Source: an uncultured bacterium (lineage in GTDB: Bacteria > Verrucomicrobiota > Lentisphaeria > Victivallales > UBA1829). From it: a stretch of DNA of 34,778 nucleotides. This document shows, piece after piece, positions 1-34,778 of the stretch. Both the position numbers and the translations under genes were made by a program. The DNA lies in the NCBI GenBank assembly GCA_949297765.1, contig CASFTV010000035.1, positions 1 to 34,778 on the forward strand, given 5' to 3'. The notes below the pieces were generated by a model. That model had not been told where the DNA came from. It saw only the letters and a list, made by a program, of their open reading frames with translations, and made no database searches. The number at the start of each line of letters is the position of its first letter. The first letter of the stretch is position 1.

Positions 1-380
1 GCATCGCGACCGATTATGCCGGATTGGGACTTGACTGCACAGGGGTTCCGGATATTCCATTCCCATTTTTTACATAAAGTGCAGAAGAACCGAAAAAAGT
101 CTGAAAAAGAAGGAATGATTGATGGATTTCTTCCGGCAGCGTGGTCTTCCGGATCACCTTCCCGCTGCAACTGCTCTGCTGTGGAATCCCCGTTCCATCG
201 GAACTCGGCGATTCACCGCATTTTGAAGAATGCAAGTCAATGTTGCCGATTTCCGGATCTTTCTCCGGGAGTATCCGGTTCTTGCATTCCGACCGGACGG
301 AATGCAGGGTTCCGAGCGTTTTCAGATATTATTAAACTCGTTTGTCTGCAACAGGTTGTGAACTTTGCAGTCACAGAAGG
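1..380. other. No gene assigned at left edge
   Basis: This stretch precedes the 3' end of the GH36 gene. Open frames cross it on both strands, but none has a recognisable domain. A 34-codon frame starting at 122 has a weak purine-rich stretch upstream but no family resemblance. I see no tRNA, repeat or convincing terminator. It may be a decayed gene end or plain intergenic DNA. Confidence 0.4.
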
Positions 381-2537
381 TCAGTCTTCTTTTTTCAATC
401 CGTCCGAGGGGGATCCTGTCCGGCGGAGAGCCAGGCTCCAGAATACCGGGGCGGTGATTTCAGAACAGAGGGTCAGCACGGCGGTTCGTCCGTCTCCGGC
501 GACAGGATGGGAGGACGGAAGCACTTCGCATCCCTCCGGGAGAAGGATCGTGACTCTGCAAGGTTCTCCGGCTGTGCAAAGGACCGTTCCGGCGATTCGC
601 TCCGGAGCGGTTTCCAGCTCCAGCAGTTCATATCCGCCCTGCGTCAGATGCCGGGAAACCGAAATCAGAGCGGGATGGCCCTCCCTCAGAGGAGTAATGC
701 GGAAGACCTTCGTGTCAAACGGTTTAAGTTCAATCTCGAAACGATCCTGGAAAACGCCGAGGAACGTACTGTTCCAATAGTCGTAGACTGCGTAGCGGGC
801 GGGTTCCAGATCAAGATCCCGGCAGAGATCCACCACCGTGGAACGCCGCTCCGGAGTCAGATTGGCCACTCCGGCCACAGACCATGTCCCAAACGGGCGG
901 GCAACAGAGAGACTGGTGATCTGGAAATACCGTCCATGCCGCTTGGAATCGAGTTCGGTCGGATGAATATCCACCACCGGCATGATTCTGCGGAGCATGT
1001 GGATTCTCTCCGGATCAAGTTTGGAAAGTTCGTCGCCGATCGTCACGGGGAGTCCTGCCAGTCCGTAGAAGGAGACGCGGGTCCGGGCCTGTTCCGGCGT
1101 ACTGAATTCCGGACGGAGAATCAGGTTGTCCGCATCGGCGTAGAAAACCGTGTTGTGCCATGGATAGGCGTGAAGCACCCGGTTGATTCCCTGTTCGAGG
1201 AAGTCGTCCCAGCTGAAGATATCGCCGCCGATTCTTGCGGCGCTGAAGAGATCCATTGCGCCGCAGATATCCCGTTCGGAATCCCCGGCGCAGGAGAGCA
1301 GATAAACCGAATCGCCGAGGACGCCGCGCGCGGCTTTGACAAGATTCCGGAACGCCCGGGCGGGCGAAACGGAACGGTCGTGAAACTTCCCGTGCATTTC
1401 CGAACATGCCTGAAGGGTTCCGGGCAGGCAGTCCCACTTCACAACGTGGAATCCCCACTCCAAAATCTGGCGGAAGACGGCGGGAATGTATTCCCTCAGG
1501 ACCTCCGGATGGCTGGGATCAATCCACCATTGCCCGCACCACAGCACCATCTTTCCGAGCACCCACTCCGGATGCTGCCGGAGCATTTCATTCAGACGCC
1601 CCTCATTGGTCGCACCGATCCAGAGAGCCGGAATCAACCCGAGTTCACGCAGACGCCCGGCCAGCGATTTCAATCCGTTCGGATAGGCCGTTCTGCGCGG
1701 ATGGAAGATATCACATCCCTCCTCGCCCTGGCCATCCCAGCAGCAGTGACACCACTCCCAGTCAACCCACAGGACAGGCTTCTCCGCATACGCACCGAAC
1801 AGTTCCATGAATTTTCCGGCGTTTTCGAGAACGTTCTTTTCCGATGTTTTAAACTGAAGCGCATACCAGGTCATCCAGCCGACCGGAGGGGTATGGAAAC
1901 CGTGCTGCTTCCGGATCGGGGAATAGGGGATATGGAATTTCTCCGCGCAGTAATTCCGCCGGATCCGGAAGTCCAGTTCGCGTCCGTAGTCGCATCCGTT
2001 GACATAGCAGAAGGCGTAGGCGCGATGCTCCCAGTTGAAGCGGAAACGGAACGATCCGGCGGTGGAGAAGGTCAGAAGACGATCGGAGAGCCGGTCGAAC
2101 AGGGCATTGTCTCCGGCGAAGACGGCGGGTCCGGACGCCGTTCTCAATCCCGGAGTCTGCGAATCCGTCCGGATGCTGAACGTGGAGTGTTCCGCATCCG
2201 CCCCCCAGCGGAAACGCCCCGACACGGAAACATAGGCGCGCCCATTGCAGAAAAACCGGACACCGTCGGAACGGAGACGGAAGCCGATCGTCAGTTCCGG
2301 AGTGGCAATCGGACCGCCCGAGTAAACCCGCTTCCACACCAGCGACTCCAGATCAAGAACCGATTCCTCCTGAAACGACGAAAAATCCCCCGGCGACAGC
2401 GCTTCATGCTCCAGCGTCTCCATCCGGATTTCCGCATCCTCCACAAACGTCCCGATCTCCGGATCGCCGCAGATTACGGAAAAAATCCGGCTGCCGGGAT
2501 CATAATCCACAGAAAATTCCGCAAAATTCAAATACAT
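381..2537 (-). CDS. GH36-type alpha-galactosidase-like glycoside hydrolase
   Basis: This 718-residue protein has the usual length of clan GH-D (GH36/melibiase) enzymes, which are retaining alpha-galactosidases or related exo-glycosidases. An N-terminal beta-rich domain (about 1-210) precedes a TIM barrel. The motif VVKWD at 365-369 gives the expected nucleophile Asp369, and ARIGGD gives Asp439 as the likely acid/base. The barrel strand 'LGLIPALWIG' (299-308) and the tryptophan- and cysteine-rich 'VDWEWCHCCWDG' (258-269) fit the family. A beta-sandwich C-terminus follows from about 560. No signal peptide is seen, so it probably acts in the cytoplasm on an imported oligosaccharide. The ATG has an AGGAGA site 8-9 bases upstream. 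It lies 84 bp behind the AraC gene on the same strand and may be co-transcribed with it. Substrate specificity cannot be read from the sequence. Confidence 0.88.
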   Translation of the reverse strand: MYLNFAEFSVDYDPGSRIFSVICGDPEIGTFVEDAEIRMETLEHEALSPGDFSSFQEESVLDLESLVWKRVYSGGPIATPELTIGFRLRSDGVRFFCNGRAYVSVSGRFRWGADAEHSTFSIRTDSQTPGLRTASGPAVFAGDNALFDRLSDRLLTFSTAGSFRFRFNWEHRAYAFCYVNGCDYGRELDFRIRRNYCAEKFHIPYSPIRKQHGFHTPPVGWMTWYALQFKTSEKNVLENAGKFMELFGAYAEKPVLWVDWEWCHCCWDGQGEEGCDIFHPRRTAYPNGLKSLAGRLRELGLIPALWIGATNEGRLNEMLRQHPEWVLGKMVLWCGQWWIDPSHPEVLREYIPAVFRQILEWGFHVVKWDCLPGTLQACSEMHGKFHDRSVSPARAFRNLVKAARGVLGDSVYLLSCAGDSERDICGAMDLFSAARIGGDIFSWDDFLEQGINRVLHAYPWHNTVFYADADNLILRPEFSTPEQARTRVSFYGLAGLPVTIGDELSKLDPERIHMLRRIMPVVDIHPTELDSKRHGRYFQITSLSVARPFGTWSVAGVANLTPERRSTVVDLCRDLDLEPARYAVYDYWNSTFLGVFQDRFEIELKPFDTKVFRITPLREGHPALISVSRHLTQGGYELLELETAPERIAGTVLCTAGEPCRVTILLPEGCEVLPSSHPVAGDGRTAVLTLCSEITAPVFWSLALRRTGSPSDGLKKED

Positions 2538-2621
2538 CGCTCCATTCTCCTGTCAGGCTGCATCCGTTTCACCAGTTAATATAACAGATTCCGGAAGTGA
2601 ATCAACCATTCTCCGGAAAAA

Positions 2622-3515
2622 TCAATCCCTCTTCCCGGAATCGTGCAGCCGGCCGGAAGGCAGGAGCTGTCCCGGATCTCCGCGGAGCTGTTTTCCGGAA
2701 GATTTCTGTTCCGGCTTTCCGCACCGTCCGAACAGCGTTCCCCGGGATATCGATCCCGGAGAACAGCCTTTGAGGCGCTTGTAAAAATGGCTGAATGCGA
2801 AACGGTCGGGAAATCTCAGCTCTTCCGCAATCTGATTCAGGCTGAGTTCCGTATAAAGGAGATATTTGTCAATCAGGGCAAGCATTTTCTGGTCGATGTA
2901 GCATTTCAGACTGGCGGGCAGTTTCAAGTCCGGATTCCGCTCCGCGGTTTTCCGGAAACGGTATTCCAGCTGAACCGTAGTCCAGTGAAAGAAATCCGCG
3001 GCGGATTTCACCGAGAGATTTCTTCGCTGTTCCAACACCAGACGATCCACTTTTTTCAGCCAGTCCGGAAGATCAAAATACTGTTCGCGCTGTCCGAGCA
3101 TTGCGTCCACCAGAACCATCAGGAGATATTCCAGAAGCTCCCTCCCCTGCGGATCCTGGGGGCCGGGGTTCATGGTGTCCAACAGTTCCATCAGACGTTC
3201 TCCGAAATACGCTGCAACCCTGTTCTGCGCTTCCGGGATCGCGGCGACATCGGAAAAGGAGGATTCATATTCCAGCCGGAATTTCAGGGAAAAACTGTCA
3301 AACGGGGGGTCTCCCCAATGAAAACGGTGAAGCAGGCCGGGAGGAATCAGGATCAGCATCGGCTTCTCCAGCGGAAGAATCCGCTCCCGGACCTCCAGGT
3401 AACCGTTTTCACAATAGCGGATGATTTCCAGCTGCCAGTACGGATGCAGATGAGAAAAATCCGGCGTGAGTTTCTTTCGCGTCCGGGACCAGAACTCCAA
3501 TATCGGTTTTTGCAT
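2622..3515 (-). CDS. AraC-family transcriptional regulator
   Basis: This 297-residue regulator has an N-terminal cupin-like sensing half, seen in 'LIPPGLLHRFHWGD', and a C-terminal double helix-turn-helix. The second HTH is 'LSLNQIAEELRFPDRFAFSHFYKRLKGCSPG'-like and is well conserved up to the SPG. The start ATG at 3515 is preferred to the upstream ATG at 3548 because only the former has a GGAG site about 9 bases upstream. After the HTH the frame runs on for about 45 residues of basic, Gly/Pro/Ser-rich sequence unlike a normal AraC C-terminus. This change coincides with an inverted repeat at 2737-2764. The gene is divergent from the GH-like/SDR operon and lies upstream of the GH36 gene, so it probably controls one or both in response to a sugar. 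The ligand is unknown. Confidence 0.87.
   Translation of the reverse strand: MQKPILEFWSRTRKKLTPDFSHLHPYWQLEIIRYCENGYLEVRERILPLEKPMLILIPPGLLHRFHWGDPPFDSFSLKFRLEYESSFSDVAAIPEAQNRVAAYFGERLMELLDTMNPGPQDPQGRELLEYLLMVLVDAMLGQREQYFDLPDWLKKVDRLVLEQRRNLSVKSAADFFHWTTVQLEYRFRKTAERNPDLKLPASLKCYIDQKMLALIDKYLLYTELSLNQIAEELRFPDRFAFSHFYKRLKGCSPGSISRGTLFGRCGKPEQKSSGKQLRGDPGQLLPSGRLHDSGKRD
2737..2764. repeat. Near-perfect inverted repeat inside the AraC 3' end
   Basis: The arms GTTCCCCGGGAT and ATCCCGGAGAAC pair over 12 positions with one mismatch around a 4-base loop. It falls at the point where AraC homology ends and a non-homologous tail begins. There is no T-tract, so it is not a standard terminator. Confidence 0.5.
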
Positions 3516-3607
3516 GTCGTTTTCTCCGCATCTTCCGGAACATAGCACGCTGTCAAACGCTTTTCAAAAAGAAAAATGAACCGTTTTCTGAAAAACAACA
3601 ACACTAT

Positions 3608-3613
3608 TATAAT
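3608..3613 (+). promoter_or_regulatory. Candidate -10 element in the AraC / GH-like divergent spacer
   Basis: The 173-bp spacer 3516-3688 is AT-rich and contains a perfect TATAAT on the plus strand at 3608-3613. No good -35 lies 16-18 bp upstream, as expected for a promoter needing an AraC activator. The spacer also has repeated AACAA / TTGT motifs (around 3595-3603 and 3642-3655) that could be regulator half-sites. Confidence 0.35.
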
Positions 3614-3688
3614 TTTTATCATAGGATTTTCTGAGAAAATGTTGTAAAATAACAATAACGCACGGAGAAGAAGGACAGGAAGATAAAA

Positions 3689-5521
3689 ATGGTACACAAG
3701 AAACTCCTCAATCTGAAGACCCTGCTGTATGACGCCTACTGGCCGCCTTTCGCGCCGGAACTGAAGTATGACGCGCAGCACGGAAAGGACATCTGCCGGA
3801 AACTGGGAGCCGATTCCGTCCGGTTCGGCTGTATCGGCAAATATGCTCTGTATCCGAGCCGGATTTATCCGCAGCATCCGGATCTTGCAGGACGCGATCT
3901 CCTGCAGGAAACGATTGAAACCGGGATCAAGGTGATCGCCTATATTCCCGTCGGACACGGCGTCCCCGTCTGCTGGCTCGAAAAGCTGCATCCCGAATGG
4001 ATGCTGCGCGACCGCTTCAACAATCCGATCTACCCTTACATGCGCAAACACAACGGCGGGGAAAGCATGGGAACCATCTGCACCTTCGGGCCTTATTACA
4101 AGGCGATCCTCGGCGTGGTGAAAGAGATCCTGCAGTATCCGATCCATGGGGTCTACCTGGATGGGCCTTATCACGCCTGGAGCGCAGAGGACCGTATCTG
4201 CCAGTGCGAAAGCTGCCGCCGCCTCTATTTTGCAGAAACCGATCGGCTTCTGCCCGGGGAAGATGAAAAAGAGCAGCGCGGTGCGGAATATCTCCACTGG
4301 AAACGCACCCGGCTGCTGAATCTGCTCCGGGAGATCAAGGCGCTCGCGGCAGAACGGGATCTTCCCCTGCTTTTCAACCGGACAGCCGCCCAGTTCTGCG
4401 GCAGCTCCTTTGAACTGGAAATGCTGCAATGTGCGGATGGATTTCTCATTGAGAGCGGACACGGCGGACTGGAAGGGGCAACGCTCGCGCAGCTCTATGA
4501 CAAGATGATCTGGGATTACACCAACGCTCACACGCCCTATCCGCGCCGCACAGCCCCTTCCGTGGAACGGAAAGGGATGCTTTCCGGTTTCCGAACCATC
4601 GCGCTCGGAGGCTCCCCCATCGTCTCTTTTGCCGGACGTTTTTTCCATTCAGACCGCTATACAGACCCGATCCGCGCCATGCTGAAATGGACGGATCGGA
4701 CCGCAGGAATGAAACTCACCCGCTTTGCGGCGGTTCTGAAACCGCATCAGGAGCAGGCATTCTGTCCGCATGTATGGGAGTCGCACAGCGCCGTCTTGAA
4801 TCTTGCGGACAGTCTGGCTCGATCCGGGGTCCCCGTGGCGATTCTCCCGGAGGCGCTGCTCACAAAACCTGAGATTGCCGGAACATATCGGATCCTGATT
4901 GTCAATCGGGAAATCCGACTTGCGCCGGAGACAGAAAACGCATTGAAACGGTTTGCGGAATCCGGCGGGACTCTGGTTTTCACCGGACGGGTTCCGCCCT
5001 CCTGGAGCGGAGTTTCCGCCGCTCTTCCGGATCCGGATCTGGCCGAAGCCCTCCGGACACAGTTCTCCAAGGATCAGCGGTACGACTGCTATCTTGAGGA
5101 TCCCGCCACGGGAGATCTGCTCCCCTGGGGAGACGGACCTCTTCTGAAAGAGAACGGGGCACATTGCATTGCCCTGGCCCGGATTCACAACCGGAACGGG
5201 AAAATCTCATATCCGGGAGTGTTTGAGCATTCGGTCGGAGCGGGGCGCGTAGTGGTTTTCGCCGCGGAAACAGAAACTCTGCTGTCCGGAGAATTCAGTG
5301 AAATGGACCGGTTCTTTCTGTCGGCACTTCTCGGCTCCCTCGTTCCGCCCTGCCGGCTGGCTGAACCGGACGGCAGAATCGCTCTGACCCGGCTGACCGG
5401 AGGAGAACACATTCTCTATGTTCTCTGCGCGGATGGACCGGCATCCTGCACGATTCTGACCCCGAAAATGAAAAAAAATGTTGAATTTACCGATTTTACG
5501 GTCATTGAAGCGGAGGATTGA
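3689..5521 (+). CDS. Putative glycoside hydrolase-like TIM-barrel protein with beta-galactosidase-trimerisation-like domain
   Basis: This 610-residue protein resembles the hypothetical glycoside-hydrolase-like families (GHL6 type) and distantly GH42/GH29. A TIM barrel spans about 1-330. Strands end in 'DSVRFGCIGKY' (42-52) and 'GVYLDGP' (154-160, Asp158), followed by a compact cysteine cluster 'CQCESC' (171-176) typical of this group. Residues about 345-450 look like the class-I-GATase-type trimerisation domain of GH42, with alternating hydrophobic strands such as 'VPVAILPEALL' and 'ILIVNREIRL'. A small C-terminal beta domain follows. No signal peptide is visible. The start has a GGACAGGA site upstream. 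It is followed after 3 bases by the SDR gene, so the pair forms an operon divergent from an AraC regulator. The substrate is unknown, and catalytic residues cannot be assigned with confidence. Confidence 0.72.
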   Translation: MVHKKLLNLKTLLYDAYWPPFAPELKYDAQHGKDICRKLGADSVRFGCIGKYALYPSRIYPQHPDLAGRDLLQETIETGIKVIAYIPVGHGVPVCWLEKLHPEWMLRDRFNNPIYPYMRKHNGGESMGTICTFGPYYKAILGVVKEILQYPIHGVYLDGPYHAWSAEDRICQCESCRRLYFAETDRLLPGEDEKEQRGAEYLHWKRTRLLNLLREIKALAAERDLPLLFNRTAAQFCGSSFELEMLQCADGFLIESGHGGLEGATLAQLYDKMIWDYTNAHTPYPRRTAPSVERKGMLSGFRTIALGGSPIVSFAGRFFHSDRYTDPIRAMLKWTDRTAGMKLTRFAAVLKPHQEQAFCPHVWESHSAVLNLADSLARSGVPVAILPEALLTKPEIAGTYRILIVNREIRLAPETENALKRFAESGGTLVFTGRVPPSWSGVSAALPDPDLAEALRTQFSKDQRYDCYLEDPATGDLLPWGDGPLLKENGAHCIALARIHNRNGKISYPGVFEHSVGAGRVVVFAAETETLLSGEFSEMDRFFLSALLGSLVPPCRLAEPDGRIALTRLTGGEHILYVLCADGPASCTILTPKMKKNVEFTDFTVIEAED

Positions 5522-5524
5522 AGC

Positions 5525-6286
5525 ATGGGAAGTCTTAAAGGAAAACGAGCCCTGATCACCGGAGGCGCACAGGGATTGGGAGAAGCAATCACCCGGGAAC
5601 TGATCCGTCAGGGCTGTTCTGTGGCGATTCACTATTTTTCAAGCGCTTCCGAAGCGGAGAACCTGAAGCGGGAGGCGAATGAAGCGGGAGTCTCGGCCAT
5701 TGCGCTTCAGGCCGATCTGCGCGATACGTCCCAGGCGGAATCCGTTGTTCAAAGAGCTGTTGATTTCCTCGGAGGACTGGACATTCTGATCAACAATGCC
5801 GGCGATCTGGTGGCAAGAGCCCGTCTGGAGGAGATCGACGACGCTTTCTGGAACCGGGTGTTTGACATAAATCTCAAAAGCGCAATGGCCGTAACCAGGG
5901 CGGCCGTTGCAGCCCTGAGCGCGGAAGGAAACAGCTCCATCATCAATCTGGGCTCCCTTGCCGGACGCAAAGGCGGACATCCCGGATCCCTGGTCTATTC
6001 CACGGCGAAAGGAGCGCTCATCACCTGGACCCGGGCTCTTTCGGAAGAACTGGCCGGCAGAGGAATCCGCGTGAACTGCGTAGCTCCCGGACTGATCCTC
6101 GGATCCCGTTTTCACAGAACCCATACAACGGAAGAATCCGCAAAAGCCACCATCGCGGGAATTCCTCTCGGACGGGCCGGAACCCCGGAGGATGTGGCAC
6201 GCCCGGTCGCATTTCTCGCTTCGGAATATGATGGATTCATCACCGGAGTCACGCTGGACATTAACGGCGGAGTCTACCGGGCCTGA
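5525..6286 (+). CDS. Short-chain dehydrogenase/reductase (FabG-like SDR)
   Basis: This 253-residue classical SDR is of normal length. It has the NAD(P)-binding TGGAQGLG at 12-19, NNAG at 90-93, and the catalytic Ser144, Tyr158 and Lys162 (SLVYSTAKGA). The 'VNCVAPGLI' and C-terminal 'DINGG' signatures are also present. It starts 3 bases after the stop of the GH-like gene, with GGAGG inside that gene's last codons, so translation is probably coupled. In this setting it more likely oxidises or reduces a sugar or sugar lactone released by the upstream enzyme than acts in fatty-acid synthesis. The cofactor preference is not clear. Confidence 0.9.
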   Translation: MGSLKGKRALITGGAQGLGEAITRELIRQGCSVAIHYFSSASEAENLKREANEAGVSAIALQADLRDTSQAESVVQRAVDFLGGLDILINNAGDLVARARLEEIDDAFWNRVFDINLKSAMAVTRAAVAALSAEGNSSIINLGSLAGRKGGHPGSLVYSTAKGALITWTRALSEELAGRGIRVNCVAPGLILGSRFHRTHTTEESAKATIAGIPLGRAGTPEDVARPVAFLASEYDGFITGVTLDINGGVYRA

Positions 6287-6558
6287 TCTTTCCCCGTCCT
6301 GCTGCCGGAAATCGTTGCCGCCGCTTCGGAAGACCGCTCCGCGCGGTTCTGCAAACGGGCATTCAGATGGAATATGCCGGAGACATCCCCGACCGGATGC
6401 GGAAACGGAGCAACTTTCTGAAACTCAATGCAATGACTCTTTCCGGCCGCAGTCCGGGAGGACATCTGGAAACCGCCGGAGGAGGAATTTGAGGGGAAAG
6501 CGTCCTGATCTCAAACATTTTCCCCGGAATGCGGACGGCATCCTCCGCGAAATGAGGA
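6287..6558. other. Convergent intergenic region, nothing recognised
   Basis: This stretch of 272 bases separates the SDR (plus) from the pseudopilin-like gene (minus). Short plus-strand frames cross it, for example 42 codons from 6367, but no family is recognised. No clear hairpin with a T-tract is seen. It could hold gene debris. Confidence 0.35.
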
Positions 6559-7350
6559 TCAGTTGTTCTTTCCGTCGCTGCTGCCCCAGAAGTAGCCACG
6601 TCCCCACTGCCAGCGGGAATCGGGGATTGCCGACATTCTCAGCAGGGCGGTATGCCCATCGGCATAGCCGAGGCTTGTTCCGAGCTGTCCCATGTGACGC
6701 CAGGTTCCTGTCCCGTTGGCGGAGCTTGTAACCATCTCCTTTTTCTTGCATGCGCCCGGAGTCGTTTCGTCATAGCGGGAAACATCGAACATCGCCGCGC
6801 GGGAGGACGGCCGCAGAATCCGGGTGATTTTCATTTCGATTCCGCCGCGCTGGGAGGCAAATCCGAGATTGTTTCCTTCATTGAAGTTGATCCCGTAATG
6901 CGTGGAGGATTTCTCGACATCAAACGGAGCGCTGGATGGACAGGCAAAAACTCCGCGCGGAATGACAAATCCCGAAGAGAGTCCGCTCACCTGCTTCAGA
7001 TAACAGCGGTTGTAGACGGTTGTACCATCCTTCGGAGGAATCATTTCCGCGCAGAAGTATCCCGCCAGCAGATCCTGCCAGGTGATGCTCCAGGCGTTCT
7101 CTGCTTTCGGAAGATTCCCCGACATGGCCGGAACAATGTCGTTGTTCTGAGAAATATACATTGCCATCATGACCCCGATCTGCTTCAGATTCGCGGAGCA
7201 GGAGATATCCCGCGCCTTCTCTCTCGCCTTCCCCAGCGCGGGCAGAAGGAGAGCCGCAAGAATCGCAATCATTGCGATTGTTACAAGGAGTTCGATCAAA
7301 GTGAATTTACGGTATGGATCGGCAACTTTCTCTCTTCTGTGCTCTCTCAT
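6559..7350 (-). CDS. Pseudopilin-like protein with type II secretion N-terminal methylation motif
   Basis: The protein has 263 residues. Its N-terminus is basic (1-15) and leads into '[20 protein letters not shown]' with the conserved Glu20 at position +5 of the predicted mature protein. This is the prepilin peptidase and N-methylation signal followed by a hydrophobic helix. The body has '[21 protein letters not shown]' and ends with '[11 protein letters not shown]', the C-terminal Gly/Asp-Gly-His signature of the stand-alone pseudopilin-like proteins common in Lentisphaerota, Verrucomicrobia and Planctomycetes. These are probably surface or periplasmic, but their function is not established. 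The start has an AAGGAAA site upstream. It lies 33 bp behind the Gfo/Idh/MocA gene on the same strand and may share its transcript. Confidence 0.9.
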
Positions 7351-7383
7351 TTCCCGTTTCCTTTCTGTACTCGGATTTTTGTT

Positions 7384-8217
7384 TCATCCCTGCATTGGCC
7401 CGTTGCCAATCCGCAGGACGGAGCGTTCCAGGAGATCGGCAACGGCAAGGGTTTCCTCCTGCGGGACAACCGATTTTCCCGTGGCAAAGAAATCCAGTAT
7501 GGATTCCGTCAGATTCTCAAAATAGTGATGCAGTTCCGGAAAGACAAAGGCTTTTCCCCGGCTTGCCGCGGTCAGGGAAAAGGGATAGGATGATTTGTAG
7601 GAAAGGACCGCCCGTCTCCCGCCGGAATATTCAAGAATCACCACGGCGGTCTCCGCATCGCCGGAGAAACGGAGATTTTCCATCTCCGTTCCCAGAACGG
7701 AAACGATCATTTCAAACTGATGGATCGCATATTCCCGGAAACTCCGTCCGCCGCCGGTTGTTGTAAGGATCTCCGGCATTGCCGCCTGAACGTCTCCCCG
7801 GATCAGTTCATCGGCAAAGCGCAGAGCGGAAGAGGACATCAGCGGAGTCCGATATTTCCCGGCAAGAGCGAAAAGCCGTTCCGCCTCTTTCCGGGAGGGG
7901 GCAAAGGGTTTGTCGATATAGACCGGTTTTCCCGTGGACAGCGCGTATTCGGCAAGACGCGCGTGCGCCTCCGGATTGGCAGGAGCAAGCACACAGATGC
8001 AGTCGCAGCAGTCCACCGCCTCCCGGAGAGAAGGGGCCGGCGCAATCTGCATGTCCGCGCACCACTGTTCCAGTGTCCGCCGGCCGGGAAACGAGTGTTC
8101 CTCCCATGCGCAGGCAATTTCAAAATCCTTCGCTCGCGCCGCCTGCGCAAACCAGGCGGGATAATGGTTGGAATGCCATTCGTCGATGAACAAATCTATA
8201 AAAGCTATTTTTTTCAT
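7384..8217 (-). CDS. Gfo/Idh/MocA-family oxidoreductase
   Basis: This 277-residue protein matches the NAD(P)-dependent sugar oxidoreductase family in its core: 'CICVLAPANPEAHARLAEYAL' followed by 'GKPVYIDKPFA', where the usual EKP motif reads DKP. The N-terminus 'MKKIAFIDLFIDEWHSNHYPAWF' lacks a standard GxGxxG loop, so nucleotide binding may be atypical. 'EYAIHQFEMIVSVLG' carries the expected catalytic-region His. The start ATG at 8217 is chosen because GGGAGAAGAGG lies just upstream. The frame extends to 8301 without such a site. It is somewhat shorter than the usual 330-400 residues. A TATAAT upstream and a terminator after the sialidase suggest that it is transcribed separately from the sialidase gene. 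Confidence 0.82.
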   Translation of the reverse strand: MKKIAFIDLFIDEWHSNHYPAWFAQAARAKDFEIACAWEEHSFPGRRTLEQWCADMQIAPAPSLREAVDCCDCICVLAPANPEAHARLAEYALSTGKPVYIDKPFAPSRKEAERLFALAGKYRTPLMSSSALRFADELIRGDVQAAMPEILTTTGGGRSFREYAIHQFEMIVSVLGTEMENLRFSGDAETAVVILEYSGGRRAVLSYKSSYPFSLTAASRGKAFVFPELHHYFENLTESILDFFATGKSVVPQEETLAVADLLERSVLRIGNGPMQG

Positions 8218-8247
8218 TGCCTCTTCTCCCTTGGTGTTTATTAATAA

Positions 8248-8253
8248 ATTATA
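8248..8253 (-). promoter_or_regulatory. Candidate -10 box for the Gfo/Idh/MocA gene
   Basis: A perfect TATAAT reads on the minus strand 31 bases before the ATG. The -35 position (about 8270-8275, TTCATT) is weak. The rest of 8254-8463 shows no gene I can support. Confidence 0.4.
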
Positions 8254-8463
8254 CTCGATTCCGGAGAGAAATGAATACAGAAACCGTGCAACAGGATACA
8301 CTTTTCATGCAAAATCATTTTCCTTCCGGGCCACAGGAGAAAAGAGTCGGCTCCCACCACAGCGGAAGACCGGGAATCCGATGCAGAACCGGCAGAGAGT
8401 CTGCTCCGGGAAGAGGCCGCAAATGGAATCATTGCGCCCTCGGAGGCCCGGATCCGGGAACAG

Positions 8464-8506
8464 AAAAATTTCCCGGGGACATGGAGCAGAAGAGTCTGCC
8501 CCGGGA
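8464..8506 (-). terminator. Rho-independent terminator of the sialidase-like gene
   Basis: On the minus strand an 8-bp perfect stem TCCCGGGG / CCCCGGGA (8499-8506 with 8471-8478) encloses a loop with an inner CAGA/TCTG pair. It is followed by AATTTTT. It begins 20 bases after the sialidase stop. Confidence 0.75.
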
Positions 8507-8525
8507 GGCGGCCTGTTTCCGGAGT

Positions 8526-9653
8526 TCAAGTCGGGACCGGTCTGGAATGCTCGATTTCCAGAGACCGGACGGAATTCGGCGAAACCGGTTTTCCTGCAAG
8601 GATGTCCGCTTCGGTAATCCGGGCAAGGAAGATATATCCGCCACGGTTCCGGGCATAGTCGTAAATAAGATACAGCCGTCCATCGGGAGCTTCGGTCCCG
8701 TCCGGATAGGAGACATCCGCATCCTCGTACAGCAGAAGGCGATACGGCCAGGTAAGCCCGTCATCTTCGGAAAGATATGCGGTCATCCGTTCGCGTTTGA
8801 CGGTGGAATCGTTGTTGACCAGAAGAAGGCGTCCAGATTTCAGGCGGCGGATGAAAAAACGGGTATTCGGGCCGGAAAGAGTCCGGGAGAGTTCCGGGGG
8901 AGACCATGTGCGTCCGCCGTCGCGGGAGATGCTTTCCGCAATCCCTTTTTTCACCCGGATGCAGCAGAGAATGGAACCGTCGCGCCGTTCGACAAACATG
9001 TGTTCATCAAAAATGGGACCGCCGTCCACAGCGCTCATGTCGATTCTTCCGCGGACTTCAAAGGTCTTTCCCTGATCGCAGGAGACCACCATCATCGCGC
9101 CGGGAATGACATTCCGGGCTTCGCGAGGGCGTGGCAGGGAACTCCAGACCGAACAGGGAAGCGCCCAGGTTCCGTCGGAAAGGACGGTCGGCTTGTTCAT
9201 CATGATCCCGTCTGAAACTCTGCGGGGCGGCGTAAAACGGAACTGTTCCGGATCCCCGTCCGGATTTTCCAGGACGGAATACCAGACACCCGCAAATCCG
9301 TCGCAGATCTCCCAGGTGCCGTCCTTGCCGCCGCAGCTCTGAGACCAGAACCAGTGAAAACGTCCGTCGGGGGAGATCCAGAGCGTGGAATCAAACGCCC
9401 GGACATCCGGATGCGGAGGATCCACGACCGCCACTGTGCCGGACCATGTCGCACCGTCATCGTCGCTGATCGACATGGCGACATAATTCTCACAGCACTC
9501 ACTCGTTCCGCCCGTATACCACACGGCAAAGAGCCGTCCGGAGTCCAGACGTTCAATTCCCGGAATCCCCTGATGGGTCCGAAGCTCTTTCGCGGCATGG
9601 GGACCCGGCTTTGTGACAGGAACCGGATCAAGCGACGCAGAAGTGAAATTCAT
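8526..9653 (-). CDS. Sialidase-like BNR/Asp-box beta-propeller hydrolase
   Basis: The protein has 375 residues, the normal size of a bare six-bladed propeller. Four Asp-boxes (SxDxGxTW type) are visible at about 63-70 (SDDDGATW), 191-198 (SCDQGKTF), 243-250 (SRDGGRTW) and 295-302 (SEDDGLTW). 'GIPGIERLDSGRLFAVWYTGG' near the N-terminus is typical of GH33-like or BNR exo-hydrolases. No signal peptide is present, so it is probably cytoplasmic. The family name suggests exo-alpha-sialidase, but many gut members act on other sugars. The start is supported by GGAGGAAAGC directly upstream. It is divergent from an AraC regulator at 9773, its probable controller, and it ends in its own terminator. Confidence 0.83.
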   Translation of the reverse strand: MNFTSASLDPVPVTKPGPHAAKELRTHQGIPGIERLDSGRLFAVWYTGGTSECCENYVAMSISDDDGATWSGTVAVVDPPHPDVRAFDSTLWISPDGRFHWFWSQSCGGKDGTWEICDGFAGVWYSVLENPDGDPEQFRFTPPRRVSDGIMMNKPTVLSDGTWALPCSVWSSLPRPREARNVIPGAMMVVSCDQGKTFEVRGRIDMSAVDGGPIFDEHMFVERRDGSILCCIRVKKGIAESISRDGGRTWSPPELSRTLSGPNTRFFIRRLKSGRLLLVNNDSTVKRERMTAYLSEDDGLTWPYRLLLYEDADVSYPDGTEAPDGRLYLIYDYARNRGGYIFLARITEADILAGKPVSPNSVRSLEIEHSRPVPT

Positions 9654-9703
9654 GCTTTCCTCCTTGCTATTGCATTGTATTCAACAAGATTTATATTATA
9701 TTA

Positions 9704-9731
9704 ATTATAGCAGAAAATACAGATTCCACAA
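9704..9731 (-). promoter_or_regulatory. Promoter of the sialidase-like gene
   Basis: On the minus strand TTGTGG (9726-9731), a 16-bp spacer and TATAAT (9704-9709) lie about 50 bases before the ATG. The whole 119-bp divergent spacer is strongly AT-rich, with several overlapping TATAAT-like words. Confidence 0.5.
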
Positions 9732-9772
9732 CAAGAAAAAAATTATATTTACAGGATGAATGTTCGTTTTTG

Positions 9773-10639
9773 ATGGAAATGAAGGAAAACATCCGGCGAA
9801 CCCTGAAGCAGACGATCGACGGCTTTCCTTTCCGGAAATTCTTTCTCCCGGACGGGAAAGCAAAGATCGAACACCACTTCAGCATTCAGCCCTATGTGCG
9901 GCTGATCCTGATTCTGAGCGGGATCAAGCGCGAACCGATGTCTCTGAACGGGAAACGGGAAACGGTCACACTGCATCCCGGAGATTATTATCTTATCCGG
10001 CGGGAGGTCTGGGAATACACTTCGTTCTCCACCGAGCACGAGTTTCTGTGTCTGGTCCCGCGGAACACCTATCTTCGTCTGGTCCATTACCGCATATCCG
10101 GGAAACCGGCGGGAAACGGAGAAAATTTATTCGAGTCGGAGTGGTATCATACGCCCGGACTCTCCGCTCCGCTGCAGCATGCGTTCGACGCGCTTTCTCT
10201 TCTGGAGGAATCCCGGCGGGAACCGGATTTATGCAAAGATCTGGTCCGCGCAATCCTGCGCCTTTCCCTGCAGGAAATGCAGAAGGAGATCCTCCATGCG
10301 GGCAAGAGCAATATGACCTTCGAAGCGATCCGGGAATTTGTTGAAACCCATTGCAGTGAACCGATCTCCCGAAACGATGCGGCACAATATTTCAGACTCA
10401 ATCCCAGTTATATCTCCCAGCTGTTCCGACGGAAAAGCAATGGAACATTTCAGGAATATCTTCTGAAATGCCGGATTGCCAAAGCCAGATTTCTGCTTTC
10501 CGAAACCACTCTTCCTGTCAAGGCAATCGCGGAAGAGTGCGGATGGAGCGATGATGTTTATTTCATCCGGCAATTTCATCGGCAGACAGGTCTTCCTCCG
10601 GGGAAATTCCGTCTGATCAACAGGACAAAACGACTCTGA
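9773..10639 (+). CDS. AraC-family transcriptional regulator
   Basis: This 288-residue regulator has an N-terminal cupin-like domain ('VTLHPGDYYLIRREVWEYTSF') and a C-terminal pair of HTH motifs. These are 'ISRNDAAQYFRLNPSYISQLFRRKSNGTFQEYL' and 'LPVKAIAEECGWSDDVYFIRQFHRQTGLPPGKFR', both complete and followed by a normal short end. The ATG at 9773 is used, although a TTG codon directly before it and an ATG at 9779 are also possible. The nearest AGGA is about 16 bases upstream, so translation may be weak. It is divergent from the sialidase-like gene and probably regulates it. Confidence 0.87.
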   Translation: MEMKENIRRTLKQTIDGFPFRKFFLPDGKAKIEHHFSIQPYVRLILILSGIKREPMSLNGKRETVTLHPGDYYLIRREVWEYTSFSTEHEFLCLVPRNTYLRLVHYRISGKPAGNGENLFESEWYHTPGLSAPLQHAFDALSLLEESRREPDLCKDLVRAILRLSLQEMQKEILHAGKSNMTFEAIREFVETHCSEPISRNDAAQYFRLNPSYISQLFRRKSNGTFQEYLLKCRIAKARFLLSETTLPVKAIAEECGWSDDVYFIRQFHRQTGLPPGKFRLINRTKRL

Positions 10640-10727
10640 ATTGACCGTCCGCCCTTTCCGAATCGAAAAACCGTTTTCCCGCCCCCACGATTCCCCGGAC
10701 TCTTCTCGGGAACACGTTGAAGACGGC

Positions 10728-10754
10728 AAAAAGAAAGCCGTCACTCGGACGGCT
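10728..10754 (-). terminator. Terminator of the tRNA-Met gene
   Basis: Reading the minus strand just after the tRNA, AGCCGTC and GACGGCT form a perfect 7-bp stem around CGAGT. The stem is followed by TTCTTTTT, a textbook rho-independent terminator. Confidence 0.85.
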
Positions 10755-10764
10755 GATATTCTAT

Positions 10765-10839
10765 TGGTAGCGGGGGATGGAATTGAACCATCGACCTTCA
10801 GGTTATGAGCCTGACAAGCTACCACTGCTCTACCCCGCA
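10765..10839 (-). tRNA. Initiator-type tRNA-Met (anticodon CAT), CCA encoded
   Basis: The 75-base gene folds as a full cloverleaf. The acceptor 5' strand is TGCGGGG and the 3' strand CCCCGCT, then A73 and an encoded CCA. Position 1 and position 72 are both T and cannot pair, the hallmark of an initiator tRNA. The D-stem GAGC/GCTT contains the A11-T24 pair, also initiator-specific. The anticodon loop is CTCATAA. The anticodon stem is TCAGG/CCTGA, so only two of the three consecutive G-C pairs of standard initiators remain; 29-41 is A-T. The D-loop is two bases shorter than in E. coli tRNA-fMet. Confidence 0.93.
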
Positions 10840-10869
10840 ATAACGGCTTGCTTTCCGCAAGTACATTAT

Positions 10870-10897
10870 ACTATATCACTCTTCCCGATAATTTCAA
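10870..10897 (-). promoter_or_regulatory. Promoter of the tRNA-Met gene
   Basis: On the minus strand TTGAAA (10892-10897), a 16-bp spacer and TATAGT (10870-10875) stand 31 bases before the tRNA 5' end. A second TATAAT-like word overlaps immediately downstream. Confidence 0.6.
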
Positions 10898-10946
10898 GCC
10901 GGAATTGTTTGTTTTTCCAAAAGAAATCCGGGACACAGGGAAAAAA

Positions 10947-11810
10947 TCAGCCGTTCTGCAGCGCCCGGTACGCACCGGGAACCATTCCGAACCTCTCCTC
11001 AAACGAGCGATAAAAATAACTCAGATCATTGAAGCCGCTCTGATAACAAATCTCCGCGATGCTGAACGAGGTCCCCTGAAGCTCCTTTGCGGCAAATTCC
11101 AGACGCACCCTTTTCCGCTCCGACATAATGGATTTTCCCGTCATCTCCCGATACAGCGAACAAAGATGATTCTTCGTCACCCCCACCCGCTCCGCGAGCA
11201 TTCCCAAACGCAAATCCTCCGACAAATTCCGCGAGATCATGTAGTTGACATACTCCACGATTTTCTCCTTTCCCGCATGCCGGACCCGGCGCTCGCTGTT
11301 CCGGTGCATCAGAATCAGAAGTTCCAGGAGATTCCATTTCAGACAGGACCGGTAATTCACCGCCTTCTCCTCAAACTCCTTCATCATCGTGCGGACGATC
11401 CGCCCCATCCGCGCATCCGCCTGCTGAATGTAAAGCGACTCGTCCGAAACGGACCCTGTCCCGGAAAACACGGAAAATATATGAAAATCATCCTTCAGCG
11501 TCTCCAGCTCGCGTGCAATCAGCGAATACTCGAAAATAATATTGTACAGCTCCAGCGAACCGGTCCGGATGTCATAGGTCGTCAGCGAATCCGGACGCAC
11601 GAGGAAAAAAGAGTTCGGACGAATCGGATACGACGTCTCCCGGACAATGAACTCCCCCTCCCCCTCAATGATGTAGACCAGTTTCCAGAATTCCCGGAGA
11701 AACCGGAGCGATGTGTTGAACTCTTCCGTCCGGTTCACCCGGTGAAGAATCGTAAACGGGAAATCCGGACTGAAAAACTGCGCGGCTTTGTACTGTCTGA
11801 TCTTCTTCAT
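10947..11810 (-). CDS. AraC-family transcriptional regulator
   Basis: The protein has about 287 residues. The N-terminal sensing domain contains 'FWKLVYIIEGEGEFIV' and 'YPIRPNSFFLVRPDS', typical of AraC cupin folds. The C-terminal HTH pair is 'RLGMLAERVGVTKNHLCSLYREMTGKSI' and 'FSIAEICYQSGFNDLSYFYRSFEERFGMVPGAYR', complete and canonical. The start is uncertain. The ATG at 11810 (MKKIRQ) gives a normal N-terminus, while one at 11834 would overlap the Smr gene by 14 bases. Neither has a strong ribosome site. The position just behind the Smr and lactonase genes on the same strand suggests co-transcription. The target may be the lactonase group or the nearby sialate esterase. Confidence 0.86.
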   Translation of the reverse strand: MKKIRQYKAAQFFSPDFPFTILHRVNRTEEFNTSLRFLREFWKLVYIIEGEGEFIVRETSYPIRPNSFFLVRPDSLTTYDIRTGSLELYNIIFEYSLIARELETLKDDFHIFSVFSGTGSVSDESLYIQQADARMGRIVRTMMKEFEEKAVNYRSCLKWNLLELLILMHRNSERRVRHAGKEKIVEYVNYMISRNLSEDLRLGMLAERVGVTKNHLCSLYREMTGKSIMSERKRVRLEFAAKELQGTSFSIAEICYQSGFNDLSYFYRSFEERFGMVPGAYRALQNG

Positions 11811-11820
11811 GGATTCCGAT

Positions 11821-12096
11821 TCACAGATGAACAACCGTCACGCCGTCGGCCCCCGGCGCACCGATATCCTCGCCGGGGAAATAGATCCGGCAGGGCAGTC
11901 TTCCGCTTGCCAGCGCTCCGCGAATCCGCGAACGCAGTGTCCCGCTTCCGTTTCCGTGAATCACAAGAACACTCTTCCCCGATCCCGAATGCCGGGTCAG
12001 GAGAGAACGGAGAAGCGCCATTGCCTCATCCACCGTCATTCCGTGAAGATCGACCGAGAAATCATACGCGGAGGTCTGTTTCCAAGCTCGGCTCAT
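11821..12096 (-). CDS. Stand-alone Smr-domain protein
   Basis: This 91-residue protein is almost entirely one Smr domain, known as the C-terminal nuclease domain of MutS2. It shows 'VDLHGMTVDEAMALL' (the DLHG motif) and 'VLVIHGNGSGTLRSRIRGAL' (the HGxGxGxLR motif). Stand-alone Smr proteins can be structure-specific nucleases or act on RNA at stalled ribosomes, but the role here is unknown. A GGGAAG site lies 5 bases before the ATG, which is rather close. It sits between the lactonase and AraC genes on the same strand, with 59 bp to the former. Confidence 0.88.
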   Translation of the reverse strand: MSRAWKQTSAYDFSVDLHGMTVDEAMALLRSLLTRHSGSGKSVLVIHGNGSGTLRSRIRGALASGRLPCRIYFPGEDIGAPGADGVTVVHL

Positions 12097-12155
12097 ACTC
12101 TTCCCGACCGGGACGGGGAACGCATTCCGTTTTCCCGTCCCGGATCCGCTTCCTT

Positions 12156-13193
12156 TTATTCTTCCCAGTAAATGGCGAGCGGGCGTTTATGACTCAGAAC
12201 TTGTCCGTCCGGAGTCAGTTTTCCAATTTCCGGATTGTAGTCGAACAGGAACACCGTATCGGAGAACTCGTTTGCGGAAGCGAACTTCCGCATGCCCGGG
12301 AGGAAGTTGATGTCGCGCGGACTGCTTCCGCCGCAGAGGAGAAGATCGTGGAACGTCATGCCGCCTTTTCCGTCGAGCTTGAAAACCGCAATGGAGTCGA
12401 ATCCGCGGTTGGAGGCGAACAGGAAGCGCTCATCCGCGGAAAGCCGGACCGCCGCCGCTTTCGTCGCGCCCCGGAAGGAGGCGGGTACCGTGGAAAGCAG
12501 ATTCAGCTTCTCGAACCGGCCGTCCGAGTACGCAAGAGAGATGACCGTATTGCCCAGCTCGTTCAGGAGATAGGCGATCTTCCCCGATTTGTCGAACACC
12601 AGATGGCGCGGCCCGGAACCGGCGGGTTCCACATGGAAGGTATACGCCTTCTCCTCGTCGATCCCTTTGACCGGATCAAACGGATAGAGACGGACCGCGT
12701 CGATCCCCAGATCAATCACGATCAGATACTTTCCGTCGGGAGTGATATTGGTGAAATGGGTGTGGGGGCCGTCCTGTCTCGGCTGATTCGGTCCTTTCCC
12801 GACATGCTGGATGTTGCGCAGACGCTCCCGGATGCTGCCGTCCTCATTCAGCGCAAACACGGAAACGGATCCCGAAGAATAGTTTGCGCAGAACAGAAAC
12901 TTCCCGGACGGATCGGTAATGACATAACATCCCGCCTTTCCCGCCGCGGACATCCGGTTCAGCTCCGTCAGGGAACCATCTCCGTTGACCTTGTACGCTG
13001 CAACGCCCGAAGAGTCTCCGACCGTGCAGGTGGAATACAGATATTTCCGGTCCGGAGAAAATGCGATCCAGTTGGCGTTGTCGAGCTGATTGAACCCGAG
13101 CTGCCGGACCGTTCCGTCCGCTTCCATCTGATAGCGGTAAATTCCCCCGTCGAGCGCCGCCGCACAGGCGACAATGTAAAAAATACTGTTCAT
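12156..13193 (-). CDS. Lactonase-family beta-propeller protein (6-phosphogluconolactonase-like)
   Basis: This 345-residue seven-bladed propeller matches the YbhE/Pgl-type lactonase family in length and motifs. It has 'CANYSSGSVSVFAL' (about 107-120), 'NQPRQDGPHTHFTNITPDGKYL'-type sequence around 136-155, 'GSGPRHLVFDKSG', and 'LSADERFLFASNRGFDSI'. The conserved His and Arg of 'GPHTH' and 'GPRH' line the presumed active site. Known members hydrolyse 6-phosphogluconolactone or other sugar lactones. No signal peptide is convincing, so it is probably cytoplasmic. GGGAG lies upstream of the ATG. It is divergent from the sialate O-acetylesterase across a 266-bp spacer. Confidence 0.85.
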   Translation of the reverse strand: MNSIFYIVACAAALDGGIYRYQMEADGTVRQLGFNQLDNANWIAFSPDRKYLYSTCTVGDSSGVAAYKVNGDGSLTELNRMSAAGKAGCYVITDPSGKFLFCANYSSGSVSVFALNEDGSIRERLRNIQHVGKGPNQPRQDGPHTHFTNITPDGKYLIVIDLGIDAVRLYPFDPVKGIDEEKAYTFHVEPAGSGPRHLVFDKSGKIAYLLNELGNTVISLAYSDGRFEKLNLLSTVPASFRGATKAAAVRLSADERFLFASNRGFDSIAVFKLDGKGGMTFHDLLLCGGSSPRDINFLPGMRKFASANEFSDTVFLFDYNPEIGKLTPDGQVLSHKRPLAIYWEE

Positions 13194-13388
13194 GGCTACA
13201 CTCCCGTCCCTTTGGTTTGGTTGGATGGAGAGAACTATACCATCGGATTGGGAATTTTGCGAAAGAAGAACCGCATTTTTTCCGGAATATTTCCCCCCGT
13301 CTCACAATATGAACGAAGATTCCGGACCGACCGACAGGAAAATCGTCCGCAAAAGGGAAAGAAATCCGGAGAAAATCATTTTCCGCTC

Positions 13389-13417
13389 TGGACAAACGCG
13401 GTTTTCCGTGTTATACT
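13389..13417 (+). promoter_or_regulatory. Sigma-70-type promoter of the sialate O-acetylesterase
   Basis: TGGACA (13389-13394), exactly 17 bp, then TATACT (13412-13417) match the consensus at 5 of 6 positions each. The distance to the ATG is 42 bases. The rest of the 13194-13388 spacer shows no further gene. Confidence 0.75.
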
Positions 13418-13430
13418 CCAGAACACACCG

Positions 13431-13440
13431 TTGTTAACAA
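13431..13440. promoter_or_regulatory. TTGTTAACAA palindrome, candidate operator
   Basis: A perfect 10-bp palindrome lies 14 bases after the -10 box, at the expected transcript start region and just before the AAAGGAG ribosome site. It is well placed for a repressor. Confidence 0.4.
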
Positions 13441-13459
13441 ACAAAGGAGAACGTCTCGT

Positions 13460-15631
13460 ATGAAACTGTCAACCCTTCTGCTCGCTTCGGCCGCGGCACT
13501 GGCCGGATTCCATGCGAGCGCAAATGTGAGAATGCCGAGTCTCTTCAGCAACAACATGATCCTTCAGCGCGATGCGAAGGCCAATGTCTGGGGCTGGGCG
13601 GACAACGGAGAGGAAGTCACTGTGACCTTCAAAGGTCAGACCCGGAAAGCAACCGCCAAAGACGGACGCTGGATGGTCACCCTCGACCCGATGCAGGCCG
13701 ATGCAAAAGGTGAAAATCTCACCATCAAAGGCCGCAATCAGCTGACCATCCGGAATGTCGTCGTCGGCGATATCTGGATCTGTTCCGGCCAGTCCAATAT
13801 GGAGTGGCGCCTGAACAACACCAACAATGCCCAGCAGGAAAAACAGAAAGCCAATATTCCGGCGATCCGTCTTTTCAACGGGAATCTCTATCGCGCTTCC
13901 ATGAAGCCCCAGGATGATTTTGCCGGCAGGAGCTGGCAGGTCTGCTCGCCGGGAACGGCAGGCAACTTTTCCGCGGTCGGCTATTTCTTCGGAAGGGATC
14001 TCAACAAAGCGCTCAATGTGCCGATCGGCCTGATCTCGGTGAACTGGGGAGGAACCCGCATTGAACCGTGGACCAGCACCTATGGATTCTCCACTCAGCC
14101 GAAACTGCGCAGCATCTACAACACTCTTCTGGCCAACGTCCCGGGAACGCCCCAGAGCGACGCGGCCTACAAAAAAGCCATCGCCGACATGGAAAAATGG
14201 GTCGCCGATGCAAAGACCTCCGTGGCGAACAAAGAAGCTCTGCCGGATCTGCCGCGCTTCCCGAACGGACTGCGGTTTGACAATCATCAGCAGCCGGTCG
14301 TGCTGTTCAACACCATGATCCATCCGCTGCTCAACTTTGCCTTCAAAGGAGCGATCTGGTATCAGGGATGCTCCAATGTCGGAGACGGCGCTCTCTACAA
14401 GGATAAAATGAAAGCCCTTGTCGCCTCCTGGAGAAAAGAGTTCAACAAGCCGGATATGCCGTTCTATTTCGTTCAGCTTGCGTCGTACAACTACGGAAAT
14501 CCCTTCCGTCTGCCGGTGATCTGGGAAGCGCAGCAGGGCTTCGCGGATGAGGATCCCAATGCGGCAATGGCGGTCATCAACGACATCGGAAATTTCCGGG
14601 ATATCCATCCGCGGAACAAACAGGATGTCGGAGCGCGTCTGGCCCTTCTTGCGCTGAAGTACACCTACGGGAAGAAGGATCTGGTCGCCGACTCTCCCTT
14701 CTTTGAGTCGCTCAAGATCGAAAACGGCAAAGCCGTCGTCACCTTCCGCAACGCCAAAACGCTCAAAACCAAAGACGGAAAAGCGGCGAAATACTTTGAA
14801 ATCGCCGGTGCCGACAACCGCTACTATCCCGCAACCGCCGTTCTCAGCGGAAACAAGGCGACCCTCTCCAGCGACAAGGTCGCCAAGCCCTATATGGTCC
14901 GTTATGCGTGGAACCACGATGTCACGACCAATCTTGTGAACGAAAACAACCTTCCGGCGGGAGCGTTCCGCGCCTCCATTCCGGTGCCGGTCCGCGACGC
15001 GCTCGACCGTCTGGTCCCCGAAGCGAAAGGTATGAAGGTCGCTTATGCGATCTCCGCAAAGAAGATCTGGGATAACGGCGCTCCTCTCTACAAACAGAAC
15101 AACAGCAAGGAACTCGCCGGGAAAAAGATTAAAACCATCGGATACTTCATGCATCTGATCGGAAACGATGGAAAAGAGCGGTATGTCTATGCGACGGTCG
15201 ATCCCTTCTCGCAGGACATCACGAAACTGGGTCTGCCGACCGCGGCGAACAAGGCGTTCTTCCAGCAGATTGTCAAAAATCTGACGGTCAAGAGCAACGA
15301 TCCCGCCGTCACAAGCGGAAAATTCGAGGATGGAAATGTCGAAATCTGGAGCGGAAACTACGGCCAGCAGAATGCGGCAAAAGTTCCCGGAGCTTCCGAT
15401 TCCGTCTACGATTTCGGCGACGTGAAATCCTCCGACCGGGATGAATACGGCTCCTTCCAGCTCCATAACTACAAGCAGAAGCAGACCGTCTTTGCGATGA
15501 ACAACTTCCGTTCCGGCACGCCTGACGTCGGAATCGGAACCAACAAAAAGGGCCATCCGGACTACACCTTCACCGGAGCTTCTAAAAATTACACGGTCGC
15601 GGATCTTCTGATCCTTGTCGACGTGGAATAA
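13460..15631 (+). CDS. Secreted sialate O-acetylesterase (SGNH hydrolase) with extra C-terminal domain
   Basis: The protein has 723 residues. A signal peptide is clear: MKLS, a hydrophobic core, then a cut near 'HASA' (about 18-21). A small beta-domain (22-100) precedes the SGNH hydrolase, with 'CSGQSNMEW' giving nucleophile Ser112, 'NWGGTRIEPW' (195-204), 'WYQGCSN' (300-306) and the catalytic pair Asp381-His383 in 'FRDIHPRNK'. This is the signature of sialate O-acetylesterases, which remove acetyl groups from sialic acids or other glycans. Residues about 511-723 form an added domain that I do not recognise; its composition suggests a secreted beta-rich module. AAAGGAG lies 11 bases before the ATG. 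Promoter and terminator show a single-gene transcript. Confidence 0.9.
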   Translation: MKLSTLLLASAAALAGFHASANVRMPSLFSNNMILQRDAKANVWGWADNGEEVTVTFKGQTRKATAKDGRWMVTLDPMQADAKGENLTIKGRNQLTIRNVVVGDIWICSGQSNMEWRLNNTNNAQQEKQKANIPAIRLFNGNLYRASMKPQDDFAGRSWQVCSPGTAGNFSAVGYFFGRDLNKALNVPIGLISVNWGGTRIEPWTSTYGFSTQPKLRSIYNTLLANVPGTPQSDAAYKKAIADMEKWVADAKTSVANKEALPDLPRFPNGLRFDNHQQPVVLFNTMIHPLLNFAFKGAIWYQGCSNVGDGALYKDKMKALVASWRKEFNKPDMPFYFVQLASYNYGNPFRLPVIWEAQQGFADEDPNAAMAVINDIGNFRDIHPRNKQDVGARLALLALKYTYGKKDLVADSPFFESLKIENGKAVVTFRNAKTLKTKDGKAAKYFEIAGADNRYYPATAVLSGNKATLSSDKVAKPYMVRYAWNHDVTTNLVNENNLPAGAFRASIPVPVRDALDRLVPEAKGMKVAYAISAKKIWDNGAPLYKQNNSKELAGKKIKTIGYFMHLIGNDGKERYVYATVDPFSQDITKLGLPTAANKAFFQQIVKNLTVKSNDPAVTSGKFEDGNVEIWSGNYGQQNAAKVPGASDSVYDFGDVKSSDRDEYGSFQLHNYKQKQTVFAMNNFRSGTPDVGIGTNKKGHPDYTFTGASKNYTVADLLILVDVE

Positions 15632-15654
15632 TCGGAAAAGGCCAACACGCCAAA

Positions 15655-15698
15655 ACCGGCCCCGGAGCGCCAGAAACGCTTCGGGGCCGGTCTTTTAT
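15655..15698 (+). terminator. Strong bidirectional terminator between sialate esterase and polysaccharide operon
   Basis: The stem ACCGGCCCCG / CGGGGCCGGT, extended by AGCG/CGCT, has a short loop. It is followed by CTTTTATT on plus and by a TTTT run on minus. It fits termination of both converging transcripts. Confidence 0.88.
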
Positions 15699-15719
15699 TA
15701 TGGAAGGAAACAGGAACCT

Positions 15720-17339
15720 CTATTTCCGGACGCGGCGAATCACTCCGCAAAGATGCGGGAAAGCCACCAACGGCTGCCGGAAAAACAGATTCCAGAGCTT
15801 CCGTATTCTGGAATGATACTTTGAAACCAATGGAGACAGCAAACGGGTGCATATCGTTCCGTTCATCGGAGCGGAGCATCGTTTCAGCTCGGAGACCGTG
15901 AGGCCTCCCGGTTTCCGGAACAGCAGATTCCCGCGAATCCGGATCCGGCAGAAAGCAAACTCTTCCGGGAACGACGGATCAAAACTCTTTGCCGCCCCGG
16001 CAGATACGATCACGATACTCTCTTCGGAGCAGTTCTTCCACAAGGCCTCCGGTGAAGGAATCCGATTCCCGATGACGATCAGATCGCCCGGGGCGGGATG
16101 AACGATCTCCAGAGAGGGAAAGGTATGGACCGGCCCCACATGGTGCAGAGGTCCGAACGCATTGTCGTCCCGCCAGATTCTTTCATACGAGTCCTCCGTG
16201 TCAAAGGATTCATGAAGAAAGAGTTCCGAGAACGGAGCCGTCAGAGTCAGAAGGCTGACAATGGAACGGTCCATCGTTCCATAAAGGAAAATTCTTGCCG
16301 GGGAGAACTCGGATGCACACCGTGCGGCAAGCATCGCAGTCGAAGATATGAATGGAACTGCCGCGGGAGAAATCCGATGGGAAAGCCAGAGGATCCAGTC
16401 TCTCCACGAAAAAGCCGGCGGTTTTGACGGCGTTTCAGAAAGCTCATCCGTTCCGGCTTCCGCGCGGGATTCCGGCAGTTCCAGATCCGCCAGCCCCCAG
16501 GTCTCCGGGTTCTCCGCAACTCCTATATGAATGGGATAAAATGTTGTTCTTCGTTTTTCTTTCTGAATCAGCATGTGAAACGACGGTTCAAAATCATATG
16601 CACAAATTCCATACCCCATCGTATTGACGACCGAAGTCCGATTGGAAGACCGCAGAGCCAGATCGACATCATTATATCCCCACCCGGCGATCCGCTCGTC
16701 CACACCACGAAGGGAGAAAAAAACAGAGCGTTCCAGAATAAACAGCCCGTAGCTTCCCATCATGCTGCGGGCCGTGTTGTCGCAGAGCATCCACGCATCT
16801 CCTGCAAGCAGGAGAGATTCGATTCGTTCCGGAGAAGAAAAATCATGCGCTTCTCCTGCATAAAAGGGAATGTTTTTCCGGGGAACGGAAATCACCGCCT
16901 CCGCGGGATTGAAGGAAACAGGAATTTCTCCGGAAAGAATCCCCAGAAGATTCCGGAGAGCATGCGACGTCAGCAGAATATCACCAGGCATGATTCCCAG
17001 ATACGCCCCTTTTGCCCGGCGGAGAGCGGCATTGAACGCAATGGACTGGCTGAAGGGAGAAAACGGAGGATTGTATCCGGCGGCTAGAGCAGGCGGAATC
17101 TCAATAAAACGAACCATCCGCGCGGCTTCCGCGGAAAGATGGAGGGTCCGGGAGAGAGGAATCTCGCTGTTCCAATCGGCGAAAACGACTTCCAACTGCT
17201 CTGCGACGCCGGCCCGCCGGGCGCTCCACGCGAGAAAATTCATCGCCTGGACAAAACGCCGCTTGAAATTGAATCCGTAGTTGTCGTTGCGGCCGGAAAG
17301 ACAAAGAGAAAGGAGCGGGGGATTTTCTGTATTATTCAT
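15720..17339 (-). CDS. GT2-type glycosyltransferase with unknown C-terminal half
   Basis: The protein has 539 residues. The N-terminal 240 residues look like a GT-A fold transferase of the galactosyltransferase/chondroitin-polymerase type. This is shown by 'LSLCLSGRNDN', 'FNAALRRAKGAYLGIMPGD' (Asp120 probably in place of the DxD) and 'DERIAGWGYNDVDLALR' (214-230), the acceptor and metal motif of Glyco_transf_7C. Residues about 300-539 are not recognised; they contain alternating strands ('ARIFLYGTMDRSIVSLLTL', 'GDLIVIGNRIPS') suggesting a second Rossmann-like domain. The ATG at 17339 overlaps the stop of the upstream nucleotidyltransferase gene in an ATGA, indicating translational coupling. 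It is the last gene of the operon and ends before the shared terminator. Confidence 0.78.
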   Translation of the reverse strand: MNNTENPPLLSLCLSGRNDNYGFNFKRRFVQAMNFLAWSARRAGVAEQLEVVFADWNSEIPLSRTLHLSAEAARMVRFIEIPPALAAGYNPPFSPFSQSIAFNAALRRAKGAYLGIMPGDILLTSHALRNLLGILSGEIPVSFNPAEAVISVPRKNIPFYAGEAHDFSSPERIESLLLAGDAWMLCDNTARSMMGSYGLFILERSVFFSLRGVDERIAGWGYNDVDLALRSSNRTSVVNTMGYGICAYDFEPSFHMLIQKEKRRTTFYPIHIGVAENPETWGLADLELPESRAEAGTDELSETPSKPPAFSWRDWILWLSHRISPAAVPFISSTAMLAARCASEFSPARIFLYGTMDRSIVSLLTLTAPFSELFLHESFDTEDSYERIWRDDNAFGPLHHVGPVHTFPSLEIVHPAPGDLIVIGNRIPSPEALWKNCSEESIVIVSAGAAKSFDPSFPEEFAFCRIRIRGNLLFRKPGGLTVSELKRCSAPMNGTICTRLLSPLVSKYHSRIRKLWNLFFRQPLVAFPHLCGVIRRVRK

Positions 17340-18043
17340 TTCTGACAATCCGTTTTAAAAAGCTGCTGCGCCGTCTGAAAACTTTCCGGCGTTCCGATAT
17401 CGATGAATGTTCCGTCAGCGGGAAATGCGGCAAGTTCTCGGTTTTGCGCCAGAGAAGGGAACAGTTCCTTTTCCAGCGAACAGACGGTCTTTTCCGGAAT
17501 CCGTTCCAGGACCTCCCGGCGGAAACAGTAGATTCCGGCATTGATGAGTCCAGCGCCCCGGAATGATCCTTTTTCTTCAAAGCGGGAAACCATTCCATCG
17601 GGAGCAAGGGAAACTCTTCCGTAGCGGGAGACATCCTCCATGCGCCGCAGACAGATCGCAGCCGGCGCGGCGCTCCGGCGGGCGAAGGAGAGAAATGCGT
17701 TCAAGTCGACCTCAAAGTAAGAATCCCCGTTCATCACAAGGAATTCCGGATCGGAGGCTTGTTTCAGAGCAAGTCTCAACGCGCCGGCGGTTCCGAGAGG
17801 ACGATCTTCGATGGAAAACTTCAGATCGAGGGAGAGGGAGGCTCCCCGGAGCGCTGAGATCAGACTCTCCGCCCGATATCCGGCACACAGGATGACTCTC
17901 CGCCCGCCGGCCTGCTCAATCTGCCGCAGGAGGCGAAGGATAAATGGAGTTCCCGCCACTTCTGCTGCCACTTTCTGGCGATCGGGAACCGCAGTCTGCA
18001 GGCGAGTTCCCATTCCTCCGGCAAGGATCAGCGCCGTCAGCAT
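17336..18043 (-). CDS. hddC: HddC-like sugar-1-phosphate nucleotidyltransferase
   Basis: The protein has 235 residues from the ATG at 18043, which has GGAGG 7 bases upstream; the longer frame to 18073 lacks one. 'LILAGGMGTRL' (5-15) is the nucleotide-binding signature, with Lys24 in 'DRQKV', and 'SIEDRPLGTAGALRLAL' and 'VMNGDSY' (103-109) supplying the metal Asp. Best fit is D-glycero-alpha-D-manno-heptose 1-phosphate guanylyltransferase (HddC), which makes GDP-heptose. Glucose- or mannose-1-phosphate transferases share the fold, so the sugar is inferred mainly from the HddA-like kinase in the same operon. Its start codon is separated by one base from the FkbM gene stop, and its own stop overlaps the GT gene start. 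Confidence 0.8.
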   Translation of the reverse strand: MLTALILAGGMGTRLQTAVPDRQKVAAEVAGTPFILRLLRQIEQAGGRRVILCAGYRAESLISALRGASLSLDLKFSIEDRPLGTAGALRLALKQASDPEFLVMNGDSYFEVDLNAFLSFARRSAAPAAICLRRMEDVSRYGRVSLAPDGMVSRFEEKGSFRGAGLINAGIYCFRREVLERIPEKTVCSLEKELFPSLAQNRELAAFPADGTFIDIGTPESFQTAQQLFKTDCQK

Positions 18044-18044
18044 C

Positions 18045-19055
18045 TCATTCCTCCAACTCTTCCGGATATGCAATGAGTGTAATTTCTCCGTAGGGGACCT
18101 TCAAGGAGCGAATCCGGAACGAGTAATGCAGATTCATCTCCCGGAGGGTCTGATAAATCCCGAACAATTCCTCCGGATTATGATAAATGGAAAGCAGAAG
18201 AAGCGGCCGGAATGTCCGGATCGTTTTCATCGCGCCCCGAAGCATTTTCAGACCCATTCCTTCCAGATCCGCCTTGATCAGCCCGACGTCAAAAGAGCTT
18301 CCGACAAACGAATCCAGCGAAATCAGTTCGATCGGAATCCCGGATGAACCGGATTCAAGACAGGAGAAATCCATACCGCCTGAATCAGCGGTCTCAATCC
18401 GCTCTGAAACATCGGAAAGCCCCTTTTCAATCAGATCGAATTTTTTCTCTGAAATCCGATTTTTTTTCATGGTCTGTCGATACTTTTCCGCGTTCAGAGA
18501 AGACGGTTCAAAGGCATAGATCTTCCGAGGGGAATATTGCAGAAATGCGATGGAGGAATCTCCATTATAAGCTCCGGCATCAATAAAATCCTTATTCCGG
18601 ATATACTCTTTGACCGATTCCGGCACCATAGTCAACCCGTTGTGATAAACCAGCGATTCCGGAAAAGGTGGAGCAATATGATATCGCCTGCCCCATTTTC
18701 GGGAAAGGCGCTGTTCCTTCCGGAAAGTTTCCCGCAATCTTTTTTCCGGAATACATCCTTCCACGTCAAGACAAAAGAAAAAAGGTTCCGGAAAAGAAGG
18801 AAAACTATCCGGAATTTTTCTTTGAAATTCAACAAACTCTTTCAGCAGCGTCCGTTCTTTTTCCGTAACGTCGGAAAATACAGCATCAATCTCTTCCGCA
18901 GAGACATTGGAAAGGAGATTTCTACGCTCATTCAGATTAAGGAAAAGATATCTGTCCTGAAACGTTCCTTTCAGAATCTTCAACGCGGTTGCGGTTTCCA
19001 TCGACATTCGCCGCAGAAGGAAATCATGACAGGCCTTTTGAATTTTTTTTATCAT
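18045..19055 (-). CDS. FkbM-family methyltransferase
   Basis: The protein has 336 residues. The C-terminal half is an FkbM SAM-dependent methyltransferase: 'FIDAGAYNGDSSIAFL' (157-172) is motif I, 'KIYAFEPS' the acidic motif, then 'ISLDSF' and 'VGLIKADLEGMGLKMLRGA', the family's usual end. The first about 130 residues are a helical extension with no recognised domain. In polysaccharide loci these enzymes usually O-methylate sugars, here probably the operon's product or its glycan. GAGAGAAGA precedes the ATG, 12 bases after the stop of the previous gene. Base composition is lower in GC than most neighbours. Confidence 0.86.
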   Translation of the reverse strand: MIKKIQKACHDFLLRRMSMETATALKILKGTFQDRYLFLNLNERRNLLSNVSAEEIDAVFSDVTEKERTLLKEFVEFQRKIPDSFPSFPEPFFFCLDVEGCIPEKRLRETFRKEQRLSRKWGRRYHIAPPFPESLVYHNGLTMVPESVKEYIRNKDFIDAGAYNGDSSIAFLQYSPRKIYAFEPSSLNAEKYRQTMKKNRISEKKFDLIEKGLSDVSERIETADSGGMDFSCLESGSSGIPIELISLDSFVGSSFDVGLIKADLEGMGLKMLRGAMKTIRTFRPLLLLSIYHNPEELFGIYQTLREMNLHYSFRIRSLKVPYGEITLIAYPEELEE

Positions 19056-19067
19056 TCTTCTCTCTCT

Positions 19068-20036
19068 TCACCAGTAACATCCATCTTCCACGATCTCATA
19101 TCCCGTCGGCCGTTCGGAGGGCAGCGGATTCACCCAGTGCTCATTAAAAAGGCGCTGACCAAATTCCGGCGGATACTGTTTCTCCCAGCGGGCGCCCTTG
19201 ATTCCGAAAATCAGCTGCAGCGCTCCGCCGATATGAACAGCCTGTTTTCCGCAGCGCTTACAAAACGCGCCAAGAAACATTCCGTATGCTCCGGCTCCAA
19301 TCAAAGCGATGTCATAATCAATTTCCCGGATTTTTTCGTACATGGACTCCAAAGCCTCAAACCAGTCCGAATACGGAAATTGTTCCGAAAGGATTCCGTT
19401 GCTCTGAACGGCTTTCATCGTGATCAGTTCAAATTCCGGGAGGACCTCCCGACCGGGGAACAGCAGATCCCGGCGGGGATACTGCGAGCGGATGGTTTCT
19501 GTGAACGGATGAATCACCAGAACTTTTTTCCCTTTCAGCATTCGCAGCCATGGACGTTCCGCAAGAGTCGCATGATCCACAAGGCAGTTGATATCAACAG
19601 CTCGTATGGAGGGATTGTATTTCTGAATCAAGGTTTCTTCCCCTCGCTGACCTATTACACCGAGAATGTCGATTTCAGGAAGAAGCTGCAGACTCTCATA
19701 GGCAAACCGACAGAGTTTTTCATTCGTCGGAGGGAAAAAACCGGCAACTGTAGCCATCTCATTTTGTAGATATGGCTGGAATTGAACTGAACTTTCCCTG
19801 CAATGCTTCAAATAATGCATAACGACGGCAATCTCATTCCATCCGAAGCGGGCGATCAGACACGGATCTCCTTTTTCCAGCATCCGGGCAATCTGATCCA
19901 CGCCTTCCTGATCTTTATAGATATAACATTCCCCAAGAGACATTTTCGTCGGCCGATGTTCCGGACAACGAATATACGAATACACCTTCTGCACCTTTTG
20001 CGGAAGCAGATTCCAGATAAACTGTTTGATACTCAC
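19068..20036 (-). CDS. Uncharacterised polysaccharide-locus protein, possibly a GT-D-like transferase
   Basis: This 322-residue protein is not securely recognised. It begins at a GTG whose GTGA overlaps the stop of the radical SAM gene, with AGGAGA 6 bases upstream. It shows 'CLIARFGWNEIAVV' near residue 60, reminiscent of the 'RFGDGE' region of GT-D type glycosyltransferases, and 'DYDIALIGAGAYGMFLGAFCKRCGKQAVHIGG' near the C-terminus, a Rossmann-like segment with glycines. 'GGALQLIFGIKG' follows. A glycosyltransferase acting on the operon's sugar is plausible but is inference from context. No membrane segment or signal peptide is evident. Confidence 0.6.
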   Translation of the reverse strand: MSIKQFIWNLLPQKVQKVYSYIRCPEHRPTKMSLGECYIYKDQEGVDQIARMLEKGDPCLIARFGWNEIAVVMHYLKHCRESSVQFQPYLQNEMATVAGFFPPTNEKLCRFAYESLQLLPEIDILGVIGQRGEETLIQKYNPSIRAVDINCLVDHATLAERPWLRMLKGKKVLVIHPFTETIRSQYPRRDLLFPGREVLPEFELITMKAVQSNGILSEQFPYSDWFEALESMYEKIREIDYDIALIGAGAYGMFLGAFCKRCGKQAVHIGGALQLIFGIKGARWEKQYPPEFGQRLFNEHWVNPLPSERPTGYEIVEDGCYW

Positions 20037-21514
20037 GGTCTCTCTCCTGTTTCAGATAAAATGGCACGCTGCAGACGAAGCGTATTTACAGACTGAACAT
20101 AGTTGCGGACCTCCCTGCCGAATGTCCGTTTCAGCATTTCCAGATACTCCGGGCTGCTGTTGTATTCCACAAAAGCCTGATCCCGGAAAGCCAGAATCTC
20201 CCCGGCGGTCAGACGGTCGTTCGCAAGCGGATAACAATCGTAAGAGTGCTGGGAATAGGCGCTCCAGCTGCGCGGAAGCCGCTCCGGATGCGTACGCAGA
20301 GTCTCTTCGTACAGCCGCGATCCCGGATACGCCATCACCGAATACATATTGGCATATTCGCAATTCAGATCCCTGGCCAGCTCCAGCGTTTCCCGCATGG
20401 TCTCCTCCGTATCGGCGGGAAGACCGAAAATATAATTGCCGATCACACGAATCCCCGCCGACTGAATCCGCCGGACCACCCGTTTGATGTCCTCTCTGTG
20501 CAGATTTTTTGTCACGTCATCCCGCACATGCGGATTTGCAGACTCAATGCCCAGCGCAAACCAGTTGATCCCCGCCTTCTTCAGCAGCGGAAGAACCTCG
20601 AAATCCACCGTATCGACCCGCGCATACACCCAGATGTTCAGGTCGTAATTGCGTTCAATGATTCCATTCACAATCGGCATGTAGTGGTTTTTATCCAGAA
20701 TGAACAGTTCATCGACTATTTTCAGATTCTTTACATGATACCGCTCCACCAGAAGATCAATCTCCTCCAGGACCCGTTCCGGAGAACGGTAGCGGATCAT
20801 ATGCTTCCCGAACGGGGCGTTGATGCAGCAGAACGAACAGTTGAACGGACAGCCAAGACTCGTATACAATGCCGCATACGGCATCCGGTGTTCGATATCA
20901 TCGAAACAGTGCCAGTTGTGCGCGCGGTAAAGCTGCATCGGCAGGAGGTCCCACGCGGCAACCGGGAGAAATGCGTCCAGATCCCGGATCAGCGGATAGC
21001 GCTCCGTATGACGCGGACCGGTATCCGTCCTCCACCAGAAACCACCGATCTTTTCCGGTTCGAACCTCCCTGTTCTCAGCTGTTCGAGCAAAGTTTCCAG
21101 AGTCTGAACCGCCTCTCCGTCTGCGACGAAATCACAGGCTTCCTCCCGCAGGGTCCGCTCCGGAAGCGCCGAGGGATGCAATCCTCCCAGAACCACGTTC
21201 GGAACCCCGGCCGTCTTCAGCGCCCTGCAGATCGCGCCCGCGGACGGCATGTTCTGTGTTGATGCGGACGGCTGGGATCCATAGACGATCACCGCCGCTG
21301 CCCGCGGATTCATTTCTGCCGTCCGCTCCGCGGTCTCTTCCGGAGAAAGGTTTTCCGCATTTGCGTCGATCACCGCCACAGAGAATCCCTTCAAACGCAA
21401 ATACGCGGCAATCACAGCGATCCAGAAGGGCGGCTCAATCGCAACCGCCTCCAGCCCAAGACTCTGGAAAACCTGTTTTCTGTTCCCAGGATTGATCAGG
21501 ATAATATCTGTCAT
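20033..21514 (-). CDS. B12-binding-domain radical SAM enzyme
   Basis: The protein has 493 residues. Residues about 1-150 form a Rossmann-type cobalamin-binding domain ('VLGGLHPSALPER', 'EEACDFVADGEA'). The radical SAM barrel follows with 'SLGCPFNCSFCC', whose Cys222, Cys226 and Cys229 bind the 4Fe-4S cluster. 'GIESANPHVRDDVTK' and 'VIGNYIFGLPADTEETMRETLELA' are typical of class B enzymes. Such enzymes methylate unactivated carbons or phosphorus, or rearrange or epimerise substrates. In a sugar operon a C-methylation or epimerisation of the sugar is a reasonable guess. AAGGGAAG precedes the ATG; 45 bp separate it from the transketolase genes, and its stop overlaps the next start. Confidence 0.87.
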   Translation of the reverse strand: MTDIILINPGNRKQVFQSLGLEAVAIEPPFWIAVIAAYLRLKGFSVAVIDANAENLSPEETAERTAEMNPRAAAVIVYGSQPSASTQNMPSAGAICRALKTAGVPNVVLGGLHPSALPERTLREEACDFVADGEAVQTLETLLEQLRTGRFEPEKIGGFWWRTDTGPRHTERYPLIRDLDAFLPVAAWDLLPMQLYRAHNWHCFDDIEHRMPYAALYTSLGCPFNCSFCCINAPFGKHMIRYRSPERVLEEIDLLVERYHVKNLKIVDELFILDKNHYMPIVNGIIERNYDLNIWVYARVDTVDFEVLPLLKKAGINWFALGIESANPHVRDDVTKNLHREDIKRVVRRIQSAGIRVIGNYIFGLPADTEETMRETLELARDLNCEYANMYSVMAYPGSRLYEETLRTHPERLPRSWSAYSQHSYDCYPLANDRLTAGEILAFRDQAFVEYNSSPEYLEMLKRTFGREVRNYVQSVNTLRLQRAILSETGERP

Positions 21515-21559
21515 AATCTTCCCTTACTGCTTACAAGTACATTTCATCATATTTTTCAT

Positions 21560-22492
21560 TTATCTTGATCCTTTCATCAATTCATGAATTTGTTCGGAAG
21601 AAATACCCAATCTTGAACGCAGCTCTTTTCTTGAAGGACTTCCATAAACAAATTCATTGTCAGGGGCCCCGAATCGAAGGATTTCCGGGATATGACTCAA
21701 ACGAGAACCATACTCTGCAAGAATCTGACAGAAATGCCCAAATACTCCTCCATATTTCAAAGATTCTTCAAATATTACAATCTTTTCCGATTGTTTTAAT
21801 ATTGTGAGCGCTGTTTCTCTATCAAAGGGTTCCATCGTATGATAATGAAAAAAACCTGGAGGATTCACACTGCTTTTATATTCCAGAATAGCGGGAGCTA
21901 CCGCAGAAAAGACCTCTCCTCCCGTTACAAAGGAAATTCTTCCTGCTGGCAAAATACAACGGGCGTTCCCTAAAGAAATCGGAGCAGTTTCTATATATCC
22001 AACGTCTGGTTCCCCATATTTTCCGACTCGTAAATATGCCGCACATTCCTTCTGCAACAATGTAGAAAATAAAATTTTCATTTCATCCGGTCCGCCAGGT
22101 GTAACAACAATTTCTCCCGGGAGAGCAGTCATAAGCATGAGATCATCCGGAGCATAGTGGGTCACTCCTGCATTGGCATAGGTATATCCACCTCCCGCTC
22201 CGACCACAATTACAGGGAGTTTATGATAGGAAACTGCCACCTTCAGCTGTTCATATGGACGGGATGTCATAAACGAAGCTATCGAGTAGACAACCGGACG
22301 AAAACCTTCTAATGCGAGACCCGCAGCAGCATTCACAAGTTGAGCTTCTGCGATTCCAACATTAACAAAACGTTTTGGAAATCTCTGTGCGATGGAATCG
22401 AAAACCTGAAACCCCAGATCGCCCGTCAGAAAAACAATTTTTTCATTGCGTTCCATTTCGGTTTCCAAGACATCAGCAAATGCCTTTCTCAT
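21560..22492 (-). CDS. Split transketolase-like enzyme, C-terminal (pyrimidine-binding) subunit
   Basis: The protein has 310 residues from the ATG at 22492, which overlaps the stop of the N-terminal subunit in an ATGA. It corresponds to the pyrimidine-binding and C-terminal domains of transketolase. 'FVNVGIAEAQLVNAAAGLALEG' carries the ThDP-activating Glu49, 'YTYANAGVTHYAPDDLMLMTALPG' is the substrate-side loop, and the remainder is the transketolase C domain ('VIFEESLKYGG'). Together with its partner it would transfer a two-carbon ketol or acyl unit. GC content is clearly low (21 of 60 bases G or C at 21601-21660), unlike the GC-rich SDR upstream, suggesting separate acquisition. Confidence 0.88.
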   Translation of the reverse strand: MRKAFADVLETEMERNEKIVFLTGDLGFQVFDSIAQRFPKRFVNVGIAEAQLVNAAAGLALEGFRPVVYSIASFMTSRPYEQLKVAVSYHKLPVIVVGAGGGYTYANAGVTHYAPDDLMLMTALPGEIVVTPGGPDEMKILFSTLLQKECAAYLRVGKYGEPDVGYIETAPISLGNARCILPAGRISFVTGGEVFSAVAPAILEYKSSVNPPGFFHYHTMEPFDRETALTILKQSEKIVIFEESLKYGGVFGHFCQILAEYGSRLSHIPEILRFGAPDNEFVYGSPSRKELRSRLGISSEQIHELMKGSR

Positions 22493-23331
22493 ACATATTC
22501 TCCCAGTTTGCAAGGCAATGCCAGTTCCTCAAATGCCTGTTTAACCTCATTTTCCCGTGGCGTACGGTAGAACCATACTTGATCTTTCTCCATAAAATGG
22601 ATACCGGCTCCTCCGGTTGTATCTGCAAGAATTACAACAGGCCATTTTTCAATCGAATTCAAACGGGCAAAAATTTGAAGAAGTTCTCCAATGTCATTTC
22701 CATTACATGAAATTACAGTCCAGCCAAAGCTGGCGAATTTCTCCGCCAATGAAGTGTTTCCCGTCAAATGATCATTCAATGATGTAGCCTGCATATTGTT
22801 ATGATCTACGATCGCAACAAGATTTTTCAGTTTCTGAGCCGCTGCAAACATGGCCGCTTCCCATACACTCCCCTCATTTGTTTCTCCATCCCCCATCAGA
22901 ACAAATGCACGACTTTCAAAATCATCGTTCATCTGGCATCCCATCAACATGCCGGAAGCCATACCAAGCCCGTAGCCAAGACTCCCGCTCGAAAATTCCA
23001 AAAGAGGAAACATTGTTCGACATGGATGATTTGACAATCGTGAATCTGTTTGACAATATGTTCCCAATTCTTTTTTCTGAATCAGAGAAAACTCCGCCAT
23101 TGCGGCATAAAGGGCACTCGCTGCATGGCCTTTGCTTAAGAAAAAACGATCCCTCTTTTTTATGCTCTTCTCTGTTGGATGTTTCAGGACTGCGCCAAAA
23201 AGGACGGTCAACAAATCTGCACAACTCAAAGCCGAACTCAAATGAGAAGATTTTCCTGAAAAAGCCATCATAATGCAGTTCCCTCGAATTCGGGCTGCAC
23301 TTTTCTGCAAAGATTCTAACAATTCATCCAT
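22489..23331 (-). CDS. Split transketolase-like enzyme, N-terminal (ThDP-binding) subunit
   Basis: The protein has 280 residues from the ATG at 23331, preceded by AGGAGA at 8 bases; an in-frame extension to 23391 lacks support. It has the diphosphate-binding motif 'GDGETNEG' (147-154) and 'VDHNN' (175-179), 'SKGHAASALYAAMAE' (66-80) with the substrate His, and 'FSSGSLGYGLGMASG' (113-127). Its length equals the N-terminal half of transketolase. Split transketolases occur in core metabolism of some anaerobes, but this pair sits inside a sugar-nucleotide operon, which points to a dedicated role. AT-rich codon use sets it apart from the two preceding genes. Confidence 0.88.
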   Translation of the reverse strand: MDELLESLQKSAARIRGNCIMMAFSGKSSHLSSALSCADLLTVLFGAVLKHPTEKSIKKRDRFFLSKGHAASALYAAMAEFSLIQKKELGTYCQTDSRLSNHPCRTMFPLLEFSSGSLGYGLGMASGMLMGCQMNDDFESRAFVLMGDGETNEGSVWEAAMFAAAQKLKNLVAIVDHNNMQATSLNDHLTGNTSLAEKFASFGWTVISCNGNDIGELLQIFARLNSIEKWPVVILADTTGGAGIHFMEKDQVWFYRTPRENEVKQAFEELALPCKLGEYV

Positions 23332-23353
23332 ATACCATTCTCCTATCCGGTCC

Positions 23354-24292
23354 TCAGACGTTGCCGTACTGGTTGTTCTTGATGATGGCATAGGTTTTTA
23401 TCAGCTCTTCAATTCCGTCATCGAGGGAATACTTCGGCAGATATCCGGTCTTCTCTATCTTTTCGTTGGAGACGATGTAGTCACGCTTGTCGGGATCCTC
23501 TCCGATCTTCGACTCCAGATACACAAACCGGGGCAGATGCTTCCGGATCACCTCGCACAGCTCCAGCTTGGAGAGATTCGCCGTGGAAAGACCGACATTG
23601 TATGCGTTCCCCTTCATCGCGGAAAAATTCTCGATCACATGCGCAAACGCCCGCGCAACATCCCGCACATGAATGTAATTGCGCTTGAAATGGCCTTCAA
23701 AAATCACCACCGCACGGTCGTTCACCGCGCGATAGACAAAATCATTCACCAGAAGATCCATCCTCATCCGGGGACTCGCGCCGAACACCGTCGCAAGACG
23801 CAGACTCACACTGTTCTCCCGGGAGAGCACCGCCTCCTCCGCCTCCACCTTCACCCGGCCGTACAGGGAGACCGGACGCAGCGGCGTCTCCTCTGTACAG
23901 AACTTCCCGCTCTCCCCGATTCCGTATCCGGAGTTCGTGATCGGCATCACTATCTGCTGCTCCGGAGAAGCCAGACGGACCAGCATCCGGACCGCATCGC
24001 GGTTCACCGTCACCGCCCCCACCTTGTCCTGGTCGCAGAGCGGAGCGCCGACCAGCGCCGCAAGCGGAATGAGAATGTCGAACCGGGGAACCAGCTCCTT
24101 CATCAGCGACTCATCCCGGCAGTCCCCCCGCACCACATGAAATTTCGGATGGGCGCAGCAGTCAAGCAGGGAGTTCTGACGGAACATGAAATTATCCAGC
24201 ACCGTCACTTCGTATCCGAGGGAGAGCAGATACGGCGTCATTGTCGAACCGAGATAGCCGCCTCCCCCCGTAATTAAAATCGTCTGACTCAT
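23354..24292 (-). CDS. Extended-SDR NAD-dependent epimerase/dehydratase
   Basis: This 312-residue sugar-nucleotide SDR has 'ILITGGGGYLGS' (5-16) for NAD binding, 'ITNSGYGIGESG' (118-129, with Ser121), and catalytic 'SLYGRVK' (Tyr144, Lys148). 'GDCRDESLM' provides the adenine-site Asp and 'RNYIHVRDVARAFAHVI' is a family hallmark. Such enzymes oxidise C4 to drive epimerisation, dehydration or reduction. Together with the other SDR in the operon it may work as a C4-oxidase or 4-reductase on GDP-heptose, as proposed for pairs in Campylobacter heptose loci. GAGGTGATGG precedes the ATG; 3 bases separate it from the DegT gene. Confidence 0.88.
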   Translation of the reverse strand: MSQTILITGGGGYLGSTMTPYLLSLGYEVTVLDNFMFRQNSLLDCCAHPKFHVVRGDCRDESLMKELVPRFDILIPLAALVGAPLCDQDKVGAVTVNRDAVRMLVRLASPEQQIVMPITNSGYGIGESGKFCTEETPLRPVSLYGRVKVEAEEAVLSRENSVSLRLATVFGASPRMRMDLLVNDFVYRAVNDRAVVIFEGHFKRNYIHVRDVARAFAHVIENFSAMKGNAYNVGLSTANLSKLELCEVIRKHLPRFVYLESKIGEDPDKRDYIVSNEKIEKTGYLPKYSLDDGIEELIKTYAIIKNNQYGNV

Positions 24293-24295
24293 CCA

Positions 24296-25468
24296 TCACC
24301 TCGCTTGATTGAGTATCCGGCAAAGCTCCGACACGCGTTCCGGCGGGAGCGTCGGATAGTTTCCTATGTAATATCCGAATTCATGAATATGTTCCACCTC
24401 GGGATACTTCCGGTATTCATCCGGCGGAACGATTCCCTTCAAATACGGCTGACGGAGCTGGTTGCCTCCGCCCGCGTTCCCTCTGCGGAATTCGATCCGG
24501 AATTCCCGCATCCGGGATTCCAGACGGTCCCGGAAAGCAAAATCCTTTTCGCGGATCACCAGCGGAAACGCATAGTTGGACGATCCCTCCAGACGAAACT
24601 CCGTCCGGAAGCGAACCGAATCAATCTCCTCCAGAAACTGATGGAAATTCCGGCTTCTCAGACGGTTGTTCGCATCCAGACGTCCGAGCTGGGAAAGCCC
24701 AAGCACCCCTCCGATCTCCGTCCCGCGGAAATTGCAGGACGGAACCAGAAATGTGAAATCCGGCGACACCAGCGGATTTTCCTGCGCAATCGCTGCCTTC
24801 CGTTCCGGATCTGAAATCTCCCGCGCCATCCCGTGGGAACGGTACATCCGGACCGCTTCATAAAAATCATCGGAATCCGTACACACCATCCCCCCCTCGA
24901 TCGTGCTCATGTGGTGTGCAAAGTAAAACGAAAAATCCGATGCCAGACCGAACGATCCGAGCTTTTTCCCGTTGTGGGTCGCCCCATGCGATTCGCAGAC
25001 ATCCTCGATCAGCGGAATATTCCGCCGTTTCAGCTCCTCCAGAAGACGGTCGCTCAACGCATCGAATCCCTGCACATGCGTAAGGAACACTGCGCGGGTC
25101 CGGTCGGTCACCGCCTCCAGAATCTTCTCTTCCGCCATTCCGAGATGATGCGGATCAATATCCGCGAACACGGGCGTGAATCCATGCAGCAGCACCGATG
25201 AAATATCGGAAACCCACGTCAGCGGCGGGACAATGATCTCTCCTCCCCCTCCGTACAGATATTGGAATGCGCCGATCGTGATAAAATTCGCCGAAGCGCC
25301 CGAATTCACATACACACTGTGCTTTACGCCGAGCCAGCGGCTCCAGGCGCGCTCAAATTCGGCAACCCGTGCCGACTGGGTCAGACGCGGCATGGTCTCC
25401 AGAAATGCGATCACCGCGTTGATATCTTCCCGTGTGATATTATCGTTCATCAGGGGGAACGGTTCCAT
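24296..25468 (-). CDS. DegT-fold PLP enzyme with His at the lysine site (ColD/RfbH-like sugar 3-dehydratase)
   Basis: The protein has 390 residues, the normal length for DegT/DnrJ/EryC1/StrS proteins. 'YVNSGASANFITIGAF' (53-68) binds the PLP phosphate and 'PLIEDVCESHGATHNGKKLG' (152-171) holds the PLP-ring Asp156 and the stacking region. Aminotransferases of this fold have a Schiff-base Lys in 'SFxxxKxxxxGEGG'; here the segment reads 'FSFYFAHHMSTIEGG' (179-193), so His185 replaces Lys. That substitution is the mark of ColD and CDP-sugar E1 (RfbH) 3-dehydratases, which deoxygenate C3 of 4-keto sugars. The start has GGAGGTGCCTG upstream and its A is shared with the stop of the kinase gene (TGATG). 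Confidence 0.87.
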   Translation of the reverse strand: MEPFPLMNDNITREDINAVIAFLETMPRLTQSARVAEFERAWSRWLGVKHSVYVNSGASANFITIGAFQYLYGGGGEIIVPPLTWVSDISSVLLHGFTPVFADIDPHHLGMAEEKILEAVTDRTRAVFLTHVQGFDALSDRLLEELKRRNIPLIEDVCESHGATHNGKKLGSFGLASDFSFYFAHHMSTIEGGMVCTDSDDFYEAVRMYRSHGMAREISDPERKAAIAQENPLVSPDFTFLVPSCNFRGTEIGGVLGLSQLGRLDANNRLRSRNFHQFLEEIDSVRFRTEFRLEGSSNYAFPLVIREKDFAFRDRLESRMREFRIEFRRGNAGGGNQLRQPYLKGIVPPDEYRKYPEVEHIHEFGYYIGNYPTLPPERVSELCRILNQAR

Positions 25469-26454
25469 CAGGCACCTCCGTTGAATACAATTCCCGAGCC
25501 GTCCATTTCAAAATCGAACGGCACATTCAAAAATCCGCTGAGCGCCTCCAGGACCCGGGTTCTCCGGTCGGGAGGAACAAAGAACAGCATGAAGCCGCCC
25601 GCTCCCGCGCCGAGCAGTTTTCCGCCGAGCGCTCCCGCGGAGCGGGCCTTCTCATAAACGCCGTCCAGATAGTCCGAGGAGATCTTCGAAGAGAGTCCCC
25701 GTTTGATCTTCCACGCCTCGTGGAGCAGATGTCCGAATTCCGAGAGATCGGCATCGGAGCGCAGCAGTTCATCCGCCCGTCCCGCCATCTCCGAAAGCTC
25801 GTTCAGCATCGACGCATTCGCACGGATCCGGCTTTTCTGTTCGGCCGCCACCTGAGAGGAGATCCGGCTGATCCCCGTATAGATCAGAAGAAGCGACGAC
25901 TTCAGTTCATCCAGACGGGGCTGTTCCAGATCCAGCGGCAGAACCCGGAACGATCCGTTCCGGTGAAACTGAATCAGATTCAATCCTCCGTACGCACAGC
26001 TGATCTGGTCCTGGCAGCCGACCGTCTCCCGGATCATCTCCTGTTCAATATGAATTGCCGTTTCCGCCAGAAGCCGTTTGGAGGCGTGTCTTCCGGTCAG
26101 GGCGAACATGCTGTTCAGCAGGCCGACGGTGAACGCGGAACTGGAACCGATTCCGCTCCGTGCGGGAATATCCCCGTCGTGAATCACCGAAATCCCCTCC
26201 GGAAGATTGAAGTATTTCAGCACCGCGCGGATCGACGGATGCTGAATGTCGTCCATCTCCCGGATGTTTTCGATCCGCGAATACACCGCGCGGTACTTGT
26301 GGTCGAAAAACGGCGGAAGTTTACGGACATTGAGAAAACAGTATTTATTGATCGCGCAGGCAAGGACCCTGCTTCCATATTCACGGAAATGCTCCGGAAA
26401 ATCGCTCCCGCCTCCGAAAAACGAAATCCGGTAAGGAGTTCTTGAAATAATCAT
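25468..26454 (-). CDS. hddA: HddA-like D-glycero-D-manno-heptose 7-phosphate kinase (GHMP family)
   Basis: This 328-residue GHMP kinase starts 'MIISRTPYRISFFGGGSDFP', closely matching HddA enzymes (usual GGGTD/GGGSD). The ATP loop is 'PARSGIGSSSAFTVGLLNSM' (97-116), and 'GALGGKLLGAGAGGFMLFF' is the C-terminal GHMP motif. HddA phosphorylates C1 of heptose 7-phosphate in the route to GDP-D-glycero-alpha-D-manno-heptose. The isomerase GmhA and phosphatase GmhB needed before and after it are not in this window. AGGAG precedes the ATG, which overlaps the stop of the upstream SDR gene (ATGA). L-fucose and related kinases share the fold and cannot be strictly excluded. Confidence 0.83.
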   Translation of the reverse strand: MIISRTPYRISFFGGGSDFPEHFREYGSRVLACAINKYCFLNVRKLPPFFDHKYRAVYSRIENIREMDDIQHPSIRAVLKYFNLPEGISVIHDGDIPARSGIGSSSAFTVGLLNSMFALTGRHASKRLLAETAIHIEQEMIRETVGCQDQISCAYGGLNLIQFHRNGSFRVLPLDLEQPRLDELKSSLLLIYTGISRISSQVAAEQKSRIRANASMLNELSEMAGRADELLRSDADLSEFGHLLHEAWKIKRGLSSKISSDYLDGVYEKARSAGALGGKLLGAGAGGFMLFFVPPDRRTRVLEALSGFLNVPFDFEMDGSGIVFNGGA

Positions 26455-27395
26455 ACCGTTCTCCTTTCCCGTCCGGCGCGGTACTCTTCGATCATGGCGC
26501 GGATTCCCTCCTCCAGAGAAATGACCGGACGAAGCGGGGAAACCGACCGGAATGCGGAACTGTCCAGCAGTTTGCGGGCGATTCCGTCCGGTCTGGAATG
26601 ATCCCAGCGGATGGCGCCGTGGTATCCCGCACAGGCGGCGATCCGTTCCGCAAGTTCCCGGATTCCGATCTCCTCCGAGGATCCGATGTTGAGCGGTGCG
26701 GGATCCTCCCGGTTTTCAAACAGACTGCATGCGATCCGCGCGAAATCGTCCACATTGAGGAACTCCCGTTTCGGCGCACCGGTTCCCCAGCAGACGACTT
26801 CCTCTGCGTCCGAATCGGCCGCGTCGCAGAAGCGGCGGACCATCGCCGCCATCACATGGGAACGCTCCGGTTCGAAATGATCGTTCCGCCCGTAAAGGCA
26901 GCAGGGAATGAGCGTGATCGTCCGGAAGCCGTACTGCCGGCTCAGATACTGACAGAGACGCAGACCGGCAAGTTTGGCGAGCGCATAGCCTTCATTGGTC
27001 GGTTCCGGGGGACCGGCGAGAAGCGATTCCTCATGGAACGGCTGCGGCGCGTCTTTCGGATAGATGCAGTTGCTCGCCAGAAAGCAGAGTTTCTTCACAC
27101 CGTTTTTCCATGCGCTGGAGATCACATTGTTCTGGATCTGAAGGTTTTCCAGCAGGAATTCCGCCATGAATTCGCGATTTGCCGAAATCCCGCCGACCTT
27201 CGCCGCCGCAAGAATCACATATTCGGGACGCTCCTCGCGGACGAAGTGTTCCACTGCCGCGGCATCCCGCAGATCCAGTTCGGAATGGGTTCTCAGCAGA
27301 AAACCGGAATATCCCGACTCAGAGAATTTCCGAAGAAGTGCGCTGCCGACCATTCCGGTATGTCCGGCGATCCACAGTCTGGCGTTTTTTTGCAT
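26451..27395 (-). CDS. GDP-L-fucose-synthase-like SDR (Fcl/WcaG family)
   Basis: The protein has 314 residues. 'IAGHTGMVGSAL' (9-20) is the characteristic NADP loop. 'AAAKVGGISANREFMAEFLLENLQIQNN' spans 63-90, and 'FLASNCIYPKDAPQPF' (105-120) keeps the catalytic Ser108 and Cys110. 'EPTNEGYALAKLAGLRLCQ' has Tyr137 and Lys141. Classic members epimerise C3/C5 and reduce C4 of GDP-4-keto-6-deoxymannose; heptose-locus homologues do parts of this on GDP-heptose. No GDP-mannose 4,6-dehydratase is in the window, so a heptose substrate fits better than fucose. It is the first gene of the operon, with only a weak ribosome site (GGAA). Confidence 0.86.
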   Translation of the reverse strand: MQKNARLWIAGHTGMVGSALLRKFSESGYSGFLLRTHSELDLRDAAAVEHFVREERPEYVILAAAKVGGISANREFMAEFLLENLQIQNNVISSAWKNGVKKLCFLASNCIYPKDAPQPFHEESLLAGPPEPTNEGYALAKLAGLRLCQYLSRQYGFRTITLIPCCLYGRNDHFEPERSHVMAAMVRRFCDAADSDAEEVVCWGTGAPKREFLNVDDFARIACSLFENREDPAPLNIGSSEEIGIRELAERIAACAGYHGAIRWDHSRPDGIARKLLDSSAFRSVSPLRPVISLEEGIRAMIEEYRAGRERRTV

Positions 27396-27460
27396 ATTCA
27401 GTTCCGCAATCTCATCAAAACACGTTGAAAATCGAGGCAGAGCCCCGTCCCCCCTCCCGT

Positions 27461-27489
27461 ACTATATCTTGACCGCCGGTGAATTGCAA
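27461..27489 (-). promoter_or_regulatory. Promoter of the polysaccharide operon
   Basis: On the minus strand TTGCAA (27484-27489), a 17-bp spacer and TATAGT (27461-27466) give a good sigma-70-type promoter. It leaves a leader of about 60 bases before the first gene. A G-rich run lies just downstream. Confidence 0.6.
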
Positions 27490-27600
27490 GCCGGAAATTC
27501 ATTTCCGCCCGAATTTTCGCCTCTTCCCCGGACCGGCCGGAACGAACAGCCCGTTCCGCAGAACACGGAAACGGAAAACCGCTTTTTCCTCGGATTCCCC

Positions 27601-27628
27601 TTGACTTCCGGAAAAAAGATCTTATATT
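27601..27628 (+). promoter_or_regulatory. Promoter of the ADP-ribosylglycohydrolase-family gene
   Basis: TTGACT (27601-27606), 16 bp and TATATT (27623-27628) form a good promoter, 63 bases before the ATG. Its -10 box is the left end of a 23-bp palindrome. Confidence 0.65.
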
Positions 27629-27645
27629 GCAACAGTTGCAGTATA
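27623..27645. promoter_or_regulatory. 23-bp palindromic operator candidate over the -10 box
   Basis: The arms TATATTGCAAC and GTTGCAGTATA match at 10 of 11 positions around a single central A at 27634. The core TGCAAC-A-GTTGCA is perfect. Its overlap with the -10 element suits a repressor. The nearest regulator is the DeoR gene downstream at 29333. Confidence 0.6.
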
Positions 27646-27690
27646 CAGTTTATCATTTCAGAAATCATAAGGAGAATGGAGGAGCGGAAA

Positions 27691-29142
27691 ATGACAAACG
27701 CCGATTACCGGAAGAAAGTCCTGGGCGCGTGGCTCGGGAAGGCCGCGGGAGGAACACTGGGACAGCCGTGGGAAGGAAGCGCGGGGCCGCTGAAACTCAC
27801 CTACTACGATCCGGTTCCGACAACAATGATGCCGAACGACGATCTGGATCTTCAGGTTCTCTGGGCATGCAAGCTCGCGACGGACTGGAAGGGCGTTGTC
27901 AGCCGGGACAATTTTGCGGCGGCCTGGCCGGAATGCATTGCATTCCCGTTCGATGAGTACGGGGTGGCGATCCGGAATCTCAAACGGGGAATTCCCGCGC
28001 CGTTCTGCGGCTCCTACGACAACTGGTTCACCGACGGTCTCGGCGCGGCGATCCGGAGTGAACTCTGGGCGTGTCTTGCACCGGGCGATCCCGCACTTGC
28101 CGTGAAGTATGCCTTTGAAGACGGATGCGTCGATCACGCAGGAAACGGCATCTATGCGGAACAGTTTCTCGCCGCGCTGGAGAGCCTCGCCTTCACGCAC
28201 AGCGATCCGCGCGAGCTGATCCGGAAAGCGCTGGAACACATTCCGGCCGACTCCGCTCTTGCATGCGCAATCCGCGACACCGTCGCCTGGTGCGATGCGG
28301 ACGGCTCCTTCGAATCGGTCCGCGCAAACATTATGAAACACTACGGCAGCGTCAACTTTACGGATGTGAAGATGAACCTTCCGTTTGTGACCATGGCGCT
28401 TCTGCTCGGGAACGGCGATTTCGGAAAAACCATCTGCCTTGCCGTCAACTGCGGCCAGGACGCCGACTGCACCGGAGCAACCGCCGGAGCAATCCTTGGA
28501 ATTCTCAATCCGGACGGCATCCCCGAAGAGTGGATGAAACCGATCGGCCATGCACTGGTCGTCAGTCCGGAAATCACCGGGATCCGTCCGCCGGACACGC
28601 TGGAAAAATTCACGGACCTGGTGATCTCGCTCCGGGAAAAGGTCACGCTCTCCGTTCCGCCGCTTCCGGCGTTCGATCCGGCGGTCTTTGCGATTCCGGC
28701 CAAACGTTCCGTCTTTCATCCGTGGTTCGCTGCGGATTTCCGGAAATTCAAACCCGCCCCCGGAGAGCACTCGGAAAATGTGCTTCTGCCGGGAAATCTG
28801 GTCACGGTGGACTTCTCCGCCCTTCCGGGAAATTCCCAGCTGATTCTGGAAACGGAATTCCATCTGGATGCCGACCGGAAGATCCGTCTTCTGGTCAGCA
28901 CTCCGGCGAACCTGCAGGTCCGGGTGGACGGAGTGTTCCGTTTCGGACGCGAGTGCGGCGGCATGCTTCCGGCGTTCCACCGCGCCATGCAGAACCAGCT
29001 GGCGGAACTCGAACTTGCAAAAGGAGTTCACAAGCTGGAAATCGCTCTAGCTCCGGCAGATCCGGAAATGAAGTCCGCGGAGCTTCTGTTCGGTGTTGCC
29101 GACACCGGAAACCACTGGCTTCCGAACGCGTTTGACAGATAA
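27691..29142 (+). CDS. ADP-ribosylglycohydrolase-family protein with C-terminal beta domain
   Basis: The protein has 483 residues from the ATG at 27691, preceded by GGAGGAG; the frame is open much further upstream but without a start signal. It matches the ADP_ribosyl_GH fold: 'GAWLGKAAGGTLGQPWEG' (12-29), metal-binding 'MMPNDDLDLQVLW' (46-58), 'DHAGNGIYAEQFLAA' (148-162) and 'NCGQDADCTGATAGAILG' (253-270) with the second Asp pair. The Mg-binding aspartates are intact, so it is probably an active hydrolase. Residues about 330-483 are an added beta-rich domain. Many gut members sit in carbohydrate loci, where the substrate may be an N-glycoside rather than ADP-ribosyl protein. The next gene is a DeoR regulator. 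Confidence 0.87.
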   Translation: MTNADYRKKVLGAWLGKAAGGTLGQPWEGSAGPLKLTYYDPVPTTMMPNDDLDLQVLWACKLATDWKGVVSRDNFAAAWPECIAFPFDEYGVAIRNLKRGIPAPFCGSYDNWFTDGLGAAIRSELWACLAPGDPALAVKYAFEDGCVDHAGNGIYAEQFLAALESLAFTHSDPRELIRKALEHIPADSALACAIRDTVAWCDADGSFESVRANIMKHYGSVNFTDVKMNLPFVTMALLLGNGDFGKTICLAVNCGQDADCTGATAGAILGILNPDGIPEEWMKPIGHALVVSPEITGIRPPDTLEKFTDLVISLREKVTLSVPPLPAFDPAVFAIPAKRSVFHPWFAADFRKFKPAPGEHSENVLLPGNLVTVDFSALPGNSQLILETEFHLDADRKIRLLVSTPANLQVRVDGVFRFGRECGGMLPAFHRAMQNQLAELELAKGVHKLEIALAPADPEMKSAELLFGVADTGNHWLPNAFDR

Positions 29143-29176
29143 GTTCCGGCTTCGCGAAAAACCGTATGATCCACAT

Positions 29177-29217
29177 TCCGGGACCGGAAGGAACCCCCTC
29201 ATCCTTCCGGTTCCGGA
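29177..29217 (+). terminator. Large hairpin, probable terminator after the ADP-ribosylglycohydrolase-family gene
   Basis: Fifteen base pairs (29177-29191 with 29203-29217, including one G-T) surround an 11-base loop. The core ACCGGAAGG / CCTTCCGGT is perfect. A T-run begins about 10 bases later, so termination is likely but not classic. Confidence 0.6.
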
Positions 29218-29275
29218 GTTCTCAAGTTTTTGAGCTGATTCTCTCATATTTTCTCAAAATTATCATTTTTTCTCA

Positions 29276-29303
29276 TTGCAGAACGGAGATTCGGCGGTAT
29301 AGT
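29276..29303 (+). promoter_or_regulatory. Promoter of the deoR-type gene
   Basis: TTGCAG (29276-29281), 16 bp and TATAGT (29298-29303) lie 29 bases before the ATG. Four TCTCA words lie just upstream (29220-29224, 29242-29246, 29252-29256, 29271-29275). Confidence 0.55.
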
Positions 29304-29332
29304 ATCCTCAACGAGAAAAGGGAAAACCGGAC

Positions 29333-30055
29333 ATGAAGAATTTGAGAACATTTGCAATCATTGATTATCTGAAACAGAAGAAATATTGTTCGGTCAACGA
29401 GCTGATGGAGCATTTCAGCGTTTCTCCGGCGACGATCCATCGGGATATTGCCAGTCTGGTCCGGAACAATCAGGCGCGGAAGGTCCACGGGGGAGTCGCC
29501 TACATCGATCCGGCGGAAGCGACGGACAAGATGACCGTGCTCTCCTCAACATTTCAGGAACGGATCAACTGGAATCAGAAACTCAAGCACAGGATCTCCG
29601 AACTTGCGATGCGGGAGATCTCGGAAGGGGACATTGTGTTTCTGGATTCCTCGACAACGGTGTTTTTTCTGGCGGAGCGCCTGCTGGAATCCTCGTTTTC
29701 GAATCTGACGATTGTCACGAACTCCGCGATGATCATTCAGAATTTTCACAAATTTCCGCCGCACTATGTTTTGATCTCGCTCGGAGGGACGTTTGATCTT
29801 CAGCTCAATGCGTTTCTCGGACAGGCGGCAATCCGGGAACTGGAACGGCTCTCGATTTCCAAAGCCTTCATCTCCGCGTTCGGAATCGACGGCGATCTGG
29901 TCACGACCAATCACGAATATCACTCCACGCTGCTTCTGAAAGTTCTGGAAGTGGCGAAGAAACGGTATCTCCTGGCGGACCGCAGCAAATTCAACCGTTC
30001 CGGCCTGTTCCGGCTCGGAACGCGCGCCGACTTCGACCGCATTCTCAGCGACTGA
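29333..30055 (+). CDS. DeoR-family transcriptional regulator
   Basis: The protein has 240 residues, normal for DeoR repressors. The N-terminal winged HTH is 'IIDYLKQKKYCSVNELMEHF' with recognition helix 'SPATIHRDIASL', followed by 'ARKVHGGVAYID', the family signature. The C-terminal sugar-phosphate sensing domain has 'GDIVFLDSSTTVFFLAERL', 'LTIVTNSAMI', 'LISLGGTFD' and 'KAFISAFGID', with intact phosphate-binding motifs. It ends 'FRLGTRADFDRILSD', and those last codons are duplicated at 33071. It probably responds to a phosphorylated sugar and may regulate itself and the ADP-ribosylglycohydrolase-family gene upstream. It converges with the first lacI-type gene, 11 bases away. Confidence 0.9.
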   Translation: MKNLRTFAIIDYLKQKKYCSVNELMEHFSVSPATIHRDIASLVRNNQARKVHGGVAYIDPAEATDKMTVLSSTFQERINWNQKLKHRISELAMREISEGDIVFLDSSTTVFFLAERLLESSFSNLTIVTNSAMIIQNFHKFPPHYVLISLGGTFDLQLNAFLGQAAIRELERLSISKAFISAFGIDGDLVTTNHEYHSTLLLKVLEVAKKRYLLADRSKFNRSGLFRLGTRADFDRILSD

Positions 30056-30066
30056 GCCGCCGCACT

Positions 30067-31035
30067 TCAGCGCCGGCAGGGACCGGTCGACGAGCGGATA
30101 TGGAGAATGTTCGGGATGCGGATGGAACCGCCTTCCTCCCCTTTGCCGAGCATCCGCAGACGGAGTTCCTCCAGTGCGCGTTTTGCAATCGTTTCATAAT
30201 CAAAATCCACGGTTGTATGGGGCGGGGTCAGATATTCGGAGATCCCGGGAAGCTCATAAGTGACAAGAGAACAATCTTCCGGAATGCGGTATCCTGCTTC
30301 CTGAATGAATTTTGCCGCATGGACCGCCAGACTCTGATGAATCATGTAAACCGCCGTGAATTTTTCTGAAAGGATGGAGCGGAATGTTTCCCAGCGCTCC
30401 ATCTCCTGCGGGGAGGATAACTGGAAATTGCGGACGGAATCCCCCAGATTCAGCTGTGCGGCGGCTTGCAGAAACTCTTTCTCCCCGCGACGGTAGTTTG
30501 TCTGCATTTCGCTGACAAAATGGACTCGAGCAATTTTCCGGTGTCCGAGTTTTTTCAGATGGCGGAGTACGATCCGGCTTTCCTGGAGGGGATCCGGATC
30601 CACGGAGCAGATCCGGTCGAACACGGTCCCGTAGCTGTTGACCATCACCAGCGGAATGGAACGCTCCTCCACCCACGTCCGCGCCCAGGCCTGATTGTAG
30701 ATCAGAGAAACAACGCCATCGTAAAAATACGGAGAAACCGATTTCAGGGAGGTTTCCGGAATAATCTGACAGATCCAGTTTCGTCCGGCGCTCTCATTGA
30801 TCAGGGCATCCAGCATCCGCTGGGAGTATATTCCGCCGATCCCCTGAGCGATCACCGCGATGCGGACCTGATGGCGGTTTGCGGTGTTCCGGTAGTTGAG
30901 TCTTGCGGCGGCATTCAGAATCCGGGCGCGGACCTCCGGTGCAACATTGGCTTTGCCGTTGAACGTCCGCGAAACCTGCGGACGCGAACAGCCCGCCTCC
31001 CGGGCAAGATCCTCCATTGTAACTTTCCGAGTCAC
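30067..31035 (-). CDS. LacI-family transcriptional regulator, copy A
   Basis: The protein has 322 residues starting at GTG 31035. GTG is chosen because AAGGAG lies at the same distance upstream in both copies, whereas the upstream ATG codons lie before that site. The HTH is 'VTMEDLAREAGCSRPQVSRTFNG' (5-27), followed by the hinge helix 'RILNAAARLNY'. The periplasmic-binding-like sensing domain follows, with 'GVVSLIYNQAW', 'SIPLVMVNSYG', 'LKKLGHRKIARVHFV' and 'PEDCSLVTYE'. The protein is about 89% identical to copy B by eye. It is divergent from the GH36-like gene at 31212 and probably represses it. The inducer is presumably a sugar. Confidence 0.9.
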   Translation of the reverse strand: MTRKVTMEDLAREAGCSRPQVSRTFNGKANVAPEVRARILNAAARLNYRNTANRHQVRIAVIAQGIGGIYSQRMLDALINESAGRNWICQIIPETSLKSVSPYFYDGVVSLIYNQAWARTWVEERSIPLVMVNSYGTVFDRICSVDPDPLQESRIVLRHLKKLGHRKIARVHFVSEMQTNYRRGEKEFLQAAAQLNLGDSVRNFQLSSPQEMERWETFRSILSEKFTAVYMIHQSLAVHAAKFIQEAGYRIPEDCSLVTYELPGISEYLTPPHTTVDFDYETIAKRALEELRLRMLGKGEEGGSIRIPNILHIRSSTGPCRR

Positions 31036-31082
31036 GGGAACATTCTCCTTCCGGAAACTACAATGCCACATCATGTTCCTCT

Positions 31083-31088
31083 TGTCAA
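31083..31088 (-). promoter_or_regulatory. -35 element of lacI-type gene copy A
   Basis: A perfect TTGACA reads on the minus strand within the small palindrome CTTGTCAAG. The -10 at 17 bp is poor (CATTGT). The same arrangement occurs in copy B at 34143-34148. Confidence 0.45.
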
Positions 31089-31132
31089 GTCATTGTTCAT
31101 TTTATTTCAGTCTTTTTTTCGGAGATTCGCTC

Positions 31133-31161
31133 TTGCCGGATGACAATGTTTGCTATATAGT
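31133..31161 (+). promoter_or_regulatory. Promoter of the GH36-like gene
   Basis: TTGCCG (31133-31138), 17 bp and TATAGT (31156-31161) lie 50 bases before the ATG. They face away from the divergent lacI-type promoter. Confidence 0.62.
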
Positions 31162-31211
31162 AAAAGAATGGATCAGATAAGGAATCGTATTTTTCAGGGA
31201 AGGAAATTTTC

Positions 31212-32849
31212 ATGAAGTCATTTACCTGCTGTTATCACCGGGACCACGGAACGATGGACCTGCATACGGAAAGCTACACCTGTCTTCTCCGAAGCCGGGA
31301 CGGAATACTGCGCTGTTTTGCGAAAGGGTCCTCGTATGCGGATCTGATTCTCTCTCCGGACGCGGGGACGGAGCTTGCGCCGGGGAAGTTCGTTCTCGAA
31401 CAGGAACCGGAGGAATGCTGCGGCGAAAGAGAAAAAATGGAACTGGTCTTCCGCTGTGAGAATTCGATCCGGACCACTCTGACGTTCTATTCCGACCGGA
31501 TTGAATTCAAAGCGGAACGGACAGGAGGCGAGGTCTTTCTTCCGGACAACTTCTATCTGGGGCGCGGCTCGAAACTGTTCAGCGACCGGCTCTTTACGCC
31601 CTCGTGGCCGGACCGGACACTTCCGATCGGACACAATCTGCGACGGGAAGAACCTGTCCAGCTCTCTCCCGGCCTGATGTCTCCGGCGCCCTGGTGCTTC
31701 TCCGCCCGTCAGGAAAACGGACGCTGGATGGGATTCGAACTGGAACCGGAAGATCATGAATTCGACTTCTATGAATTTGACTCCCAGCCGGGGATCGGAC
31801 ACGAGTTCTGCTGGAATGTCGGTTACAAGGGGTACAAAGCTCCGTGCCGCACCCTTTCGGTTCCCGCTCTAGTTCTGCGCTTCGATCTGGCGGATGAATT
31901 CGAAATCTTCACGCGCCACGCGGAGACGATCGTGAGCACGGGGCGCTTCCAACCATCTCTCCGGAAGAATCCGGCATGGCACACCGGAGTGGCGCTGTGC
32001 GGCTGGCGGCTTCAGAAGAGCCGTCAGGACCTCTGCACGGAGGAGCAGTATGAATCCATGATCCGCAAGGTCGAATCCAAAGGACTCGATTTCGACATTC
32101 TGATTCTGGACGACTTCTGGGGAGATCCGAAAACGCATGGGATCTGGAAGAGCGATCCGCGGAAGTGGCCGGATCTCCGGGCGTTCATCGACCGGCGGCA
32201 TGCGGAGGGACGGCGCGTTCTGCTCTGGCTCTGCACCTATGCATCCGGACTGCCGGAAGAGGAGAAGCTCGACGGGAACATGCAGAATCCGGATTCCCCC
32301 GCATGGCGAACCCGGCTCCGGGAGGATGCGCACCGGCTTCTTTCCGACGATCCGGGGTGTTTCAATGCCGACGGGATCAAATATGATTTCACCGCTCTGA
32401 TTCCGAAAGTTCCGGGTCAGTGCTCCGTCTGCGGAGTCGGGTTCATCCGGGAGCGCTTCCGGCTGGTGTACGAGGCGATGACGGCGGTCAAACCCGATGC
32501 GCAGATCCTCTGCCAGAGTCTGAATCCGTATTTCACGCCGTGGCAGACGATGATCCGTCTGAACGACTTCACGGCTCTGCCGGAACATGGACTGGAGGAG
32601 ATGCGGATCCGTTCCCGGATTGCCAAAGCCGTCGGATACGGACTGCCGATTGATCCAGACCATGTCTCGTACGGGCTGTACTCCTATCGCGGAGGATATG
32701 ATTTCTTCCGGGAGATGGAATCTCTGGGCTCGGTCTCGCTGTATGTCAACGAAGAGGATCTGGAGGATGCGGAACTTCTGGACATTCTGATTCCCCTGGT
32801 CCGGCGCAATCTTCACCGTCCGCACAGCAATCCGAACCGGAAAGGATAA
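31212..32849 (+). CDS. GH36-like (clan GH-D) alpha-glycosidase
   Basis: The protein has 545 residues, shorter than the GH36 enzyme at 381-2537 because the C-terminal beta-domain is minimal. A beta-supersandwich N-terminus spans about 1-250, and a TIM barrel follows. 'GLDFDILILDDFWGD' (291-305), 'RRVLLWLCTY' (334-343) and 'ADGIKYDFT' (386-394) give the likely nucleophile Asp392. 'IRLNDFT' (448-454) places Asp452 as candidate acid/base. The layout fits alpha-galactosidase-like enzymes, but the exact sugar is unknown. No signal peptide is seen. An AGGGAAGG site precedes the ATG. It is divergent from lacI-type copy A, its presumed repressor, and is bracketed by the direct repeats. Confidence 0.82.
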   Translation: MKSFTCCYHRDHGTMDLHTESYTCLLRSRDGILRCFAKGSSYADLILSPDAGTELAPGKFVLEQEPEECCGEREKMELVFRCENSIRTTLTFYSDRIEFKAERTGGEVFLPDNFYLGRGSKLFSDRLFTPSWPDRTLPIGHNLRREEPVQLSPGLMSPAPWCFSARQENGRWMGFELEPEDHEFDFYEFDSQPGIGHEFCWNVGYKGYKAPCRTLSVPALVLRFDLADEFEIFTRHAETIVSTGRFQPSLRKNPAWHTGVALCGWRLQKSRQDLCTEEQYESMIRKVESKGLDFDILILDDFWGDPKTHGIWKSDPRKWPDLRAFIDRRHAEGRRVLLWLCTYASGLPEEEKLDGNMQNPDSPAWRTRLREDAHRLLSDDPGCFNADGIKYDFTALIPKVPGQCSVCGVGFIRERFRLVYEAMTAVKPDAQILCQSLNPYFTPWQTMIRLNDFTALPEHGLEEMRIRSRIAKAVGYGLPIDPDHVSYGLYSYRGGYDFFREMESLGSVSLYVNEEDLEDAELLDILIPLVRRNLHRPHSNPNRKG

Positions 32850-33070
32850 AACGGAACTTCCTCCGCCGTCCGATCCTCCGCCCCGATTCTCCGGGAAAAG
32901 AGGGGAATCCGGATGCGGAAGCCCCGCTCGGGGAAACGGTCCGCCTTTTCTGGACGCCCGGCGGCAGGAGGAAACGGTCCGCGCCGAAACGATCTTTTCA
33001 CTCTCCCTTTTTTGAAATAAGCAGCAAGGACGGAACGCATGAACAACGGCATTCTTTCCGCATTTCCCGC
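32850..33070. other. Spacer between GH36-like gene and repeat copy B, nothing recognised
   Basis: These 221 bases hold short weak hairpins (for example CCCCG/CGGGG near 32925) but no clear terminator and no gene. The left boundary of repeat B is at 33071. Confidence 0.35.
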
Positions 33071-33115
33071 CGGCTCGGCACGCACGCCGATTTCGACCGC
33101 ATCCTCAGCGACTGA
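33071..33115 (+). pseudogene. Remnant of a deoR 3' end
   Basis: In one frame this reads RLGTHADFDRILSD then TGA. It differs at one residue from the last 14 residues of the intact DeoR protein (30011-30055). No homologous sequence precedes it. It shows that the duplication carried a fragment of the neighbouring gene. Confidence 0.85.
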
Positions 33116-33126
33116 GCCGCAGCGCT

Positions 33127-34095
33127 TCATCTCCGGCAGGGACCGGTCGACGAGCGGATCCTGAGAATATTCGGAATGCGGATGGAACCGCCTTCCTCCC
33201 CTTTGCCGAGCATCCGCAGACGGAGTTCCTCCAGTGCGCGATGCGCGATTTTCTCATAACAAAAATCAACGGTTGTGTGCGGAGGGGTCAGATATTCGGA
33301 AATTCCGGGGAGTTCATAGGTGACAAGAGAACAATCTTCCGGAATGCGGTATCCTGCTTCCTGAATGAATTTTGCCGCATGGACCGCCAGACTCTGATGG
33401 ATCATGTAAAACGCCGTGAATTTTTCTGAAAGAATGGAGCGGAATCTTTCCCAGCGCTCCTTCTTCTGCAGGAAGGAGATCTGGAAATTGCGCGCGGAAT
33501 CCCCCAGATTCAGCTGGGCGGCCGCCTGAAGGAACTCTTTTTCACCGCGGCGGTATGCGGACTGTTCTCCGTAGACAAAATGGATGCGGGCGATCTTCCG
33601 GTGTCCCAGTTTTTTCAGGTGCTGAAGAACGATCCGGCTTTCCTGGAGAGGATCCGGATCAACGGAACAGATCTGATCGAACACGGTTCCGTAGCTGTTG
33701 ACCATCACCAGCGGAATCGACCGTTCCTCCATCCATTTCCGAGCCCAGACACGATTGTAAATCAGGGAAATGACTCCGTCGTAGAAATACGGAGAAACCG
33801 ATTTCAGGGCGGTTTCCGGAATAATCTGACAGATCCAGTTTCGTCCGGCTGTCTCATTGATCAGGGCATCCAGCATCCGCTGAGAGTATATTCCGCCGAG
33901 CTCCTGAGCGATCACCGCGATACGAATCTGATGGCGGTTTGCAGTGTTCCGGTAGTTGAGTCTTGCGGCGGCCTCCAGGACACGGGCGCGGATCTCCGGT
34001 GCAACATTGGCTTTGCCGTTGAACGCCCGAGAAACCTGCGGACACGAACAGCCCGCCTCCCGGGCAAGATCCTCCATTGTCACTTTCCGAGTCAC
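33127..34095 (-). CDS. LacI-family transcriptional regulator, copy B
   Basis: The protein has 322 residues with GTG start at 34095, AAGGAG upstream, and the same length as copy A. The HTH is 'VTMEDLAREAGCSCPQVSRAFNG', so residue 18 is Cys where copy A has Arg; this aligns with Tyr17 of E. coli LacI, a main operator-contact residue. Differences also cluster in the sensing domain (for example 'RIHFVYGEQSAYRRG' against 'RVHFVSEMQTNYRRG'). Both copies are intact and apparently functional. This one is divergent from the pseudopilin-like gene at 34258 and may control it, while copy A faces the GH36-like gene. Confidence 0.9.
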   Translation of the reverse strand: MTRKVTMEDLAREAGCSCPQVSRAFNGKANVAPEIRARVLEAAARLNYRNTANRHQIRIAVIAQELGGIYSQRMLDALINETAGRNWICQIIPETALKSVSPYFYDGVISLIYNRVWARKWMEERSIPLVMVNSYGTVFDQICSVDPDPLQESRIVLQHLKKLGHRKIARIHFVYGEQSAYRRGEKEFLQAAAQLNLGDSARNFQISFLQKKERWERFRSILSEKFTAFYMIHQSLAVHAAKFIQEAGYRIPEDCSLVTYELPGISEYLTPPHTTVDFCYEKIAHRALEELRLRMLGKGEEGGSIRIPNILRIRSSTGPCRR

Positions 34096-34190
34096 AGACT
34101 GATTCTCCTTCCGGAAACTACAATGCCACATCATGTTCCTCTTGTCAAGTCATTGTTCATTTTATTTCAGTGTTTTTCGACGAAAAGGGG

Positions 34191-34219
34191 TTGCCAAAAA
34201 GAGGAAAATATTTTATAAT
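34191..34219 (+). promoter_or_regulatory. Strong promoter of the pseudopilin-like gene
   Basis: TTGCCA (34191-34196), exactly 17 bp and a perfect TATAAT (34214-34219) lie 38 bases before the ATG. ATATT and AATAT form an inverted repeat over the -10 box. Confidence 0.75.
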
Positions 34220-34257
34220 ATCAGAAACAACGATAGAAAAAGAAAGGAGTGCAAAAA

Positions 34258-34746
34258 ATGAAACGGAAACAGGGACGAAATTTTACTATTATAGAGCTTC
34301 TTGTTGTGATTGCAATCATTGCGGTTCTTGCATCAATGCTTCTTCCGGTCTTGAACAGGGCGCGGGAGACCGCCCGGGCGGTGCAGTGTACTTCAAACCT
34401 GAAAACTCTTGGAACGGCAGGCATCATATACAGCAATGAGAACGATGGTCTCTACATCCCGATTCGAGATCCCGACTGGACTCTATCATGGTACAATAAA
34501 ATTCGCGCCACGGTCTCTTTGATCCGCTTGTTTATAAACAGAACGGATTGGGCGGATTGGGCATACTGGGTACCACCGAAATATCTTTGTCCGGAAGTGA
34601 AATCATGGAAATGCTATCATCCGGAAGGTCTCTCCGGTCCGAATGCAGACAAATATAATGAATGTGTACGATTGAGTTTTTACGCCTCTTCTGCAGTTTG
34701 TGAAAAACTCGCCTCAAATGATGATTTTGAGATTGTTGTTCGGTAG
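34258..34746 (+). CDS. Pseudopilin-like protein, apparently truncated by an amber codon
   Basis: The protein has 162 residues from the ATG at 34258, with AAAGGAG 8 bases upstream. The N-terminus '[20 protein letters not shown]' is a type II secretion/pilin methylation signal with Glu13 at +5 of the mature protein. It is followed by a hydrophobic helix and '[30 protein letters not shown]', the usual family continuation. The protein ends at TAG 34744-34746, about 100 residues before the C-terminal Asp-Gly-His signature seen in the homologue at 6559. The same frame stays open to the window edge. It may be a pseudogene, a short variant or a readthrough case. It lies divergent to lacI-type copy B. 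Confidence 0.8.
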
Positions 34747-34778
34747 ATTGAAAATCTTGAGGCGCATATATTCAAGAT

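Follow-up and report, generated by a model that had tools for sequence, protein, structure and literature searches.

The split transketolase (TK) pair at positions 21560 to 23331 of the window, which is the 34,778-nt stretch analyzed here (contig CASFTV010000035.1 of GCA_949297765.1, positions 1 to 34,778), probably acts as a ThDP-dependent two-carbon carboligase that adds a C4 branch in a GDP-heptose pathway, and this copy appears to have come from another lineage. Judged from sequence, the pair would fill a near-obligate ThDP position in the branching pathway and would not be an add-on to it.

Split transketolase genes and their operon

The pair is encoded on the minus strand by two genes. 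The N subunit (22489 to 23331, with its start ATG at 23331) carries the ThDP pyrophosphate domain with the GDG...N motif; it matched Pfam Transketolase_N (2e-29), and its top PDB match was the split-chain TK 6yak (2.5e-51). The C subunit (21560 to 22492) carries the pyrimidine-binding and C-terminal domains with the activating Glu within GIAE; it matched Transket_pyr (7e-23) and Transketolase_C (5e-7), and its top PDB match was 6yaj (1.6e-23). Both frames are intact and are translationally coupled, overlapping via ATGA (22489 to 22492). The domains and the retained cofactor motifs place the pair in the split form of the transketolase superfamily, and an earlier note on this DNA had read both subunits in the same way. 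One full-length TK (666 amino acids) and one DXS (625 amino acids) are encoded elsewhere in the genome, and the split pair is therefore not its sole TK. Together with the GDP-heptose-type polysaccharide loci that hold the nearest TK relatives, this bears out the note's proposal of a role outside core metabolism. A search with a defence library gave no match, and the only mobile-element trace near the pair, with no tRNA nearby, was a perfect 16-nt palindromic repeat, TTCTCCCGGGAGAGCA, at 22112 to 22127 (in the C subunit gene) and 23814 to 23829 (in the SDR gene). This repeat pair may be due to chance.

The pair is located between an SDR gene (23354 to 24292), previously called an epimerase, and a radical SAM gene, as the note stated, and all operon genes described here are on the minus strand. 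The top PDB match of the SDR was 6vo6, which we take to be Campylobacter jejuni Cj1427 (388.9 bits across residues 1 to 311, the full length). The TNS.YG and YxxxK motifs were retained in 71 of 71 SDR relatives, and the full-length close homology together with the catalytic YxxxK assigns the SDR to the Cj1427 type of GDP-heptose C4-dehydrogenase. The adjoining gene (24296 to 25468) encodes a DegT-fold protein whose top PDB match was ColD (2gms, 1.3e-45). An AHH motif, in which His replaces the PLP Schiff-base Lys, was found in 81 of 81 DegT relatives, as expected for a ColD-like C3-dehydratase; an aminotransferase role for this protein was rejected because the Lys is absent.

Further upstream are a GHMP kinase gene (25468 to 26454), which resembles the heptose-7-phosphate 1-kinase HddA (NCBIfam, 3.4e-40), and the first gene of the operon (26451 to 27395), which encodes a GDP-L-fucose-synthase-like protein with PDB matches to GDP-fucose synthases (NCBIfam Fcl, 8.8e-109) and is the candidate pathway reductase. 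Downstream of the pair, the HddC-like sugar-1-phosphate nucleotidylyltransferase gene (17336 to 18073) matched the NCBIfam models for HddC (2.2e-39) and mannose-1-phosphate guanylyltransferase (3.8e-46). Because the model scores of the kinase, nucleotidylyltransferase, and reductase all lie under the cut-offs, we infer their exact activities. The GmhA and GmhB matches in the genome were likewise under cut-off. The radical SAM enzyme (20033 to 21514), B12-binding according to Pfam, showed weak PDB matches to AprD4 and B12 methylases and has relatives in 59 of the 80 related loci described below; its candidate roles are C-methylation, deoxygenation, or ring closure. The operon also contains genes for an FkbM methyltransferase (18045 to 19055) and a GT-D-like glycosyltransferase (19068 to 20036), both assigned by Pfam, and for a possible glycosyltransferase (15720 to 17348) with a weak GT2 match (Pfam E = 0.001, under cut-off). 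Outside the operon, two LacI-family regulators (30067 to 31074 and 33127 to 34134) flank a GH31-like gene.

The split pair was not found in three same-genus genomes, and neither were the dehydratase and the SDR of the operon; the whole operon is therefore accessory. A plasmid search with the dehydratase returned just one distant match (32%).

ThDP enzymes in related loci

GTDB genomes were scanned with the dehydratase, which yielded 80 loci from many phyla carrying the same gene set as the window operon. Of these loci, 36 had a split TK at the ThDP position, 11 had a PDH-E1 alpha/beta pair, and 24 had a miniature E1 pair, so that an E1-type pair was present in 35 of the 80. Each of the 71 pairs lay no more than 300 bp from a core gene. 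Of the 53 loci that were well covered (5 kb or more before the dehydratase and 3.5 kb or more after it), 52 had a ThDP pair. One locus (L110) held a partial TK at a contig edge, and L133, L152, and L153, whose neighbourhoods are open, showed no ThDP gene.

The split TK and E1 classes were never found together in one locus (0 of 80; Fisher 1.2e-14, a value that ignores the relatedness of the loci). The dehydratase tree, several branches of which are weak, implied at least eight changes of ThDP type, and these repeated changes are better evidence than the Fisher value.

The miniature E1 pairs are unusually small for E1-type enzymes and lack the Transketolase_C domain; the two that were read, in L089 (8694 to 9838) and L147 (8775 to 9946), have chains of about 200 and 178 amino acids, and such pairs are also found in 22 other loci. 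A sister clade of split TKs was observed in other sugar loci (L159, L161, L163, L165, L166, and L168), where its genes often adjoin that of a general SDR, with genes for a nucleotidylyltransferase-like protein and for a small conserved protein (motif VHKxTKRDYxARV) close by. This clade is a candidate for a second TK sugar pathway.

Base composition and origin of the pair

The two TK genes showed GC contents of 0.429 and 0.426 and GC3 values of 0.381 and 0.318, compared with 0.55 to 0.59 and 0.65 to 0.73, respectively, for the five adjoining operon genes. The GC3 values ranked at 1.3% and 0% among 238 own-genome ORFs, which were drawn by length alone, and the composition statistics were based on 400 kb sampled from the genome. 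The hand counts of G+C in the earlier note, 21 of 60 at 21601 to 21660 and 44 of 60 at 24001 to 24060, were exact, and the differing composition along the operon that it described was confirmed. The top-scoring low-GC segment of the whole window in a maximum-scoring segment analysis (21468 to 23463, score 68) corresponds to the TK pair. Patches of low GC are not unusual for this genome: 5 of 20 own-genome samples of 20 kb contained a segment with a score of at least 50. Composition is thus supportive but not decisive, and it was rejected as lone proof of transfer. A second, milder low-GC segment in the same operon (18424 to 20104) covers the FkbM methyltransferase and GT-D genes.

In the tree, the window TK was placed in a group (starred; SH-aLRT 100) with L157/L183 and L158/L112. 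The N subunit of L157/L183 is 49% identical to that of the window, and this locus (GC 0.42) contains a Cj1427-like SDR, GHMP kinases, an HddC-like gene, and a SIS-domain gene that was judged by eye to be GmhA-like. The window dehydratase groups elsewhere, with L074, L079, L081, and L083 (support, 88). The first three of these loci match the window in gene order, and the TK that they carry in the corresponding position belongs to a different clade. Trees constrained to put the window TK inside the main module TK clade were rejected (AU p = 0.0054), as were those with both the window TK and L158 placed there (AU p = 5e-5).

The composition dip and the odd tree placement could also come from fast evolution of a native copy with no transfer. 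The long branch of the window TK (1.19) and the frequency of low-GC patches in the genome are consistent with such an origin. However, GC3 (0.32 to 0.38) shifts at the borders of the gene pair, grouping of the window TK with those of loci that have the same gene order was rejected (AU p = 0.005), and there are same-genus genomes without the module, the operon itself being accessory. We therefore consider a native, fast-evolving copy unlikely. Composition and tree incongruence together point to a foreign origin of the window pair, which we regard as likely and not as certain because the TK and dehydratase trees were quick trees with long branches. Because its gene order is common to L074, L079, and L081, the window copy most likely replaced an older TK in the conserved ThDP position and was not a first insertion. 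The earlier suggestion that the pair was inserted from a different source and added a step to the pathway thus holds for the source and fails for the added step: with a ThDP enzyme in 52 of 53 well-covered loci and, in loci of the same gene order, an other-clade TK at the same place, exchange of the copy reads better than a new step.

Catalytic role of the pair

As a ThDP carboligase, the pair could act at another step, for example on an aldehyde, at some other keto position, or ahead of the dehydratase. The content of L183, together with L195 and L196 (G372), fits this alternative: a window-type TK is accompanied there by two HddA-like kinases and an SDR of the Cj1427 kind, and no ColD-like dehydratase was found within the 45 kb read. 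In some loci, the TK adjoins the SDR or the kinase instead of the dehydratase. However, a Cj1427-like C4-dehydrogenase accompanied the TK in all seven TK-bearing genomes tested, and the C3-dehydratase is present in the 36 TK loci, which argues for a 4-keto acceptor. Action at another step is therefore improbable.

The active-site residues were compared using yeast TK numbering, and we assume that the yeast residue roles apply to the aligned positions. The H469 position is Gly in all module TKs, and the D477 position is Ala or Ser in all but one, which has Asp. The window TK has Gly, Ala, and Lys at the positions of H469, D477, and R528, which sets it apart from housekeeping sugar-phosphate TKs, and its aldose-phosphate acceptor site is predicted to be altered. 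The change of H469 to Gly is not specific to the module because Gly is also found in many split TKs outside it. The split TK of Carboxydothermus hydrogenoformans (6yak/6yaj) has the same two-chain architecture and is the nearest solved sequence; it retains the THAG, DGxSH, and RxGR motifs, whereas the C subunit of the window has altered versions of them.

These residues bear on the possibility that the pair is a pathway-dedicated TK supplying sedoheptulose-7-phosphate, from which GDP-heptose derives. A split TK may well be a true transketolase, as the names given to 6yak and 6yaj indicate, and the operon starts from a heptose. Nevertheless, H469 and D477 are lost, a full-length TK is present elsewhere in the genome, and E1 pairs, which from their known chemistry should not form sedoheptulose-7-phosphate, are found at the same position in 35 of 80 loci. 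As E1 pairs substitute for the TK, this supply role was rejected as the main reading, and we give it little probability. Because PDH-E1 is not expected to make sedoheptulose-7-phosphate, the function shared at this position is most simply the transfer of a two-carbon unit to a 4-keto sugar.

The donor may differ between TK clades. The main module clade has H30 replaced by Arg (28 of 28 readable sequences) and H103 by Ile (29 of 29), which cautiously suggests a lost recognition of the donor C1 hydroxyl and an acetyl-like donor. Members in which both replacements are fixed include L074, L079, and L096, and their donor may be something other than a ketose. Window-type TKs retain H30, H69, and H103 and, with the same caution, may have kept C1-hydroxyl recognition and a hydroxyacetyl donor. 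The H263 position is Phe in the window TK alone, and this change and the long branch may indicate reduced or altered activity; a decaying or inactive insertion, for which the same two features could be cited, is very improbable given the intact, translationally coupled frames and the full set of retained cofactor motifs.

Proposed pathway and known systems

Cj1427 is a GDP-D-glycero-manno-heptose C4-dehydrogenase (PMC10680097), and with a C3-dehydratase it yields GDP-D-glycero-3-deoxy-4-keto-heptose in vitro (PMC10680097; PMC10440746). By analogy, the HddA-like kinase and HddC-like guanylyltransferase would form GDP-D-glycero-manno-heptose, the Cj1427-like SDR would oxidize it at C4, and the ColD-like protein would remove the C3 hydroxyl to give GDP-3-deoxy-4-keto-heptose. 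The TK pair would load onto ThDP a two-carbon unit, most probably a hydroxyacetyl group donated by a ketose, and join it to the C4 ketone, which would give a nine-carbon sugar with a C4 branch. The product would be finished by a reductase, possibly with a contribution from the B12 radical SAM enzyme. We infer the substrate, donor, product, and order of steps from the encoded homologues. The C. jejuni system of GDP-heptose modification (Cj1427, C3-dehydratase, and Cj1428) has homologues of the kinase, guanylyltransferase, C4-dehydrogenase, C3-dehydratase, and reductase; in contrast to the window operon, a transketolase is unmentioned in PMC10680097, and 3-deoxy-4-keto-D-glycero-heptose was made there in vitro only.

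Enzyme-made branched sugars are already known. YerE of yersiniose synthesis, like ErwE of erwiniose synthesis, is a ThDP enzyme of surface-polysaccharide synthesis that attaches a carbon branch to a 3-deoxy-4-keto sugar nucleotide. YerE belongs to the decarboxylase superfamily and uses pyruvate and CDP-3,6-dideoxy-4-keto-glucose (PMC12247030), whereas the window pair has TK domains only and would use GDP-heptose; it may work like YerE-type branching enzymes without being a member of them. Besides the class of YerE, branching of keto sugars is known or has been proposed for two ThDP classes, PDH-E1-type enzymes and split TKs (PMC12247030). The alpha-KADH2 enzymes, for example those of aldgamycin and kibdelomycin synthesis, are PDH-E1-like alpha/beta ThDP pairs that make two-carbon branches, comparable to the E1-type pairs at the position in 35 of 80 loci. 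The window pair differs in its GDP-heptose polysaccharide setting and in being a TK: its N chain scored 103 bits with Transketolase_N and 35.9 bits with E1_dh, the family expected to match best in an alpha-KADH2 alpha chain. A similar chemistry, hydroxyacetyl transfer onto a keto sugar, has been proposed for the split-gene TKs of miharamycin and amipurimycin. The examples that PMC12247030 lists are from Streptomyces antibiotic clusters, with none characterized in vitro, whereas the TKs described here are in polysaccharide loci of many phyla.

In a bolder and less likely reading, interchangeable ThDP enzymes might set the branch of nine-carbon GDP-heptose sugars, and exchange of the ThDP gene might alter the surface sugar. 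E1-type enzymes, and perhaps the TK clade with Arg and Ile at H30 and H103, would transfer acetyl from pyruvate, and window-type TKs would transfer hydroxyacetyl. The E1 version combined with ring closure by the B12 radical SAM enzyme might then produce caryose-like carbocyclic sugars. Caryose is a 4,8-cyclo-3,9-dideoxy-nonose (PMC9026286), and C1 to C7 could be read as a 3-deoxyheptose and C8 and C9 as an acetyl branch. The literature searched contained no description of caryose biosynthesis genes or of a GDP-heptose branching gene set with interchangeable ThDP enzymes.

Biological implications

If the preferred reading of the pair as a C4-branching carboligase is true, genes could be named for branched nine-carbon surface sugars in loci of many phyla. 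The operon would also provide a testable polysaccharide setting for sugar branching by split TKs, which has so far been proposed only for Streptomyces antibiotics. Two ThDP classes would repeatedly swap at one pathway position, which may be a route to surface-glycan diversity.
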